From Buttiauxella sp. B2 (GTDB taxonomy: Bacteria; Pseudomonadota; Gammaproteobacteria; Enterobacterales; Enterobacteriaceae): 64,000 nucleotides of DNA. The first letter of the stretch is position 1. Each line of letters starts with the position of its first letter. The notes beneath the pieces are model-generated. The model ran no database searches, was not told where the DNA came from, and was given only the letters and a program-made list of their open reading frames with translations. Where the stretch lies: positions 1 to 64,000 of the forward strand of contig NZ_VEXQ01000014.1 of the NCBI RefSeq assembly GCF_006376615.1, read 5' to 3'. This document shows, one piece after another, positions 1-64,000 of the stretch. A program made the translations under genes and the position numbers.

Positions 1-50
1 GCTTTTCATCTGGCTGACGGGCCGGTTTGTAAGCCGTTGTGCCGTGTCAG

Positions 51-123
51 TGGAGGCGCAGTATAGGGATTTTCTGGAAGCTGACAACCCCTATTTTCAA
101 TTTTTATTTCAACCGTCGATTTT
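51..123 (-). promoter_or_regulatory. rRNA operon P1 promoter (reads leftward out of the window)
   Basis: On the minus strand a -35 TTGTCA (82-87) and a -10 TATACT (60-65) are separated by 16 bp. A GC-rich 8-nt discriminator (52-59) and a start A near 51 follow, then a CTGACACGG leader like that of E. coli rrnB. The upstream A/T tract (about 91-123) fits an UP element. murI lies just upstream, as it does before rrnB in E. coli. The spacing and discriminator are typical of growth-rate and ppGpp controlled rRNA promoters. The 16S gene itself would lie beyond the left edge. Confidence 0.85.
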
Positions 124-990
124 TTATTCAAAATCGCTGGAAACAACCAGTTTTTCTAGCCTTGGAAAGCCATAACGCTGTAAAACGGGTGTTAATTGTG
201 CAATTTCAGGTGTGAGCCCCATACAGAAAGCAATATTCTCATCAGAAGATAATGCAGCCGGAGATTCATGCTCTAAAAGCCATACCGTACGGCGAGCAAT
301 TGCAGCACCTGAATCTATCAACCTGGTGCCTTCCGGCAGGACTTGCAGCAACTCGTCTTCTAATAGAGGAAAATGGGTGCAACCCAATACCACTGTATCT
401 GGCGGCTCTTTCATTCTTAGCCATGGGCGAAGAATTTTGCGTAACTCTTCAAGATCAACTGGCTTACCGTGCAACTTGGCTTCAGCCAGTTCTACCAGCT
501 CCGCCGATCCGAGCATTTCTATTTTGCATTCTGAAGCAAAGCGTGCGACCAGCTCGTGGGTATAAGGGCGACGAACAGTACCGCGGGTTGCTAGCAGACC
601 AACGACGCCATTAGTAGTCAGGCGTGCAGCTGGCTTAATTGCAGGAACAACGCCGACAACGGGGAAAGCGAATTTTTCACGGAGCGCAGGAAGCGAAACG
701 GTACTTGCCGTATTACAGGCGATGATGGCGAGTGCGAGTGGATATCGTTCCTGAACGGCAGTAACAATTTCTACTACACGTTCAACAATGAACTCTTCGC
801 TTTTCTCGCCATAGGGAAACGCTACGTTATCGAAGGCATAAATGTAGTGCAGGTCAGGCAAAAGCTGCCGGACTTCATCATACACAGAAAGCCCACCGAC
901 ACCGGAATCAAAAACCAGTACGGTGGGACGTGTATTAGAAGGTATAGCTGCCAGTGAGGTTGTATTCCCGTCCTGGGGTTTGATAGCCAT
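124..990 (-). CDS. murI: Glutamate racemase MurI
   Basis: The enzyme interconverts L- and D-glutamate, supplying D-Glu for peptidoglycan in the cytoplasm. The chosen start gives 288 residues beginning MAIKPQDGN, close to the 285-residue E. coli protein; a longer upstream extension in the same frame has no family support. The acid/base pair of the Asp/Glu racemase fold is visible: FDSGVGGLSV near residue 27 and the cysteines in ACNTAS (about 92) and LGCTHFP (about 204). The start lies 56 bp inside the 3' end of btuB, the same overlap arrangement known in E. coli, so it is probably cotranscribed and coupled with btuB. Confidence 0.96.
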   Translation of the reverse strand: MAIKPQDGNTTSLAAIPSNTRPTVLVFDSGVGGLSVYDEVRQLLPDLHYIYAFDNVAFPYGEKSEEFIVERVVEIVTAVQERYPLALAIIACNTASTVSLPALREKFAFPVVGVVPAIKPAARLTTNGVVGLLATRGTVRRPYTHELVARFASECKIEMLGSAELVELAEAKLHGKPVDLEELRKILRPWLRMKEPPDTVVLGCTHFPLLEDELLQVLPEGTRLIDSGAAIARRTVWLLEHESPAALSSDENIAFCMGLTPEIAQLTPVLQRYGFPRLEKLVVSSDFE

Positions 991-2809
991 AAACCGTCTC
1001 GTAATCTTTATCGAACAGGTTGGCGATTCTACCACGAACGGTTAGGTGTGAGGTGACTGGATATGATGCAGCGATATCAACTGTGCTGTAGCTCGGCAAA
1101 ATTTGCTGAGTGTTGTTATAAGCAGAGGTGTTGTTGTCGTAGCGTTTCCCGTAATACTGCCACGCCACATCCATATTCACATTAAACATGGTCCAGTCGA
1201 GTTGGTACTTGGCCTGGTGTTTAGCACGACGAGCCAGTACTTCACCGTTCTGGTCATCACGCGGGTCCATATACTGCAAGGTGACTTTATGAGTGAAGAT
1301 GCCGGTATCCATGCTACCCGTCCATTCAAGTCCTTTGATGGTAGCGGATTTGATGTTGTCGTAGGCTCCATCATAAGTCACTGGATCAGAGTAGTACGTA
1401 ATCAGGTTATCAATCTTGTAGTGATAAGCAGACAAGCGCCAATCCAACGGTCCCGTTAATCCTTCGAGACCAGCTTCCCATTGTTTGGATTCTTCTGGCT
1501 TCAGGTTTGGATTAGAGTCGATACCAAAGCGAGTTGAACCATACTGCTGCCCAAGCGATGGCGCAAGGAATCCAGTACCGTAAGAAACGGTAGCTCGATA
1601 ACCTTCAACGAACTCCCAGCCAGCGGCTGTCTGCCAGGTGCCGTGCCAACCGAATTGCTCATCATTATCTTCACGGCCAGATGCTTCTAACGTCACATCA
1701 CCAAACTGCTGCTGGCCGCTTAGGTAAACACCTGTGTTGTCACGGTTATAGCTGTCAGACACTACGGTGTCAGAAGACGTCAGACGCTGCTGTTGCCAAT
1801 CTACGCCTGCACTGATCGAACCATTTCCCACAACAAAGTTGTTGCCCCATTGGATGTTGCGTTGGGTCATATAGTCGAGCGTCGTACCATCGTTATAGCG
1901 ACCATACTCGCTGCTATAGTTGTAGTCTTTGACTTTTTGATAGCTGGCAAGCAACTGCGAAGAATAGATTCCCGAGTGGAAGCGCAGGCCGGCATCGTAA
2001 TTTTGATTGTAGAGCTGATGTTCATCTGCACTATATGCAGCAGAGAAAGGAGGGCTACCTAAATCATAATCGCTATTGTTGGTGTAGCCGTAGGTACGGA
2101 AGAAACCATCAAATTCATCGCTAAATTTGTGTTCAAGGCCAGCCCAATAACTCTTACTACGATATCCGTCACGATCGTTATCGCCACTATAAGTAGAGTT
2201 TGGTTGGACGTTGAACCCTTTGGTGGATTCGTACGCACCAGAGACTGTCGCTACCGTGTCGCCAAAACGCTTACGAAAAGTACCGTCGTATTGCTGGTAG
2301 CTATCCGAACCTACACCCGCGTTGATCTGCGATTTTTCTTCATCAGTCTGAGTGATGATGTTGACTACACCGCCAATCGCGCCAGAACCATAAACGGCTG
2401 AACGCGGACCGCGAATGTACTCTACTCGCTGCACTAAAGAGATAGGGATTTGGCTGATATCAGATGAGTTGGAAATGCCAGGACGCGCCAGCGGAACACC
2501 GTCTACCAGTACTAATACATGGCTGGCGCTCGTCCCACGGACAAACATAGAGGAAGTCTGCCCCAAACCGCCGTACTGCACGATATCCACACCAGGCAAA
2601 CGACGCATCACATCGTTAAGTGATTTGGCTTGCCATTGGTCGATTTCTTCCCGGGTTACAATATCGGTAGGAGCCAAAACAGTGTTCACTGGTTGCTGAA
2701 AACGATTTGCCGTTACGACCAGAGTGTCATCAGAATTGCTGTCTTGCGCCCAGCCAGAAAAAGCCGTTACGGACAATGCCGTAAACAGCGAAAGTTTTTT
2801 AAACTTCAT
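935..2809 (-). CDS. btuB: Vitamin B12 outer membrane receptor BtuB
   Basis: TonB-dependent beta-barrel transporter that takes up cobalamin and often serves as a phage and colicin receptor. It has 624 residues against 614 in E. coli. A signal peptide ends at SGWAQ (about 22), a TonB box DTLVVTA follows, then the plug domain (RGPRSAVYGSGAIGGVVNI near 135) and a 22-strand barrel ending in a terminal Phe (GSYTF). The plug and the last strand (LTVRGRIANLFDKDYETVYG) are close to E. coli, while the extracellular loops, for example around residues 210-260 and 420-450, look quite different. Expression is expected to be controlled by the cobalamin riboswitch just upstream. The 3' end overlaps murI. Confidence 0.95.
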   Translation of the reverse strand: MKFKKLSLFTALSVTAFSGWAQDSNSDDTLVVTANRFQQPVNTVLAPTDIVTREEIDQWQAKSLNDVMRRLPGVDIVQYGGLGQTSSMFVRGTSASHVLVLVDGVPLARPGISNSSDISQIPISLVQRVEYIRGPRSAVYGSGAIGGVVNIITQTDEEKSQINAGVGSDSYQQYDGTFRKRFGDTVATVSGAYESTKGFNVQPNSTYSGDNDRDGYRSKSYWAGLEHKFSDEFDGFFRTYGYTNNSDYDLGSPPFSAAYSADEHQLYNQNYDAGLRFHSGIYSSQLLASYQKVKDYNYSSEYGRYNDGTTLDYMTQRNIQWGNNFVVGNGSISAGVDWQQQRLTSSDTVVSDSYNRDNTGVYLSGQQQFGDVTLEASGREDNDEQFGWHGTWQTAAGWEFVEGYRATVSYGTGFLAPSLGQQYGSTRFGIDSNPNLKPEESKQWEAGLEGLTGPLDWRLSAYHYKIDNLITYYSDPVTYDGAYDNIKSATIKGLEWTGSMDTGIFTHKVTLQYMDPRDDQNGEVLARRAKHQAKYQLDWTMFNVNMDVAWQYYGKRYDNNTSAYNNTQQILPSYSTVDIAASYPVTSHLTVRGRIANLFDKDYETVYGYQTPGREYNLTGSYTF

Positions 2810-2817
2810 TTATATAA

Positions 2818-2841
2818 GCATCCGCTTTCCAATAAGGATGC
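2818..2841 (-). promoter_or_regulatory. Hairpin at the btuB ribosome binding region
   Basis: A 6-bp perfect stem (GCATCC/GGATGC) with a 12-nt loop lies just upstream of the btuB ATG on the minus strand. E. coli btuB has a comparable hairpin that hides the ribosome binding site when the riboswitch is bound to adenosylcobalamin. The same role here is an inference from position and sequence. Confidence 0.6.
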
Positions 2842-2884
2842 CGCAGACATAACCGATAGCACGCGATAGTTATGCCGATTGCGA

Positions 2885-3050
2885 CGTATACCGGCAGGTC
2901 TTCGGGCTTGGAGGTGTTTTACTTCTGGATGATGACTTCCCACTTATATAAGCAGTGTCTGCTAGCTGCACTCATCCCACTCTTCCTTACCGCTGCGCGT
3001 CAGCCCCAGAATTACACTGGGTTCCCTTTTAACTTATGTAAAAGGCCGGA
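2885..3050 (-). promoter_or_regulatory. Cobalamin (B12) riboswitch of btuB
   Basis: Read on the minus strand, this 5' leader carries the conserved B12 box AAGCCCGAAGACCTGCCGG (plus-strand 2891-2909). It also has the aptamer core: GGGAACCCAGTG, then GGGGCTGACGCGCAGCGG and TAAGGAA. The ends GGCCGG (about 3043-3048) and CCGG near 2891 can close the P1 stem. It represses btuB when adenosylcobalamin is plentiful. The 365-bp btuB-trmA gap is otherwise taken up by the btuB leader and the divergent trmA promoter. Confidence 0.92.
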
Positions 3051-3174
3051 AACGCTATGCTACGATTTTGTTAACAAGCTTGTCTATAAGCATCAAAATA
3101 CAACAGCGCTGGACAACACGAGCCTATTCCATACAATCGCCGCGTAGTTTGACTTTATTAACAGGTAGCAGCCC

Positions 3175-4275
3175 ATGACACCCGAACATCTCCCGATTGA
3201 ACAATACGACGCGCAACTGGCCGAAAAAGTCGCCCGCTTGCAAAGCATGATGGCCCCTTTTGCCGCGCCTGAGCCGGAGGTGTTCCGTTCACCGGTCAGC
3301 CATTACCGGATGCGTGCTGAATTCCGCATTTGGCACGATGAAGATGACCTGTACCACATCATGTTTGAAAGCCAGACAAAGCAGCGCATTCGGGTTAATA
3401 GCTTCCCGGCTGCTAGCTCGCTTATTAATGCACTAATGCCAGCGATGCTCGATGGTGTGCGTGATATTCCCGCTCTGCGCCATAAACTCTTCCAGATTGA
3501 TTATCTGACGACGATGAGCAACCAAGCGGTTGTTTCAATGTTGTATCACCGCAAACTGGGTGAAGAGTGGCAGCAACATGCTGAAGCACTGCGCGATAAG
3601 CTACGTGCTCAAGGTTTTAACGTTCATTTAATTGGTCGCGCCACCAAAACCAAGATCGAATTAGATCAGGATTTCATTGATGAGCGTTTGCCTGTCGCCG
3701 GTAAAGAGATGATTTATCGCCAGGTAGAAAACAGCTTTACCCAGCCGAATGCCGCAATGAATATTCATATGCTGGAATGGGCACTGGATGCGACTAAAGG
3801 TTCAAATGGCGATCTGCTTGAACTGTACTGCGGAAACGGTAACTTCTCGCTAGCATTGGCTCGTAACTTCAATCGCGTGTTGGCAACCGAAATCGCCAAG
3901 CCTTCTGTTGCAGCCGCGCAGTACAACATCACCGCAAACCAAATCAACAACGTGCAAATTATCCGCATGGCAGCAGAAGAATTTACTCAGGCAATGAATG
4001 GTGTTCGTGAGTTTAACCGCCTGAAAGGTATCGATCTGAAAAGCTATCAGTGCGAAACTATTTTCGTCGATCCACCACGTAGTGGTCTGGATACCGACAC
4101 TGTGAAAATGGTACAGGCCTATCCGCGTATTCTTTATATTTCCTGCAACCCACAGACGTTATGTGAAAATCTGGAAACGCTGACGCAAACCCATAACGTG
4201 TCGCGACTGGCGCTCTTTGACCAGTTCCCATACACACACCATATGGAATGCGGTGTCTGGCTGACACGCAAATAG
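3175..4275 (+). CDS. trmA: tRNA (uracil-5-)-methyltransferase TrmA
   Basis: Methylates U54 to ribothymidine (m5U) in the T-loop of tRNAs using S-adenosylmethionine. It has 366 residues, the family length. The SAM-binding motif [15 protein letters not shown] lies near residue 218, the VDPPRSGLD motif near 300, and the catalytic cysteine in ISCNP near 325. It is divergent from btuB, preceded by an AGGTAG-like ribosome binding site, and followed by a strong hairpin terminator. A monocistronic housekeeping gene. Confidence 0.97.
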
Positions 4276-4278
4276 CAA

Positions 4279-4306
4279 AACGGACGCCTCGGCGTCCGTT
4301 TTTGTT
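4279..4306 (+). terminator. Rho-independent terminator after trmA
   Basis: Perfect stem AACGGACGCC/GGCGTCCGTT with a short loop, followed by a T run. It sits between the convergent trmA and yijD and may serve both. Confidence 0.85.
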
Positions 4307-4320
4307 TTGGCCTCAGGATA

Positions 4321-4677
4321 TTATTCAGTTACCTGCGCTTTACGGGCGCGAACTTTAATACCGATCCAGAACAACAATGCTACGGAAAGCACCGCTGGCA
4401 GGAAATTAGAACCAATCGCCGGGTATTCAGCCCGTACAAACGCGCTATACAACAAAAGGCCCAATACAAAACACGCTGCTGCAAGACTTGGCAGGCCAAC
4501 GGGCATCGTGCGGTTTTGATAGCGTTGATGCAAACAGTACACCGTCAGCACCAGCGCAATAATCGGAAAAATGGAAAACGGCACAACCGAGCTAAATAGC
4601 GCGGCAAACGTCCCATTTATTGACAAGCCAGCGATAAACGCTAACCCGAGCGTACCTCTCTCTTGTAACTGTTTCAT
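4321..4677 (-). CDS. yijD: Inner membrane protein YijD (DUF1422)
   Basis: Small membrane protein of 118 residues starting [10 protein letters not shown], like E. coli YijD (119). Four hydrophobic segments are visible at about residues 10-30, 33-50, 62-80 and 90-108, with a basic C-terminal tail. The biochemical function is unknown. It lies 14 bp downstream of fabR on the same strand, as in E. coli, so the two probably form an operon. That hints at, but does not prove, a membrane-lipid-related role. Confidence 0.9.
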
Positions 4678-4691
4678 TGCTCTTCCTTCAC

Positions 4692-5333
4692 TCACTCTTC
4701 GGATAATTGAGCTAATGCCATTTTTTCTTGCTCCCGGCGATACCAGTAATACGCACCTTTTGAAATCATGCGTAACTGCAGCACCAGGCGCTCTTCAAGC
4801 TGACGACGCTGATCGGCATCAACGTCCAGCGCTTCGGCACCAGCACTAAAGACAATTGTGACCATGGCTTCTGCCTGCGCTTCAGTAAAGCTACGAGGCA
4901 TGCGATTTTCGAGTTCCAGATAATCCGCAAGTTCCGCAATGAAGTGCTGAATCTCACGTGCGACAGCTGCACGAAATGCAGCAGACGTTCCAGAACGCTC
5001 ACGCAACAGCAAACGGAATGCGTTGGGATTATTGCCGATGAATTCCATAAATGTTGAGACAGACGTGCGGATGACGCTCCCACCTTTGGCAATTCGTTGG
5101 CGGGCCTGGCGCATTAACTGGCGCAACATCAGACCACTTTCATCGACCATCGTAAGCCCCAGCTCATCAACGTCACGGAAATGGCGATAAAACGATGTTG
5201 GCGCAATACCAGCCTCACGGGCGACCTCACGCAAACTCAGGCTGGCAAAACTCCGTTCAGCACTTAACTGACTAAACGCGGCTTCGACCAGAGAACGCCT
5301 GGTTCTTTCTTTTTGTTGCGCTCTTACACCCAT
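4692..5333 (-). CDS. fabR: TetR-family fatty acid regulator FabR
   Basis: Represses fabA and fabB in E. coli, adjusting the ratio of unsaturated to saturated fatty acids by sensing acyl-ACP/CoA. The chosen start [13 protein letters not shown] gives 213 residues; a second ATG directly precedes it and a longer form is possible. The N-terminal TetR helix-turn-helix [19 protein letters not shown] lies near residues 35-53, followed by an all-helical ligand-binding domain nearly identical to E. coli until the variable last ten residues. It is divergent from sthA. Confidence 0.95.
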
Positions 5334-5528
5334 CATTTGCCTGAATCTCTTAAATCGAATTTGCACTATACCAGAGATTAACTTAACTGGTTTTATACAG
5401 GATTGTGAATGATTGTTTACGCGAGCTTCCTCGCGTTACGTAGCAAAAAGCACAAGGATAATTGGGTTATCTTGCTGTTGATGTTACCATTGTGTTGCTT
5501 TTATGTATAAGAACAGGTAAGCCTTACC

Positions 5529-6929
5529 ATGTCACACACCTACGATTATGATGCAATAGTAATTGGTTCCGGTCCGGGCGGCGAAGGTGCCGCAATGGGG
5601 CTGGTGAAACTTGGAGCAAGGGTAGCCGTTGTCGAGCGCTACCATAACGTGGGTGGCGGTTGCACTCACTGGGGAACCATCCCCTCAAAAGCCCTCCGTC
5701 ACGCAGTCAGCCGCATTATCGAATTTAATCAAAACCCGTTATACAGCGACCACACTCATCTTCTTCGTTCTTCATTCGCCGACATTCTTAATCATGCCGA
5801 CAGCGTCATTAACCAACAAACTCGCATGCGTCAAAGCTTCTATGAGCGAAACCGCTGTGAGATGTTGCAAGGCGATGCGCGCTTTGTAGACGAGCACACC
5901 ATCTCGCTGGAATGCCATGATGGTTCGGTGGAAATGATCACCGCCGAGAAGTTTTTGATTGCTTGTGGCTCGCGCCCGTATCGCCCGCCAGAAGTGGATT
6001 TCAGCCACCCGCGTGTGTACGACAGCGATTCCATTCTCAATCTGCACCACGAACCACGCCACGTCATTATTTATGGCGCAGGGGTAATTGGTTGTGAGTA
6101 TGCGTCGATTTTCCGTGGCATGAACGTCAAGGTCGATCTGATTAATACCCGCGATCGCTTGCTGGCCTTCCTCGATCAAGAGATGTCCGATTCACTCTCT
6201 TACCACTTCTGGAATAGCGGTGTCGTTATCCGCCATAACGAAGAGTTCGAGAACATTGAAGGCGTGGAAGATGGCGTCATTGTTTCGCTTAAATCCGGCA
6301 AAAAAGTGAAAGCCGATTGCCTGCTTTACGCAAACGGGCGCACTGGGAATACCGATTCATTGTCGCTGGAAAATGTTGGGCTGGTAGCTGACAGCCGTGG
6401 TCTGTTAAAGGTCAACAGCATGTACCAGACAGCCCAGCCACACATTTATGCTGTTGGCGATGTGATTGGATATCCGAGCCTGGCATCTGCGGCCTACGAT
6501 CAAGGCCGAATCGCAGCGCAAGCGATGGTCAAAGGCGAAGCAACTGCACATCTGATTGAAGATATTCCAACAGGTATTTATACCATTCCGGAAATCAGCT
6601 CAGTTGGGAAAACCGAACAGCAGTTAACCTCGATGAAAGTACCGTACGAAGTAGGTCGGGCGCAGTTCAAGCATCTGGCTCGTGCGCAAATTGTCGGTAT
6701 GAACGTGGGAACACTAAAAATTCTCTTCCATCGTGAGACGAAAGAGATTTTAGGTATCCACTGCTTTGGTGAACGCGCGGCTGAAATTATTCACATCGGC
6801 CAGGCGATTATGGAGCAGAAAGGTGGCGGTAACACAATTGAGTACTTTGTTAACACCACCTTTAACTACCCGACGATGGCGGAAGCCTATCGGGTAGCGG
6901 CACTAAACGGTTTAAACCGCTTGTTTTAA
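5529..6929 (+). CDS. sthA: Soluble pyridine nucleotide transhydrogenase SthA (UdhA)
   Basis: Cytosolic FAD flavoprotein that moves hydride between NADPH and NAD+, balancing the two cofactor pools. It has 466 residues, identical in length to E. coli. The FAD-binding motif [12 protein letters not shown] is near residue 13 and the NAD(P) motif [13 protein letters not shown] near 183. The redox-disulfide region reads [13 protein letters not shown], with only one of the two cysteines found in dihydrolipoamide dehydrogenases, as expected for SthA. The C-terminal dimerisation domain follows. Its last 18 bp overlap the convergent oxyR. Confidence 0.97.
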
Positions 6930-7829
6930 CGTTGGCTCAAAATGGCCATCCATATGCGTACGGATGGCCTCTGCGAGTTGCTCATAGCGACCACGCAGTG
7001 GGGAACCAGGACGATAAACCAGGCCGATAGTACGACGCGGTTCTGGTTTAAAACATGGCAGGTATACAACACCATCGCGGCAGCGTTCATTCGGTACTGC
7101 CAGCGCCGGTAACAAGGTAATTCCACTTCCGGCAGCAACCATGTTACGCAGCGTTTCCAGGCTAGTTGCACGGAAATGGGTATCTTCTTGCGCACCCGCT
7201 TCAAAACAAAAACCCAGCGCCTGATCGCGCAGACAATGCCCATCTTCTAACATCAACAGCTTTTCACCCGCCAGATCTGACAACGGTACGCGATCGCGCT
7301 CCGCCCACGGATGATCCTGATAAATCGCCAGCATCATTGGCTCGTCAAACAGCGGCACTTCAATAAATGCTTCACTCTCTTTCACCAACGCCAAAATCGC
7401 ACAATCGAGTTTACCGCTATCAAGTTGCGCTAACAGTTGATGGGTTTGTGCCTCGTGTAGGTACATTTCCAGTTTGGGGAAGGTTTTATGCAGCATCGGG
7501 ATAATCTGTGGCAACAGATATGGCCCCACCGTTGGGATCAGGCCAATGTGCAACGGCCCAGACATTGCCTCGCCCTGCTGGCTAGCCATTTCTTTAAGGA
7601 CTTTTACTTCTCGCAGCACAGTACGAGCTTGATCCACCAGCAGCAAGCCTGCCTGAGTGAACAACACTTTACGACTGGTACGTTCAAGCAACATGACACC
7701 GAGTTCATCTTCAAGCTTGCGAATCTGGCCGCTCAGTGTTGGCTGGCTGACATGGCAGGAATCCGCTGCCCGACGAAAGTGGCGATGTTCAGACAGCGCC
7801 ACCAGGTATTCAAGATCACGAATATTCAT
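6912..7829 (-). CDS. oxyR: Hydrogen peroxide sensor OxyR (LysR family)
   Basis: Transcription factor that is oxidised by peroxide and then activates katG, ahpCF, dps, oxyS and others. It has 305 residues as in E. coli. The LysR winged helix-turn-helix ([21 protein letters not shown]) is at about residues 19-39. The two redox cysteines that form the activating disulfide are present in [12 protein letters not shown] at about 199 and 208. Its promoter faces oxyS, and OxyR probably represses its own gene from the shared operator. The target katG is 12 kb away in this window. Confidence 0.97.
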
Positions 7830-7860
7830 TCTCTATCCTCCGTCGCCATGATAGTCCATG

Positions 7861-7898
7861 GCGATAGAAATCATAGCAACCAACGATTATCCCTATCA
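7861..7898 (+). promoter_or_regulatory. Probable OxyR operator between oxyR and oxyS
   Basis: A GCGATAG...ATAGCAAC..ACGATTATCCCTATC pattern closely follows the OxyR site I recall from the E. coli oxyR-oxyS gap, with ATAG and CTAT elements at the family spacing. An AATAAT -10 for oxyS (7912-7917) lies just downstream on the plus strand. The binding site is inferred from similarity. Confidence 0.7.
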
Positions 7899-7923
7899 AT
7901 AGTTGATGGTGAATAATAGCCAT

Positions 7924-8034
7924 CAACAGCACAAACTATCCATGACCTTGGTTGTGTTGTTGAACCCCTGTTCTCCGAACTAAGTACTGAAGCCAACGTG
8001 AATCATTTAGCGGACATTATGTCCGCTCTTTTTT
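7924..8034 (+). ncRNA. oxyS: OxyS small regulatory RNA
   Basis: Hfq-dependent, peroxide-induced sRNA divergent from oxyR. The 3' part is clearly conserved: the linker GAAGCCAACGTGAA (about 7989-8002) and a terminator stem AGCGGAC/GTCCGCT (8009-8015, 8021-8027) followed by a T run. The 5' part differs from E. coli but still forms a stem, CAACAGCACAA (7924-7934) with TTGTGTTGTTG (7952-7962). The length of about 111 nt matches the 109 nt of E. coli. The terminator loop is ATTAT rather than the fhlA-complementary loop of E. coli. The 5' end is estimated from the -10 position. Confidence 0.82.
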
Positions 8035-8049
8035 TTGCGTTAAAAAACA

Positions 8050-8076
8050 AAAAAACCCGGCACAAAGCCAGGCTCA
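8050..8076 (-). terminator. Terminator after argH
   Basis: On the minus strand, AGCCTGGC-TTTGT-GCCGGG followed by T7. It lies between argH and the end of oxyS. Confidence 0.75.
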
Positions 8077-8094
8077 CATTAGTTCGCAAAACGA

Positions 8095-9468
8095 CTAGAT
8101 CAGACGTTGTTTTGCATCGGCAATAGCCGACGCCACCTGTTGAGGAGACACTCCACCTTTAGCTGCACGCTTATCAAGACAAGACTGCAGAGACAGAATC
8201 AGATAAACATCATCACCTATGGCGGCACTGAATTTCTGCAAATCTGTTAGCGACAATGCTTCCAACGCTTTACCCTGGCGAATCGCTTCTACCACCGCTT
8301 CACCCACAATATGGTGCGCTTCACGGAACGGTACACCTTTCGCTACCAGATAATCAGCCAGTTCCGTTGCGTTGGCATAACCTTGCTCGGCAGCTTCTTT
8401 GCAGCGCGGACGTTTCACCTGAATGCCATCCAGCACCAGCACTGACATATGCAAGCAATCAAGCCAGGTATCGAGCGCGTCGAACAGGCCTTCTTTGTCT
8501 TCCTGCATATCTTTGTTATACGCCAGCGGCAGCCCCTTCAGAGTCATCATCATGCCGGTCAAAGCACCCTGCACACGACCACACTTACCACGGATAAGCT
8601 CCAGCGCATCCGGGTTTTTCTTCTGCGGCATAAGGGATGAACCCGAGGTTACACGGTCAGACAGCTCAACAAACCCAGCTTCACCTGTGTTGAAGAAAAT
8701 CAAGTCTTCGGCAAAGCGCGACAAGTGAATCATGCCGATAGATGCGTCAGAAAGCAGTTCAAGCACGTGGTCACGATCAGACACGCTATCCAGGCTGTTA
8801 CGCGTCGCAGACGCAAAACCTAACCAGCCCGCCAGTTGCTCACGGTCGATTTCATAAGCCGTGCCCGCCAATGCGCCACTACCCAGTGGACTAACGTCGA
8901 GGCGTTCAAGCGTGCTCTGCAAACGGTTCTCGTCACGCGCCAGCATTTCAACATAAGCCAGACACCAATGCGCAAACGTCACCGGCTGCGCGCGCTGCAA
9001 GTGGGTATAACCCGGCATCACGGCATCTTGATTATTTTCAGCGGTTTCAATCAGCGCGTGTTGCAGTTGGCGAGTCGCCCCCAGCAATTCGTTGATTTGC
9101 ATTTTGCACCACAGTTTAAGGTCAGTGGCAACCTGGTCATTACGGCTACGGCCAGTGTGGAGTTTTTTACCCAACGCACCAACTTTATCGATGAGCTTAC
9201 CTTCTACCCAGCTGTGAATATCTTCCGCATCGCTCTCAAGAATCGCCTGCGGATTAGCTTGTACTTCTTCAAGCAGGAAATTCAGGGCCTGTTCAAGTTC
9301 CTGCTGTTCAGCATTAGTCAGAACACCCACGGTAACCAGCGCTTTGGACCAGGCGACAGAACCCACAATGTCAAACTCCGCCAGTCGATAGTCAAAGCGC
9401 AATGAATCATTAAACGATTTGAACCGTTGGTCTGCTGCCTGAGTAAAACGTCCACCCCAAAGTGCCAT
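8095..9468 (-). CDS. argH: Argininosuccinate lyase ArgH
   Basis: Last step of arginine synthesis: splits argininosuccinate into arginine and fumarate. It has 457 residues, the E. coli length. The fumarase/aspartase superfamily signature [12 protein letters not shown] is at about residues 277-288 with the catalytic serine in GSS. The HTGRSRNDQ segment is near 104-112 and TH in [10 protein letters not shown] near 153. It is the terminal gene of the argC-B-G-H block, 75 bp from argG, with a hairpin in the gap. Confidence 0.97.
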
Positions 9469-9503
9469 AGTGATGCTCCATTAATTTATCTTCATTACTT
9501 TGT

Positions 9504-9532
9504 AGGGCGGATACATCTTAACTATCCGCCCT
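9504..9532 (-). other. Perfect 10-bp inverted repeat between argG and argH
   Basis: AGGGCGGATA (9504-9513) pairs with TATCCGCCCT (9523-9532) around a 9-nt loop in the 75-bp argG-argH gap. There is no T run, so it is not a classical terminator. It could stabilise the upstream mRNA or reduce argH expression; this is inference. Confidence 0.55.
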
Positions 9533-9543
9533 TAACGCGATTT

Positions 9544-10761
9544 TTACTTCTTCAATTCGTTCAAAGCACGAATACGAGATGACAGCGAGAACAGACGGAT
9601 GAAGCCGCCCGCGTGGCTATGGTCATATACTTCGTCTTCGCCGAAGGTTGCGAACTCTTCGCTATACAGGCTGTTTGGCGATTTTTTCTGCTGCGCCGTA
9701 ACCTGGCCTTTATAAAGCTCCAGCACAACTTCACCATTCACTTCTTCTGCCAGTGATTCGGCAGATGCCTGCAAAGATTTACGTAGCGGTGCGAACCAAC
9801 GACCATCGTAAACAACATAGGACATTTCCAGGCCTAGCTGCTCACGCCATTTGAAGCTATCGCGGTCCAGAACCAACTGCTCAACACCACGCAGAGCAGC
9901 CATTATGATGGTGCCTCCTGGGGTTTCATAACAGCCACGGGACTTAATCCCAACCAGACGGTTTTCTACGATATCAATACGACCGATGCCGTGTTTAGAA
10001 CCAATCTTGTTCAGTGTTTCCAAGCACTGGAACGGCGTCATTGTTTCACCGTTAACCGCAACAACTTTGCCTTGTTTAACGGTAACCGTAACTTGCTCAG
10101 CCTGATCTGGTGCTTCTTTCGGATCAACAGTCCAGACCCAGCAATCTTTATTCGGTGCATTCCACGGGCTTTCCAGCACACCACCTTCGGTAGAGATGTG
10201 CCATGCGTTTTCATCGCGGCTGTAGATTTTCTCAAGCGACGCGGTCGTTGGGATATCACGTTCTTTCAGGTAATCCAGCAGCGCTTCACGGGAACGCAGG
10301 TTCCACTCACGCCACGGCGCAACCACTTTCAGATGTGGGGCCAGAGCCGCCCAGGTAGATTCGAAACGCACCTGGTCGTTACCTTTACCGGTTGCGCCGT
10401 GACACAGAGCATCAGCACCTACTTTATTTGCTACATCAACCAGTGCTTTTGCGATAAGCGGACGCGCCATAGAAGTGCCCAGCAGATAGCTGCCTTCGTA
10501 CAGTGCGCCAGTCTGCAATACCGGGTAAACGTAGTCACTGATGAACTCTTCACGCGCATCCACGACATAGCACTCAGTTGCGCCCGAACGCAGTGCTTTT
10601 TGTTCCACGCCTTTCAGGTCTTCGCGATCCTGGCCAATATCCACAACACACGCGACCACTTCACAACCGCCGTAGTTTTCTTTCAGCCATGGAATAATGG
10701 CAGAAGTGTCAAGGCCGCCAGAGTATGCGAGAACGATTTTTTTGATGCCGTGATTTTGCAT
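9544..10761 (-). CDS. argG: Argininosuccinate synthase ArgG (short form)
   Basis: Joins citrulline and aspartate with ATP to form argininosuccinate. The start at ATG ([10 protein letters not shown]) is preceded by GAAGGATAA and gives 405 residues. This is the roughly 400-residue type of ArgG, not the longer 447-residue type of E. coli. The PP-loop [11 protein letters not shown] is near residues 11-21, and the substrate motifs [13 protein letters not shown] and RNSLKS-like LRKSLQ segments follow. In E. coli argG lies far from the arg cluster, whereas here it sits between argB and argH. An ERIC element separates it from argB. Confidence 0.95.
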
Positions 10762-10784
10762 TGTCTTATCCTTCAAATTCGAAA

Positions 10785-10912
10785 TTGATGCGCTAAATAA
10801 TTTGAGTCACAGAAAGGCGACAAGCTCGAGAATCCCAGGAGCTTACATAAAGTAAGTGACTGGGGTGAGCGAGTTCAGCCAACGTATCTGCGGCTCGAAG
10901 TATGACGCGCAA
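10785..10912 (+). repeat. ERIC element 1 (argB-argG gap)
   Basis: 128-bp Enterobacterial Repetitive Intergenic Consensus. The core CCCAGGAGCTTACATAAAGTAAGTGACTGGGGTGAGCG matches the known ERIC core except for one extra base. The terminal inverted repeats TTGATGCGCTAAATAATTTG... and ...CTCGAAGTATGACGCGCAA mark both ends. It lies inside the argC-B-G-H transcription unit and so would be transcribed into a long hairpin between the argB and argG messages. Confidence 0.93.
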
Positions 10913-10914
10913 AA

Positions 10915-11688
10915 CTAGGCCAGAATACGGGTGCCGATTGCCACACCGTTAAACAAAGAAGGTAACTGCTCCGCGTGACGCCAGGACGCAATGTCCACAG
11001 GGCGGCCCAGCGTGCGGGCTGCATCCAGCGCCGCGTTTACTTTAACAATCATGCCGTCGGTAATAATGCCCTGAGCGATTAACTGCTCAGCTTTTGCCGC
11101 CGTCATTTCTGCAATACGTTGCCCTTTGCCGTCCAGAATGCCGCTGACGTCTGACAGCAGAATCAAATCCGCGCCAAGGGTTGCTGCCAGCGCCGTAGCA
11201 GCCTGATCAGCGTTCACGTTCATCAACTCGCCTTCAGTGGTCACACCAATGGAACTGACAATCGGTAAAAAATTAGCTTCAAGTAGCGTGGTAATCAGCT
11301 TATCTGAACCCGGTTTTGCAAGACCAACATGGCCAAGTTCTTCGTCCAGTTTAGTTACCGTCACGCTATCGCCATCACCAAGGCAAAGACCGACACCATT
11401 GATGCCATGTTTTTTCGCCCAGGCCAACAAGGTTTTGTTTGCCGTACCCGCCAGTGCGCCAGTAATAATGTCAATCTGATCAGCAGGCGTGACACGCAGG
11501 CCGTTTTTCTTCGTCACCGGCAAAGAGAGCTTTTTCATCAGCTCATCCACCAGACAACCACCACCGTGCACAATCACCAGCGGGCGTTGATGGGACTGAC
11601 GATAGTTCACCAACGCAGTAAACAAACGCTCCAGCGCTTCTTCGCTATCCAGCAGTACGCCACCTAACTTGATAATTAATGGATTCAT
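10915..11688 (-). CDS. argB: Acetylglutamate kinase ArgB
   Basis: Second step of arginine synthesis: phosphorylates N-acetylglutamate. It has 257 residues starting [10 protein letters not shown], against 258 in E. coli; the upstream in-frame extension lacks family similarity. Amino acid kinase fold motifs are seen: KLGGVLLD at the N-terminus, [11 protein letters not shown] near 45, and the nucleotide-binding [10 protein letters not shown] near 181. It starts 22 bp after argC stops and is part of the argC-led operon repressed by ArgR. Confidence 0.97.
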
Positions 11689-11710
11689 TATTATTCCACC
11701 CGACTGCCGG

Positions 11711-12715
11711 TTATATAAGAGACTGCGTTTCGGCAAAACCAAAACGGATATTCAGGCACTGCACGGCCTGGGCCGATGCGCCTTTCAGTAAATTGTCTTC
11801 GGTTGCGACGACAATCAAGTGCTCGCCCTGCACGGCAAAACCGATATCGCAGAATGGCAGGCCAATTACATTTTTCAGTGCTGGCACGCCTTTGTCGTAC
11901 AAGCGCACCAACGGTTTATCTTGATATGCCTGATTAAAAGCATCAGCTATTTGCTGCTGCGTAACACCTGCGTTCAGACGGCAGGTAATGGTCGCCAGAA
12001 TCCCACGTGGGAAATTGCCCAAGTGCGGTGTGAAAATCACTGAGGTACCGAGGTGCGTCGCGATTTCAGGATGATGGCGATGGTTAAAAATACCATATGG
12101 TTGCAGGCTCACTTCGCAGAAGCTGTTAGAAATCGCCGCTTTACGCCCGGCACCACTGACTCCGCTGGTTGCATTGATCACAGGCCACTGGTTCAAATCC
12201 AGCAGTCCAGCATCAATCAGAGGTTTTAACGCTAATTGCGACGCAGTTGGATAACAGCCGGGAACAGAGATCAAACTGGTTTCTTTCAGTTTGTCGCTCT
12301 GCCATTCCGCAAGGCCATACACGGCTTGCTCCAGCAGTTCGGGATATTGATGGGTAAAACCATAATAACGCTGATAAAACTCGGCATCGTTAACGCGGAA
12401 TGCACCAGAAAGATCGATGACGACACAACCCGCAGCCAGAAACTGCGGTGCCAGATCATGACTCACTTCGTGGGCGGTTGCGAGGAACACCACATCTACG
12501 CCATCAGTAAATTCGCTGATATCCGACATCGCCTGTAACGGCATGTCGACGATACCTTTTAATTGCGGATGCAAATCAGATATCAACTTTCCTGCGTCAT
12601 TACTTTGCGCTGAAACCGTCAATGCGGTTATGTTCATATGAGGATGGCGATTCAAATAGGTCACAAGTTCTGCGCCTGCATAACCGCTGGCACCAACAAT
12701 CAGCGTATTCAACAT
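11711..12715 (-). CDS. argC: N-acetyl-gamma-glutamyl-phosphate reductase ArgC
   Basis: NADPH-dependent third step of arginine synthesis. It has 334 residues beginning [16 protein letters not shown], identical in length to E. coli. The Rossmann motif GASGYAG is at 8-14 and the catalytic cysteine in [10 protein letters not shown] near 154. It is the first gene of the argCBGH unit and divergent from argE, with ARG boxes in the 184-bp gap. A longer in-frame N-terminal extension was rejected. Confidence 0.97.
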
Positions 12716-12834
12716 CTCGGCTGTACACCTTCTTAGGTTGTGTCTGCTAAAGGTGTCAGCGGGAAAGCCATCACCCAACATGCAATTACGTGGTTAAATC
12801 CACTGGAACTTAGGGTTCCATCGCGGCAGGTAAT

Positions 12835-12873
12835 AATGTATTTTTATTCAATATTACTGCATGATTATGTATA
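12835..12873. promoter_or_regulatory. Two ARG boxes (ArgR operator) for argC/argE
   Basis: Two 18-bp imperfect palindromes, AATGTATTTTTATTCAAT (12835-12852) and ACTGCATGATTATGTATA (12856-12873), are separated by exactly 3 bp. This is the classical tandem ARG-box layout bound by an ArgR hexamer with arginine. It lies in the divergent argC-argE promoter region and should repress both directions. Confidence 0.9.
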
Positions 12874-12899
12874 CCAACCTGAGCTAAGGCCTGTCAACA

Positions 12900-14051
12900 G
12901 TGAAGATGAAATTACCTCCTTTTATCGAGATTTACCGCGCATTGATCGCCACGCCATCCATCAGCGCCACCGACAGCGCGTTGGATCAGAGCAATGAGTC
13001 TTTAATCAATTTACTGGCTGGATGGTTCCGCGACCTTGGATTTAACGTCGAAATACAGCCAGTACCGGGTACACGCAATAAATTCAATATGTTGGCGAGC
13101 ACTGGTAATGGTGCTGGCGGGCTATTGCTTGCGGGCCATACCGACACCGTGCCGTTTGACGATGGCCGCTGGACGCGCGACCCCTTCACGCTGACCGAGC
13201 ACGAAAATAAGTTGTACGGCCTCGGCACCGCCGATATGAAAGGCTTCTTTGCGTTTATTCTCGATTCGCTGCGCGATGTGGATGTCTCCACACTGAAAAA
13301 GCCACTCTATATTCTGGCGACGGCTGATGAAGAAACGACGATGGCGGGTGCGCGTTATTTCTCTGAAACCACAAGTTTACGCCCGGACTGCGCCATCATC
13401 GGCGAACCGACCTCATTACAGCCAGTACGCGCTCATAAAGGTCATATTTCAAATGCGATTCGCATTCTTGGGCAATCTGGCCATTCAAGCGATCCTGCTC
13501 GAGGCGTAAACGCCATCGAACTAATGCACGATGCCATCGGCCATATCATGTCGCTGAAAAACACGCTGAAAGACCGCTATCACCACGATGCCTTCACCGT
13601 GCCGTATCCGACGCTGAACCTCGGACATATCAGTGGTGGCGATGCTGCAAACCGTATTTGTGCCTGCTGTGAACTGCATATGGATATTCGTCCGTTGCCA
13701 GGTCTGACGTTAAATGATCTGAACGGTTTACTTAACGAAGCGTTAGAACCTGTTAGCCAGCGCTGGCCAGGCCGTCTGACGATTTCTGAACTGCACCCGC
13801 CAATTCCAGGTTATGAATGCGCCAAAGACCATCAGCTAGTGCAAGTAGTCGAAAAATTACTGGGTGCCCAGACTGAAGTGGTGAACTACTGCACCGAAGC
13901 GCCATTTATTCAGACTATTTGCCCAACGTTAGTCCTGGGGCCAGGTTCAATAAACCAGGCACATCAGCCCGACGAATACATCGAAACACGTTTTATCGAA
14001 CCAACTCGCAAACTGATAACGCAAGTAGTGCATCATTTTTGTTGGCATTGA
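12900..14051 (+). CDS. argE: Acetylornithine deacetylase ArgE
   Basis: Zinc metallopeptidase-like enzyme (M20 family) that releases ornithine from N-acetylornithine. It has 383 residues if started at the GTG at 12900, the E. coli length; an ATG two codons later is an alternative. Metal-site motifs are seen: [14 protein letters not shown] near 78, GTADMKGF near 110, [12 protein letters not shown] near 143 and GEPTS near 169. It is transcribed divergently from argC across the ARG boxes and followed by a terminator. Confidence 0.96.
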
Positions 14052-14063
14052 AAATAGCGATTC

Positions 14064-14084
14064 AGGGGGTTTTGCCCCCTTTTT
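14064..14084 (+). terminator. Terminator after argE
   Basis: AGGGGG/CCCCCT stem with a short loop and a T5 run, 13 bp after the argE stop codon. Confidence 0.85.
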
Positions 14085-14288
14085 AAGCTGCTTTTTAGCG
14101 GATCATCATAAGAAACGCTTATCCACGAAGTTAGTAATTAAATTTCATGAATTAGCGTAATTTATTCGTTTGCTGAAACGATTTCGTAGCAATTGACGAA
14201 CGATGACTTACGTGGCTTTATAAAGACGGTGTTGAACCTTCACGGGTGAAATTAAGTTACATAAAAAGATGGGGTGTCTGGGACTATA

Positions 14289-16940
14289 ATGAACGAACAA
14301 TATTCCGCTTTGCGAAGTAATGTCAGTATGCTCGGCAAGTTGCTCGGGGATACCATCAAGGATGCGTTAGGTGAAAACATTCTTGACCGCGTAGAAACAA
14401 TCCGCAAATTGTCTAAGTCCTCGCGGGCAGGCAATGAAGCAAATCGTCAGGAATTGCTGACCACGTTACAGAACCTGTCTAACGACGAACTGCTCCCAGT
14501 AGCCCGTGCATTCAGCCAATTCCTGAACCTGGCCAACACCGCCGAGCAATATCACAGTATTTCCGCAAATGGCGAAGCCGCCAGCAATCCTGAAGTTATC
14601 GCTAAGACACTCCAAAAATTAAAAAATCAGCCGGATATTAGCGAAGCCGCCATTCGTGATGCTGTTGAGTCTTTGTCACTGGAATTAGTGCTGACCGCAC
14701 ACCCAACCGAAATTACCCGTCGCACCCTGATTCACAAATTGGTTGAAGTAAATAGCTGTCTGAAGCAGCTCGACCATAGCGATATCGCCGATTACGAGCG
14801 CAACCAAATTATGCGCCGCCTGCGCCAACTGGTGGCTCAGGCCTGGCACACTGACGAAATTCGTAAAAACCGCCCTTCCCCAGTTGATGAAGCGAAATGG
14901 GGTTTTGCAGTGGTTGAAAACAGCCTGTGGGAAGGTGTTCCGAACTACCTGCGCGAGCTGAATGAACAACTCGAAGACAATCTAAATTACAAACTGCCGG
15001 TCGATTTTGTTCCGGTGCGTTTCACTTCATGGATGGGTGGCGACCGCGACGGTAACCCAAATGTTACCGCTGATATCACTCGCCACGTTCTATTACTCAG
15101 CCGCTGGAAAGCAACTGATCTGTTCCTGAGAGATATTCAGGTGCTAATTTCCGAGCTTTCAATGGTGGAATGCACACCAGAACTGAGCGAACTGGCCGGC
15201 CCTGATGCTTCACAAGAACCGTACCGCTGCATTATGAAAGGCATTCGTCAGCAATTATTGGCGACCCAGGCGTGGCTTGAAGCGCGTTTGAAAGGCCAAC
15301 GTCTGCCAAAACCAGAAGGTTTGTTAACGCAAAACGAACAGCTTTGGGATCCTCTATATGCGTGTTACCAGTCGCTTCAAGCTTGCGGAATGGGCATTAT
15401 CGCCAACGGTCAGTTGCTCGATACCCTGCGCCGAGTGAAAAGTTTTGGTGTACCGTTAGTCCGCATCGATGTTCGCCAGGAAAGTACACGCCACACCGAA
15501 GCATTGGGTGAAATGACTCGCTATCTGGGCATTGGCGATTACGAAAGCTGGTCTGAAGCTGACAAGCAAGCCTTCCTGATCCGCGAATTAAACTCCAAAC
15601 GTCCCTTGCTGCCACGCCAGTGGGAGCCAAGCGAAACCACTCGCGAAGTGCTGGAAACCTGTAAAGTCGTTGCCGAAGCGCCGCGTGGATCTATCGCTGC
15701 CTATGTTATTTCAATGGCGAAGACCCCCTCTGACGTACTGGCTGTGCACTTGTTGCTGAAAGAAGCAGGCTGCACCTTTGCCCTGCCTGTTGCTCCGCTG
15801 TTTGAAACACTCGACGACCTGAACAATGCCGATGACGTAATGACTCAGTTGCTGAATATCGACTGGTATCGCGGCTTTATTCAGGGCAAACAGATGGTCA
15901 TGATTGGCTATTCTGACTCGGCGAAAGATGCAGGCGTAATGGCAGCTTCCTGGGCACAGTATCAAGCCCAGGACGCGCTGATAAAAACCTGTGAGAAAGC
16001 CGGGATTACGCTGACGCTATTCCACGGACGCGGTGGTTCTATCGGCCGTGGTGGCGCGCCTGCGCACGCAGCTCTGCTTTCACAACCGCCAGGAAGCCTG
16101 AAAGGTGGTCTGCGTGTGACTGAGCAAGGCGAAATGATCCGCTTTAAATACGGTCTGCCAGAAATCACCATCAGCAGCCTGTCGCTTTATACCAGCGCGA
16201 TTCTGGAAGCTAACCTGCTGCCACCACCAGAGCCGAAGAAAGAGTGGAAACATATCATGGAGGAGCTGTCTGTTATCTCCTGCGATATGTACCGCGGCTA
16301 TGTCCGCGAAAACAAAGACTTTGTGCCGTATTTCCGTTCAGCAACACCAGAACAAGAGCTAGCTAAGCTGCCGCTCGGCTCGCGCCCGGCAAAACGTCGC
16401 GCTAGTGGTGGTGTTGAGTCACTGCGTGCCATCCCATGGATTTTCGCCTGGACGCAAAACCGCCTGATGCTGCCAGCGTGGCTGGGGGCCGGTGCCGCGC
16501 TGCAGAAAGTAGTGGAAGATGGCAAACAGGACGAGCTGGAAACTATGTGCCGTGACTGGCCGTTCTTCTCCACCCGCCTTGGCATGCTGGAAATGGTATT
16601 TGCAAAAGCCGACTTGTGGCTTGCGGAATATTACGATCAGCGCCTGGTGAAACCAGAGTTGTGGAAACTTGGCACACAACTGCGCAACCAACTGGATGCG
16701 GATATCAAAGTCGTACTGGATATTGCCAACGACTCGCATCTTATGGCCGACCTGCCATGGATTGCCGAGTCCATCCAGTTGCGTAACATCTACACTGACC
16801 CGTTAAACGTCTTGCAAGCTGAATTACTGCATCGTTCGCGCCAGTCTGAAGAGAACGGTGAAGAACCTAACGCTCAGGTTGAACAAGCGCTAATGGTCAC
16901 CATTGCAGGTGTTGCAGCGGGTATGCGTAACACGGGTTAA
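14289..16940 (+). CDS. ppc: Phosphoenolpyruvate carboxylase Ppc
   Basis: Anaplerotic enzyme that carboxylates PEP to oxaloacetate for the TCA cycle. It starts at [12 protein letters not shown] and has 883 residues, exactly the E. coli length; an in-frame extension five codons upstream was rejected. Catalytic His in [13 protein letters not shown] near 138, the [11 protein letters not shown] loop near 579-589 and the C-terminal MRNTG are all intact. About 235 bp of promoter region separates it from argE. Confidence 0.98.
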
Positions 16941-16960
16941 GAGATAAAACGCCCATTCAA

Positions 16961-16983
16961 ACCCCGCATCTGCGGGGTTTTTT
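16961..16983 (+). terminator. Terminator after ppc
   Basis: CCCCGCA-TC-TGCGGGG-type stem followed by T6, 20 bp after the ppc stop. Confidence 0.88.
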
Positions 16984-17055
16984 GTTTTTGCTCATGCGCA
17001 TTGGAGCTTCAATGTGGCAGGATAAAACATCCTGATTAACCCGCTGTGGTGCAAT

Positions 17056-17916
17056 ATGAATGACGACGTAAGCCAAATCCTTTCTCGCCTGCTCAACAGC
17101 CCATCGGGCGTTCAACACGTCTGGTTTGCAGATAATCAGCTTGCCCCTTCGGAACTTGCTTATCAGGTTGATTTCCCGCGTCTGGAAGTGGTGCTGGATG
17201 GCGTGCTGATGGACGCCTGTGACGCAGGCATGCCCGCAAGGCTTGAACAATACGACGTGCTATATGTCCCGATGAAATGCTGGAACAACCCGCAGTGGAA
17301 TACGCCCGTTACCACGCTGAGCATATTATTTGGCAAACAGCAGTTGGGATTTAGCGTCCTGCACTGGGATGGAACGGTGTTTAAAACACTGGGCAAACAG
17401 AATGTCGCCCGCCGTGGGCCACGCATTGGCTCCTTCCTGCTTCAGGCTCTTAACGAACTGGTGATGCAGCCTCGCGATCAACAAACGGCACGGTTTATCG
17501 TCAGCAGCATACTAAGCCATTGTACTGACCTGCTCGGCAGCCAGATCCAGACCGCTTCACGGAGTCAGGCACTATTCGACGCAATTCGTGAGTATATCGA
17601 CGTAAGATATGGCGAACAGCTTACCAGGGAATCAGTCGCGCAGGCCTTTTACATCTCACCAAACTACCTTTCTCATCTCTTCCAGAAAACCGGTGCGATA
17701 GGTTTTAACGAATACCTGAATTACACCCGTCTGGAGCATGCCAAAACATTGCTTAAACGCTACGATCTAAAGGTGAAAGAAGTGGCGCACGCTTGTGGGT
17801 TTGTCGATAGCAATTACTTTTGCCGTCTGTTCAGGAAAAATACCGAGAGATCGCCATCAGAGTACCGCCGCCAGTACCATAGCCAACTAACAGAAAAGGC
17901 TCTCACCCCAGAATAA
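17056..17916 (+). CDS. yijO: AraC-family regulator YijO
   Basis: Predicted transcription factor of 286 residues (283 in E. coli). The C-terminal third has the double helix-turn-helix of AraC/XylS proteins (TRESVAQAFYISPNYLSHLF near 190-210 and KVKEVAHACGFVDSNYFCRLF near 240-260). The N-terminal domain is of unknown ligand specificity. It sits next to the frw/pfl genes in E. coli and could regulate them, but this is not established. Here its 3' end overlaps frwD by 14 bp. Most of that neighbouring locus is gone, so its original target may be missing. Confidence 0.92.
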   Translation: MNDDVSQILSRLLNSPSGVQHVWFADNQLAPSELAYQVDFPRLEVVLDGVLMDACDAGMPARLEQYDVLYVPMKCWNNPQWNTPVTTLSILFGKQQLGFSVLHWDGTVFKTLGKQNVARRGPRIGSFLLQALNELVMQPRDQQTARFIVSSILSHCTDLLGSQIQTASRSQALFDAIREYIDVRYGEQLTRESVAQAFYISPNYLSHLFQKTGAIGFNEYLNYTRLEHAKTLLKRYDLKVKEVAHACGFVDSNYFCRLFRKNTERSPSEYRRQYHSQLTEKALTPE

Positions 17917-18247
17917 TATGAGTATCCTGTGGAGTACCAAAAATGCGTCGCACCGCAGACATCACCTTTTGCGGCTCACGAAGAAACGCATTGATGCTCG
18001 ACTGAACACATCGGCAATGCGCGAAACGCTCGGCACCAGACAGCTCAATGTCGGTGATTAATAACACCACATCGGCGTGCATTATATCCGCAAGCGTTAA
18101 CTCATTCTCAATACCCAGCGCGCCCTGCGTTTCAATTTTGACCAACCATTTCTCTTGCTGGCAGAGTTTATCAAGACGCTCTGCCGCCATATAAGTGTGA
18201 GCGACACCGCTGACACATGCCGTCACTGCAACCAGATGTCGTGTCAT
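17903..18247 (-). CDS. frwD: PTS fructose-like EIIB component FrwD
   Basis: Small cytoplasmic EIIB-type phosphocarrier of 114 residues, similar throughout to E. coli FrwD. The phospho-accepting cysteine is in TACVSGVAHTYMAAERL (about residues 8-24). The ATG at 18247, preceded by AGGGTGAAGG, is chosen over an upstream in-frame TTG. It is intact, but the EIIC (frwC), second EIIB (frwB) and EI/HPr-like (ptsA) partners expected next to it are absent from this window because of the deletion at about 19004-19011. It starts 21 bp after the pflC remnant stop and would be cotranscribed with it if any promoter remained. Confidence 0.9.
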   Translation of the reverse strand: MTRHLVAVTACVSGVAHTYMAAERLDKLCQQEKWLVKIETQGALGIENELTLADIMHADVVLLITDIELSGAERFAHCRCVQSSINAFLREPQKVMSAVRRIFGTPQDTHIILG

Positions 18248-18268
18248 TCCCTTCACCCTCAATGAAAA

Positions 18269-19011
18269 CTAGCCGCCAATAGTAACGTCAAAACCTGCAT
18301 CTTCAGCCATCTGGCGAAACTGCATGATTTCCGCCTCGCTCGGGGGAGCAATACCCGCCATTCGCCAGGGCTTATCAAGCAATTGATACTTTGGCTCACC
18401 ATACTGATGGAATGGTAATAAATGCAGTTCAGTTAACTTCAATGGTGCCAGAAACTCAAGAATCGCCCGCATATTACCGGTATCTAATGTGTAGCCCGGA
18501 ATGAGCGGGACTCGCGGTATAACATGGAGTCCTGCAGCCGCAAGCATCATGAAGTTTTTCAACACCCTCGGTTGATTGATATTGAGTATGGATCTTGCCT
18601 TTGCACTATCCATCATCTTCAGATCGAAAAGCACTTCATTACACTGCTGCGCCACCGCCAACAATTTATCGGGCGCCGCGTCACCAGCCGTTTCAATCGC
18701 AGTACGAATACCCAACGATTTTAATCGTTTTAAAAAACGGGCCGCAAATTCCGCCTGCATCAGCACTTCTCCACCGGAAAGCGTCACTCCGCCGCCCGAT
18801 ACACGGAAAAACACCTCGTCTTTAAGCACCTCCGTTTCAAGCTCACGGAAGGTGACATCACGGCCAACGTTTTCCAACGCTCTGGAAGGGCACTCATCCA
18901 CATCGTTCAGGCAGGTGGCGCAATGCAGGCACTTTGCCTCACGCCGTACGGTTTCGACCTTCCCGAAGATCGACTCCGGGTTAGCACACCACGAGCAATG
19001 ATGCGTGCAGC
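18269..19011 (-). pseudogene. pflC: pflC, 5'-truncated glycyl-radical-enzyme activase
   Basis: Radical-SAM activating enzyme for the pyruvate formate-lyase-like PflD. Homology begins abruptly at the radical-SAM cluster motif [12 protein letters not shown] (CX3CX2C) and continues to a normal C-terminus. It covers the ferredoxin-like cysteines CLHCATC, the SGGGVTLSGGEVLMQ segment and LLPFHQYGEPKY. About the first 30 residues of the family, including the DGxGIRT segment, are missing. Upstream sequence in this frame is antisense gldA and the apparent extension there is meaningless. Without its start and promoter it is almost surely non-functional. The body is otherwise undecayed, so the truncation looks recent. 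Confidence 0.88.
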
Positions 19012-19740
19012 GCGCTGTCGGTGATTTATACCGATGATGGTGAATTCGACCATTATCTGATGCTGCCACATAATCCGAATATGGTCATTGTTGACACCAA
19101 AATCGTTGCCGAAGCACCGGCGCGTTTGTTGGCGGCCGGTATTGGCGACGCGATGGCAACCTGGTTTGAAGCCCGGGCCTGCTCACGTAGCGGTGCCACC
19201 ACCATGGCGGGTGGCAAATGCACACAAGCAGCACTGGCACTGGCTCAACTGTGCTACAACACGCTGATTGAGGAAGGTGAAAAAGCGATGTTGGCGGCAG
19301 AGCAACACGTGGTGACGCCTGCTCTTGAACGTATTGTTGAAGCCAATACCTACCTGAGCGGCGTAGGCTTTGAGAGCGGTGGCTTGGCGGCAGCCCACGC
19401 TATTCACAACGGCTTAACTACCATCCCGGATGCGCATCACTACTATCATGGCGAGAAAGTGGCATTCGGAACGCTCACTCAACTGGTACTGGAAAATGCA
19501 CCGGTCGAAGAGATAGAAACCGTTGCAGCGCTGTGCCATAGCGTCGGTCTGCCTATCACACTGGCACAGCTGGATATCAAAGATGATATCCCGGCGAAAA
19601 TGCGCATCGTTGCCGAAGCATCCTGTGCCGAAGGCGAAACTATTCACAATATGCCTGGCGGAGCAGATGCCGATCGCGTCTATGCTGCGCTGTTAGTCGC
19701 CGACCAGTACGGCCAACGCCTTCTGCAAGCCTGGGAATAA
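19006..19740 (+). pseudogene. gldA: gldA, 5'-truncated glycerol dehydrogenase
   Basis: C-terminal two thirds of NAD-dependent glycerol dehydrogenase. It begins at the [15 protein letters not shown] position (about residue 127 of the 367-residue family) and runs to the normal end QAWE. The catalytic domain is intact, with the zinc-binding [11 protein letters not shown] aspartate and the histidines in HAIHNGLT and [11 protein letters not shown]. The N-terminal Rossmann NAD-binding domain with the GGGKTLDTAK motif is gone, so the product cannot be a working dehydrogenase. A GTG at 19021 could in principle start translation but has no convincing ribosome binding site. It is fused head to head with the pflC remnant. 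Confidence 0.9.
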
Positions 19741-19750
19741 TAGCCATAAT

Positions 19751-19778
19751 AAAATCCCCGCATTCACGCGGGGATTTT
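19751..19778. terminator. Bidirectional terminator between gldA remnant and katG
   Basis: AAAATCCCCGC-ATTCAC-GCGGGGATTTT: a near-perfect palindrome with T/A runs on both sides, between two converging genes. Confidence 0.88.
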
Positions 19779-19794
19779 CAGGTCCGATAGCGGA

Positions 19795-23127
<3,333 letters not shown>

Positions 23128-23171
23128 TCATCAATCGCATTTATCATTATATGTTGTTGTGTTTGCAGTCC

Positions 23172-23203
23172 AGACGTTTAGACGTCCAGATAGCAAGATG
23201 AAG
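23172..23203. promoter_or_regulatory. Met boxes upstream of metF (MetJ operator)
   Basis: Four consecutive 8-bp units, AGACGTTT, AGACGTCC, AGATAGCA and AGATGAAG, match the AGACGTCT consensus in decreasing degree, as usual for MetJ operators. They are about 55 bp upstream of the metF start. Confidence 0.88.
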
Positions 23204-23294
23204 GAAAAGCGTTTCGCCGTCAACTGAAAAATCAGTACTAGAAATGAGGAATTCTCACGCAAGTTGAAATTTTTTCATGTTCTACTGAAAGGAT

Positions 23295-23325
23295 CAAAAA
23301 AGGCCAGCAAAGCTGGCCTCGTTAT
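23295..23325 (-). terminator. Terminator after metL
   Basis: AGGCCAGC-AAA-GCTGGCCT stem (23301-23319) with a T run on the minus strand (A run at 23296-23300 on plus), just after the metBL operon. Confidence 0.88.
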
Positions 23326-23342
23326 TTCTGTATGTTCGCGAT

Positions 23343-25775
23343 TTAGAGCAGCTGCGCCAGACGATTGAGATCCGATTGAATAGCGCCTGCGGTCACATCA
23401 CGCCCAGCACCAGGTCCACGGATAACCAACGGATTATCACGATACCAACGGCTTTCGATGGCAAACACGTTATCGCATGGCAGCAGTGAAGCCAGAGGGT
23501 GCTCAGGACGCACCGCTTCCACACCGACTCGTGCTTTACCATTGGCATCGAAACGCGCAACGTAACGCAACACCAGGCCCATTTCTTGAGCCGCTTCCAG
23601 ACGTTGAATCATCTGCTCGTTCAACTCGTCGCCATTTTCGAAGAAATGGTCCACGGATCCCTCTTCACTGCCGTTTGTCACCAGCGACTCAACGCGTACT
23701 TGATCAGGCTCGATGTCATAACCCGCTTCACGAGCAAGAATCACAAGCTTGCGCATCACGTCTTTCCCAGAAAGATCGACGCGTGGATCAGGTTCAGTCA
23801 ACCCTTGCTGCCAGGCCTGGTCCACCAAATCGGTAAACGGCACTGTGCCGTCAAATTGCAGGAACAACCATGAGAGCGTTCCGGAGAAAATACCGCTAAT
23901 CGCAAGAATTGAGTCACCGCTTTCACGCAGATCACGAACGGTATGGTTCACTGGCAAGCCCGCACCAACGGTGGCGTTGTATAACCAATGGCGGCCTGTT
24001 TTGGTAAAAGCATTGCGAATTTCACGATACTTTTGGCTATTGCTGGCACCCGCCAGCTTATTGGCGCTGATGACGTGGAAACCGTGGCTAGCAAAATCAA
24101 GATATTGATCAGCTAGTTGTTGGCTCGCAGTCACATCCAGAACGACTAAGTCGTCATACGGATGCGCACGCATCCACTGGAATAAAGATTCTTCATCCTG
24201 CTCTACCGCTTCATCATTGAAGAAAGCGAGTGCGCGGCTGGCATCCAGTCCTTCGTAGTTCAGCAAGCTACGGCTACTATCCACCACACCTGCCAGTACA
24301 AATTCAAAACCAGTACGCGCAGAGATAGTTTCTTGTTCACGGGCAAACAGTTCCAGCCAACGCGAGCCAATATTTCCTTTGCCAAACAGAACCAGACCAA
24401 TGCGTTTTTCAGCACGGAATAACGACTTATGCAGGCCCTTAATTAAGTTCTCAGTAGGGCCGACACGCAGAATGGCAACCAAGCTAATACCATCTTCAGA
24501 CTGCCAGATAAACTCAACAGGCTGGTCTTTTAGCTGCTGCCAGAAACGGTGGCTGTGTAGTGGGTTACGGCAAACGCCCGCCCCAACCATTGCAACCAGA
24601 GCCAAACCTTCACGCAGACGCAATTCGCCCGGCAGGCCAGCGTCCTGAAGCGTTTGCAATACGCTACCAGCAACTTCAGAGGTGTAGCAAAGCTGTAGCA
24701 GATTGCGGTCTGGATGAACGCCAACTGACAATGGGCGAATCTGGGCGCGTTTTAACAACGTATCCAGTTCTTTATGTGCCAGTTTAAAATCTTGCTGCGG
24801 GGAGACTTGCAATTCAATCAGGCAAACATCGTCGTGACTGGTGACGATACGCGCACCCGTACCGGAAGCCAGTACGCGTTCAATGCGCGTTGAGCCCTGT
24901 TCAGGTGAGTAGCTACAACGTAATTGCAGGTCGATATCGCTACCTGAAACAGGCTGCAAAGTGCGAGCGTGAAGCACTGGTGCTGCCAGACGTGCCAATT
25001 CACTCGCTTCGTCCAGTCGCAATAATGGAAGCAAACAAGCATCTTTCACTTTGCGTGGGTCCGCACTGTAAACTCCGGCAACATCACTCCAGATGGTCAC
25101 GCGGGAAACTCCAGCCAATGCACCAATCTGTGTTGCAGAATAGTCAGAACCATTACGGCCCAGCAGCACAGTTTCGCCTGCATCGTTACGGCAGATAAAA
25201 CCAGTAACCACGAGGCGTTTGTGCGGATGCTGCGCCATGAGTTCTTGCAGCAACGGCCAGGATAAACCTTCATTAACTTGCGGTTGCGCCGCACGTTCAG
25301 CACGCATAAATTCACGCGCATCAAGCCACGCAGCAGGATGACCTAACTGATTGAGCACCGCAGACATAAGACGTGCAGACCAAATTTCACCATGACCTAC
25401 GACTTCGGCATACACGGCGTCGGTCATTTTGCCATCCAGTAAACCCGCCAGACGCTCAAGATCGTGAATAAATTGACCGATTAAAGCATCAGCAACATCA
25501 GGTGCGACGAGACCCGTGATCAGTTCACTCTGATAACGACGCAGAGCTTGCTGAACCTGATGAGCAGAAAGACGATCACTCTGGCTCAATTTCAACCAAT
25601 TTATCAACTGGTTAGTTGTGCTACCGGCGGCGGAAACCACCATCATGTCGCCAGGTTTAGAATACTCGGCCATGATCCCCGCAACGCGCAGGTAACACTT
25701 CACATCTGCCAGACTACTGCCACCAAATTTATGCAGTTGGCGACCCGTCGCCGCTGCTGGTGCTGAAACACTCAT
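23343..25775 (-). CDS. metL: Bifunctional aspartokinase II / homoserine dehydrogenase II MetL
   Basis: Catalyses the first and third steps from aspartate toward methionine and threonine. It has 810 residues, as in E. coli. The N-terminal aspartokinase begins at LHKFGGSSLADVK (about 14). A linker domain follows, then a homoserine dehydrogenase domain with the Rossmann motif LVLFGKGNIGSRWLELF near 462 and SANKLAGAS near 565. It starts 2 bp after metB stops, so the two form a tightly coupled operon repressed by MetJ. Confidence 0.97.
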   Translation of the reverse strand: MSVSAPAAATGRQLHKFGGSSLADVKCYLRVAGIMAEYSKPGDMMVVSAAGSTTNQLINWLKLSQSDRLSAHQVQQALRRYQSELITGLVAPDVADALIGQFIHDLERLAGLLDGKMTDAVYAEVVGHGEIWSARLMSAVLNQLGHPAAWLDAREFMRAERAAQPQVNEGLSWPLLQELMAQHPHKRLVVTGFICRNDAGETVLLGRNGSDYSATQIGALAGVSRVTIWSDVAGVYSADPRKVKDACLLPLLRLDEASELARLAAPVLHARTLQPVSGSDIDLQLRCSYSPEQGSTRIERVLASGTGARIVTSHDDVCLIELQVSPQQDFKLAHKELDTLLKRAQIRPLSVGVHPDRNLLQLCYTSEVAGSVLQTLQDAGLPGELRLREGLALVAMVGAGVCRNPLHSHRFWQQLKDQPVEFIWQSEDGISLVAILRVGPTENLIKGLHKSLFRAEKRIGLVLFGKGNIGSRWLELFAREQETISARTGFEFVLAGVVDSSRSLLNYEGLDASRALAFFNDEAVEQDEESLFQWMRAHPYDDLVVLDVTASQQLADQYLDFASHGFHVISANKLAGASNSQKYREIRNAFTKTGRHWLYNATVGAGLPVNHTVRDLRESGDSILAISGIFSGTLSWLFLQFDGTVPFTDLVDQAWQQGLTEPDPRVDLSGKDVMRKLVILAREAGYDIEPDQVRVESLVTNGSEEGSVDHFFENGDELNEQMIQRLEAAQEMGLVLRYVARFDANGKARVGVEAVRPEHPLASLLPCDNVFAIESRWYRDNPLVIRGPGAGRDVTAGAIQSDLNRLAQLL

Positions 25776-25777
25776 GC

Positions 25778-26938
25778 TTACCCCTCGGCTGCAACCCGGA
25801 ACGCATTTTCCAGGTCAGCAATTAAATCTTCGCTATCTTCAATGCCAGTCGAAATACGCAACAAGGTTTCTGAAATCCCCGCTGCAGCACGCGCTTCTGG
25901 CGCCATGCCTGCATGGGTCATCGTCGCCGCGTGTGAAATCAAACTTTCTACCCCACCCAGCGATTCCGCCAGCGTGAAGAGTGTCAGGCTACTCAGGAAA
26001 CGACGCAGCGTTTGCTCGTCGCCATTAAATTCAAAACTCAGCATCGCGCCAAAACCTTTTTGCTGACGAGCAGCAATTTCATGGCCCTGGTTTTCTGGCA
26101 GCGAAGGATGATACAGCTTTTTCACTAGCGGTTGCGTTTGCAGGAAATCGACAATCACCTGAGCGTTACGTTGCGCCACTTCCATACGTGGTGAAAGTGT
26201 ACGCAGGCCGCGCAGCAGTAAGTAGCTGTCGAAAGCACTGCCGGTTACACCAATGTTATTCGCCCACCAGGCAAGCTCTGTGACGGTTTCAGGATCTTTC
26301 GCAATCACCACACCCGCAACAACATCTGAGTGACCATTCAGGTATTTGGTGCAAGAGTGCAGAACCAAATCCGCCCCCAGCGCCAGCGGGTTTTGCAGTG
26401 CAGGGCTCAGGAAGGTGTTATCCACCACACTGATTGCCCCTGCTTCGCGCGCAGCCGCGCAGATTTTCGCAATATCTACCACTCGTAACAAGGGATTACT
26501 TGGGCTTTCGACCAGCACGAGTTTTGGTTTTTCATTAAGTGCCGCAGTTAAAGCCGCTTCATCACCTTGATCGACAAATAAAACACGATATGCGCCGCGT
26601 TTTGCCAGGCTATCAAACAGACGGTAGCTACCACCGTAACAGTCATGCGGAGCCACTAGCAGGTCGCCAGGTTTCAGGAAAACAGTCGTGACCAGATGGA
26701 TTGCCGACATGCCGGTGTTGGTCATCACCGCACCAGCCCCGCCTTCCAGTTCTGCCAGTGCGCGCTGTACGACATCACGCGTAGGATTCCCACGGCGCGA
26801 ATAGTCATGCGCACGCGGTTCATTAAACCCGGTGAAATTATAAGTACTGGAGAGATGGATGGGCGGTACAACGCAGCCGTATTGCTCGTCATCGTTCAAA
26901 CCGCTACGTACTGCGATAGTTGCCTGTTTGCGCGTCAT
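25778..26938 (-). CDS. metB: Cystathionine gamma-synthase MetB
   Basis: PLP enzyme that condenses O-succinylhomoserine and cysteine to cystathionine. It has 386 residues from MTRKQATIAV, equal to E. coli; the 37-codon upstream extension overlaps the met operator and was rejected. The PLP lysine is in HSCTKYLNGHSDVVAG near 198, YSRRGNPTR lies near 46-54 and the SHAATMTHA segment toward the C-terminus. It is divergent from metJ. Confidence 0.97.
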   Translation of the reverse strand: MTRKQATIAVRSGLNDDEQYGCVVPPIHLSSTYNFTGFNEPRAHDYSRRGNPTRDVVQRALAELEGGAGAVMTNTGMSAIHLVTTVFLKPGDLLVAPHDCYGGSYRLFDSLAKRGAYRVLFVDQGDEAALTAALNEKPKLVLVESPSNPLLRVVDIAKICAAAREAGAISVVDNTFLSPALQNPLALGADLVLHSCTKYLNGHSDVVAGVVIAKDPETVTELAWWANNIGVTGSAFDSYLLLRGLRTLSPRMEVAQRNAQVIVDFLQTQPLVKKLYHPSLPENQGHEIAARQQKGFGAMLSFEFNGDEQTLRRFLSSLTLFTLAESLGGVESLISHAATMTHAGMAPEARAAAGISETLLRISTGIEDSEDLIADLENAFRVAAEG

Positions 26939-26998
26939 GGCTCTCGAATCCTTGCTGGTCGAATTAAGGTCAGGCACCAGAGTAAACATTGCCGCAAT

Positions 26999-27030
26999 AG
27001 ACGTCAATACATCTGGACATCTAAACTTCT
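26999..27030. promoter_or_regulatory. Met boxes between metB and metJ
   Basis: Four adjoining 8-bp units, AGACGTCA, ATACATCT, GGACATCT and AAACTTCT, fit the AGACGTCT consensus. They lie in the divergent metB-metJ promoter region and should mediate repression of metBL and autoregulation of metJ by MetJ with S-adenosylmethionine. Confidence 0.86.
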
Positions 27031-27199
27031 TTGCGTATAGATTGAGCAAACGCGCAATAGCCGTTAAAATTATACGCTTTAGGGTGATAGCGTCGCAGAC
27101 CGCGAATCAATAAACGCTTACACTACGACCAGATAATCGCTTAAATCGCGCATCAACCGATTGAAGCACGTATACATTGATAAGAGGATTAAGTATCTC

Positions 27200-27517
27200 A
27201 TGGCTGAATGGAGCGGCGAATATATCAGCCCTTACGCTGAGCACGGGAAGAAGAGTGAGCAAGTAAAGAAAATTACGGTGTCCATTCCTCTGAAGGTGTT
27301 AAAAATCCTCACCGATGAGCGTACCCGTCGCCAGGTGAATAACCTGCGCCACGCAACAAACAGTGAGCTACTGTGCGAAGCATTTTTGCATGCGTTTACG
27401 GGCCAACCGTTGCCAAACGATGCAGACCTGCGAAAAGAGCGTAGCGATGAAATTCCTGAGGCAGCAAAAGTTATCATGCGCGAGCTAGGGATCGATCCGG
27501 ATACCTGGGAATACTAG
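27200..27517 (+). CDS. metJ: Methionine repressor MetJ
   Basis: Ribbon-helix-helix repressor that uses S-adenosylmethionine as corepressor. It has 105 residues from [16 protein letters not shown], identical in length to E. coli. The DNA-binding strand [15 protein letters not shown] is near residues 22-36, followed by [25 protein letters not shown] helices. A 13-codon in-frame upstream extension was rejected. It is divergent from metB over the met boxes. In E. coli yiiX lies next to it; here the following gap holds an ERIC element instead. Confidence 0.97.
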
Positions 27518-27535
27518 TTTCAGAAATCACAGGGT

Positions 27536-27658
27536 TACCCTATAGCATTCGAGTCACAGGTAGGCGGCAAGTGAGTAAATCTCAGGAGCTTACTTAGGTA
27601 AGTGACTGGGGTTTAGGAGTGCAGCCAACACCCCTGTGGCTTGAAGGATGACGGGTAA
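27536..27658 (+). repeat. ERIC element 2 (metJ-rpmE gap)
   Basis: About 123 bp bounded by imperfect inverted ends (TACCCTATAGCATTCGAG...CACAGG and CCTGTGGCTTGAAGGATGACGGGTA). The core CTCAGGAGCTTACTTAGGTAAGTGACTGGGGT matches ERIC, but the GAGCGAG segment is changed to TTAGGAG. It lies between the convergent metJ and rpmE, just before the rpmE terminator. Confidence 0.93.
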
Positions 27659-27659
27659 C

Positions 27660-27684
27660 AAAAAAGGCGCCCATGGGCGCCTTT
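27660..27684 (-). terminator. Terminator after rpmE
   Basis: GGCGCCCATGGGCGCC palindrome extended by AA/TT, with a T6 run on the minus strand. Confidence 0.85.
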
Positions 27685-27704
27685 CTCTTACCGTGCAGCG
27701 AAAT

Positions 27705-27920
27705 TTACTTCTTCGCGCCTGGAACGCTGAAACGCTTGTTGAAGCGGTCAACGCGGCCACCGGTAGCAACATCACGCTGCTTGCCAGTGTAGAACGGGTG
27801 GCATTCGCCACATACGTCCAGGTTCAGATCGTGACCCACGGTAGAACGGATCTTGATTACATTACCGCAAGAGCAGTTTGCAGTAACTTCTGCGTAGTTC
27901 GGGTGAATATTCTTTTTCAT
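27705..27920 (-). CDS. rpmE: 50S ribosomal protein L31
   Basis: Zinc-containing ribosomal protein of 71 residues (70 in E. coli), near the central protuberance and the inter-subunit bridge. The four zinc cysteines are in CSCG (about 16-18) and CGEC (about 37-40), so this is the zinc-bound form rather than the YkgM-type zinc-free paralogue. It is flanked on both sides by ERIC elements within about 730 bp. Confidence 0.97.
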
Positions 27921-30452
<2,532 letters not shown>

Positions 30453-30616
30453 CACAAAACACATGGTTATGCGAAGCGGATCGAAAAATTCAACAAGCAT
30501 CACACTTTTAATGAAATAACTGTAACCAACGAACATCAATTTCTGCTAAGAATGTGGACATGGTGAGACATCACGGACGTTGTCAGCACCTATACAGTGC
30601 ACGCGAGGAGAAGAAG

Positions 30617-31651
30617 TTGAAGCCGAAGAAGCAGGTTGCCAATGCAACCATGAAAGATGTTGCCGTTCAGGCGAAAGTCTCAACTGCAACAGTGTCCAGG
30701 GCATTAATGAACCCGGACAAAGTATCGCAAAGCACTCGTAATCGTGTGGAACAAGCGGCAATAGCCGTAGGTTATCTACCCCATTCATTGGGGCGAAATT
30801 TAAAGCGCAATGAATCAAGCACCATTCTGGTTATTGTCCCGGACATCTGCGATCCCTTCTTTAGCGAAATTATTCGCGGTATTGAAGTGACCGCTGCGGA
30901 ACAAGGCTATCTGGTGTTGATTGGTGATTGCGCTCATCAAAACCAGCAGGAAAAAACCTTCATCAATCTGATTATCACCAAGCAGATTGACGGTATGTTG
31001 TTGTTAGGCTCTCGTCTTCCTTTTGATGCAAGCATCGAAGAACAGCGTAATTTGCCGCCAATGGTAATGGCGAACGAATTTGCTCCTGAACTGGAACTGC
31101 CAACAGTTCATATTGATAACCTGACGGCCGCGTTCAACGCCGTTTTTTATTTGCAGCAATTAGGTCATCAAAAAATTGCCTGCATTGCTGGCCCGGAAGA
31201 AATGCCACTGTGCCATTATCGCTTGCAGGGATATATCCAGGCATTGCGTCGCGCAGGAACGGTTATTGATCCGCACTATATCGCTCGGGGCAACTTTACC
31301 TACGAAGCCGGTGCTGCAGCATTAGCGCAGCTGTTGGCGCTACCAAATCCGCCAACCGCAGTGTTCTGCCATAGCGATGTGATGGCGCTGGGCGCCCTGT
31401 CTCAGGCCAAGCGAAGTGGCTTACGCGTACCGGAAGATTTGTCGATCATGGGCTTTGATGACATCGCCCTGTCACAGTTCTGTGACCCACCACTCACCAC
31501 CGTAGCACAACCCCGTTTTGATATCGGGCGAGAAGCTATGCTGTTGTTATTGGATCAACTTCACGGGCAAGCCGTGAGTAGTGGTTCGCGTTTACTGGAC
31601 TGTGAGCTCATTGAACGAGGCTCCACCAGCGCGCCTGGCAGTAGAAAATGA
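30617..31651 (+). CDS. cytR: LacI-family repressor CytR
   Basis: Cytidine-responsive regulator that acts with CRP on nucleoside uptake and catabolism genes. The start is a TTG (LKPKKQVANATMKDVA) preceded by GAGGAG six bases upstream. It aligns with the family N-terminus and gives 344 residues (341 in E. coli); the frame is open further upstream without similarity. LacI helix-turn-helix TMKDVAVQAKVSTATVSRAL is near residues 11-30, followed by a periplasmic-binding-like effector domain (DICDPFFSEIIRGIE near 75, HSDVMALGAL near 270). Confidence 0.95.
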   Translation: MKPKKQVANATMKDVAVQAKVSTATVSRALMNPDKVSQSTRNRVEQAAIAVGYLPHSLGRNLKRNESSTILVIVPDICDPFFSEIIRGIEVTAAEQGYLVLIGDCAHQNQQEKTFINLIITKQIDGMLLLGSRLPFDASIEEQRNLPPMVMANEFAPELELPTVHIDNLTAAFNAVFYLQQLGHQKIACIAGPEEMPLCHYRLQGYIQALRRAGTVIDPHYIARGNFTYEAGAAALAQLLALPNPPTAVFCHSDVMALGALSQAKRSGLRVPEDLSIMGFDDIALSQFCDPPLTTVAQPRFDIGREAMLLLLDQLHGQAVSSGSRLLDCELIERGSTSAPGSRK

Positions 31652-31740
31652 CCCGCTTTAGGACACGGCATTCTGGTCAAAGGGATGTCCATTAAGTAAC
31701 ATAGCGGGCTGATAAACGAAAAAAATATAGCGAATCAATA

Positions 31741-32760
31741 GTGGCACAACGAGATTATGTACGCCGCGGGCAATCGGCAGGAACGCGGCGTAAGAAAAGT
31801 AACACCCGCAGCAAGCAACGCAGCCTACCATCCGTCTCACCGACAATGGTTGCTATTGCGGCCGCCGTTCTGGTGACCTTTATTGGCGCTCTTTACTTCA
31901 TTACTCATCACAAAAAAGATGAAAGCGAAATTCTGCCTGGGCATAAAGTCACAGGTAATGGTCTGCCGCCTAAACCTGAAGAACGCTGGCGCTACATCAA
32001 AGAACTGGAAAATCGTCAGACAGGTGTGCGTGCTCCTACCGAACCTTCTGCCGGTGGCGAAGTACAAAACAAAGATCAGCTCACCAGCGAACAGCGCCAA
32101 TTGTTAGAGCAAATGCAGGCGGATATGCGCCAGCAGCCAACTCAGCTCAATGAAGTGCCGTGGAATGAACAAACGCCCGAGCAGCGTCAGAGCACGTTAC
32201 AGCGTCAGAAAATTATTCAGCAGCAACAAACGCAACAGCAACAGTTCAATACTCAGCCTGTTACGGCACAACCACGGGCAGTACAACAATCGCAGCCTGT
32301 ATCGCAGCAGCCACGTCCGGTGCAACAGCAACCGCGAGCAACAACAACGACAACGGCTCAGCAGCCATATCAAGATTTATTGCAAACGCCGCCGCATACT
32401 CAGCAGCGTGCAGCAACGCCTGCTACAAAACCACGTGAGCAAGCACAGCCTAAAGCCACTCAACCTGTAGCACCGATTACCCGTGAAGAGGTTGCAAAAC
32501 AAGATCCAGCACCTCAGGACAAGCCGAAAGATGAGAAACGCTGGATGGTACAGTGTGGCTCCTTTAAAGGCAGTGAGCAGGCGGAAACCGTTCGTGCCCA
32601 GCTCGCTTTCGAAGGGTTTGACTCACGTATTACGACCAACAATGGCTGGAATCGTGTCGTTATTGGTCCAATCAAAGGCAAAGATAATGCTGATGGTACG
32701 CTCAACCGTCTGAAGATGGCGGGCCACGCTAACTGTATTCGTCTTGGCACTGGGGGTTGA
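31741..32760 (+). CDS. ftsN: Essential cell division protein FtsN
   Basis: Bitopic divisome protein that triggers septal peptidoglycan synthesis. It has 339 residues from a GTG start (319 in E. coli). A short basic cytoplasmic tail is followed by one membrane segment (VAIAAAVLVTFIGALYFI, about 37-54), then a long Gln/Pro-rich periplasmic linker (about 110-240) and a C-terminal SPOR domain beginning near KRWMVQCGSF (about 264). The extra length over E. coli lies in the Gln-rich linker. Its stop codon is part of the -35 of the hslV heat-shock promoter. Confidence 0.96.
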   Translation: MAQRDYVRRGQSAGTRRKKSNTRSKQRSLPSVSPTMVAIAAAVLVTFIGALYFITHHKKDESEILPGHKVTGNGLPPKPEERWRYIKELENRQTGVRAPTEPSAGGEVQNKDQLTSEQRQLLEQMQADMRQQPTQLNEVPWNEQTPEQRQSTLQRQKIIQQQQTQQQQFNTQPVTAQPRAVQQSQPVSQQPRPVQQQPRATTTTTAQQPYQDLLQTPPHTQQRAATPATKPREQAQPKATQPVAPITREEVAKQDPAPQDKPKDEKRWMVQCGSFKGSEQAETVRAQLAFEGFDSRITTNNGWNRVVIGPIKGKDNADGTLNRLKMAGHANCIRLGTGG

Positions 32761-32784
32761 AACCCTCAAAATCCCCCCCATCTA
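32757..32784 (+). promoter_or_regulatory. Sigma-32 heat shock promoter of hslVU
   Basis: TTGAAA (32757-32762), a 13-bp spacer and CCCCATCTA (32776-32784) fit the sigma-32 consensus and the known E. coli hslVU promoter. The -35 overlaps the ftsN TGA. Confidence 0.88.
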
Positions 32785-32796
32785 TAATTGCATTCA

Positions 32797-32817
32797 ACCC
32801 CGATATAATGTCGGGGT
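32797..32817 (+). other. 5'-UTR stem-loop of hslVU mRNA
   Basis: ACCCCGA (32797-32803) pairs perfectly with TCGGGGT (32811-32817) around a 7-nt loop, between the heat shock promoter and hslV. E. coli hslVU has a 5'-UTR stem-loop reported to stabilise the message. It lacks a T run, so it is probably not a terminator. Confidence 0.75.
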
Positions 32818-32850
32818 ACTTATTCAGCTGATGCAATAAGGGGTCTGCTC

Positions 32851-33381
32851 GTGACAACAATAGTAAGTGTGCGCCGCAATGGCCATGTCGTAATCGGTGG
32901 TGATGGTCAGGCCACGCTTGGCAATACCGTAATGAAAGGCAACGTCAAAAAAGTGCGTCGTTTGTATAACGACAAAGTGATTGCCGGTTTTGCTGGCGGC
33001 ACCGCTGATGCCTTCACCCTATTCGAACTGTTTGAACGTAAGCTTGAAATGCATCAGGGACATCTGGTGAAAGCTGCGGTTGAACTGGCAAAAGACTGGC
33101 GTACCGATCGTATGCTGCGCAAGCTTGAAGCTCTGCTGGCCGTCGCCGATGAAAATGCGTCCCTTATCATTACCGGTAATGGTGATGTTATCCAACCAGA
33201 AGATGACCTGATTGCTATTGGTTCAGGCGGCCCTTACGCCCAGGCAGCAGCGCGTGCGCTTCTTGAAAACACCGAACTGGGTGCTCGTGACATCGTAGAG
33301 AAATCGCTGGGGATTGCCGGTGATATCTGCATCTACACCAACCATTTCCATACTATTGAAGAATTAGCGTCTAAGGCGTAA
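32851..33381 (+). CDS. hslV: HslV (ClpQ) peptidase subunit
   Basis: Proteasome-beta-like threonine protease that forms two stacked hexamers capped by HslU. It has 176 residues from GTG. Thr2 of [14 protein letters not shown] becomes the N-terminal nucleophile after Met removal, with GGDGQATLG near 17 and [15 protein letters not shown] near 124. It is cotranscribed with hslU (9-bp gap) and controlled by the sigma-32 promoter upstream. Confidence 0.98.
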
Positions 33382-33390
33382 GGAATCCCC

Positions 33391-34725
33391 ATGTCTGAAA
33401 TGACTCCACGCGAAATTGTCAGCGAACTGAACAAACACATCATTGGCCAGGACAATGCCAAGCGTTCCGTGGCGATTGCGCTGCGCAATCGCTGGCGCCG
33501 TATGCAGCTTGATGAAGAGCTGCGCCATGAAGTTACGCCAAAAAATATTCTGATGATCGGCCCAACGGGTGTCGGTAAAACCGAAATTGCCCGTCGTCTG
33601 GCTAAATTAGCTAACGCACCGTTCATCAAAGTTGAAGCTACCAAATTCACCGAAGTGGGTTATGTTGGTAAAGAAGTGGATTCTATCATCCGCGATCTAA
33701 CTGACTCCGCGATGAAAATGGTGCGTTTGCAATCCATCGAGAAAAACCGCTTCCGTGCCGAAGAAATGGCAGAGGAACGCATTCTGGATGTTCTGATCCC
33801 ACCAGCTAAAAATAACTGGGGCCAGGCTGAAGCACCGCAAGAACCTTCTGCGGCTCGTCAGTCATTCCGCAAGAAATTGCGTGAAGGCCAGCTAGACGAT
33901 AAAGAAATTGAGATCGATCTGGCTGCGGCACCGATGGGTGTTGAAATCATGGCTCCTCCTGGCATGGAAGAAATGACCAACCAGTTGCAGTCAATGTTCC
34001 AGAACCTGGGCGGCCAGAAGCAAAAACCGCGCAAGCTGAAAATCAAAGATGCGATGAAGCTTTTGATTGAAGAAGAAGCGGCGAAACTGGTAAACCCTGA
34101 AGAACTGAAGCAAGACGCAATTGACGCCGTCGAGCAACACGGCATCGTGTTTATCGATGAGATCGACAAAATCTGTAAGCGCGGTGGCAACAGCTCCGGC
34201 CCGGATGTTTCTCGTGAAGGCGTTCAGCGAGACTTGCTGCCGCTGGTTGAAGGCTGCACCGTTTCTACCAAACACGGGATGGTCAAAACTGACCATATTC
34301 TGTTTATTGCCTCTGGTGCATTCCAGGTGGCAAGTCCGTCCGATCTGATCCCAGAATTGCAGGGTCGCCTACCGATTCGTGTGGAATTGCAGGCGCTGAC
34401 CGTTGAAGACTTCCAACGTATTCTGACTGAACCTAATGCATCTATCACCGTGCAGTACAAGGCGTTGATGGGCACTGAAGGTGTGAATATCGACTTTACC
34501 GAAGACGGTATTCGTCGCATCGCTGAGGCTGCCTGGCAGGTGAACGAATCCACCGAAAACATCGGTGCGCGTCGTCTACACACCGTGCTGGAACGCCTGG
34601 TAGAAGACATCTCCTATGATGCGAGCGACCTCAGCGGCCAATCCATTCTGATTGACGGTGAATATGTCAGTAAACATCTGGATGAGTTAGTTGCAGATGA
34701 AGACTTGAGCCGTTTTATCCTATAA
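33391..34725 (+). CDS. hslU: HslU (ClpY) AAA+ unfoldase
   Basis: ATPase partner that unfolds substrates (SulA, RpoH and others) into HslV. It has 444 residues. Walker [16 protein letters not shown] is near 58-72 and Walker [14 protein letters not shown] near 252. The intermediate I-domain is at about 110-240, sensor region [12 protein letters not shown] near 392, and the C-terminus EDLSRFIL docks into HslV. It is followed by a strong terminator. Confidence 0.98.
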
Positions 34726-34752
34726 TCCCGCTCAACGTATTTTCTTCATTTC

Positions 34753-34781
34753 AAATGGAGGGCTTATGCCCTCCATTTTTT
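34753..34781 (+). terminator. Terminator after hslVU
   Basis: AAATGGAGGGC/GCCCTCCATTT stem with a TTAT loop and trailing T run. Confidence 0.9.
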
Positions 34782-34800
34782 ATATCTAACAGAGAGAACT

Positions 34801-35730
34801 ATGAGCGAAACGCACTCTGTAAGCACTACTCAGGCCTGGCTTGAAAGCTTGCGCCCACGCACGTTACCACTGGCATTTGCCTCCATCGTTTGTGGCTCAG
34901 CGTTGGCTTTCTGGCAAGGTGTGTTTGACCCTGCTATTGCATTGTTGGCGCTATTGACCGCGGGGTTATTGCAAATCCTCTCGAATCTGGCGAATGACTA
35001 TGGCGATGCAGTAAAAGGCAGCGATAAAGAAGACCGGATTGGACCGTTGCGCGGAATGCAAAAAGGCGTCATTACCCAGACGCAAATGAAAAAAGCGCTG
35101 ATTATCACCGTGGTATTAATTTGCCTGTCTGGCCTGGCATTAGTTGCCGTCGCTTGTCGTACGCTGACAGATTTTCTCGGTTTCCTGGCCTTGGGTTTGC
35201 TGGCAATCATCGCTGCAATTACCTACACCGTTGGCACTCGCCCATATGGTTACATGGGGCTAGGTGATATTTCGGTACTGGTCTTTTTTGGCTGGTTGAG
35301 CGTTGCGGGAACCTGGTATCTGCAAGCCCACACTCTCGCACCATTGGTCTTTTTACCCGCCACAGCCTGCGGATTGCTGGCAACTGCCGTGCTCAATATA
35401 AACAACCTGCGTGATATCGACAGCGACCGGGAAAACGGTAAAAACACACTGGCGGTACGTTTAGGACCGGAACTGGCTCGTCGCTATCACGCTTGCTTAC
35501 TGATAGGCGCTCTGGCGTGCCTTGCGATATTTAATCTGGTCTGGCTACAAAGTCTTTGGGGATGGCTTTTTGTTCTGGCAGCCCCACTGCTGATTAAGCA
35601 GACGCGTTATGTCTTGCGCGAAATTGAACCTGTCGCCATGCGTCCAATGCTTGAACGTACCGTGAAAGCTGCATTACTCACTAACCTATTGTTTGCGATA
35701 GGAGTTGTGCTAAGTACGGTGTCGCTTTAG
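34801..35730 (+). CDS. menA: 1,4-dihydroxy-2-naphthoate polyprenyltransferase MenA
   Basis: UbiA-family inner-membrane enzyme that adds the octaprenyl chain to DHNA to form demethylmenaquinone. It has 309 residues (308 in E. coli) with about eight or nine hydrophobic segments. The two Asp-rich prenyl-diphosphate/Mg motifs are LANDYGDAVKGSDKEDR near 63-79 and NNLRDIDSDRENGKNT near 200-215. The start ATG follows AGAGAGAA. Confidence 0.96.
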   Translation: MSETHSVSTTQAWLESLRPRTLPLAFASIVCGSALAFWQGVFDPAIALLALLTAGLLQILSNLANDYGDAVKGSDKEDRIGPLRGMQKGVITQTQMKKALIITVVLICLSGLALVAVACRTLTDFLGFLALGLLAIIAAITYTVGTRPYGYMGLGDISVLVFFGWLSVAGTWYLQAHTLAPLVFLPATACGLLATAVLNINNLRDIDSDRENGKNTLAVRLGPELARRYHACLLIGALACLAIFNLVWLQSLWGWLFVLAAPLLIKQTRYVLREIEPVAMRPMLERTVKAALLTNLLFAIGVVLSTVSL

Positions 35731-35822
35731 CTGACAAATATCAATTAACAATTGATGATTTTGCCAACAGTTAATATTAAGCGATATACTGACAACTCGT
35801 GCAGCAACAGAATCTTAATCCT

Positions 35823-36308
35823 ATGAAATATGATACTTCCGAGCTTTGCGACATCTATCAGGAAGATGTCAACGTCGTTGAACCGCTGTTTTCCAATTTC
35901 GGTGGGCGGTCGTCCTTTGGCGGGCAAATCATCACGGTGAAATGTTTCGAGGACAACGGATTGTTGTATGATCTGCTCGAACAAAATGGCCGTGGCCGAG
36001 TGCTAGTAATTGATGGCGGCGGCTCTGTTCGTCGTGCATTGATTGACGCAGAACTTGCCCGCCTGGCTGCTCAAAACGAGTGGGAAGGCATTGTAGTATA
36101 CGGTGCAGTGCGTCAGGTTGATGACCTGGAAGAGCTGGATATTGGTATTCAGGCTATTGCCGCCATTCCAGTTGGTTCAGCAGGTGTTGGCGTGGGCGAA
36201 AGTGACGTGCGCGTTAATTTCGGTGGCGTGACATTCTTCTCCGGCGACCATTTATACGCGGATAACACCGGCATCATCCTTTCCGAAGATCCCCTCGATA
36301 TCGAATAA
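35823..36308 (+). CDS. rraA: RNase E activity regulator RraA
   Basis: Trimeric protein that binds RNase E (and the degradosome helicase) and inhibits mRNA decay. It has 161 residues from [10 protein letters not shown], the E. coli length. The fold is related to methyltransferase/aldolase-like MenG proteins; [14 protein letters not shown] near 75 and [16 protein letters not shown] near 97 are characteristic. Despite the old name MenG and its position next to menA, it is not a methyltransferase. An upstream in-frame ATG was rejected. Confidence 0.96.
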
Positions 36309-36311
36309 CAA

Positions 36312-36340
36312 AACGGGCGCCCCAGGGCGCCCGTTCATTT
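36312..36340. terminator. Terminator between rraA and zapB
   Basis: AACGGGCGCC-CCAG-GGCGCCCGTT with a TCATTT tail, between converging genes. Confidence 0.87.
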
Positions 36341-36362
36341 AGCTAGATAATCCAAGTTTAAC

Positions 36363-36602
36363 TTAGACTTCTTCCATCTTGCCTAGCAATGCGTGCAGAC
36401 GATCCTGCCAAACGTGCTGTTGTTCTTTTAGAGAATTGTTTTCGCGCACCAGTTCTTCATGATTGCTGTGCGACTGCTGAACTTGTTGAGACAGATTGTT
36501 GTTGGTCTCTTTCAGTTCTTCAATTTCCATTTGCAGCAGGGTAATGGTATCAATCGCCTGCTGTACTTTTGCTTCCAGTTTCTCAAACACTTCAAATGAC
36601 AT
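36363..36602 (-). CDS. zapB: Cell division protein ZapB
   Basis: Small, all coiled-coil protein of 79 residues (81 in E. coli) that links FtsZ-bound ZapA to MatP at the division site. The start is [20 protein letters not shown] heptad pattern runs almost end to end, and the middle (about 35-50) differs most from E. coli. The frame is open further upstream without similarity. Confidence 0.95.
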
Positions 36603-37046
36603 TTCGAACCTCTCCTGAATTGCAAGGCGTTGATGGATGTCTAAATCCCCGTCCCGGATATTCCCCGAAGACACCTTATGAATATATGCGCACTATGCAG
36701 CGTGTCTCGATTGTAAGTAGCGTGAGTAGCCGTGTCCAGCGAGTTCAAGCGCTCTTTGCGTAACATGACGTTTTTCGGCTTATGCCGAATGACGTGACAG
36801 CCAAAAATTACTATTTGTTAACTCATTGAAGGCTTCCCAGAGCGTTTCATCTGCCTTTTGTGGGTGAAAATGCTCATATTTTGGCGCGAGATCGCTCATT
36901 TTTATGACGAACAACACAAATTTAAAGCTCGATATTTCTCGTTTATGTTCGTTAACGATAAATTAACACCATGCCTACATGGCACCTGCGCGGCAGGGAA
37001 TGCCCGAACAAACAATAATCATTAATTTTGCCTTCAGGACCCTAAT
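36603..37046. promoter_or_regulatory. zapB-glpF regulatory gap
   Basis: 444-bp gap between the divergent zapB and glpF with no credible gene. The zapB side holds its promoter. A hairpin TTCGGC/GCCGAA lies near 36773-36787. The 36890-37000 stretch is AT-rich and holds GlpR-like half sites (CGAACA near 36908, TTCTCG near 36935) besides the full operator listed separately. glpF translation starts after a CAGGA site. Confidence 0.5.
36944..36963 (+). promoter_or_regulatory. Probable GlpR operator of glpFKX
   Basis: TATGTTCGTTAACGATAAAT is a near-palindrome that follows the GlpR consensus (ATGTTCG..CGAACAT). It lies about 85 bp upstream of glpF, where E. coli has tandem GlpR sites. It should give repression relieved by glycerol-3-phosphate. 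Confidence 0.65.
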
Positions 37047-37898
37047 ATGAGTCAGACAGCTCCATCAACCTTGAAAGGTCAGTGCATCGCCGAGTTCATG
37101 GGTACCGCGTTGTTGATTTTCTTTGGTGTAGGATGTGTCGCTGCCTTAAAAGTGGCTGGCGCCAGCTTCGGGCAATGGGAAATTAGTATCATCTGGGGGT
37201 TGGGGGTAGCGATGGCTATCTACCTGACCGCAGGGGTTTCCGGCGCGCATCTTAATCCAGCTGTAACCATCGCATTGTGCCTGTTCGCCTGCTTCGATAA
37301 ACGCAAAGTTGTACCGTTTATTGTGTCTCAAGTTGCAGGTGCGTTCTGCGCCGCAGCTTTGGTCTATGGCCTGTATTACAATTTATTCCTCGATTACGAG
37401 CAGACGCACCACATGGTGCGCGGCAGCGTAGAGAGCCTGGATTTGGCGGGCATTTTCTCAACCTACCCTAATCCACACATCAACCTGGTACAGGCGTTTG
37501 CCGTAGAGATGGTAATCACCGCCATTTTGATGGGCGTTATTCTGGCACTGACAGATGATGGCAACGGTATGCCTCGCGGGCCGTTAGCACCGCTGCTGAT
37601 TGGTTTACTGATTGCAGTTATCGGTGCATCAATGGGGCCATTGACCGGATTTGCGATGAACCCAGCGCGTGATTTTGGCCCGAAACTTTTCGCCTGGTTA
37701 GCTGGATGGGGCGACATTGCCTTTACCGGCGGCCGCGATATTCCTTACTTCCTGGTGCCAGTGTTTGGCCCAATTGTAGGTGCGGCGTTAGGCGCGTTTG
37801 GCTACCGTAAGCTGATTGGTCGTCATTTACCTTGCGATGTTTGTGTTGAAGATGAAGAAAAATCCAACACATCCACGCAACAAAATGCTTCTTTGTAA
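37047..37898 (+). CDS. glpF: Glycerol facilitator GlpF
   Basis: Aquaglyceroporin for passive glycerol entry. It has 283 residues (281 in E. coli) with six membrane segments plus two half-helices. The NPA motifs are SGAHLNPAVTIAL near 68 and FAMNPARDFGPKL near 203; Asp after the second NPAR is the glycerol-channel marker. It is the first gene of glpFKX, 21 bp before glpK. Entry is made irreversible by GlpK phosphorylation. Confidence 0.97.
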   Translation: MSQTAPSTLKGQCIAEFMGTALLIFFGVGCVAALKVAGASFGQWEISIIWGLGVAMAIYLTAGVSGAHLNPAVTIALCLFACFDKRKVVPFIVSQVAGAFCAAALVYGLYYNLFLDYEQTHHMVRGSVESLDLAGIFSTYPNPHINLVQAFAVEMVITAILMGVILALTDDGNGMPRGPLAPLLIGLLIAVIGASMGPLTGFAMNPARDFGPKLFAWLAGWGDIAFTGGRDIPYFLVPVFGPIVGAALGAFGYRKLIGRHLPCDVCVEDEEKSNTSTQQNASL

Positions 37899-37904
37899 GA
37901 CTGA

Positions 37905-39434
<1,530 letters not shown>

Positions 39435-39455
39435 GTAATAATATTGCCTCCTTAC

Positions 39456-39490
39456 TCTCTCCCTCTCCTGGGGGAGAGAGCTGGGGTGAG
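39456..39490. repeat. Palindromic CCCTCTCC/GGGAGAG intergenic repeat
   Basis: CTCTCTCCCTCTCCTGGGGGAGAGAGCTGGGGTGAG forms a strong hairpin in the 149-bp glpK-glpX gap. It follows the CCCTCTCC...GGAGAGGGNNGGGGTGAG pattern found many times in enteric genomes as a short palindromic repeat. It may protect the glpFK message from 3' decay and lower glpX expression. The family assignment is by recognition of the pattern only. Confidence 0.65.
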
Positions 39491-39583
39491 AACATCAGCC
39501 TCCATACCAACATTACGGTTTCCCTGACGATCCCCCGCCTGTGCTAAACTCCGTCGCAATTGGGCTTGCTAAATGAGTGTGCA

Positions 39584-40594
39584 ATGAGACGAGAACTTGC
39601 TATTGAATTTTCCCGCGTAACCGAAGCCGCTGCGCTGGCTGGTTATAAATGGTTGGGCCGTGGCGATAAAAATACTGCCGATGGAGCAGCCGTCCACGCC
39701 ATGCGAATTATGCTCAATCAGGTCAACATTGATGGTCAGATTGTGATTGGCGAAGGGGAAATCGACGAAGCACCGATGCTCTATATTGGAGAAAAAGTCG
39801 GTACCGGCCAGGGTGATGCAGTCGATATCGCCGTAGACCCAATTGAAGGCACCCGTATGACAGCAATGGGCCAGGCAAACGCGCTGGCGGTGCTGGCTGT
39901 AGGTGACAAAGGCAGCTTCCTTAATGCACCAGACATGTACATGGAAAAGCTGATTGTCGGCCCTGGCGCTAAAGGTATTATCGACCTCAATCTGCCGCTT
40001 GCTGAAAACCTCTATAACATCGCCGTTGCGCTCAATAAACCACTAAGCGAACTCACCGTCACTATTCTTGCAAAACCACGCCACGATACGACGATTGCCG
40101 AATTGCAAAAGCTTGGCGTTCGCGTTTTCGCTATTCCTGATGGTGATGTAGCAGCGTCGATTTTGACCTGTATGCCAGATAGCGAAGTTGATGTGATGTA
40201 CGGCATCGGCGGCGCACCTGAAGGGGTGATTTCCGCAGCGGTGATCCGCGCGTTAGATGGCGACATGCAAGGCCGTTTGTTGGCTCGCCACCATGTAAAA
40301 GGTGACAGTGAAGAAAACCGACGTATCGGCGAGCGAGAATTAGCACGCTGCAAAGCAATGGGCATTGAAGCGGGTCTGGTGTTAAAGCTCGATGACATGG
40401 CGCGTAACGACAACGTTATTTTCTCTGCAACCGGTATTACCAAAGGTGATTTGCTTGATGGTATTACCCGAAAAGGGAATATGGCGACCACAGAAACGCT
40501 ACTGATTCGTGGTAAATCTCGCACCATTCGTCGTATCAAATCTATTCACTATCTAGACCGCAAAGACCCGGACGTACAGACTCATATTCTGTAA
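39584..40594 (+). CDS. glpX: Class II fructose-1,6-bisphosphatase GlpX
   Basis: Mn-dependent gluconeogenic phosphatase, encoded in the glycerol operon. It has 336 residues from MRRELAIEF, the E. coli length. Metal and substrate motifs GEGEIDEAPMLYIGE near 57 and VDPIEGTRMTAMGQ near 84 are intact. The ATG overlaps the TGA of a four-codon open frame (ATG AGT GTG CAA TGA at 39573-39587). The ribosome binding site is weak, so translation may depend on coupling. Confidence 0.96.
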   Translation: MRRELAIEFSRVTEAAALAGYKWLGRGDKNTADGAAVHAMRIMLNQVNIDGQIVIGEGEIDEAPMLYIGEKVGTGQGDAVDIAVDPIEGTRMTAMGQANALAVLAVGDKGSFLNAPDMYMEKLIVGPGAKGIIDLNLPLAENLYNIAVALNKPLSELTVTILAKPRHDTTIAELQKLGVRVFAIPDGDVAASILTCMPDSEVDVMYGIGGAPEGVISAAVIRALDGDMQGRLLARHHVKGDSEENRRIGERELARCKAMGIEAGLVLKLDDMARNDNVIFSATGITKGDLLDGITRKGNMATTETLLIRGKSRTIRRIKSIHYLDRKDPDVQTHIL

Positions 40595-40691
40595 ACCCGC
40601 CGTTTGTCTGATTGAGCTTTCCAGCGCTTAGTCGCTGGAAATCTCTTACTTTTCTGGTGAAGATAGGGCAATAACAACAAAGGAGGACATC

Positions 40692-41438
40692 ATGGCGGAC
40701 TGGGTCAAAGGTAAAGTTGTTCAGATTGAAAACTGGACTGACGCTCTTTTTAGTCTCACTGTTCATGCGCCTGTCGCTCCTTTCACAGCAGGGCAATTTA
40801 CTAAGCTTGGGATGGAAATTGATGGCGAACGCGTGCAGCGCGCCTATTCCTACGTCAACGCACCGAGCGATCCTAATCTTGAGTTTTATCTTGTCACCGT
40901 ACCAGAAGGTAAACTCAGCCCACGCCTGCATGCACTGCAACCTGGCGATGAAATTATGCTAGTTAGCGAAGCGGCGGGTTTCTTTGTGCTGGACGAAATA
41001 CCGGATTGCCAGACGCTTTGGATGCTGGCGACAGGTACAGCCCTCGGCCCGTATCTTTCGATTTTGCAGGAAGGGAAAGGTCTCGAACGTTTTGAGGATA
41101 TCGTTTTGCTGCATGCTGTGCGTTATGCACAAGACCTGAGCTATTTGCCGTTGATGCAACAGCTCCAGCAGCAATATAACGGAAAGTTACGCATTCAGAC
41201 TGTTATTAGCCGGGAATCACTGCCGGGTTCATTAACTGGACGTGTACCTGCACTCATCGAAAGCGGTGAACTTGAAGCAGCGGTAGGTCTTCCGATGAAC
41301 GTTGAGACCAGCCACGTGATGTTATGTGGTAACCCGCAAATGGTACGTGATACGCAGCAATTGCTGAAAGATACCCGGCAGATGACCAAACACTTGCGCC
41401 GCCGACCGGGACATATGACTGCAGAACACTACTGGTAA
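40692..41438 (+). CDS. fpr: Ferredoxin/flavodoxin-NADP+ reductase Fpr
   Basis: FAD enzyme that reduces flavodoxin and ferredoxin with NADPH, part of the SoxRS superoxide response in E. coli. It has 248 residues as in E. coli. FAD motif RAYSYVNAPSD is near 51 and the NADP region ATGTALGPYLSIL near 112. The C-terminus ends in HYW, whose aromatic residue stacks on the flavin. The ribosome binding site AAAGGAGGA is unusually strong. Only 13 bp separate it from the convergent yiiR. Confidence 0.97.
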   Translation: MADWVKGKVVQIENWTDALFSLTVHAPVAPFTAGQFTKLGMEIDGERVQRAYSYVNAPSDPNLEFYLVTVPEGKLSPRLHALQPGDEIMLVSEAAGFFVLDEIPDCQTLWMLATGTALGPYLSILQEGKGLERFEDIVLLHAVRYAQDLSYLPLMQQLQQQYNGKLRIQTVISRESLPGSLTGRVPALIESGELEAAVGLPMNVETSHVMLCGNPQMVRDTQQLLKDTRQMTKHLRRRPGHMTAEHYW

Positions 41439-41451
41439 TATAATTCGTAAG

Positions 41452-41871
41452 CTAGCGGTACTTCACTTCACTGGTATCTTTGCCAAAACGATTCTCACCC
41501 AGGGTGCCAACAAACGCGCCCAGGTCCATGATGACCATCACCAGAATCAGTGTTGGGATAAAACGCCCAAGCCCCCACTGCGCTAACGTACCGAATGTTT
41601 CCCAGTTACCCGCGAGCAACAACCAGGCCGGAATAAACAGCAATGCCCACCAACCTTTTTTATTGCGGTCGTGCAGGCGTTTAACAATCACGGCGGCAGT
41701 CGGAATCAAAGAACCCGATAAAAAGAAACCGGCAGTGGAATACGGCATAATTTCCGCACCCGCGAGGGTGAAGAGAATAATCAGCGCGATTAACCACACG
41801 CCAATCCAAATCCAGAAATCACGGCGTCCAATACGTCCGTTAAAAGAGAACAGCCATTGCTGTATGGTCAT
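41452..41871 (-). CDS. yiiR: DUF805 inner membrane protein YiiR
   Basis: Membrane protein of unknown function, 139 residues from MTIQQWLFSFNGRIGRRDFW. The GRIxRxxFW N-terminal signature and the VKRLHDRNKKGWWALL motif (about 63-78) define DUF805. Four hydrophobic segments are visible, and the C-terminus (LGENRFGKD) is soluble. An alternative ATG four codons upstream is possible; neither has a clear ribosome binding site. Same position as in E. coli. Confidence 0.88.
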   Translation of the reverse strand: MTIQQWLFSFNGRIGRRDFWIWIGVWLIALIILFTLAGAEIMPYSTAGFFLSGSLIPTAAVIVKRLHDRNKKGWWALLFIPAWLLLAGNWETFGTLAQWGLGRFIPTLILVMVIMDLGAFVGTLGENRFGKDTSEVKYR

Positions 41872-41986
41872 GGTAAGGTCCATTTTATTGTTTAGCGCCG
41901 TAGTGTACCCTGGCTTTGCTGGGTTTTGACAAGCCAACGGAATGCCGATTTAATCGGAAGGCAGAATTTCACAGGAGAATTTGTCA

Positions 41987-42586
41987 ATGAGACATCTGTT
42001 TGCAGCTCTGGCTTTACTGACACTACCCGCCGCGGTGGTTTGGGCCGATCCGCCTTCAGATTCCACCCATACGTTACAAGTCGCTCCGTATTTACTGGCG
42101 GGCGCCCCTACGTTTGATATGAACATTACGCAGTTTCGGGAAAAATTCACTGCTGAAAATCCGTCTCTGTCGATCAATGAATTCCGTTCCATCGAGTCTA
42201 ATGCCGATGAAGTAAACCTGATACGCGCAGCCAGCAAAATCAACGAAAACCTCTATACATCAAGTGCGTTAGAGCGTGGCACGCTGAAAATTAAATCTAT
42301 CCAGATAACATGGCTTCCGATTCAAGGCCCTGAGCAAAAAGCGGCGCGGGCGAAAGCCAGTGAGTATATGGCAGCGTTGATTCGCACTTTTACCCCATCG
42401 CTTTCAAAGCCACAAAGCGTGGCAAAACTCACTAAGTTACTCAGCAACGGCAAGAACAAACGTTATTACGCACAAAACGATGGTGCTATTCGCTATGTTG
42501 TCGCTGACAACGGAGAAAAGGGGCTCACTTTCGCTGTTGAACCGATTAAGCTGACGCTATCTGAAACACTTAACAACGGCGAATAA
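41987..42586 (+). CDS. yiiQ: DUF1454 exported protein YiiQ
   Basis: 199 residues, as in E. coli. A clear signal peptide (MRHLFAALALLTLPAAVVWAD, cleavage near 21) predicts a periplasmic protein. No catalytic motif is recognised and the function is unknown. It is preceded by CAGGAG eight to nine bases before the ATG and lies 110 bp upstream of tpiA on the same strand. Confidence 0.88.
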   Translation: MRHLFAALALLTLPAAVVWADPPSDSTHTLQVAPYLLAGAPTFDMNITQFREKFTAENPSLSINEFRSIESNADEVNLIRAASKINENLYTSSALERGTLKIKSIQITWLPIQGPEQKAARAKASEYMAALIRTFTPSLSKPQSVAKLTKLLSNGKNKRYYAQNDGAIRYVVADNGEKGLTFAVEPIKLTLSETLNNGE

Positions 42587-42696
42587 ATGACAAAAAGCAA
42601 AGCCTTTAGCTTGTTGAGTCTCTATACTGTTTCACAGACCATGCTGCCCTGAATGGCAGCGATTCTTTTATTAGTTTGACCTTGTGGAGAATTAAG

Positions 42697-43464
42697 ATGC
42701 GACATCCTTTGGTGATGGGTAACTGGAAACTGAACGGCAGCAAGCACATGGTACAAGAGCTGATTGCAGGCCTGCGCAAAGAACTGGCTGGTGTTGACGG
42801 CTGTGGCGTTGCTATCGCTCCTCCTACGATGTATCTGGATCTGGCTAAACACGCAGCTTCCGGCAGCCACATCATTCTTGGTGCTCAAAACGTAGACCTG
42901 AACCTGTCTGGCGCATTCACTGGTGAAGTTTCCGCAGAAATGTTGAAAGATGTTGGTGCTAAATACATCATCATCGGTCACTCAGAGCGTCGTACTTACC
43001 ACGCAGAGTCTGATGAACTGATCGCTAAAAAATTCGCAATTCTGAAAGAAGTCGGCTTGATTCCAGTACTGTGCATTGGTGAAACCGAAGCGGAAAACGA
43101 AGCGGGCAAAACTGAAGAAGTTTGTGCACGCCAGATTGACGCAGTTCTGAAAACTCAGGGTGCAGCTGCTTTCGAAGGCGTAGTCATCGCTTACGAACCA
43201 GTATGGGCAATCGGTACTGGCAAATCAGCCACTCCTGCTCAAGCTCAAGCTGTTCACAAATTCATCCGTGACCATATTGCTAAAGCTGATGCTAAAGTTG
43301 CTGAACAAGTCATCATCCAGTACGGCGGTTCCGTAAACGCAGCAAACGCTGCAGAGCTGTTCACTCAGCCGGATATCGACGGTGCATTGGTTGGCGGTGC
43401 TTCCCTGAAAGCAGACGCATTTGCAGTTATCGTTAAAGCTGCAGCTGAAGCGAAAAAAGCGTAA
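42697..43464 (+). CDS. tpiA: Triosephosphate isomerase TpiA
   Basis: Glycolytic enzyme interconverting DHAP and glyceraldehyde-3-phosphate. It has 255 residues from [15 protein letters not shown]. Catalytic Lys in GNWKLNG (about 11), His in IGHSERR (about 95) and Glu in [12 protein letters not shown] (about 167) are all present. Codon choice is strongly biased to preferred codons (for example GGT, CTG), as expected for a highly expressed gene. It is followed by a terminator shared with cdh. Confidence 0.98.
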
Positions 43465-43481
43465 GTCATCGCTTGATTGAT

Positions 43482-43511
43482 AAAAGGCTCTGCTTCGACA
43501 GGGCCTTTTTT
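43482..43511. terminator. Bidirectional terminator between tpiA and cdh
   Basis: AAAAGGCTCTG-CTTCGA-CAGGGCCTTTTTT: a stem with one G-U pair and A/T runs on both flanks. Confidence 0.85.
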
Positions 43512-44268
43512 ATTTCAGTAATTCGCAATCGTGATCCTGCAAGTGCTCGGCAGAAGCCAGATTCAACCGTAATAAATTGCGCTCCGTTGCCAATACGACC
43601 CACTCTCCATCTGCCAATTTCGCCATCGCCAGGCTATAACGCCCCATATGCTCGCTAGCCTGTGGAACCTGAGTAGCCAGCATGATAAATGGGCCACGTT
43701 GCACAAAATCCGCCTCGCTAATCTTCCTCGCAATGTATTTGTTTCCAGCAAGCGACACAGGAAAATCCTGCCACTCATCATTTAATGTGTTCGCATATTG
43801 ATTCAACTGCCCGCGCACATCTTTGCGTAAACAAGAGATATGGATATGTAGCTGGTTCTGAGTGCGCCCGGTGGTGGAGTTAATTGTGAGTGAAATAACA
43901 TCGTCGGGAACCTGCGTCCCACGGTGTAAACTCATGAAATTGCGCTGCTGCCAGGCAAGCCAAAGGAAATTAGCGGTTTTCGCCTGCAATAATTCAGGAC
44001 TTTCCATACCTTTCATTTTAGCTGTGGGTAATAACAGGTATTGAAGCGGGCCATGGATATCTTTCAGCAGAACAAACCCCGACTGCAAATCTACTTTGGC
44101 GCAAGGTTCTGGGTTCTGGTTGTCACGCTGATGAGGAATACATTGCTGGCTGACGATACGCCACAGGGCGTCTGGATGATGGAAATATTGCCGAAGACTA
44201 AACCAGCTGATAGCGGCAATTATGAGTAGGGAAACAAAGATGAGTATCGTGCATCGACGCCGCAGCAT
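43510..44268 (-). CDS. cdh: CDP-diacylglycerol pyrophosphatase Cdh
   Basis: Membrane-anchored HIT-like hydrolase that splits CDP-diacylglycerol into phosphatidate and CMP. It has 252 residues (251 in E. coli). A single N-terminal membrane anchor (TILIFVSLLIIAAISWFSL, about 7-25) is followed by a periplasmic or membrane-facing domain. The catalytic motif GRTQNQLHIHISC is near 135-147 and SLHRGTQVPDDVISLTIN just before it. Confidence 0.93.
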   Translation of the reverse strand: MLRRRCTILIFVSLLIIAAISWFSLRQYFHHPDALWRIVSQQCIPHQRDNQNPEPCAKVDLQSGFVLLKDIHGPLQYLLLPTAKMKGMESPELLQAKTANFLWLAWQQRNFMSLHRGTQVPDDVISLTINSTTGRTQNQLHIHISCLRKDVRGQLNQYANTLNDEWQDFPVSLAGNKYIARKISEADFVQRGPFIMLATQVPQASEHMGRYSLAMAKLADGEWVVLATERNLLRLNLASAEHLQDHDCELLK

Positions 44269-44328
44269 TGAAACCTCATGAACAATAAGAGGGTTGCTCA
44301 GCGTATCGTAAACTCCGGTATCTCAAAA

Positions 44329-44356
44329 GCAAAACGGCCCTTTTCAGGGCCGTTAT
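44329..44356 (-). terminator. Terminator after sbp
   Basis: AACGGCCCT/AGGGCCGTT stem (44333-44341, 44346-44354) with a T run on the minus strand. Confidence 0.85.
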
Positions 44357-44361
44357 TTCGC

Positions 44362-45351
44362 TTAACGCTGACTAATTTGGTCGAAGGTTCCACCATTCGA
44401 GAAGTGTTCTTTCTGCGCTTTTGTCCAGCCGCCAAACTCTTCATCAATGGTGTACAGTTTCAGTTTCGGGAAGGCATTATCATATTTCTTCGCCACTTCT
44501 GCGTTGCGAGGGCGATAGTAGTTTTTCGCCGCAATTTCCTGGCCTTCCGGTGAGTAGAGGTATTTCAGGTAAGCTTGCGCGACTGCCTGAGTCCCCTTCT
44601 TCTCAGTCACTTTATCGACTACAGAAACTGTCGGTTCGGCCAGAATAGATTCACTCGGAGTGACAATTTCAAACTTATCTTTACCCAGCTCGTTAGTCGC
44701 CAGCAATGCTTCGTTTTCCCAGGCAATAAGCACATCGCCGATACCACGTTCAACGAATGTATTGGTTGAACCACGTGCGCCAGAGTCCAGCACTTCAACA
44801 TTTTTATACAGCGCTTTCACGAAATCCTGCGCTTTGGCCTGGTCATTATTGTTGTGATGCAGAGCGTAGCCCCAGGCTGCCAGATAGTTCCAGCGCGCAC
44901 CACCTGAGCTTTTTGGATTCGGAGTAATAACAGAAACGCCCGGTTTAATCAGATCGTTCCAGTCATGAATTTGTTTTGGGTTGCCTTTACGCACCAGGAA
45001 CACAATAGTCGAAGTATAAGGTGCAGAGTTATCCGGCAGGCGCTTGATCCAGTTTTTATCGATACGGCCACGCTCAGCAATAGCATCCACATCGTATGCC
45101 AATGCCAGAGTCACTACATCGGCCTCGATACCGTTGATCACTGATGTTGCCTGCTTACCCGAACCACCATGAGACTGGCGAACCACAACGTTATCTCCCG
45201 TTTGTAGTTTCCAGTGCGCACTAAACGCTTTGTTATACTCGTCATAAAGTTCGCGAGTGGGATCGTAAGAGACGTTAAGCAACTGAATATCTTTCGCCAG
45301 TACGCTGGTGGATGCCAACAGTAATGTAAGTCCAACTCCCCACTTATTCAT
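44362..45351 (-). CDS. sbp: Periplasmic sulfate-binding protein Sbp
   Basis: Delivers sulfate to the CysTWA ABC transporter. It has 329 residues, as in E. coli. The signal peptide is [19 protein letters not shown] (cleavage near 19), and the mature protein begins [38 protein letters not shown] near 60 and [20 protein letters not shown] near 150 match the sulfate-binding family. It is probably under CysB control as in E. coli; no operator was resolved here. Confidence 0.97.
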
Positions 45352-45458
45352 CGTTCGCTCTCTTTAATCAGATTTGATAAAAGCAGCGTGCCAGAAAGCC
45401 AACCATTCATTAAAGAATAAAAAAAGATTGGATATAACTATTGAGCATATAACAGACA

Positions 45459-45485
45459 ACAAAAAGCCGGGTTTCCCCGGCTTCA
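45459..45485 (-). terminator. Terminator after pfkA
   Basis: AAGCCGGG-TTTC-CCCGGCTT (45464-45483) with T5 on the minus strand. Confidence 0.88.
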
Positions 45486-45503
45486 ATTTTCACAGTGCGT
45501 GAA

Positions 45504-46466
45504 CTAGTACAGTTTCTTAGCGCAATCCAGCCAGTCACCTTTGAACGGACGCTTCATACTTTCGATAGCGTCGATAATGTCATGGTGAACGAGCTTCTCA
45601 TTCTGAATGCCGACGCAACGACCACCGTGGCCTTGCAGCAGCAGTTCGATGGAGTAAGCACCCATTCGGGAAGCCAGAATGCGATCGTAAGCAACCGGTG
45701 AACCACCGCGCTGAATGTGGCCCAAAACGGTGGCACGGGTTTCGCGTTTGGTTTCCGTTTCGATATATTGGGCCAGTTCATCGATGTCACAAATGTGCTC
45801 AGTAATAGCCACGATAGCGTGCTTTTTACCTTTCGCGATACCCGCTTTGATTTCTTCAACCAGGTCTTCGCGATTAAACTCAACTTCTGGCAAGACAACA
45901 AATTCACAGCCACCGGCAATGGACGCAGCTAAGGTCAGATCGCCACAGTAACGGCCCATCACTTCCACGATAGAAATACGCTGGTGGGAGGAAGATGTGT
46001 CGCGCAGGCGGTCGATTGCTTCCACGACTGTTTCCAGAGCGGTGAAGAAACCAATAGTGTAATCGGTGCCTTTGATATCGTTATCAATGGTGCCTGGCAG
46101 ACCAATGCATGGGAAGCCCATTTCAGTCAGGCGCACAGCACCCATATAGGAACCATCACCGCCGATAACAACCAGTGCATCAATACCGCGTTTTTTTAAA
46201 TTATCGATAGCCACTTCACGGATTTTCTCATCACGAAACTCCGGGAAACGAGCTGAGCCCAGGAAGGTGCCACCACGATTGATCATATCGGACACGCTGT
46301 AGCGGTCCAGATTAACCATGCGGTCTTCATACAATCCCAGATAGCCATCATAAACGCCCACAACTTCCAGACCTTCCGACAAAGCTGCACGCACCACACC
46401 ACGAATCGCGGCGTTCATGCCCGGCGCATCACCACCACTCGTCAACACACCAATTTTTTTGATCAT
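45504..46466 (-). CDS. pfkA: 6-phosphofructokinase I PfkA
   Basis: Main phosphofructokinase of glycolysis, allosterically activated by ADP and inhibited by PEP. It has 320 residues, identical to E. coli length. [15 protein letters not shown] near 9-23, [11 protein letters not shown] near 100 and the catalytic Asp in [17 protein letters not shown] near 124-140 are intact. A Cra-like palindrome lies about 110 bp upstream. Confidence 0.98.
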
Positions 46467-46571
46467 GACTACCTCTGAACTTTTGAATGCAAAATAATCC
46501 TGTTGCCGGAAACGGCCTGCGGCATGCCGAGGCGTCGACTCTGCTACAAATAGTATAGCAACCGCTTCTTG

Positions 46572-46585
46572 CTGAATTGATTCAG
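46572..46585. promoter_or_regulatory. Probable Cra (FruR) operator upstream of pfkA
   Basis: CTGAATTGATTCAG is a perfect palindrome matching the Cra consensus TGAATC/GATTCA pattern, located where E. coli pfkA has a Cra repressor site. It should give repression relieved by fructose-1-phosphate. Confidence 0.65.
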
Positions 46586-46649
46586 GTCAGGCCATATGTC
46601 GGTATTTTATCCATAAAACACCGATTCTGTCTGACTTTACAACGAAAAA

Positions 46650-47552
46650 CTAAAGCTCAAAATGCCCTTGCTGCTGCGTCGGGACAACCGAGCACGGATC
46701 CTGGTGAATAATTACATCTGACCCAGGAAAACGCCGCAATATGGCTTGTTCCACTTGTTCGGCAATAACATGCGCCTGAACCAGCGGCAAATTGTCTTCC
46801 ATTTCGATATGGACTTGAATAAAGCGGGTCGGCCCTGACTGCCGCGTTCGTAGATCATGCGCCCCTTTAACTCCGGGCCATGCATTGATGATATCAATAA
46901 TTGCCTGACGTTCATCATCCGGTAATGCACGATCTAAAAGAGATTGCACGGCTTCATGCCCCATGCGAATCGCGTTATATAAAATATAGACGCCAATCCC
47001 TAAAGCAAATACCGAATCGGCGCGATGCCAGCCGTACCAGGATAATGCTAACGCAACTAGAATTGCTCCGTTCATCATAACATCAGACTGATAATGAAGC
47101 ATATCTGCTCGGACTGCCTGACTTTGCGTCTTGCGCACCACCCAACGTTGAAACGTCACAAGTATAAGTGTGCTGACTAACGCAATGACAGTGACGACCA
47201 CACCGACCAAAGGCTGCTTCATCTGCGACGGTTCAGCCAAATGCTGAATCCCCGTCAAAAATAGAAACAACGCAGAACCCGAAATAAACATACTTTGCGC
47301 CAGCGCGGCGAGTGACTCCGCTTTACCATGGCCAAATGTATGTTCTTCATCCGCAGGTTGCAGCGAGTAACGCACGACCAGAAGGTTGGTCAGCGACGCG
47401 GCAATGTCCACCAACGAATCTACCAATGCAGCCAGAATACTGACCGAACCGGTATACCACCAGGCGAAAATCTTGATCAAAAGTAACAGCGATGCCATAG
47501 CCGTTGCGGCAATTGCTGCACGGCTGACCAGCTTCCCATATTGTTGATTCAT
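46650..47552 (-). CDS. fieF: Iron/zinc efflux transporter FieF (YiiP)
   Basis: Cation diffusion facilitator that exports Fe2+ and Zn2+ with proton exchange. It has 300 residues, the E. coli length. There are six membrane segments; metal ligands are in [13 protein letters not shown] (Asp pair near 45/49) and [10 protein letters not shown] (His/Asp near 153/157). The C-terminal cytoplasmic metal-binding dimer domain ([20 protein letters not shown] near 232) follows. Confidence 0.97.
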
Positions 47553-47609
47553 AGGGGCTCCAGCAAATCATTGCTGGCTAGTATAGCGGATTCACCTGAA
47601 CCTTCAGGC

Positions 47610-47667
47610 AAAAAAAACCCGCCGGTTAAGGCGGGGAAGACAGGGATGGTGTCTATGGCAAGGAAAA
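47610..47667 (-). ncRNA. cpxQ: CpxQ small RNA from the cpxP 3' UTR
   Basis: On the minus strand the segment starting TTTTCCTTGCCATAGACACC and ending in a CCCGCC/GGCGGG terminator with T7 matches the CpxQ RNA known from E. coli and Salmonella. The estimated length of 58 nt is the same. It begins 9 nt after the cpxP stop. It is released from cpxP mRNA by RNase E and, with Hfq, represses envelope protein mRNAs during Cpx stress. It also serves as the cpxP terminator. Confidence 0.9.
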
Positions 47668-47676
47668 CAGGGTTTG

Positions 47677-48189
47677 TTACTGGTTATTACGCTTACTGCT
47701 ACTACTCAATGCCTGCAACGAAGACATCTGTTGCAGATCCGCCAGTTCACGAAATTGATTCATGCGCTGTTGGTGTTTGTCGTTCAAAACGGCCTGCTGT
47801 TCAGGACTTAACAAGTGATACATTTGATTGCGCACTTTCGCCATTTCTACCTGGCGAGCCACTTGTTCTTGTGCCATTTTTTCAGCCTGGGCACGCACTG
47901 CCGTTTCGTCAAAATTTTGTGCGGTGACCAGATTATGCATGGTCTCCATTTCGCTTACATTCACGGGTGGGCTATCATGCCGTGCCCGTTGCATTAGATC
48001 GCGCATTTGTTGGCGCTGTTGTTCGGTTAGGTTTATCCCTTCGAACATATGGCTCTGAAGGTTATTTGGCTTCACTGCACCTTCACCGCTCTGGTACCAG
48101 TTATCGCTAGCCGGTAACTCTCTGGCCTGGCTTGTCAGCGTAATCAGAGTCAATGTTGAAGCCATGACGGCAGCGGTAACATTGCGCAT
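47677..48189 (-). CDS. cpxP: Periplasmic Cpx accessory protein CpxP
   Basis: Small periplasmic protein that inhibits CpxA and carries misfolded pilins to DegP. It has 170 residues (166 in E. coli). The ATG preceded by AGGAGCAAGTG is chosen; a GTG one codon upstream is an alternative. A signal peptide comes first, then two LTxxQ-type repeats ([10 protein letters not shown] near 55 and [10 protein letters not shown] near 128). The N-terminal mature region and C-terminal tail are the least conserved parts. It is divergent from cpxRA over the CpxR box. Confidence 0.95.
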
Positions 48190-48269
48190 CACTTGCTCCT
48201 GAAATCATCTGTGCTGCGAGTCAACGAGAGCCAGTCTACGATTCCCGCTGCAAACTAGCGTCAGGGGGT

Positions 48270-48284
48270 GTAAAACAACGTAAA
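48270..48284. promoter_or_regulatory. CpxR box between cpxP and cpxR
   Basis: GTAAA-ACAAC-GTAAA is an exact match to the CpxR consensus GTAAAN5GTAAA in the 150-bp divergent gap, giving autoactivation of cpxRA and strong activation of cpxP. Confidence 0.92.
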
Positions 48285-48339
48285 GTCATAGATTAGCGCG
48301 CCTTGATGACGTAATTTCTGCCTCGGAGGTAATTTAACA

Positions 48340-49038
48340 ATGAATAAAATTCTGCTAGTTGATGATGACCGAGAGCTTACTTCCCTGTTAAAGGAACTGC
48401 TCGACATGGAAGGTTTTAACGTAATTGTTGCCCACGACGGCGAACAAGCGTTGGAGCTGCTTGATGACACCATTGACCTTTTATTGCTCGACGTGATGAT
48501 GCCAAAGAAAAATGGCATTGATACGTTAAAAGAGCTGCGCCAGTCACACCAGACACCCGTCATTATGCTAACAGCACGAGGAAGTGAGCTAGATCGCGTT
48601 CTCGGCCTTGAACTGGGTGCTGATGACTATCTGCCTAAACCATTCAACGATCGTGAGCTGGTGGCCCGTATACGCGCTATTTTGCGTCGTTCACATTGGA
48701 GTGAGCAGCAGCAAAACAGTGACAATGGCTCACCGACTGTCGAAGTTGACGGTTTAAGCCTTAACCCTGGTCGCCAGGAAGCCAGCTTTGATGGCCAGGC
48801 TCTGGATTTGACCGGCACTGAATTCACTTTGCTCTATTTGCTAGCACAGCACTTGGGCCAGGTGGTTTCACGTGAACATCTAAGCCAGGAAGTATTGGGT
48901 AAACGCCTGACACCTTTCGACCGCGCAATCGACATGCATATTTCCAATTTGCGTCGTAAGTTACCGGATCGCAAAGATGGTCATCCATGGTTCAAAACAT
49001 TACGTGGCCGCGGCTACCTGATGGTGTCTGCTTCATGA
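48340..49038 (+). CDS. cpxR: Response regulator CpxR
   Basis: OmpR-family regulator of the envelope stress response, 232 residues as in E. coli. In the receiver domain the phospho-acceptor Asp lies in LLLLDVMMPKKNG (about 51) and the conserved Lys in LPKPFNDRE (about 101). The winged-helix domain (TPFDRAIDMHISNLRRKL near 190) follows. Its TGA overlaps the ATG of cpxA (ATGA), so the pair is translationally coupled. Confidence 0.98.
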   Translation: MNKILLVDDDRELTSLLKELLDMEGFNVIVAHDGEQALELLDDTIDLLLLDVMMPKKNGIDTLKELRQSHQTPVIMLTARGSELDRVLGLELGADDYLPKPFNDRELVARIRAILRRSHWSEQQQNSDNGSPTVEVDGLSLNPGRQEASFDGQALDLTGTEFTLLYLLAQHLGQVVSREHLSQEVLGKRLTPFDRAIDMHISNLRRKLPDRKDGHPWFKTLRGRGYLMVSAS

Positions 49039-50405
49039 TCAGTAGCCTTACCGCGCGTATTTTTGCCATCTTCTGGTTGACGCTTGCGTTAGTACTGATG
49101 CTAGTACTGATGTTGCCTAAATTGGATTCGCGTCAAATGACCGAGCTGATGGAGAATGAGCAACGTCAAGGCATCATGATTGAACAGCATGTCGAAGCGG
49201 AACTTGAAAACGATCCACCAAACGACTTGATGTGGTGGCGTCGTTTGTTCCGGGCCATTGATAAATGGGCACCACCGGGACAGCGTTTGTTACTCGTTAC
49301 CAGCGAAGGGCGAGTGATTGGCGCCCAGAGCAATGAAATGCAGATCATTCGTAACTTCATTGGACAGTCTGATAACGCCGATCATCCGCAAAAGAAAAAA
49401 TACGGTCGTGTAGAATTGGTAGGGCCATTCTCGGTACGTGATGGCGAAGATAACTACCAGCTTTACTTGATTCGCCCAGCAAGTAACTCCCAATCTGATT
49501 TTATTAACCTGCTGTTTGATAGACCTTTATTGTTACTCATTGTCACAATGCTGGTCAGTTCACCGCTGCTGTTATGGCTAGCGTGGAGTCTGGCAAAACC
49601 TGCTCGTAAACTGAAAAATGCCGCTGACGAAGTGGCTCAGGGAAATTTGCGCCAACACCCTGAACTCGAATCCGGCCCGCAAGAGTTTCTGGCAGCGGGA
49701 GCCAGCTTTAACCAAATGATTACCGCACTGGAAAGGATGATGACCACTCAGCAAAGGCTGCTGTCTGACATCTCTCATGAATTGCGTACACCATTGACCC
49801 GTTTGCAATTAGGCACAGCTTTGTTGCGCCGCAAAACGGGTGAAAGCAAAGAGCTTGAGCGCATCGAAACGGAAGCCCAGCGTCTGGATGGTATGATCAA
49901 TGACCTGTTGGTGATGTCCCGTAATCAGCAAAAAAATGCGCTGGCGAGTGAGACCATGAAAGCCAATCAAATCTGGTCTGAGGTACTGGATAACGCAGCC
50001 TTTGAAGCAGAGCAGATGGGTAAATCTCTAGAAGTGACTTACCCGCCAGGCCCATGGTTGATGTACGGAAACCCTAATTCGCTGGAAAGCGCATTGGAAA
50101 ATATTGTCCGGAACGCATTGCGCTACTCGCACACAAAAATTGCCGTTAACTTCTCCGTTGATAATCAAGGTATTACTATCACGGTTGATGATGATGGCCC
50201 AGGCGTAAGCCCGGAAGATCGTGAACAAATTTTCCGCCCATTCTACCGTACAGACGAAGCGCGCGATCGTGAATCTGGTGGTACGGGTCTGGGGTTAGCG
50301 ATTGTAGAAACTGCCGTTCAACAGCATCGTGGTTGGGTGAAAGCCGATGACAGCCCATTAGGTGGATTGCGCCTGGTACTTTGGTTACCACTTTATCACC
50401 GTTAA
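49035..50405 (+). CDS. cpxA: Sensor histidine kinase/phosphatase CpxA
   Basis: Inner-membrane sensor of envelope stress, 456 residues (457 in E. coli). The first membrane segment (IFAIFWLTLALVLMLVLML, about 9-27) is followed by a periplasmic sensor domain to about 163. A second membrane segment (LLLIVTMLVSSPLLLWLAW), a HAMP domain, the phosphorylated His in SDISHELRTPLTRLQ (about 248), the N box NIVRNALRY and G boxes DDDGPGV and GGTGLGLAIV come next. It is coupled to cpxR. The downstream neighbour is trmL, unlike in E. coli. Confidence 0.97.
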   Translation: MISSLTARIFAIFWLTLALVLMLVLMLPKLDSRQMTELMENEQRQGIMIEQHVEAELENDPPNDLMWWRRLFRAIDKWAPPGQRLLLVTSEGRVIGAQSNEMQIIRNFIGQSDNADHPQKKKYGRVELVGPFSVRDGEDNYQLYLIRPASNSQSDFINLLFDRPLLLLIVTMLVSSPLLLWLAWSLAKPARKLKNAADEVAQGNLRQHPELESGPQEFLAAGASFNQMITALERMMTTQQRLLSDISHELRTPLTRLQLGTALLRRKTGESKELERIETEAQRLDGMINDLLVMSRNQQKNALASETMKANQIWSEVLDNAAFEAEQMGKSLEVTYPPGPWLMYGNPNSLESALENIVRNALRYSHTKIAVNFSVDNQGITITVDDDGPGVSPEDREQIFRPFYRTDEARDRESGGTGLGLAIVETAVQQHRGWVKADDSPLGGLRLVLWLPLYHR

Positions 50406-50422
50406 TTTTTCATCGTAAAGAA

Positions 50423-50445
50423 TGGGCCCTTCGGGGCCTGTTTTC
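50423..50445 (+). terminator. Terminator after cpxRA
   Basis: GGCCC-TTCG-GGGCC stem with a TTTTCC tail, 18 bp after the cpxA stop. Confidence 0.78.
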
Positions 50446-50494
50446 CTTCTGGTGATAAATTGATATTCTGCGCGCCTTGTCTTATGGGGGCAGT

Positions 50495-50968
50495 ATGCTA
50501 AATATCGTTTTGTTTGAACCTGAAATCCCACCGAATACCGGGAATATTATTCGTCTGTGCGCCAATACTGGCTTCCGGTTACATATCATTGAGCCAACTG
50601 GTTTTGGTTGGGATGATAAGCGTCTGCGCCGTGCAGGGCTGGATTATCACGAGTTCGCCGCTGTTAACCGCCATAAAGACTATAACGCCTTTCTGGAAGC
50701 AGAAAATCCGCAACGCCTGTTTGCATTAACGACCAAAGGCTCCCCAGCCCACAGTGCGGTAAGTTATCAGGATGGTGATTATCTGGTGTTTGGTCCGGAA
50801 ACGCGCGGCCTGCCTGCAACAATTCTTGATGCATTACCCGCTGGGCAAAAAATCCGCATCCCAATGATGCCGGACAGTCGCAGCATGAATTTATCGAACG
50901 CGGTATCTGTGGTGGTGTATGAAGCGTGGCGCCAGCTTGGTTATCCCGGCGCCGTTCTGAGAGGTTAG
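50495..50968 (+). CDS. trmL: tRNA (cytidine/uridine-34-2'-O)-methyltransferase TrmL
   Basis: SPOUT-class enzyme that 2'-O-methylates the wobble base of two tRNA-Leu species. It has 157 residues from [16 protein letters not shown], as in E. coli; a six-codon upstream extension was rejected. Knot motifs [10 protein letters not shown] near 101-110 and [20 protein letters not shown] near 126-145 are intact. The last 4 bp overlap the convergent cysE. Confidence 0.96.
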
Positions 50969-51786
50969 ATTCCGTCGCCGTACTCAAAGCCATTGCTCGC
51001 ACCGTTAAAGTGCTGATCCATATCGATGGCAGGCTTATCGCTTTCAGGCTTGCCAACGATTCGCGCAGGAACACCCGCAGCAGTGGTATGCGGTGGCACC
51101 GGTTGTAATACTACCGAACCTGCGCCAATTTTTGCCCCGCGCCCTACTTCAATGTTGCCAAGGATTTTCGCCCCGGCACCAATCATCACGCCTTCACGGA
51201 TTTTAGGATGTCGATCGCCGCTGGTTTTTCCGGTACCGCCCAACGTCACTGATTGCAAAATCGACACATCGTTTTCTACGATAGCCGTTTCGCCGATCAC
51301 AATGCCAGTTGCGTGATCGAGCATGATCCCGCAGCCAATTTTAGCAGCCGGATGGATATCGACCTGGAATGACACAGAAACCTGATTTTGCAGGAAAATC
51401 GCTAACGCTCTGCGGCCCTCTTTCCACAGCCAATGGCCGATGCGGTAGGACTGCAACGCATGGAAACCTTTCAGGTATAACAACGGAGTTGAATATTTAT
51501 CTACTGCCGGGTCACGCGTGCGCACAGCTTGAATATCACAAGCGGCGGAGGCAATCATTTGTGGTTCTGCTGCGTAAGCTTCTTCGACAATTTCGCGAAT
51601 CGCAATAGCAGGCATAATCGGGGAGGCTAGCTTATTGGCGAGCATATAGCTCAACGCACTACCCAGGTTTTCATGCTTAAGGAGAGTTGCGTGGTAAAAA
51701 CTGGCCAACATCGGTTCACAATCGGCAAGCGCTCGTGCTTCGGCTTTAATGTTGTTCCACACCAGATCCAGTTCTTCAGACGACAT
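50965..51786 (-). CDS. cysE: Serine acetyltransferase CysE
   Basis: First step of cysteine synthesis, making O-acetylserine, with feedback inhibition by cysteine. It has 273 residues, the E. coli length. The N-terminal helical domain is followed by a left-handed beta-helix of hexapeptide repeats (about 140-240), with [22 protein letters not shown] near 143 carrying the catalytic His. The C-terminal tail that binds CysK ends in DGI, with the required terminal Ile. It follows gpsA by 96 bp. Confidence 0.97.
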
Positions 51787-51882
51787 TGCTCTCTCCAGAC
51801 AGAAAAACAGCGCCCGGCACCAGGTACCGGAACGCTTCAGTTGTTGCGGTTGTGTTGTTCCATCAATAATAGCGATATTAGA

Positions 51883-52902
51883 TTAACCAACGCTTCGCTC
51901 ATCCTTGCGAGTACGACCCAGCAACGTTAATGCTGCCTCGCGAGCGTTTTTTCCGCAATACAATACCTGATAAATTTCCTCGGTTATTGGCATTTCGACA
52001 CCAAAACGCGCTGCCAGCTCCCGCACTTCTTTAGTGTTGCGGTAACCTTCGACGACCTGGCCGATTTTCTGCTGTGCCGAATCCACGTCCGCACCCTGCC
52101 CCAGCGCCATGCCGAAACGACGGTTGCGTGATTGGTTATCAGTACAAGTCAGTACCAAGTCGCCCAGGCCTGCCATTCCCATGAAGGTTTCAGGATCAGC
52201 ACCCAAAGCGGTACCAAGGCGCGTCATTTCCGCAAGACCACGGGTAATCAACGCAGTACGAGCATTAGCACCGAAACCAATACCGTCGGACATCCCCGCA
52301 CCAATCGCAATCACGTTTTTCACCGCACCGCCCAACTGCACGCCGATGAAGTCCGGGTTGCTGTAAACACGGAAGCTTTTGCCGCAATGCAGCAACTGCT
52401 GGAGATCCTGGGCGAAGGTTTCGTCGGTTGCCGCCAGCGCGATTGCAGTTGGCAAACCCGCAGCCAGTTCTTTGGCAAACGTCGGGCCGGAAATGACCGC
52501 TAATGGGATTTCGTCACCTAATGCTTCACGCGCAACGTCCTGCAGCAAACGTCCTGTTTCAGCTTCCAGACCTTTAGTCGCCCAAACGATACGCGCATCT
52601 TTACGCATCAACGGTTTGATTTGACGCAGCACTTCACCGAAAACGTGGCTCGGCACGACAACCAGAATATTACGACTGGCAGATAGCGCTTTCGCTAAAT
52701 CGCTTTCAAGATGGAGCGTGTCAGGAAATGGAACATCAGGAAGGAATGCCGCATTACAGCGATCAGCTTGCAATACAGCAAGGTGTTTAGGGTCATGGCC
52801 CCACAGTACAACGTGGTGGCCATTACGTGCCAGTGTGATGGCAAGAGCGGTGCCGTACGAACCGGCACCGATAACAGTCATTGAGGCATTAAGGCTATTC
52901 AT
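51883..52902 (-). CDS. gpsA: Glycerol-3-phosphate dehydrogenase [NAD(P)+] GpsA
   Basis: Makes sn-glycerol-3-phosphate from DHAP for phospholipid synthesis. It has 339 residues, as in E. coli. The Rossmann motif [20 protein letters not shown] is near 10-29. The catalytic Lys region [23 protein letters not shown] is near 192-214. The start overlaps the secB stop by one base (TGATG), so the two are translationally coupled. Confidence 0.97.
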
Positions 52903-53369
52903 CAGGCATCCTGATGGTTTTCAGCACCTTCGCCATTTTGCTGTTGCAGATAACTCATGAACAGCGCATCGAAGTTAACCGGTGCAAGGTTCAGCTGCGG
53001 GAAGGTACCACGAGAAACCAGGCTAGTGATTGCTTCACGTGCATAAGGGAACAGAATGTTCGGGCAGTACGCACCCAGGCAATGTGCCATCTGCGGACCT
53101 TCGATCCCACCGATGGAGAAGATACCAGCCTGCTGAACTTCGCACAGGAATGCAGTGTCTTCGCCCAATGTTGCGGTCACGGTTACACGCAACACAACTT
53201 CATAAACGTCGTCTGCCAGCTGGCTGGAAGCAGTATCAAGATCCAGCTTCACTTCTGGCTGCCAGTCTTTCTGGAATACGTGCGGTGCATTTGGTGCTTC
53301 GAAAGAGATGTCCTTGGTGTAAACACGCTGAATCTGGAAAGCCATTTCTGTGTTGTTTTGTTCTGACAT
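52902..53369 (-). CDS. secB: Protein export chaperone SecB
   Basis: Tetrameric chaperone that keeps preproteins unfolded and hands them to SecA. It has 155 residues, the E. coli length. The N-terminal region [21 protein letters not shown] and the acidic beta-strand surfaces for SecA are present, and the C-terminal tail is divergent. It sits in the grxC-secB-gpsA cluster. Confidence 0.97.
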
Positions 53370-53429
53370 TGTTAAACCCTTAAAAAATTAATACGTCCTT
53401 AAACGGCAGTAAGCGACAAAGGAACTGCA

Positions 53430-53681
53430 CTAGCGCAGCAGTGGATCGAGTCCACCACGAGCATCGAGTGCATACAAGTCATCGCAACCACCAATGTGCT
53501 GTGCGTCAATAAAAATCTGCGGCACTGTGGTGCGTCCACTGCGTTTAATCATCTCTTCACGCTTTACGGCATCGCCGTCAATCGCCAGCTCCTGAAACAT
53601 GACCCCTTTGCTTTGCAGTAGGTCTTTTGCACGATGGCAAAATGGGCAGGTTGCTTTAGTGTAGATTTCAATATTCGCCAT
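53430..53681 (-). CDS. grxC: Glutaredoxin 3 GrxC
   Basis: Glutathione-dependent dithiol oxidoreductase of 83 residues, the E. coli length. The active site is CPFC (in KATCPFCHRAK, about 11-14), where E. coli has CPYC. The GSH-binding TVPQIFIDAQHIGGCDD segment (about 52-68) includes the extra Cys of Grx3. It is the second gene of the yibN-grxC-secB-gpsA run. Confidence 0.96.
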   Translation of the reverse strand: MANIEIYTKATCPFCHRAKDLLQSKGVMFQELAIDGDAVKREEMIKRSGRTTVPQIFIDAQHIGGCDDLYALDARGGLDPLLR

Positions 53682-53707
53682 GGTTTTACCCCAGTGTGCG
53701 TGTCAAT

Positions 53708-54139
53708 TTATTTACCGCGAACCAACGGCAGGTTTTCCCCGCTCCAGCCAGCAATACCTTCTTTCAGCAAGGTAACCTTTTCAAAACCAGCTTTCGTCAA
53801 CAGTGCGGCAGAATCTTGAGAAGAAACACCATTGCCACAAACCACGATTACAGGCTGCGCTTTATGTTTTTCCAGTTCACCAAAGTTGCTGCTTTTAATA
53901 TCAGCTGGCAGCACATTCAATGAGTTAGCGATATGACCTTTACGGAAATCATCACGCGAACGCACGTCGACAATAACAGCATCTTCTTTGTTGATCAGGC
54001 GGGTGGCTTCACCACGGGTGATCACCTTAACTTTAGAGGTTAAACCTTTAAAGGTCATGAAAAGCACGGCGGCCAGTAAGCCAACCCACGCCAGACTAAG
54101 TATGGGATGGCGGCTAATGAATTGCATAATTTCTTGCAT
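53708..54139 (-). CDS. yibN: Membrane-anchored rhodanese-like protein YibN
   Basis: 143 residues, as in E. coli. One N-terminal membrane segment ([17 protein letters not shown], about 14-30) is followed by a cytoplasmic rhodanese domain with the active-site loop [13 protein letters not shown] (Cys near 98). The physiological substrate is not established. It is the first gene of a run through grxC, secB and gpsA, with 26-bp spacing to grxC. Confidence 0.94.
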
Positions 54140-54384
54140 GGGGGGGTGTAACTCCCGACTAAGTAATATGAAAAAACCAGGTGAGGAGTATACATTTGCG
54201 TTGTGCCAAATACAGCCAGTCTGCGTGAGGTAATGTAGATTCTGCGGACTGTTACGAAAAAAATTACCTTAACGACGTAAAACCGATCACAATCCAACCC
54301 CTTTCTTTGATCTTCTGCGGCTATTTACCCTGTGGCCTGTAGTAAAATTACGCAAATTTTGTCTTTGACTTAGAGGTTGTCGCA

Positions 54385-55932
54385 ATGTCAGTTACTAAAA
54401 AACCTATGGTTCTGGTGATTCTGGATGGTTATGGCCACCGCGAAGAGCAGCAGGATAACGCTATTCTGAATGCTAAAACCCCGGTTATGGATAGCCTGTG
54501 GGCTCAGCGCCCGCACACTTTAATCAACGCATCAGGTCTGGACGTCGGTCTGCCAGACGGCCAAATGGGTAACTCCGAAGTGGGTCACGTAAACCTTGGC
54601 GCTGGCCGCATTGTTTACCAGGATCTAACTCGTCTGGACGTTGAAATTAAAGAACGTACTTTCTTTGCTAACCCAACTCTGACCGCAGCGGTAGACAAAG
54701 CGGTTGCTGCTGGTAAAGCTGTCCATATTATGGGTCTGACATCAGCAGGTGGCGTTCACAGCCACGAAGAACACATTCTGGCGATGATTGAACTGGCAGC
54801 AGAACGTGGCGCAGAAGCTATCTATCTGCACGCATTCCTGGATGGGCGCGATACACCACCACGCAGTGCAAAATCTTCTCTGGAAAAATTTGCCGACAAA
54901 TTTGCCGCTTTGGGCAAAGGCCGCATAGCCTCTCTGATTGGTCGTTACTACGCTATGGACCGCGATAACCGTTGGGACCGCGTTGAACTGGCATACGACC
55001 TGCTGACTCAAGCGAAAGGCGAATTCCAGGCAGACACCGCTATTGCGGGTCTGGAAGCGGCATACGCTCGCGATGAAAACGATGAATTCGTTAAACCAAC
55101 TGTAATCCGTGCTGAAGGCGAAGCTGATGCAGCAATGCATGACGGTGACGCGCTGATCTTCATGAACTTCCGCGCCGACCGTGCACGTCAAATTACTCGT
55201 ACTTTTGTTAATGCTGACTTCGATGGGTTTGCTCGTAAGAAAGTCGTTAACTTCGGCGATTTCGTGATGCTGACTGAATACGCGGCAGACATCAAAGCCG
55301 CCTGTGCTTATCCACCAGCATCCCTGAGCAATACTTTTGGTGAATGGATGGCAAAGCACGATAAAACTCAGCTGCGCATCTCCGAAACTGAAAAATATGC
55401 TCACGTCACCTTCTTCTATAACGGTGGTGTTGAAGAGCCGTTTGCAGGCGAAGACCGCATTCTGATTAACTCACCGAAAGTTGCAACTTACGACCTGCAA
55501 CCCGAAATGAGTTCAGCAGAATTGACTGAAAAACTGTTGGCAGCCATCAACAGCGGTAAATACGACACCATTATTTGTAACTATCCAAATGGTGACATGG
55601 TCGGACATACCGGTATTTATGAAGCGGCAATTGCTGCAATCGAAGCGCTGGATAACTGTATTGCACAGGTTGTTTCCGCAGTTGAAAACGTGGGTGGCCA
55701 ATTGCTTATCACCGCTGACCACGGCAACGCAGAGCAGATGGCTGACCCGGCAACTGGCCAGGCACATACTGCACACACCAGCCTGCCAGTTCCGTTGATT
55801 TACATCGGCGATCGTAGTGCGAAAGCGGTAGAAGGCGGCAAGCTTTCTGATATCGCGCCAACTATGTTGAGCTTGATGGGTATGGAAATCCCGCAAGAGA
55901 TGACTGGCAAGCCGCTGTTCATCGTGGAATAA
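54385..55932 (+). CDS. gpmI: 2,3-bisphosphoglycerate-independent phosphoglycerate mutase GpmI (GpmM)
   Basis: Mn-dependent glycolytic mutase of the alkaline phosphatase superfamily, 515 residues (514 in E. coli). The nucleophile Ser is in [15 protein letters not shown] near 62-76. Metal ligands lie in VILDGYG near 13, [12 protein letters not shown] near 403 and [11 protein letters not shown] near 444. It leads an apparent gpmI-envC-yibQ run. Confidence 0.97.
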
Positions 55933-55977
55933 TCCCTCCCCATGAGGGGAAAGGCGATTTTTTCAATAACATGGGCC

Positions 55978-57225
55978 ATGAAATCGAAACCGTTTTCAGT
56001 CAGGCCTATTTTCTACGCCAGCGTTCTAAGCGCTGGCGTATTGTTATGTCCATTGCAAAGCCATGCCGACGATCGTTCTCAGTTACAATCTATCCAGCAG
56101 GATATTGCAGCTAAAGAGCGCGCGGTTCGCCAGCAACAGCAACAACGATCTGCATTACTCGCTCAGCTCCAGGCACAAGAGAAAGCTATTGCTGAGGCCA
56201 GCCGCAAGCTGCGCGATACGCAAAATACGCTTGCTAATCTCAACCGCCAAATTGACACCATGAATGCTTCTCTCGCGAAACTGCAAAAACAGCAGGCCTC
56301 GCAGGAACGCAATCTGGCAGCTCAACTAGATGCATCTTTTCGTCAGGGCCAACATACCGGTATTCAGCTGATATTAAGTGGCGAAGAAAGCCAGCGTGGG
56401 CAACGCTTGCAGGCTTACTTCGGCTACCTGAACGCCGCGCGCCAGGAAACAATCGCAGGGCTTAAACAAACTAAAGCGGAAGTTGCGGAACAAAAAGAGA
56501 GCCTGGAATCCAAGCAAACTGAACAACAGACGCTGCTCTACGAACAACAAGCTCAGCAAGCCAAGCTTGAAAGCGCCCGTAACGAACGTAAAAAAACGCT
56601 TTCTACTCTCGAATCTTCTTTGCAGCAAGACCAGCAAAAACTGAGTGAAATGCGACAGAACGAATCTCGTCTGCAAAATCAGATTGCCCGTGCCGCAGCG
56701 GCAGCTAAAGCTCGTGCCGAGAAAGAGGCGCAGGAAGCAGAACAAGTACGTACCCGCCAGAAAGAAGCGACTAGCAAAGGCAGTACTTACAAGCCAACAG
56801 ACAATGAGCGCTCATTGATGTCGCGCACCGGCGGCCTGGGCTCACCTCGCGGACAAGCATTCTGGCCGGTACGTGGTTCGATTCTGCATCGCTATGGCGA
56901 ACAGTTACAAGGTGAGCTACGTTGGAAAGGGATGGTTATCGCCGCAGGTGAAGGCACTGAAGTTAAAGCCATTGCTGATGGACGCGTGATCCTTGCCGAT
57001 TGGCTACAAGGCTACGGCCTGGTAGTCGTTGTCGAACACGGTAAAGGCGATATGAGTTTGTACGGTTACAACCAAAGCGCACTGGTTAATGTAGGTACAC
57101 AAGTTCGCGCAGGCCAGGCTATTGCGTTAGTCGGGAACAGTGGTGGTCAGGGCCGCCCGTCACTTTATTTCGAAATTCGTCGCCAGGGCCAGGCAGTCAA
57201 TCCACAACCGTGGTTGGGAAGATAA
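55978..57225 (+). CDS. envC: Murein hydrolase activator EnvC
   Basis: Periplasmic divisome factor recruited by FtsEX; it activates the amidases AmiA and AmiB. From MKSKPFSVRPIF it has 415 residues (419 in E. coli). An in-frame ATG at 55942 would add 12 residues and the start is uncertain, as neither has a good ribosome binding site. After the signal peptide ending near SHA comes a long coiled coil (about 28-260), then a LytM/M23 domain. That domain lacks the full zinc-ligand set (HRYGEQ in place of HxxxD), as is normal for EnvC, which is an activator and not a hydrolase. Confidence 0.94.
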   Translation: MKSKPFSVRPIFYASVLSAGVLLCPLQSHADDRSQLQSIQQDIAAKERAVRQQQQQRSALLAQLQAQEKAIAEASRKLRDTQNTLANLNRQIDTMNASLAKLQKQQASQERNLAAQLDASFRQGQHTGIQLILSGEESQRGQRLQAYFGYLNAARQETIAGLKQTKAEVAEQKESLESKQTEQQTLLYEQQAQQAKLESARNERKKTLSTLESSLQQDQQKLSEMRQNESRLQNQIARAAAAAKARAEKEAQEAEQVRTRQKEATSKGSTYKPTDNERSLMSRTGGLGSPRGQAFWPVRGSILHRYGEQLQGELRWKGMVIAAGEGTEVKAIADGRVILADWLQGYGLVVVVEHGKGDMSLYGYNQSALVNVGTQVRAGQAIALVGNSGGQGRPSLYFEIRRQGQAVNPQPWLGR

Positions 57226-57228
57226 GTT

Positions 57229-58191
57229 TTGCTTCAATTCCGTCGTGTGTTTTTCTCTGTCGTCAGCACACTCATGCTGACATCCTCTGTTTACGCTGGA
57301 AAACTGGCAATTGTGATAGATGACTTCGGTTATCGCCCCGCGCAAGAAAATCAGGTTATCGCTCTGCCTTCTAACATTTCCGTGGCTGTTTTACCGAATG
57401 CCCCCCATGCGCGTGAAATGGCGACCAAAGCACATAATGCTGGGCACGAAGTGCTTATCCATCTGCCAATGGCGCCACTAAGTAAACAACCATTGGAAAA
57501 AGACACCCTCCGCCCGGATATGAGCAGTGGAGAAATCGAACGCATCATCCGCGAAGCCGTAAACAGTGTTCCTTATGCCGTTGGCCTCAATAACCATATG
57601 GGCAGCGCGATGACTTCCAGTTTGTTTGGTATGCAAAAAGTGATGCAGGCTTTGGGGCAATATAATCTGTATTTTCTCGACAGCATGACGATCGGCAATA
57701 GTCAGTCAATGCGTGCAGCGGCTGGAACCAATGTCAAAGTTATCAAGCGCAAAGTCTTCCTCGACGATACGCAAAACGAAGCCGATATCCGTTTCCAGTT
57801 TAATCGTGCAATTGAGCTGGCTCGCCGTAATGGCTCTGCGATTGCCATTGGCCATCCGCATCCGGCAACGGTACGCGTACTGCAACAGATGGTGTACAAC
57901 TTACCTGCGGATATCACGCTAGTACGCCCGAGTAGTTTACTCAACGAACCCCAGGTTGATACTTCAAGACCGAATAACTCACACCCTGCCGTTCCTGGCA
58001 AACCAATTGAGCAACCGCGCAATCCATTTAAAGGTGTGAGTCTCTGCAAGCCGAAACAACCTTTGCAGCCCGTCTACGCAACGACGTTCTTTACCGTATT
58101 AAGTGAAAGCATTAGCCAGAGCCAGTTGTTGAAATATATGCAGTTGCAATGGCAAGGCTGGGGAAAAGAAAAGTCTACTACTCAGTCCTGA
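57229..58191 (+). CDS. yibQ: Divergent polysaccharide deacetylase family protein YibQ
   Basis: Predicted periplasmic protein of 320 residues (319 in E. coli) of the DUF610/CE-like fold. It starts from a TTG three bases after the envC stop. A signal peptide ends at SSVYA (near 23). Conserved motifs are AIVIDDFGYR (about 28-37), EVLIHLPMAP (about 75-84) and IAIGHPHPATV (about 205-215), which resemble the metal and catalytic sites of polysaccharide deacetylases. No enzyme activity is established. A G/C-rich inverted repeat at about 58197-58236 may end transcription. Confidence 0.9.
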   Translation: MLQFRRVFFSVVSTLMLTSSVYAGKLAIVIDDFGYRPAQENQVIALPSNISVAVLPNAPHAREMATKAHNAGHEVLIHLPMAPLSKQPLEKDTLRPDMSSGEIERIIREAVNSVPYAVGLNNHMGSAMTSSLFGMQKVMQALGQYNLYFLDSMTIGNSQSMRAAAGTNVKVIKRKVFLDDTQNEADIRFQFNRAIELARRNGSAIAIGHPHPATVRVLQQMVYNLPADITLVRPSSLLNEPQVDTSRPNNSHPAVPGKPIEQPRNPFKGVSLCKPKQPLQPVYATTFFTVLSESISQSQLLKYMQLQWQGWGKEKSTTQS

Positions 58192-58427
58192 TGCTGTGAG
58201 CGCGCAGAGGAAGCATTTTCTTTGCGCGTGTGACTCTTTAATCCACCGTTCCAACAACATGCTTTGGCATATTTCAGAAAACTATAAAATCCTATCCCTT
58301 CCCTTTCTCCCGTCATCGCTAAATAAATACCATTAGCACGAGAAGTATTGATGGTATCGTCAATATGTCCTGATCCAAAAATGATAAATTCATCTGCGAC
58401 TTTTATTAATACCCATCCAGAATTCAA
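58182..58427 (-). CDS. Unidentified 81-residue reading frame, possible gene remnant
   Basis: The frame opens with a TTG (58427) right after an in-frame stop and runs to the end of yibQ. The middle (VADEFIIFGSGHIDDTINTS... and GIGFYSFLKYAKACCWNGG) reads like real protein rather than shadow sequence, but I do not recognise a family. There is no ribosome binding site and no ATG. It may be the 3' end of a lost gene that once lay between yibQ and tdh, or chance. Confidence 0.25.
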   Translation of the reverse strand: MNSGWVLIKVADEFIIFGSGHIDDTINTSRANGIYLAMTGEREGIGFYSFLKYAKACCWNGGLKSHTRKENASSARSQHQD

Positions 58428-58655
58428 CGTGCAAAATTATAAGCCAGAACACAAAATGAAAATTTAAGCATTATTGTTTTAACGTCAAAAATCTTATTAC
58501 ATTACCCGCAATAATTACCCATCCAGATTCGAAATTAGAATTTCTACTTTTTGTATAATAAATATCTCTTCTACAAGACTCGCCGAAAGAGTTAGTTATC
58601 ACTCAATACAGCCTTTATAATGCCGCGTTACTAATGCTACAGGGGTCGGTCTACG
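58192..58655. other. AT-rich gap before the glycosyltransferase pair
   Basis: 464-bp gap, clearly richer in A+T than its neighbours from about 58430 onward, which fits foreign DNA. It holds the unidentified minus-strand frame just listed and two -10-like TATAAT sequences (near 58553 and at 58616-58621) reading toward the glycosyltransferases. I see no recognisable operator. Confidence 0.5.
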
Positions 58656-59888
58656 ATGACGCAACAGCGGCATAAAATTCTCTTGCTGGATAACGGTAAA
58701 GAGTGGGGAGGCGGTACCAACAGCATGTTGGAACTGCTCAAACGTATTGACCGACAACGGTTTGATGTCACGTGCTGTTTTTATTACAACTATGCTCGCG
58801 GTGAAGGTGAAACTATTGAGAAGGTGCTGAATAGCATTCAGATCCCTGTCATTTTCATCCCACAACGCAAACAACCAGGCTTGGCAAAAATCAGCAAGGA
58901 AGTGGCTCGCGCATTTTTGTTCTTCAGCAAAGTTGGACGCAAAAAGATAACCGCATTCATTGATACGCAGTGGCGTATCAAACCGAACGCGACGGCTTTA
59001 CGCAAAATATTGCAAAAAGATGGCTACGATATTTTGTATATGAATAACCAGCCGGGCTCCAATTTAGAAGGTTATCTGGCGGCAGAACCGCTCAATGTTG
59101 CAGTGGTGCAACACTGTCGTATTGAGCCAGTAATGAGCCACTCAATTACAAAAGTGGTGAATCGCGTAGGCGACGCAGTGATCGCAGTTTCTCATGGCGT
59201 AGAAAGCGTACTGCTTAACCATGGCGTGAAAAAGTCGCTCTGCACGACCGTTCCTAACGCCATTGATATCCACCAACCATTACCCTCGGGCCAGGCGATA
59301 CGCAAGTCGCTCGGAATTGACGAGAGCATATTCCTGTTTGGTAGTATTGGGTCATTGATTCCAAGAAAATCCTGCCATCATACTCTGGAAGCTTTGCATC
59401 GTTTTCAGCTGCAACATCCCGAAGCGAAATGGAAGTTTGTGCTAGTGGGTGAAGGGAATGATCGCGAAAAATTAAAAAGCCTGTCTGCTGATTATGGATT
59501 TGCTGATCGGGTCATCTTTACGGGCTTTCGTAATAACCCGCTGGATTATCTTGCTGCGTTTGATGCCTTTATTCTTGCGTCTAAAAGTGAAGGTTTGCCG
59601 CGTGTTATCCTCGAATCCATGCTACTCAAAACAGTGGTTATCGGTTCTAATGTGACAGGCACTGCGGAGTTAATCGACTCAGGGCGTACTGGCCTGCTTT
59701 ATCCTTATAGTGACACAGTTACGCTCGCCTCACATCTTCAGCAAGTATGGCAAGATTGTGCTTTACGTGATGCCCTCACGCAGGCTGCTCATCAGCTCGT
59801 GATTGATAATTATGCTATTGAACACTATGTTGCAGGTGTCGAAGCCATTCTTAGCACCGTGAAACCTACCCGGAATGAATATGTTTAA
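58656..59888 (+). CDS. Family 4 glycosyltransferase of unknown specificity
   Basis: Cytoplasmic GT-B fold glycosyltransferase of 410 residues. The N-terminal acceptor domain starts LLLDNGKEWGGGTNSMLELL (glycine-rich loop near 10-20). The C-terminal donor domain has GSIGSLIPRKSCHHTLEAL near 225, LVGEGNDREKLKSL near 262 and the family E-x7-E motif in SEGLPRVILESML near 313-325. A nucleotide-sugar donor is expected. The acceptor cannot be deduced. The position between yibQ and tdh, close to hldD, is where E. coli has waaH, which modifies LPS core. An LPS or cell-surface glycan role is therefore plausible but inferred. It overlaps the next gene by 14 bp. Confidence 0.85.
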   Translation: MTQQRHKILLLDNGKEWGGGTNSMLELLKRIDRQRFDVTCCFYYNYARGEGETIEKVLNSIQIPVIFIPQRKQPGLAKISKEVARAFLFFSKVGRKKITAFIDTQWRIKPNATALRKILQKDGYDILYMNNQPGSNLEGYLAAEPLNVAVVQHCRIEPVMSHSITKVVNRVGDAVIAVSHGVESVLLNHGVKKSLCTTVPNAIDIHQPLPSGQAIRKSLGIDESIFLFGSIGSLIPRKSCHHTLEALHRFQLQHPEAKWKFVLVGEGNDREKLKSLSADYGFADRVIFTGFRNNPLDYLAAFDAFILASKSEGLPRVILESMLLKTVVIGSNVTGTAELIDSGRTGLLYPYSDTVTLASHLQQVWQDCALRDALTQAAHQLVIDNYAIEHYVAGVEAILSTVKPTRNEYV

Positions 59889-60801
59889 ATTTCTGAATGC
59901 AAAATATCGCCATATTACGGCGCGACATAATATCCCTTACCAGGACCCCGCTGCCGGAAGTTCTGCAGTGCCGGTAACGTCGATAGTTATTCCGTGTTCC
60001 GGTGCTGATTACATCGAAGAAGGGTTACTTTCCGCGACATTCGCCGCGCGATTTGCTCCTGATGTTGAAGAGATCGTGATTGTTTCCGATCGCCCTGCAC
60101 AAGAATTTGGTGAATTGCCACCGAAAACCAGAGTTGTAACGCTTGAGCTTCCTCAGCGTGAGGAAGGCTATCGTTATAAGCAAATTTACCTTAGCCGTTT
60201 AATCAAATTAAACGCGCCGTTGCAAGCTCGTACCGAGGGTATTTTGATGATCGATTCTGATCTCAATTTGCTGCAAATGCCGCGCTTTAAAATTGAAGAC
60301 CACCATATTTACTCCAGTTTCCGTCAGGGGAAAATGATTGCCAAACTGGATAAAGCACCGGCTGATAAAGTACCTGCATATTATAAAGATACGGTGCGTC
60401 CATACATTGTCGATCACGTTAACGGGGCATTCCTCGCCGCTTCGCGTAAAACCTGGCGCCGTATTTGCCCATTATGGCTCACGTTATTCCAGGATACCTG
60501 GGAACTGATGGACGACAACCAACCACCAACAGATCAACTGCCGTTGGCTGCACTGCTGGATATGCTTGATATCAGAACGGTGAATTTAGGTGACTGGATG
60601 AACTGGCCGGTATCTAAAAAAATTGGCGGCTCCCCTGCTGTTATTCCAAAGCCAGTTGTTGGCGCGCATGGCGGTTTCCCGCTTTCTGAATGGCAAAAGT
60701 ATCTTGTCTCACCAGATAGTGAGTTACTGTTTAAAGGGCAAGATTACACTCGTAAAGTGCGTTATCTGACAGACGCAGAAAAGCAAACCGCGAGCGAGTA
60801 A
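59875..60801 (+). CDS. Second glycosyltransferase-like protein (GT-A type, DxD motif)
   Basis: 308 residues. VPVTSIVIPCSGADYIEEGLLSATF near 32-56 looks like the nucleotide-sugar binding start of a GT-A fold, and ILMIDSDLNLL near 122-132 carries a DxD metal-binding motif. YIVDHVNGAFLAASRKTWRRI near 175 could be the acceptor-side segment. I do not recognise the exact family. Two ATGs (59875, 59881) lie inside the last codons of the preceding gene, so translation is probably coupled. No membrane segment or signal is visible, so it is probably cytoplasmic. It shares a terminator with the convergent tdh. Confidence 0.75.
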   Translation: MNMFKFLNAKYRHITARHNIPYQDPAAGSSAVPVTSIVIPCSGADYIEEGLLSATFAARFAPDVEEIVIVSDRPAQEFGELPPKTRVVTLELPQREEGYRYKQIYLSRLIKLNAPLQARTEGILMIDSDLNLLQMPRFKIEDHHIYSSFRQGKMIAKLDKAPADKVPAYYKDTVRPYIVDHVNGAFLAASRKTWRRICPLWLTLFQDTWELMDDNQPPTDQLPLAALLDMLDIRTVNLGDWMNWPVSKKIGGSPAVIPKPVVGAHGGFPLSEWQKYLVSPDSELLFKGQDYTRKVRYLTDAEKQTASE

Positions 60802-60810
60802 TGAAATGTG

Positions 60811-60836
60811 AAAAGGCCGGTTTCCCGGCCTTTTTT
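60811..60836. terminator. Bidirectional terminator between the glycosyltransferases and tdh
   Basis: AAGGCCGG-TTTC-CCGGCCTT with AA and TTTT flanks, between converging genes. Confidence 0.9.
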
Positions 60837-60852
60837 GAAAGTCTTTGGAAGA

Positions 60853-61878
60853 TTAATCCCAGCTAAGAATCACTTTGCCAGACTGCCCGGAACGCATGGC
60901 ATCAAAGCCTTTCTGGAAATCATCGATACCAAAACGGTGGGTAATAATCGGTGACAGGTCCAAACCAGACTGAATTAATGCAGCCATTTTGTACCAGGTC
61001 TCGAACATCTCACGCCCGTAAATCCCTTTGATGAATAATCCCTTGAAGATGACTTTCGTCCAGTCGATGGACATATCTGACGGCGGAATTCCCAGCATCG
61101 CAATCCGGCCACCGTGGTTCATGGTATCTAGCATGGTACGAAACGCAGGTGGTGCACCAGACATTTCCAGACCCACATCAAAGCCTTCGGTCATGCCCAA
61201 CTCGCTCATCACGTCAGTCAGATTCTCTTTGCTGACGTTAACCGCACGGGTCACACCCATTTCCCGTGCCAGCTCAAGGCGATACTCGTTCACATCAGTA
61301 ATGACGACGTTACGCGCGCCCACGTGTTTCGCAACAGCCGCAGCCATAATGCCAATCGGGCCTGCACCTGAAACCAGCACATCTTCACCTACCAGATCAA
61401 AAGACAGTGCGGTGTGAACCGCATTACCGAACGGGTCAAAGATAGAAGCCAGATCGTCAGAAATATTGTCAGGAATTTTGAAAGCATTAAAGGCTGGCAG
61501 CACCAGGTATTCAGCAAAACAACCTGGGCGATTCACGCCTACACCGGTGGTGTTACGGCACAGGTGAGTACGGCCTGCACGACAGTTACGGCAGTGGCCA
61601 CAGGTAATATGGCCTTCACCAGATACGCGGTCGCCAATTTTGAAACCTTTTACTTCCTGGCCGATTTCGACAACTTCGCCAACATATTCATGACCAACAA
61701 CCATCGGAACCGGAATTGTCTTCTGTGACCATTCATCCCAGTTATAAATATGCACATCGGTACCGCAAATCGCGGTTTTACGGATTTTAATCAGCAGATC
61801 GTTATGACCCATTTCCGGCTTGGGTGCATCCGTCATCCAGATGCCTTCTTCTGCTTTCAGTTTCGCTAATGCTTTCAT
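60853..61878 (-). CDS. tdh: L-threonine 3-dehydrogenase Tdh
   Basis: Zinc medium-chain dehydrogenase that oxidises threonine to 2-amino-3-ketobutyrate, the substrate of Kbl. It has 341 residues from [12 protein letters not shown], the E. coli length; a 23-codon in-frame extension into kbl was rejected. Catalytic zinc Cys is in [12 protein letters not shown] (about 38) and GHEYVGEV (about 64). The structural zinc cluster [15 protein letters not shown] is near 93-107 and the NAD motif [15 protein letters not shown] near 173. It lies 10 bp after kbl in a kbl-tdh operon. Confidence 0.97.
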
Positions 61879-61888
61879 GACCGCTCCC

Positions 61889-63085
61889 TTAGGCGACAAC
61901 GCCCAACTGTTTACCGATACGCGTAAATGCGCTAACCGCACGTTCAATTTGTTCAGTCGAATGAGCCGCAGACATCTGAGTACGAATGCGCGCCTGACCT
62001 TTTGGTACTACCGGGTAGAAGAACCCAGTGACATAAATTCCTTCTTTTTGCAGTTCACGAGCAAAGTTCTGCGCCACAACCGCTTCACCTAACATCACAG
62101 GAATGATCGCGTGATCGGCACCCGCCAGGGTAAACCCAGCCGCGGTCATTTTTTCACGGAACAGGCTGGCGTTAGCCCACAGGCGATTACGCATTTCCGC
62201 GCCAGTTTCCAGCATCTCCAGAACTTTAATGGATGCAGAAACAATAGCCGGAGCCAAAGAGTTAGAGAAAAGATACGGACGAGAACGCTGGCGCAGCCAC
62301 TCAATGACTTCTTTTCGGCCTGCGGTATAACCACCAGAAGCACCACCAAGTGCTTTACCCAGCGTGCCAGTAATAATGTCTACACGATCCATCACATCGC
62401 AATATTCATGCGTACCACGACCGTTTTCACCAACGAAACCAACTGCGTGAGAATCATCAACCATCACCAGGGCGTCATACTGGTCAGCCAAATCACAAAC
62501 CCCATTCAGATTTGCAATCACACCATCCATAGAGAACACACCGTCGGTGGCGATCATGATGTGACGGGCCCCGGCAGCACGCGCTTCTTTCAGGCGAGCT
62601 TCGAGCTCTTGCATATTATTGTTTGCGTAGCGATAGCGCTGCGCTTTGCACAGACGTACACCATCAATAATAGAAGCGTGGTTCAGTGCATCAGAAATAA
62701 TGGCATCTTCTGGGCCAAGCAGCGTTTCAAACAAACCGCCGTTGGCATCAAAGCAGGAAGAATAAAGAATTGCATCTTCCATCCCAAGGAAACCGGCTAG
62801 TTTGCCTTCCAGTTCTTTGTGGCTGTCTTGTGTTCCGCAAATGAAACGAACAGAAGCCATCCCAAAACCATGAGTATCCATGCCTTGCTTAGCGGCATCG
62901 ATCAGTTGCGGGTGGTTAGCGAGCCCCAGATAGTTATTGGCGCAGAAGTTAATAACATGGCTGCCGTCAGCGACGGTGATATCTGCCTGCTGGGCAGAAG
63001 TGATAATACGTTCTTCTTTAAACAACCCTTCCGCTCGTGCAGTTTCAAGTTGGGATGTTAACTGTTGGTAAAAATCTCCGCGCAT
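61889..63085 (-). CDS. kbl: 2-amino-3-ketobutyrate CoA ligase (glycine C-acetyltransferase) Kbl
   Basis: PLP enzyme that splits 2-amino-3-ketobutyrate with CoA into glycine and acetyl-CoA. It has 398 residues from [13 protein letters not shown], as in E. coli. [13 protein letters not shown] is near 46, [20 protein letters not shown] near 207, and the PLP lysine in [16 protein letters not shown] near 238-253. It is the first gene of kbl-tdh and divergent from hldD across about 215 bp. Confidence 0.97.
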
Positions 63086-63302
63086 TACGATTCTCCAGGC
63101 ATGGCTAATTTTGGCACATATTACCCAAACCATAACCTGGAGACGAGATGACGCTTCAATGAAATTGAAATTTGCAGCATAAATCACGAGGTGCTTTCCA
63201 AAATTTGGTTTATAGGAAAGACAATTCCGGTAATGGTATGATAAGAACCATCAACGCGTGAGGTATTGGGCCTCACTGCCTCTAATTTTTAAGGTTTCGC
63301 TC

Positions 63303-64000
63303 ATGATTATTGTCACCGGCGGTGCTGGCCTGATTGGCAGCAACATCATTAAGTCATTGAATGATATAGGTCGCACGGATATTCTCGTCGTAGACAACCT
63401 CAAAGATGGTACCAAATTTGCCAACCTCGTCGATTTGAATATTGCCGATTATATGGATAAAGAAGACTTCTTAATCCAGATTATGGCTGATGAAGAATTC
63501 GGCGACATTGAAGCCATTTTCCATGAAGGTGCTTGTTCATCCACCACTGAGTGGGATGGCAAATACATGATGGACAACAACTATCAGTATTCAAAAGAAG
63601 TCCTGCATTACTGCCTGGAACACGAAATCCCGTTCCTGTATGCCTCTTCTGCCGCGACCTACGGTGGTCGCAACAGCGATTTCATCGAGTCTCGTGAATA
63701 CGAACAGCCACTTAATGTTTATGGCTACTCCAAATTCCTTTTCGACGAATATGTGCGCCAAATCCTGCCTGAAGCAAACTCACAGATTACGGGCTTCCGT
63801 TACTTCAACGTTTATGGACCGCGCGAAGGCCATAAAGGCAGCATGGCAAGCGTTGCGTTCCATCTGAACACTCAGTTGAACAATGGCGAAAACCCAAAAC
63901 TGTTTGAAGGCAGCGATAGCTTTAAACGCGACTTCATCTACGTGGGTGATGTAGCCGCAGTTAACCTGTGGTTCTGGCAAAACGGTGTATCCGGGATTTA
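63303..64000 (+). CDS. hldD: ADP-L-glycero-D-manno-heptose-6-epimerase HldD (partial, 5' end)
   Basis: Epimerase that makes ADP-L-glycero-D-manno-heptose for the LPS inner core. About 232 of roughly 310 residues are present and the gene runs off the right edge. The NADP Rossmann motif [10 protein letters not shown] is at residues 5-14. The catalytic YGYSK (Tyr-x-x-x-Lys) lies near 140-144, and SSAATYGG near 115. The coding sequence is intact to the window end. In enterics it normally leads the waaF-waaC LPS core operon, which would lie just beyond the window. Confidence 0.96.

Follow-up and report, generated by a model that had tools for sequence, protein, structure and literature searches.

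In the window, as we call the whole 64,000-nt stretch of Buttiauxella sp. B2 DNA analyzed here, the 3' parts of pflC and gldA are joined directly to each other. This scar was very probably left by a recent spontaneous chromosomal deletion of approximately 7.7 kb with one endpoint in pflC and the other in gldA, i.e. by an ordinary kind of gene loss in an enterobacterial chromosome.

Organization of the locus

The left flank of the scar is formed by an intact ppc gene, encoding phosphoenolpyruvate carboxylase (14274..16940, plus strand; NCBIfam PRK00009, 1216 bits; 86-89% nucleotide identity to eight congeners), which is followed by an intrinsic terminator at 16959..16980 (plus strand). Further downstream, an intact gene for an AraC-type regulator (17056..17916, plus strand) shared 88-92% amino-acid identity with seven congeners and matched AraC-family NCBIfam profiles, all below cut-off; based on the E. 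coli gene order, we take it to be yijO. On the minus strand, a complete frwD gene encodes a fructose-like PTS IIB protein (17903..18247; PRK10427, 199 bits for a cut-off of 153), no longer linked to frwB and frwC or to the operon's 5' end.

The 3' part of pflC (18269..19003, minus strand), also recognized by blastn, scored 405.5 bits against the PflC-type activase profile PRK10076, thus passing the cut-off of 326, yet only over positions 47-292 of 292, so that it does not represent a full-length activase with its N-terminus. This remnant begins just past the first Cys of the CxxxCxxC motif and the codon that follows it, and these codons lie inside the junction tract, CGTGCAGC (19004..19011). 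The 3' part of gldA (19012..19740, plus strand) covers residues ~126-367, its first ~123 codons being gone; it aligned with positions 123-364 of the 365-position NF047954 profile with 494.7 bits, below the equivalog cut-off of 700. Neither remnant contains an internal stop codon. A first-pass annotation of this DNA had described these coordinates, frames, and gene identities, as well as the absence of stops, and PRK10076, NF047954, and blastn agree with it; it had correctly seen gldA as truncated but placed the start of similarity at residue 127, whereas it lies at residue 123-124 of an intact relative.

A hairpin with A/T flanks, likely a terminator, is located 3' of gldA (19751..19778, plus strand); it was read directly in the sequence and was absent from the scan listing. 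The right flank is formed by an intact gene (19795..21975, minus strand), alignable in congeners, which we presume to be katG. This gene was 92% identical to its counterpart in congener G008 and 84-87% identical to those of seven other congeners, and ppc displayed no such kinship. The GC content of the window was 49.8%.

Ancestral arrangement and extent of the loss

The genus was represented by 12 genomes, one per species. In seven of these (G002, G003, G004, G005, G009, G010, and G011), pflC and gldA were found together in the interval that separates ppc from katG. Gene order was read ORF by ORF in G009 (locus L091), and the other six intact congeners were covered by the layout of their two blastn blocks. 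In L091, gldA, fsaB, and ptsA are on one strand and frwC, frwB, pflD, pflC, and frwD on the opposite one, followed by yijO; these names are presumptive and were assigned by protein resemblance and E. coli order.

When the window was compared with L091 by blastn, positions 14001-19011 aligned with 18838-13829 and positions 19004-22500 with 6093-2606. The two blocks overlap by exactly 19004-19011 and lie approximately 7743 bp apart in G009, with no inserted bases in the window. Two collinear blocks meeting at 19004-19011, and separated by 7.7-7.9 kb, were obtained with all seven congeners that have the cluster, in line with the 7-8 kb initially estimated. The genes pflD, frwB, frwC, ptsA, and fsaB are entirely gone from the window, and pflC has lost its 5' part and gldA its 5' third; the five complete genes had been named as missing from knowledge of E. 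coli, and all were observed as ORFs of L091. With an intact arrangement in close relatives and a direct join without inserted DNA, the locus shows two of the features expected of a short-homology deletion scar.

Searched for with up to three mismatches in 295 sampled genomes of the family, including 4 of the 12 from the genus, a 34-mer spanning the junction was found only in the genome from which the window comes. No alignment of the remaining 11 congeners extended across the junction. As far as these genomes indicate, the junction would be specific to the window's species; an ancient junction shared throughout the genus, a possibility raised earlier, does not agree with its presence in 1 of 12 congeneric genomes and 1 of the 295.

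Used as a DNA query against the window's own genome, the lost 7.8 kb had no close copy elsewhere in the assembly; the search returned one fsa paralogue (67% nucleotide and 71% amino-acid identity), which remains in this genome, and three matches of 69-95 bp. A protein search with full-length GldA returned the remnant and, beyond it, a single 28% match (E = 6e-4). The hypothesis that the lost genes had moved elsewhere in the genome was rejected on the basis of these searches, in which pflD, frwB, frwC, and ptsA were sought as DNA and GldA was also sought as a protein. At megablast sensitivity, no match to the window was found in complete genomes of E. coli, a result that is uninformative because of divergence.

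The junction tract

In the window, CGTGCAGC reads as Gly-Cys-Thr in pflC, giving a C-T-H frame, as the first-pass annotation had proposed when it interpreted the tract as an 8-bp microhomology. However, the 37 intact PflC orthologues included in the comparison, drawn from this genus and from others, all have K-G-C-P-H, with a Pro after the first Cys. On the plus strand, the Pro codons give a G at position 19006, whereas gldA and the window have a T. Because Pro is invariant in the 37 intact orthologues, T19006 most likely derives from gldA. Judging from these alignments, the crossover most likely occurred at 19004-19005 (CG), adjoining the GCAGC that is common to both sites past the mismatch, and the ancestral repeat was most likely of 7 of 8 bp, of which only CG (2 bp) was contiguous at the crossover. 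A perfect ancestral 8-mer would be possible if the lineage had undergone an earlier Pro to Thr change.

Over these 8 bp, the pflC and gldA sites matched at seven positions in G009 and G005, at five in G002 and G010, and at four in G003, G004, and G011. The perfect 8-mer, whose presence at both breakpoints had been proposed as a check, was seen at the gldA site in two further genera besides G009 and G005. At the pflC site, it was absent from all 13 pflC-carrying relatives that were compared. To put a figure on chance, 200,000 random crossovers were drawn between the pflC and gldA genes of G009: at least 7 of 8 positions matched across the crossing in 0.27% of cases and 8 of 8 in 0.015%, while 16% had at least 2 bp of contiguous identity. 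A 7-of-8 match is unlikely by chance (0.0027) and fits an ordinary short-homology deletion; pairing through short homology is nevertheless not proven, because the perfect core is probably 2 bp, a length reached by 16% of random crossovers.

Age of the event and selection on the remnants

A custom two-ratio codon model was used to compare omega on the window branch with the background. Values were 0.085 versus 0.093 for pflC, 0.036 versus 0.039 for gldA, and 0.085 versus 0.050 for frwD (2dL 0.89), without any significant rise in dN/dS of the remnants. Among the intact neighbours, omega was 0.062 versus 0.056 for yijO and was raised for katG (0.095 versus 0.052; 2dL 5.14); intact genes therefore vary too. 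The low branch values imply that the remnants were under selection for almost all of their branch.

Limits on the time since the event were calculated on the assumption that the remnants now evolve freely. The presence of zero stops in 600 codons (three frames) limits neutral change, at the 95% level, to approximately 0.05 substitutions per site. For gldA, the profile passes 2dL 3.84 between a fixed omega of 0.05 (neutral part 0.006) and 0.10 (0.029), corresponding by interpolation to a limit of approximately 0.015 neutral substitutions per site, for a branch dS of approximately 0.63; the pflC and frwD profiles permit neutral time up to about 0.045-0.05. The locus thus resembles a recent pseudogene, with no stops and a dN/dS that is not yet raised, and the recent age first proposed is in keeping with the gldA limit. 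On the other hand, at the 80 columns that are invariant in the other 37 PflC sequences (junction Pro excluded), the window sequence departs five times, the most among the 38 sequences; the others show 0-4 departures, mostly 0 or 1. Its pflC end branch is also the longest in the genus (0.39, followed by 0.25 for G009). These observations may mean that selection has been relaxed for some time after the event, or that the event is older, and a fair reading is that the event is recent, not brand-new.

The low identity of the window PflC to those of seven congeners (72-77% of amino acids) was also considered as the product of decay alone. This was rejected, since the congeners differ nearly as much among themselves (mean identity of 79.6%, minimum of 73.8%) and the branch omega is not raised.

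Losses of the cluster in related species

The complete frw-pfl-gldA cluster was missing in 5 of the 12 species of the genus, with four different end structures (the window at 16941-19780 and loci L120, L121, L122, and L123). As in the window, the cluster was lost between ppc and katG in G008, G006, G007, and G001; the remaining pieces differ. G008 lacks everything from yijO to fsaB but keeps a whole gldA and a 43-residue tail of fsaB (49% identity). In G006 and G007, all cluster genes are gone, and intervals of 68 and 58 bp, each containing one terminator-like hairpin, separate the coding ends of ppc and katG. G001 likewise retains none of the cluster genes; its interval measures 81 bp and contains a hairpin that differs from that of G006 and G007. 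The losses in G006, G007, and G008 start near the counterpart of the terminator that follows ppc, and in G006 and G007 the loss has its right end close to a counterpart of the hairpin at 19751..19778. The window retains yijO, frwD, and the tail of pflC, all lost in G008, and lacks the 5' part of gldA, which G008 kept; deletion alone can therefore not have turned either state into the other.

When intact and lost states were mapped onto flanking-gene trees, four changes were needed without katG and three with katG; the deep branches of these trees are weakly resolved, and the two trees place the window differently. Recurrent loss of the cluster is well supported. In most intact congeners, similar GC-rich hairpins were observed after ppc and after gldA, and G006 and G007 retain a single one; these hairpins might have acted as direct repeats in the losses of G006 and G007.

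Elsewhere in the family, pflC-type genes were found apart from the ppc and gldA locus in L045 and L071, which are one-piece Kluyvera records, and on other contigs in L041-L043 and L048; the position and content of the cluster therefore vary across the family.

Alternative explanations

The explanations weighed against a recent deletion are not mutually exclusive, and the likelihoods given to them need not add up to one. A chimeric read or misjoin could have brought the two ends together while the intact cluster is really present, and the assembly does consist of 75 contigs. However, the junction is internal to a 118,938-bp contig, the remnant stretch has a single match in its own genome, and the DNA search did not find the lost 7.8 kb elsewhere in the assembly; in addition, the overlaps usual in assembly are far longer than the 8 bp shared here. 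We therefore regard an artefact as improbable. Slightly more improbable is an older event after which the truncated PflC and GldA frames were still expressed and kept by selection. The stop-free frames and low branch omegas would suit it, as would the pflC frame, open up to a GTG at 19069 and including all three cluster cysteines, and one promoter-like match at 19046-19074 (plus strand). Nevertheless, the N-terminal third of GldA is missing, as is the start of PflC, the two promoter-like matches in 16900-19850 compare with 2.6 expected in shuffled sequences, and recent loss predicts the same low omega. As for a transposon or IS that inserted and took the genes out on its exit, the direct join of the two blocks, with no extra bases, makes this scarcely credible.

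The ancestry of gldA bears on another route to a deletion, overlapping with the favoured one, in which a foreign 3' fragment of gldA recombined by homology downstream and was joined illegitimately to pflC, with deletion of the intervening genes. The nucleotide identity of the window gldA reached 82-83% with Kluyvera genomosp. 3, Klebsiella grimontii, Pseudocitrobacter, and G020, compared with 76.4-78.8% for eight congeners. A single clade of the window and the eight gldA sequences of the genus was rejected (p-AU 0.0025), as was a clade with five of them (p = 0.000259), and identity to G008 jumps from 74-79% within gldA to 93-95% directly 3' of it. Placed outside the genus in this way, the window gldA, as one partner in the join, has a history that a plain deletion leaves unexplained and that would allow for recombination either ahead of the deletion event or in the course of it. 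On the other hand, the gldA genes of other outside genera (G013, G028, Enterobacter soli, and kpr-6; 71-78%) were no nearer than those of congeners, a grouping with G008, G010, and G011 was not rejected (p-AU 0.1), and the placement with Pseudocitrobacter and G020 was not strong (support 90/75). Furthermore, the eight gldA sequences of the genus were not themselves recovered as one group, although such a group was not rejected (p 0.19-0.20); a replacement of gldA could thus long predate the deletion, or the jump in identity could reflect an exchange of katG. On balance, this route is about as improbable as an assembly artefact.

Discussion

The favoured explanation, a recent deletion between pflC and gldA, would most simply involve slippage or strand annealing, without RecA, between short and imperfectly matched repeat copies (7 of 8 bp). 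Such an event would take out the 5' part of pflC, pflD, frwB, frwC, ptsA, fsaB, and the 5' third of gldA, and loss of the cluster in one step would be the simplest reading. With the middle of two divergent operons removed, the 3' ends face apart, presumably without a native promoter as judged from gene order, and the remnants would no longer be functional. RecA-independent deletion between short direct repeats has been observed in E. coli K12, according to a portion of PMC5426353. In the part of "Selection-Driven Gene Loss in Bacteria" drawn on here (PMC3386194), 19 of 30 sequenced spontaneous Salmonella deletions had end homologies of 6-15 bp and the other 11 had either no homology or at most 4 bp, so that the window event fits known deletions either way. 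As described there, the short-homology deletions resemble it in being multi-kb, in ending at a short repeat, in occurring in an enterobacterium, and in being plausibly RecA-independent. Unlike them, the window event is natural, not laboratory-selected, and its repeat probably matched at 7 of 8 positions, the perfect core being 2 bp long. Our literature search found no paper naming this scar.

FrwD is left without operon partners, and yijO perhaps without targets. The excerpted text of PMC6643234 places E. coli fsaB in one operon with gldA and ptsA, the same grouping as in the intact congeners, whereas in the window yijO, frwD, and two truncated genes are all that is left. As that text describes the role of this operon as not clear, we can only infer a phenotype, namely less anaerobic use of glycerol, dihydroxyacetone, or propanediol.

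The deletion itself is ordinary; its value lies in a rough date, a junction resolved to the base, and a genus in which the cluster is not complete in 5 of 12 species, with different endpoints. Tentatively, the scar may be one of at least four separate frw-pfl-gldA losses in one genus, with structurally different endpoints. The ppc-katG interval might then be a natural replicate series for the selected loss of an anaerobic sugar, glycyl-radical, and glycerol pathway, with the window's species caught shortly after the event, and the foreign-looking gldA may mean that recombination with other genera took part. The losses within this genus make it possible to ask whether the cluster disappears neutrally or because its loss is favoured, and which functions the frw-pfl-fsaB-gldA genes serve.
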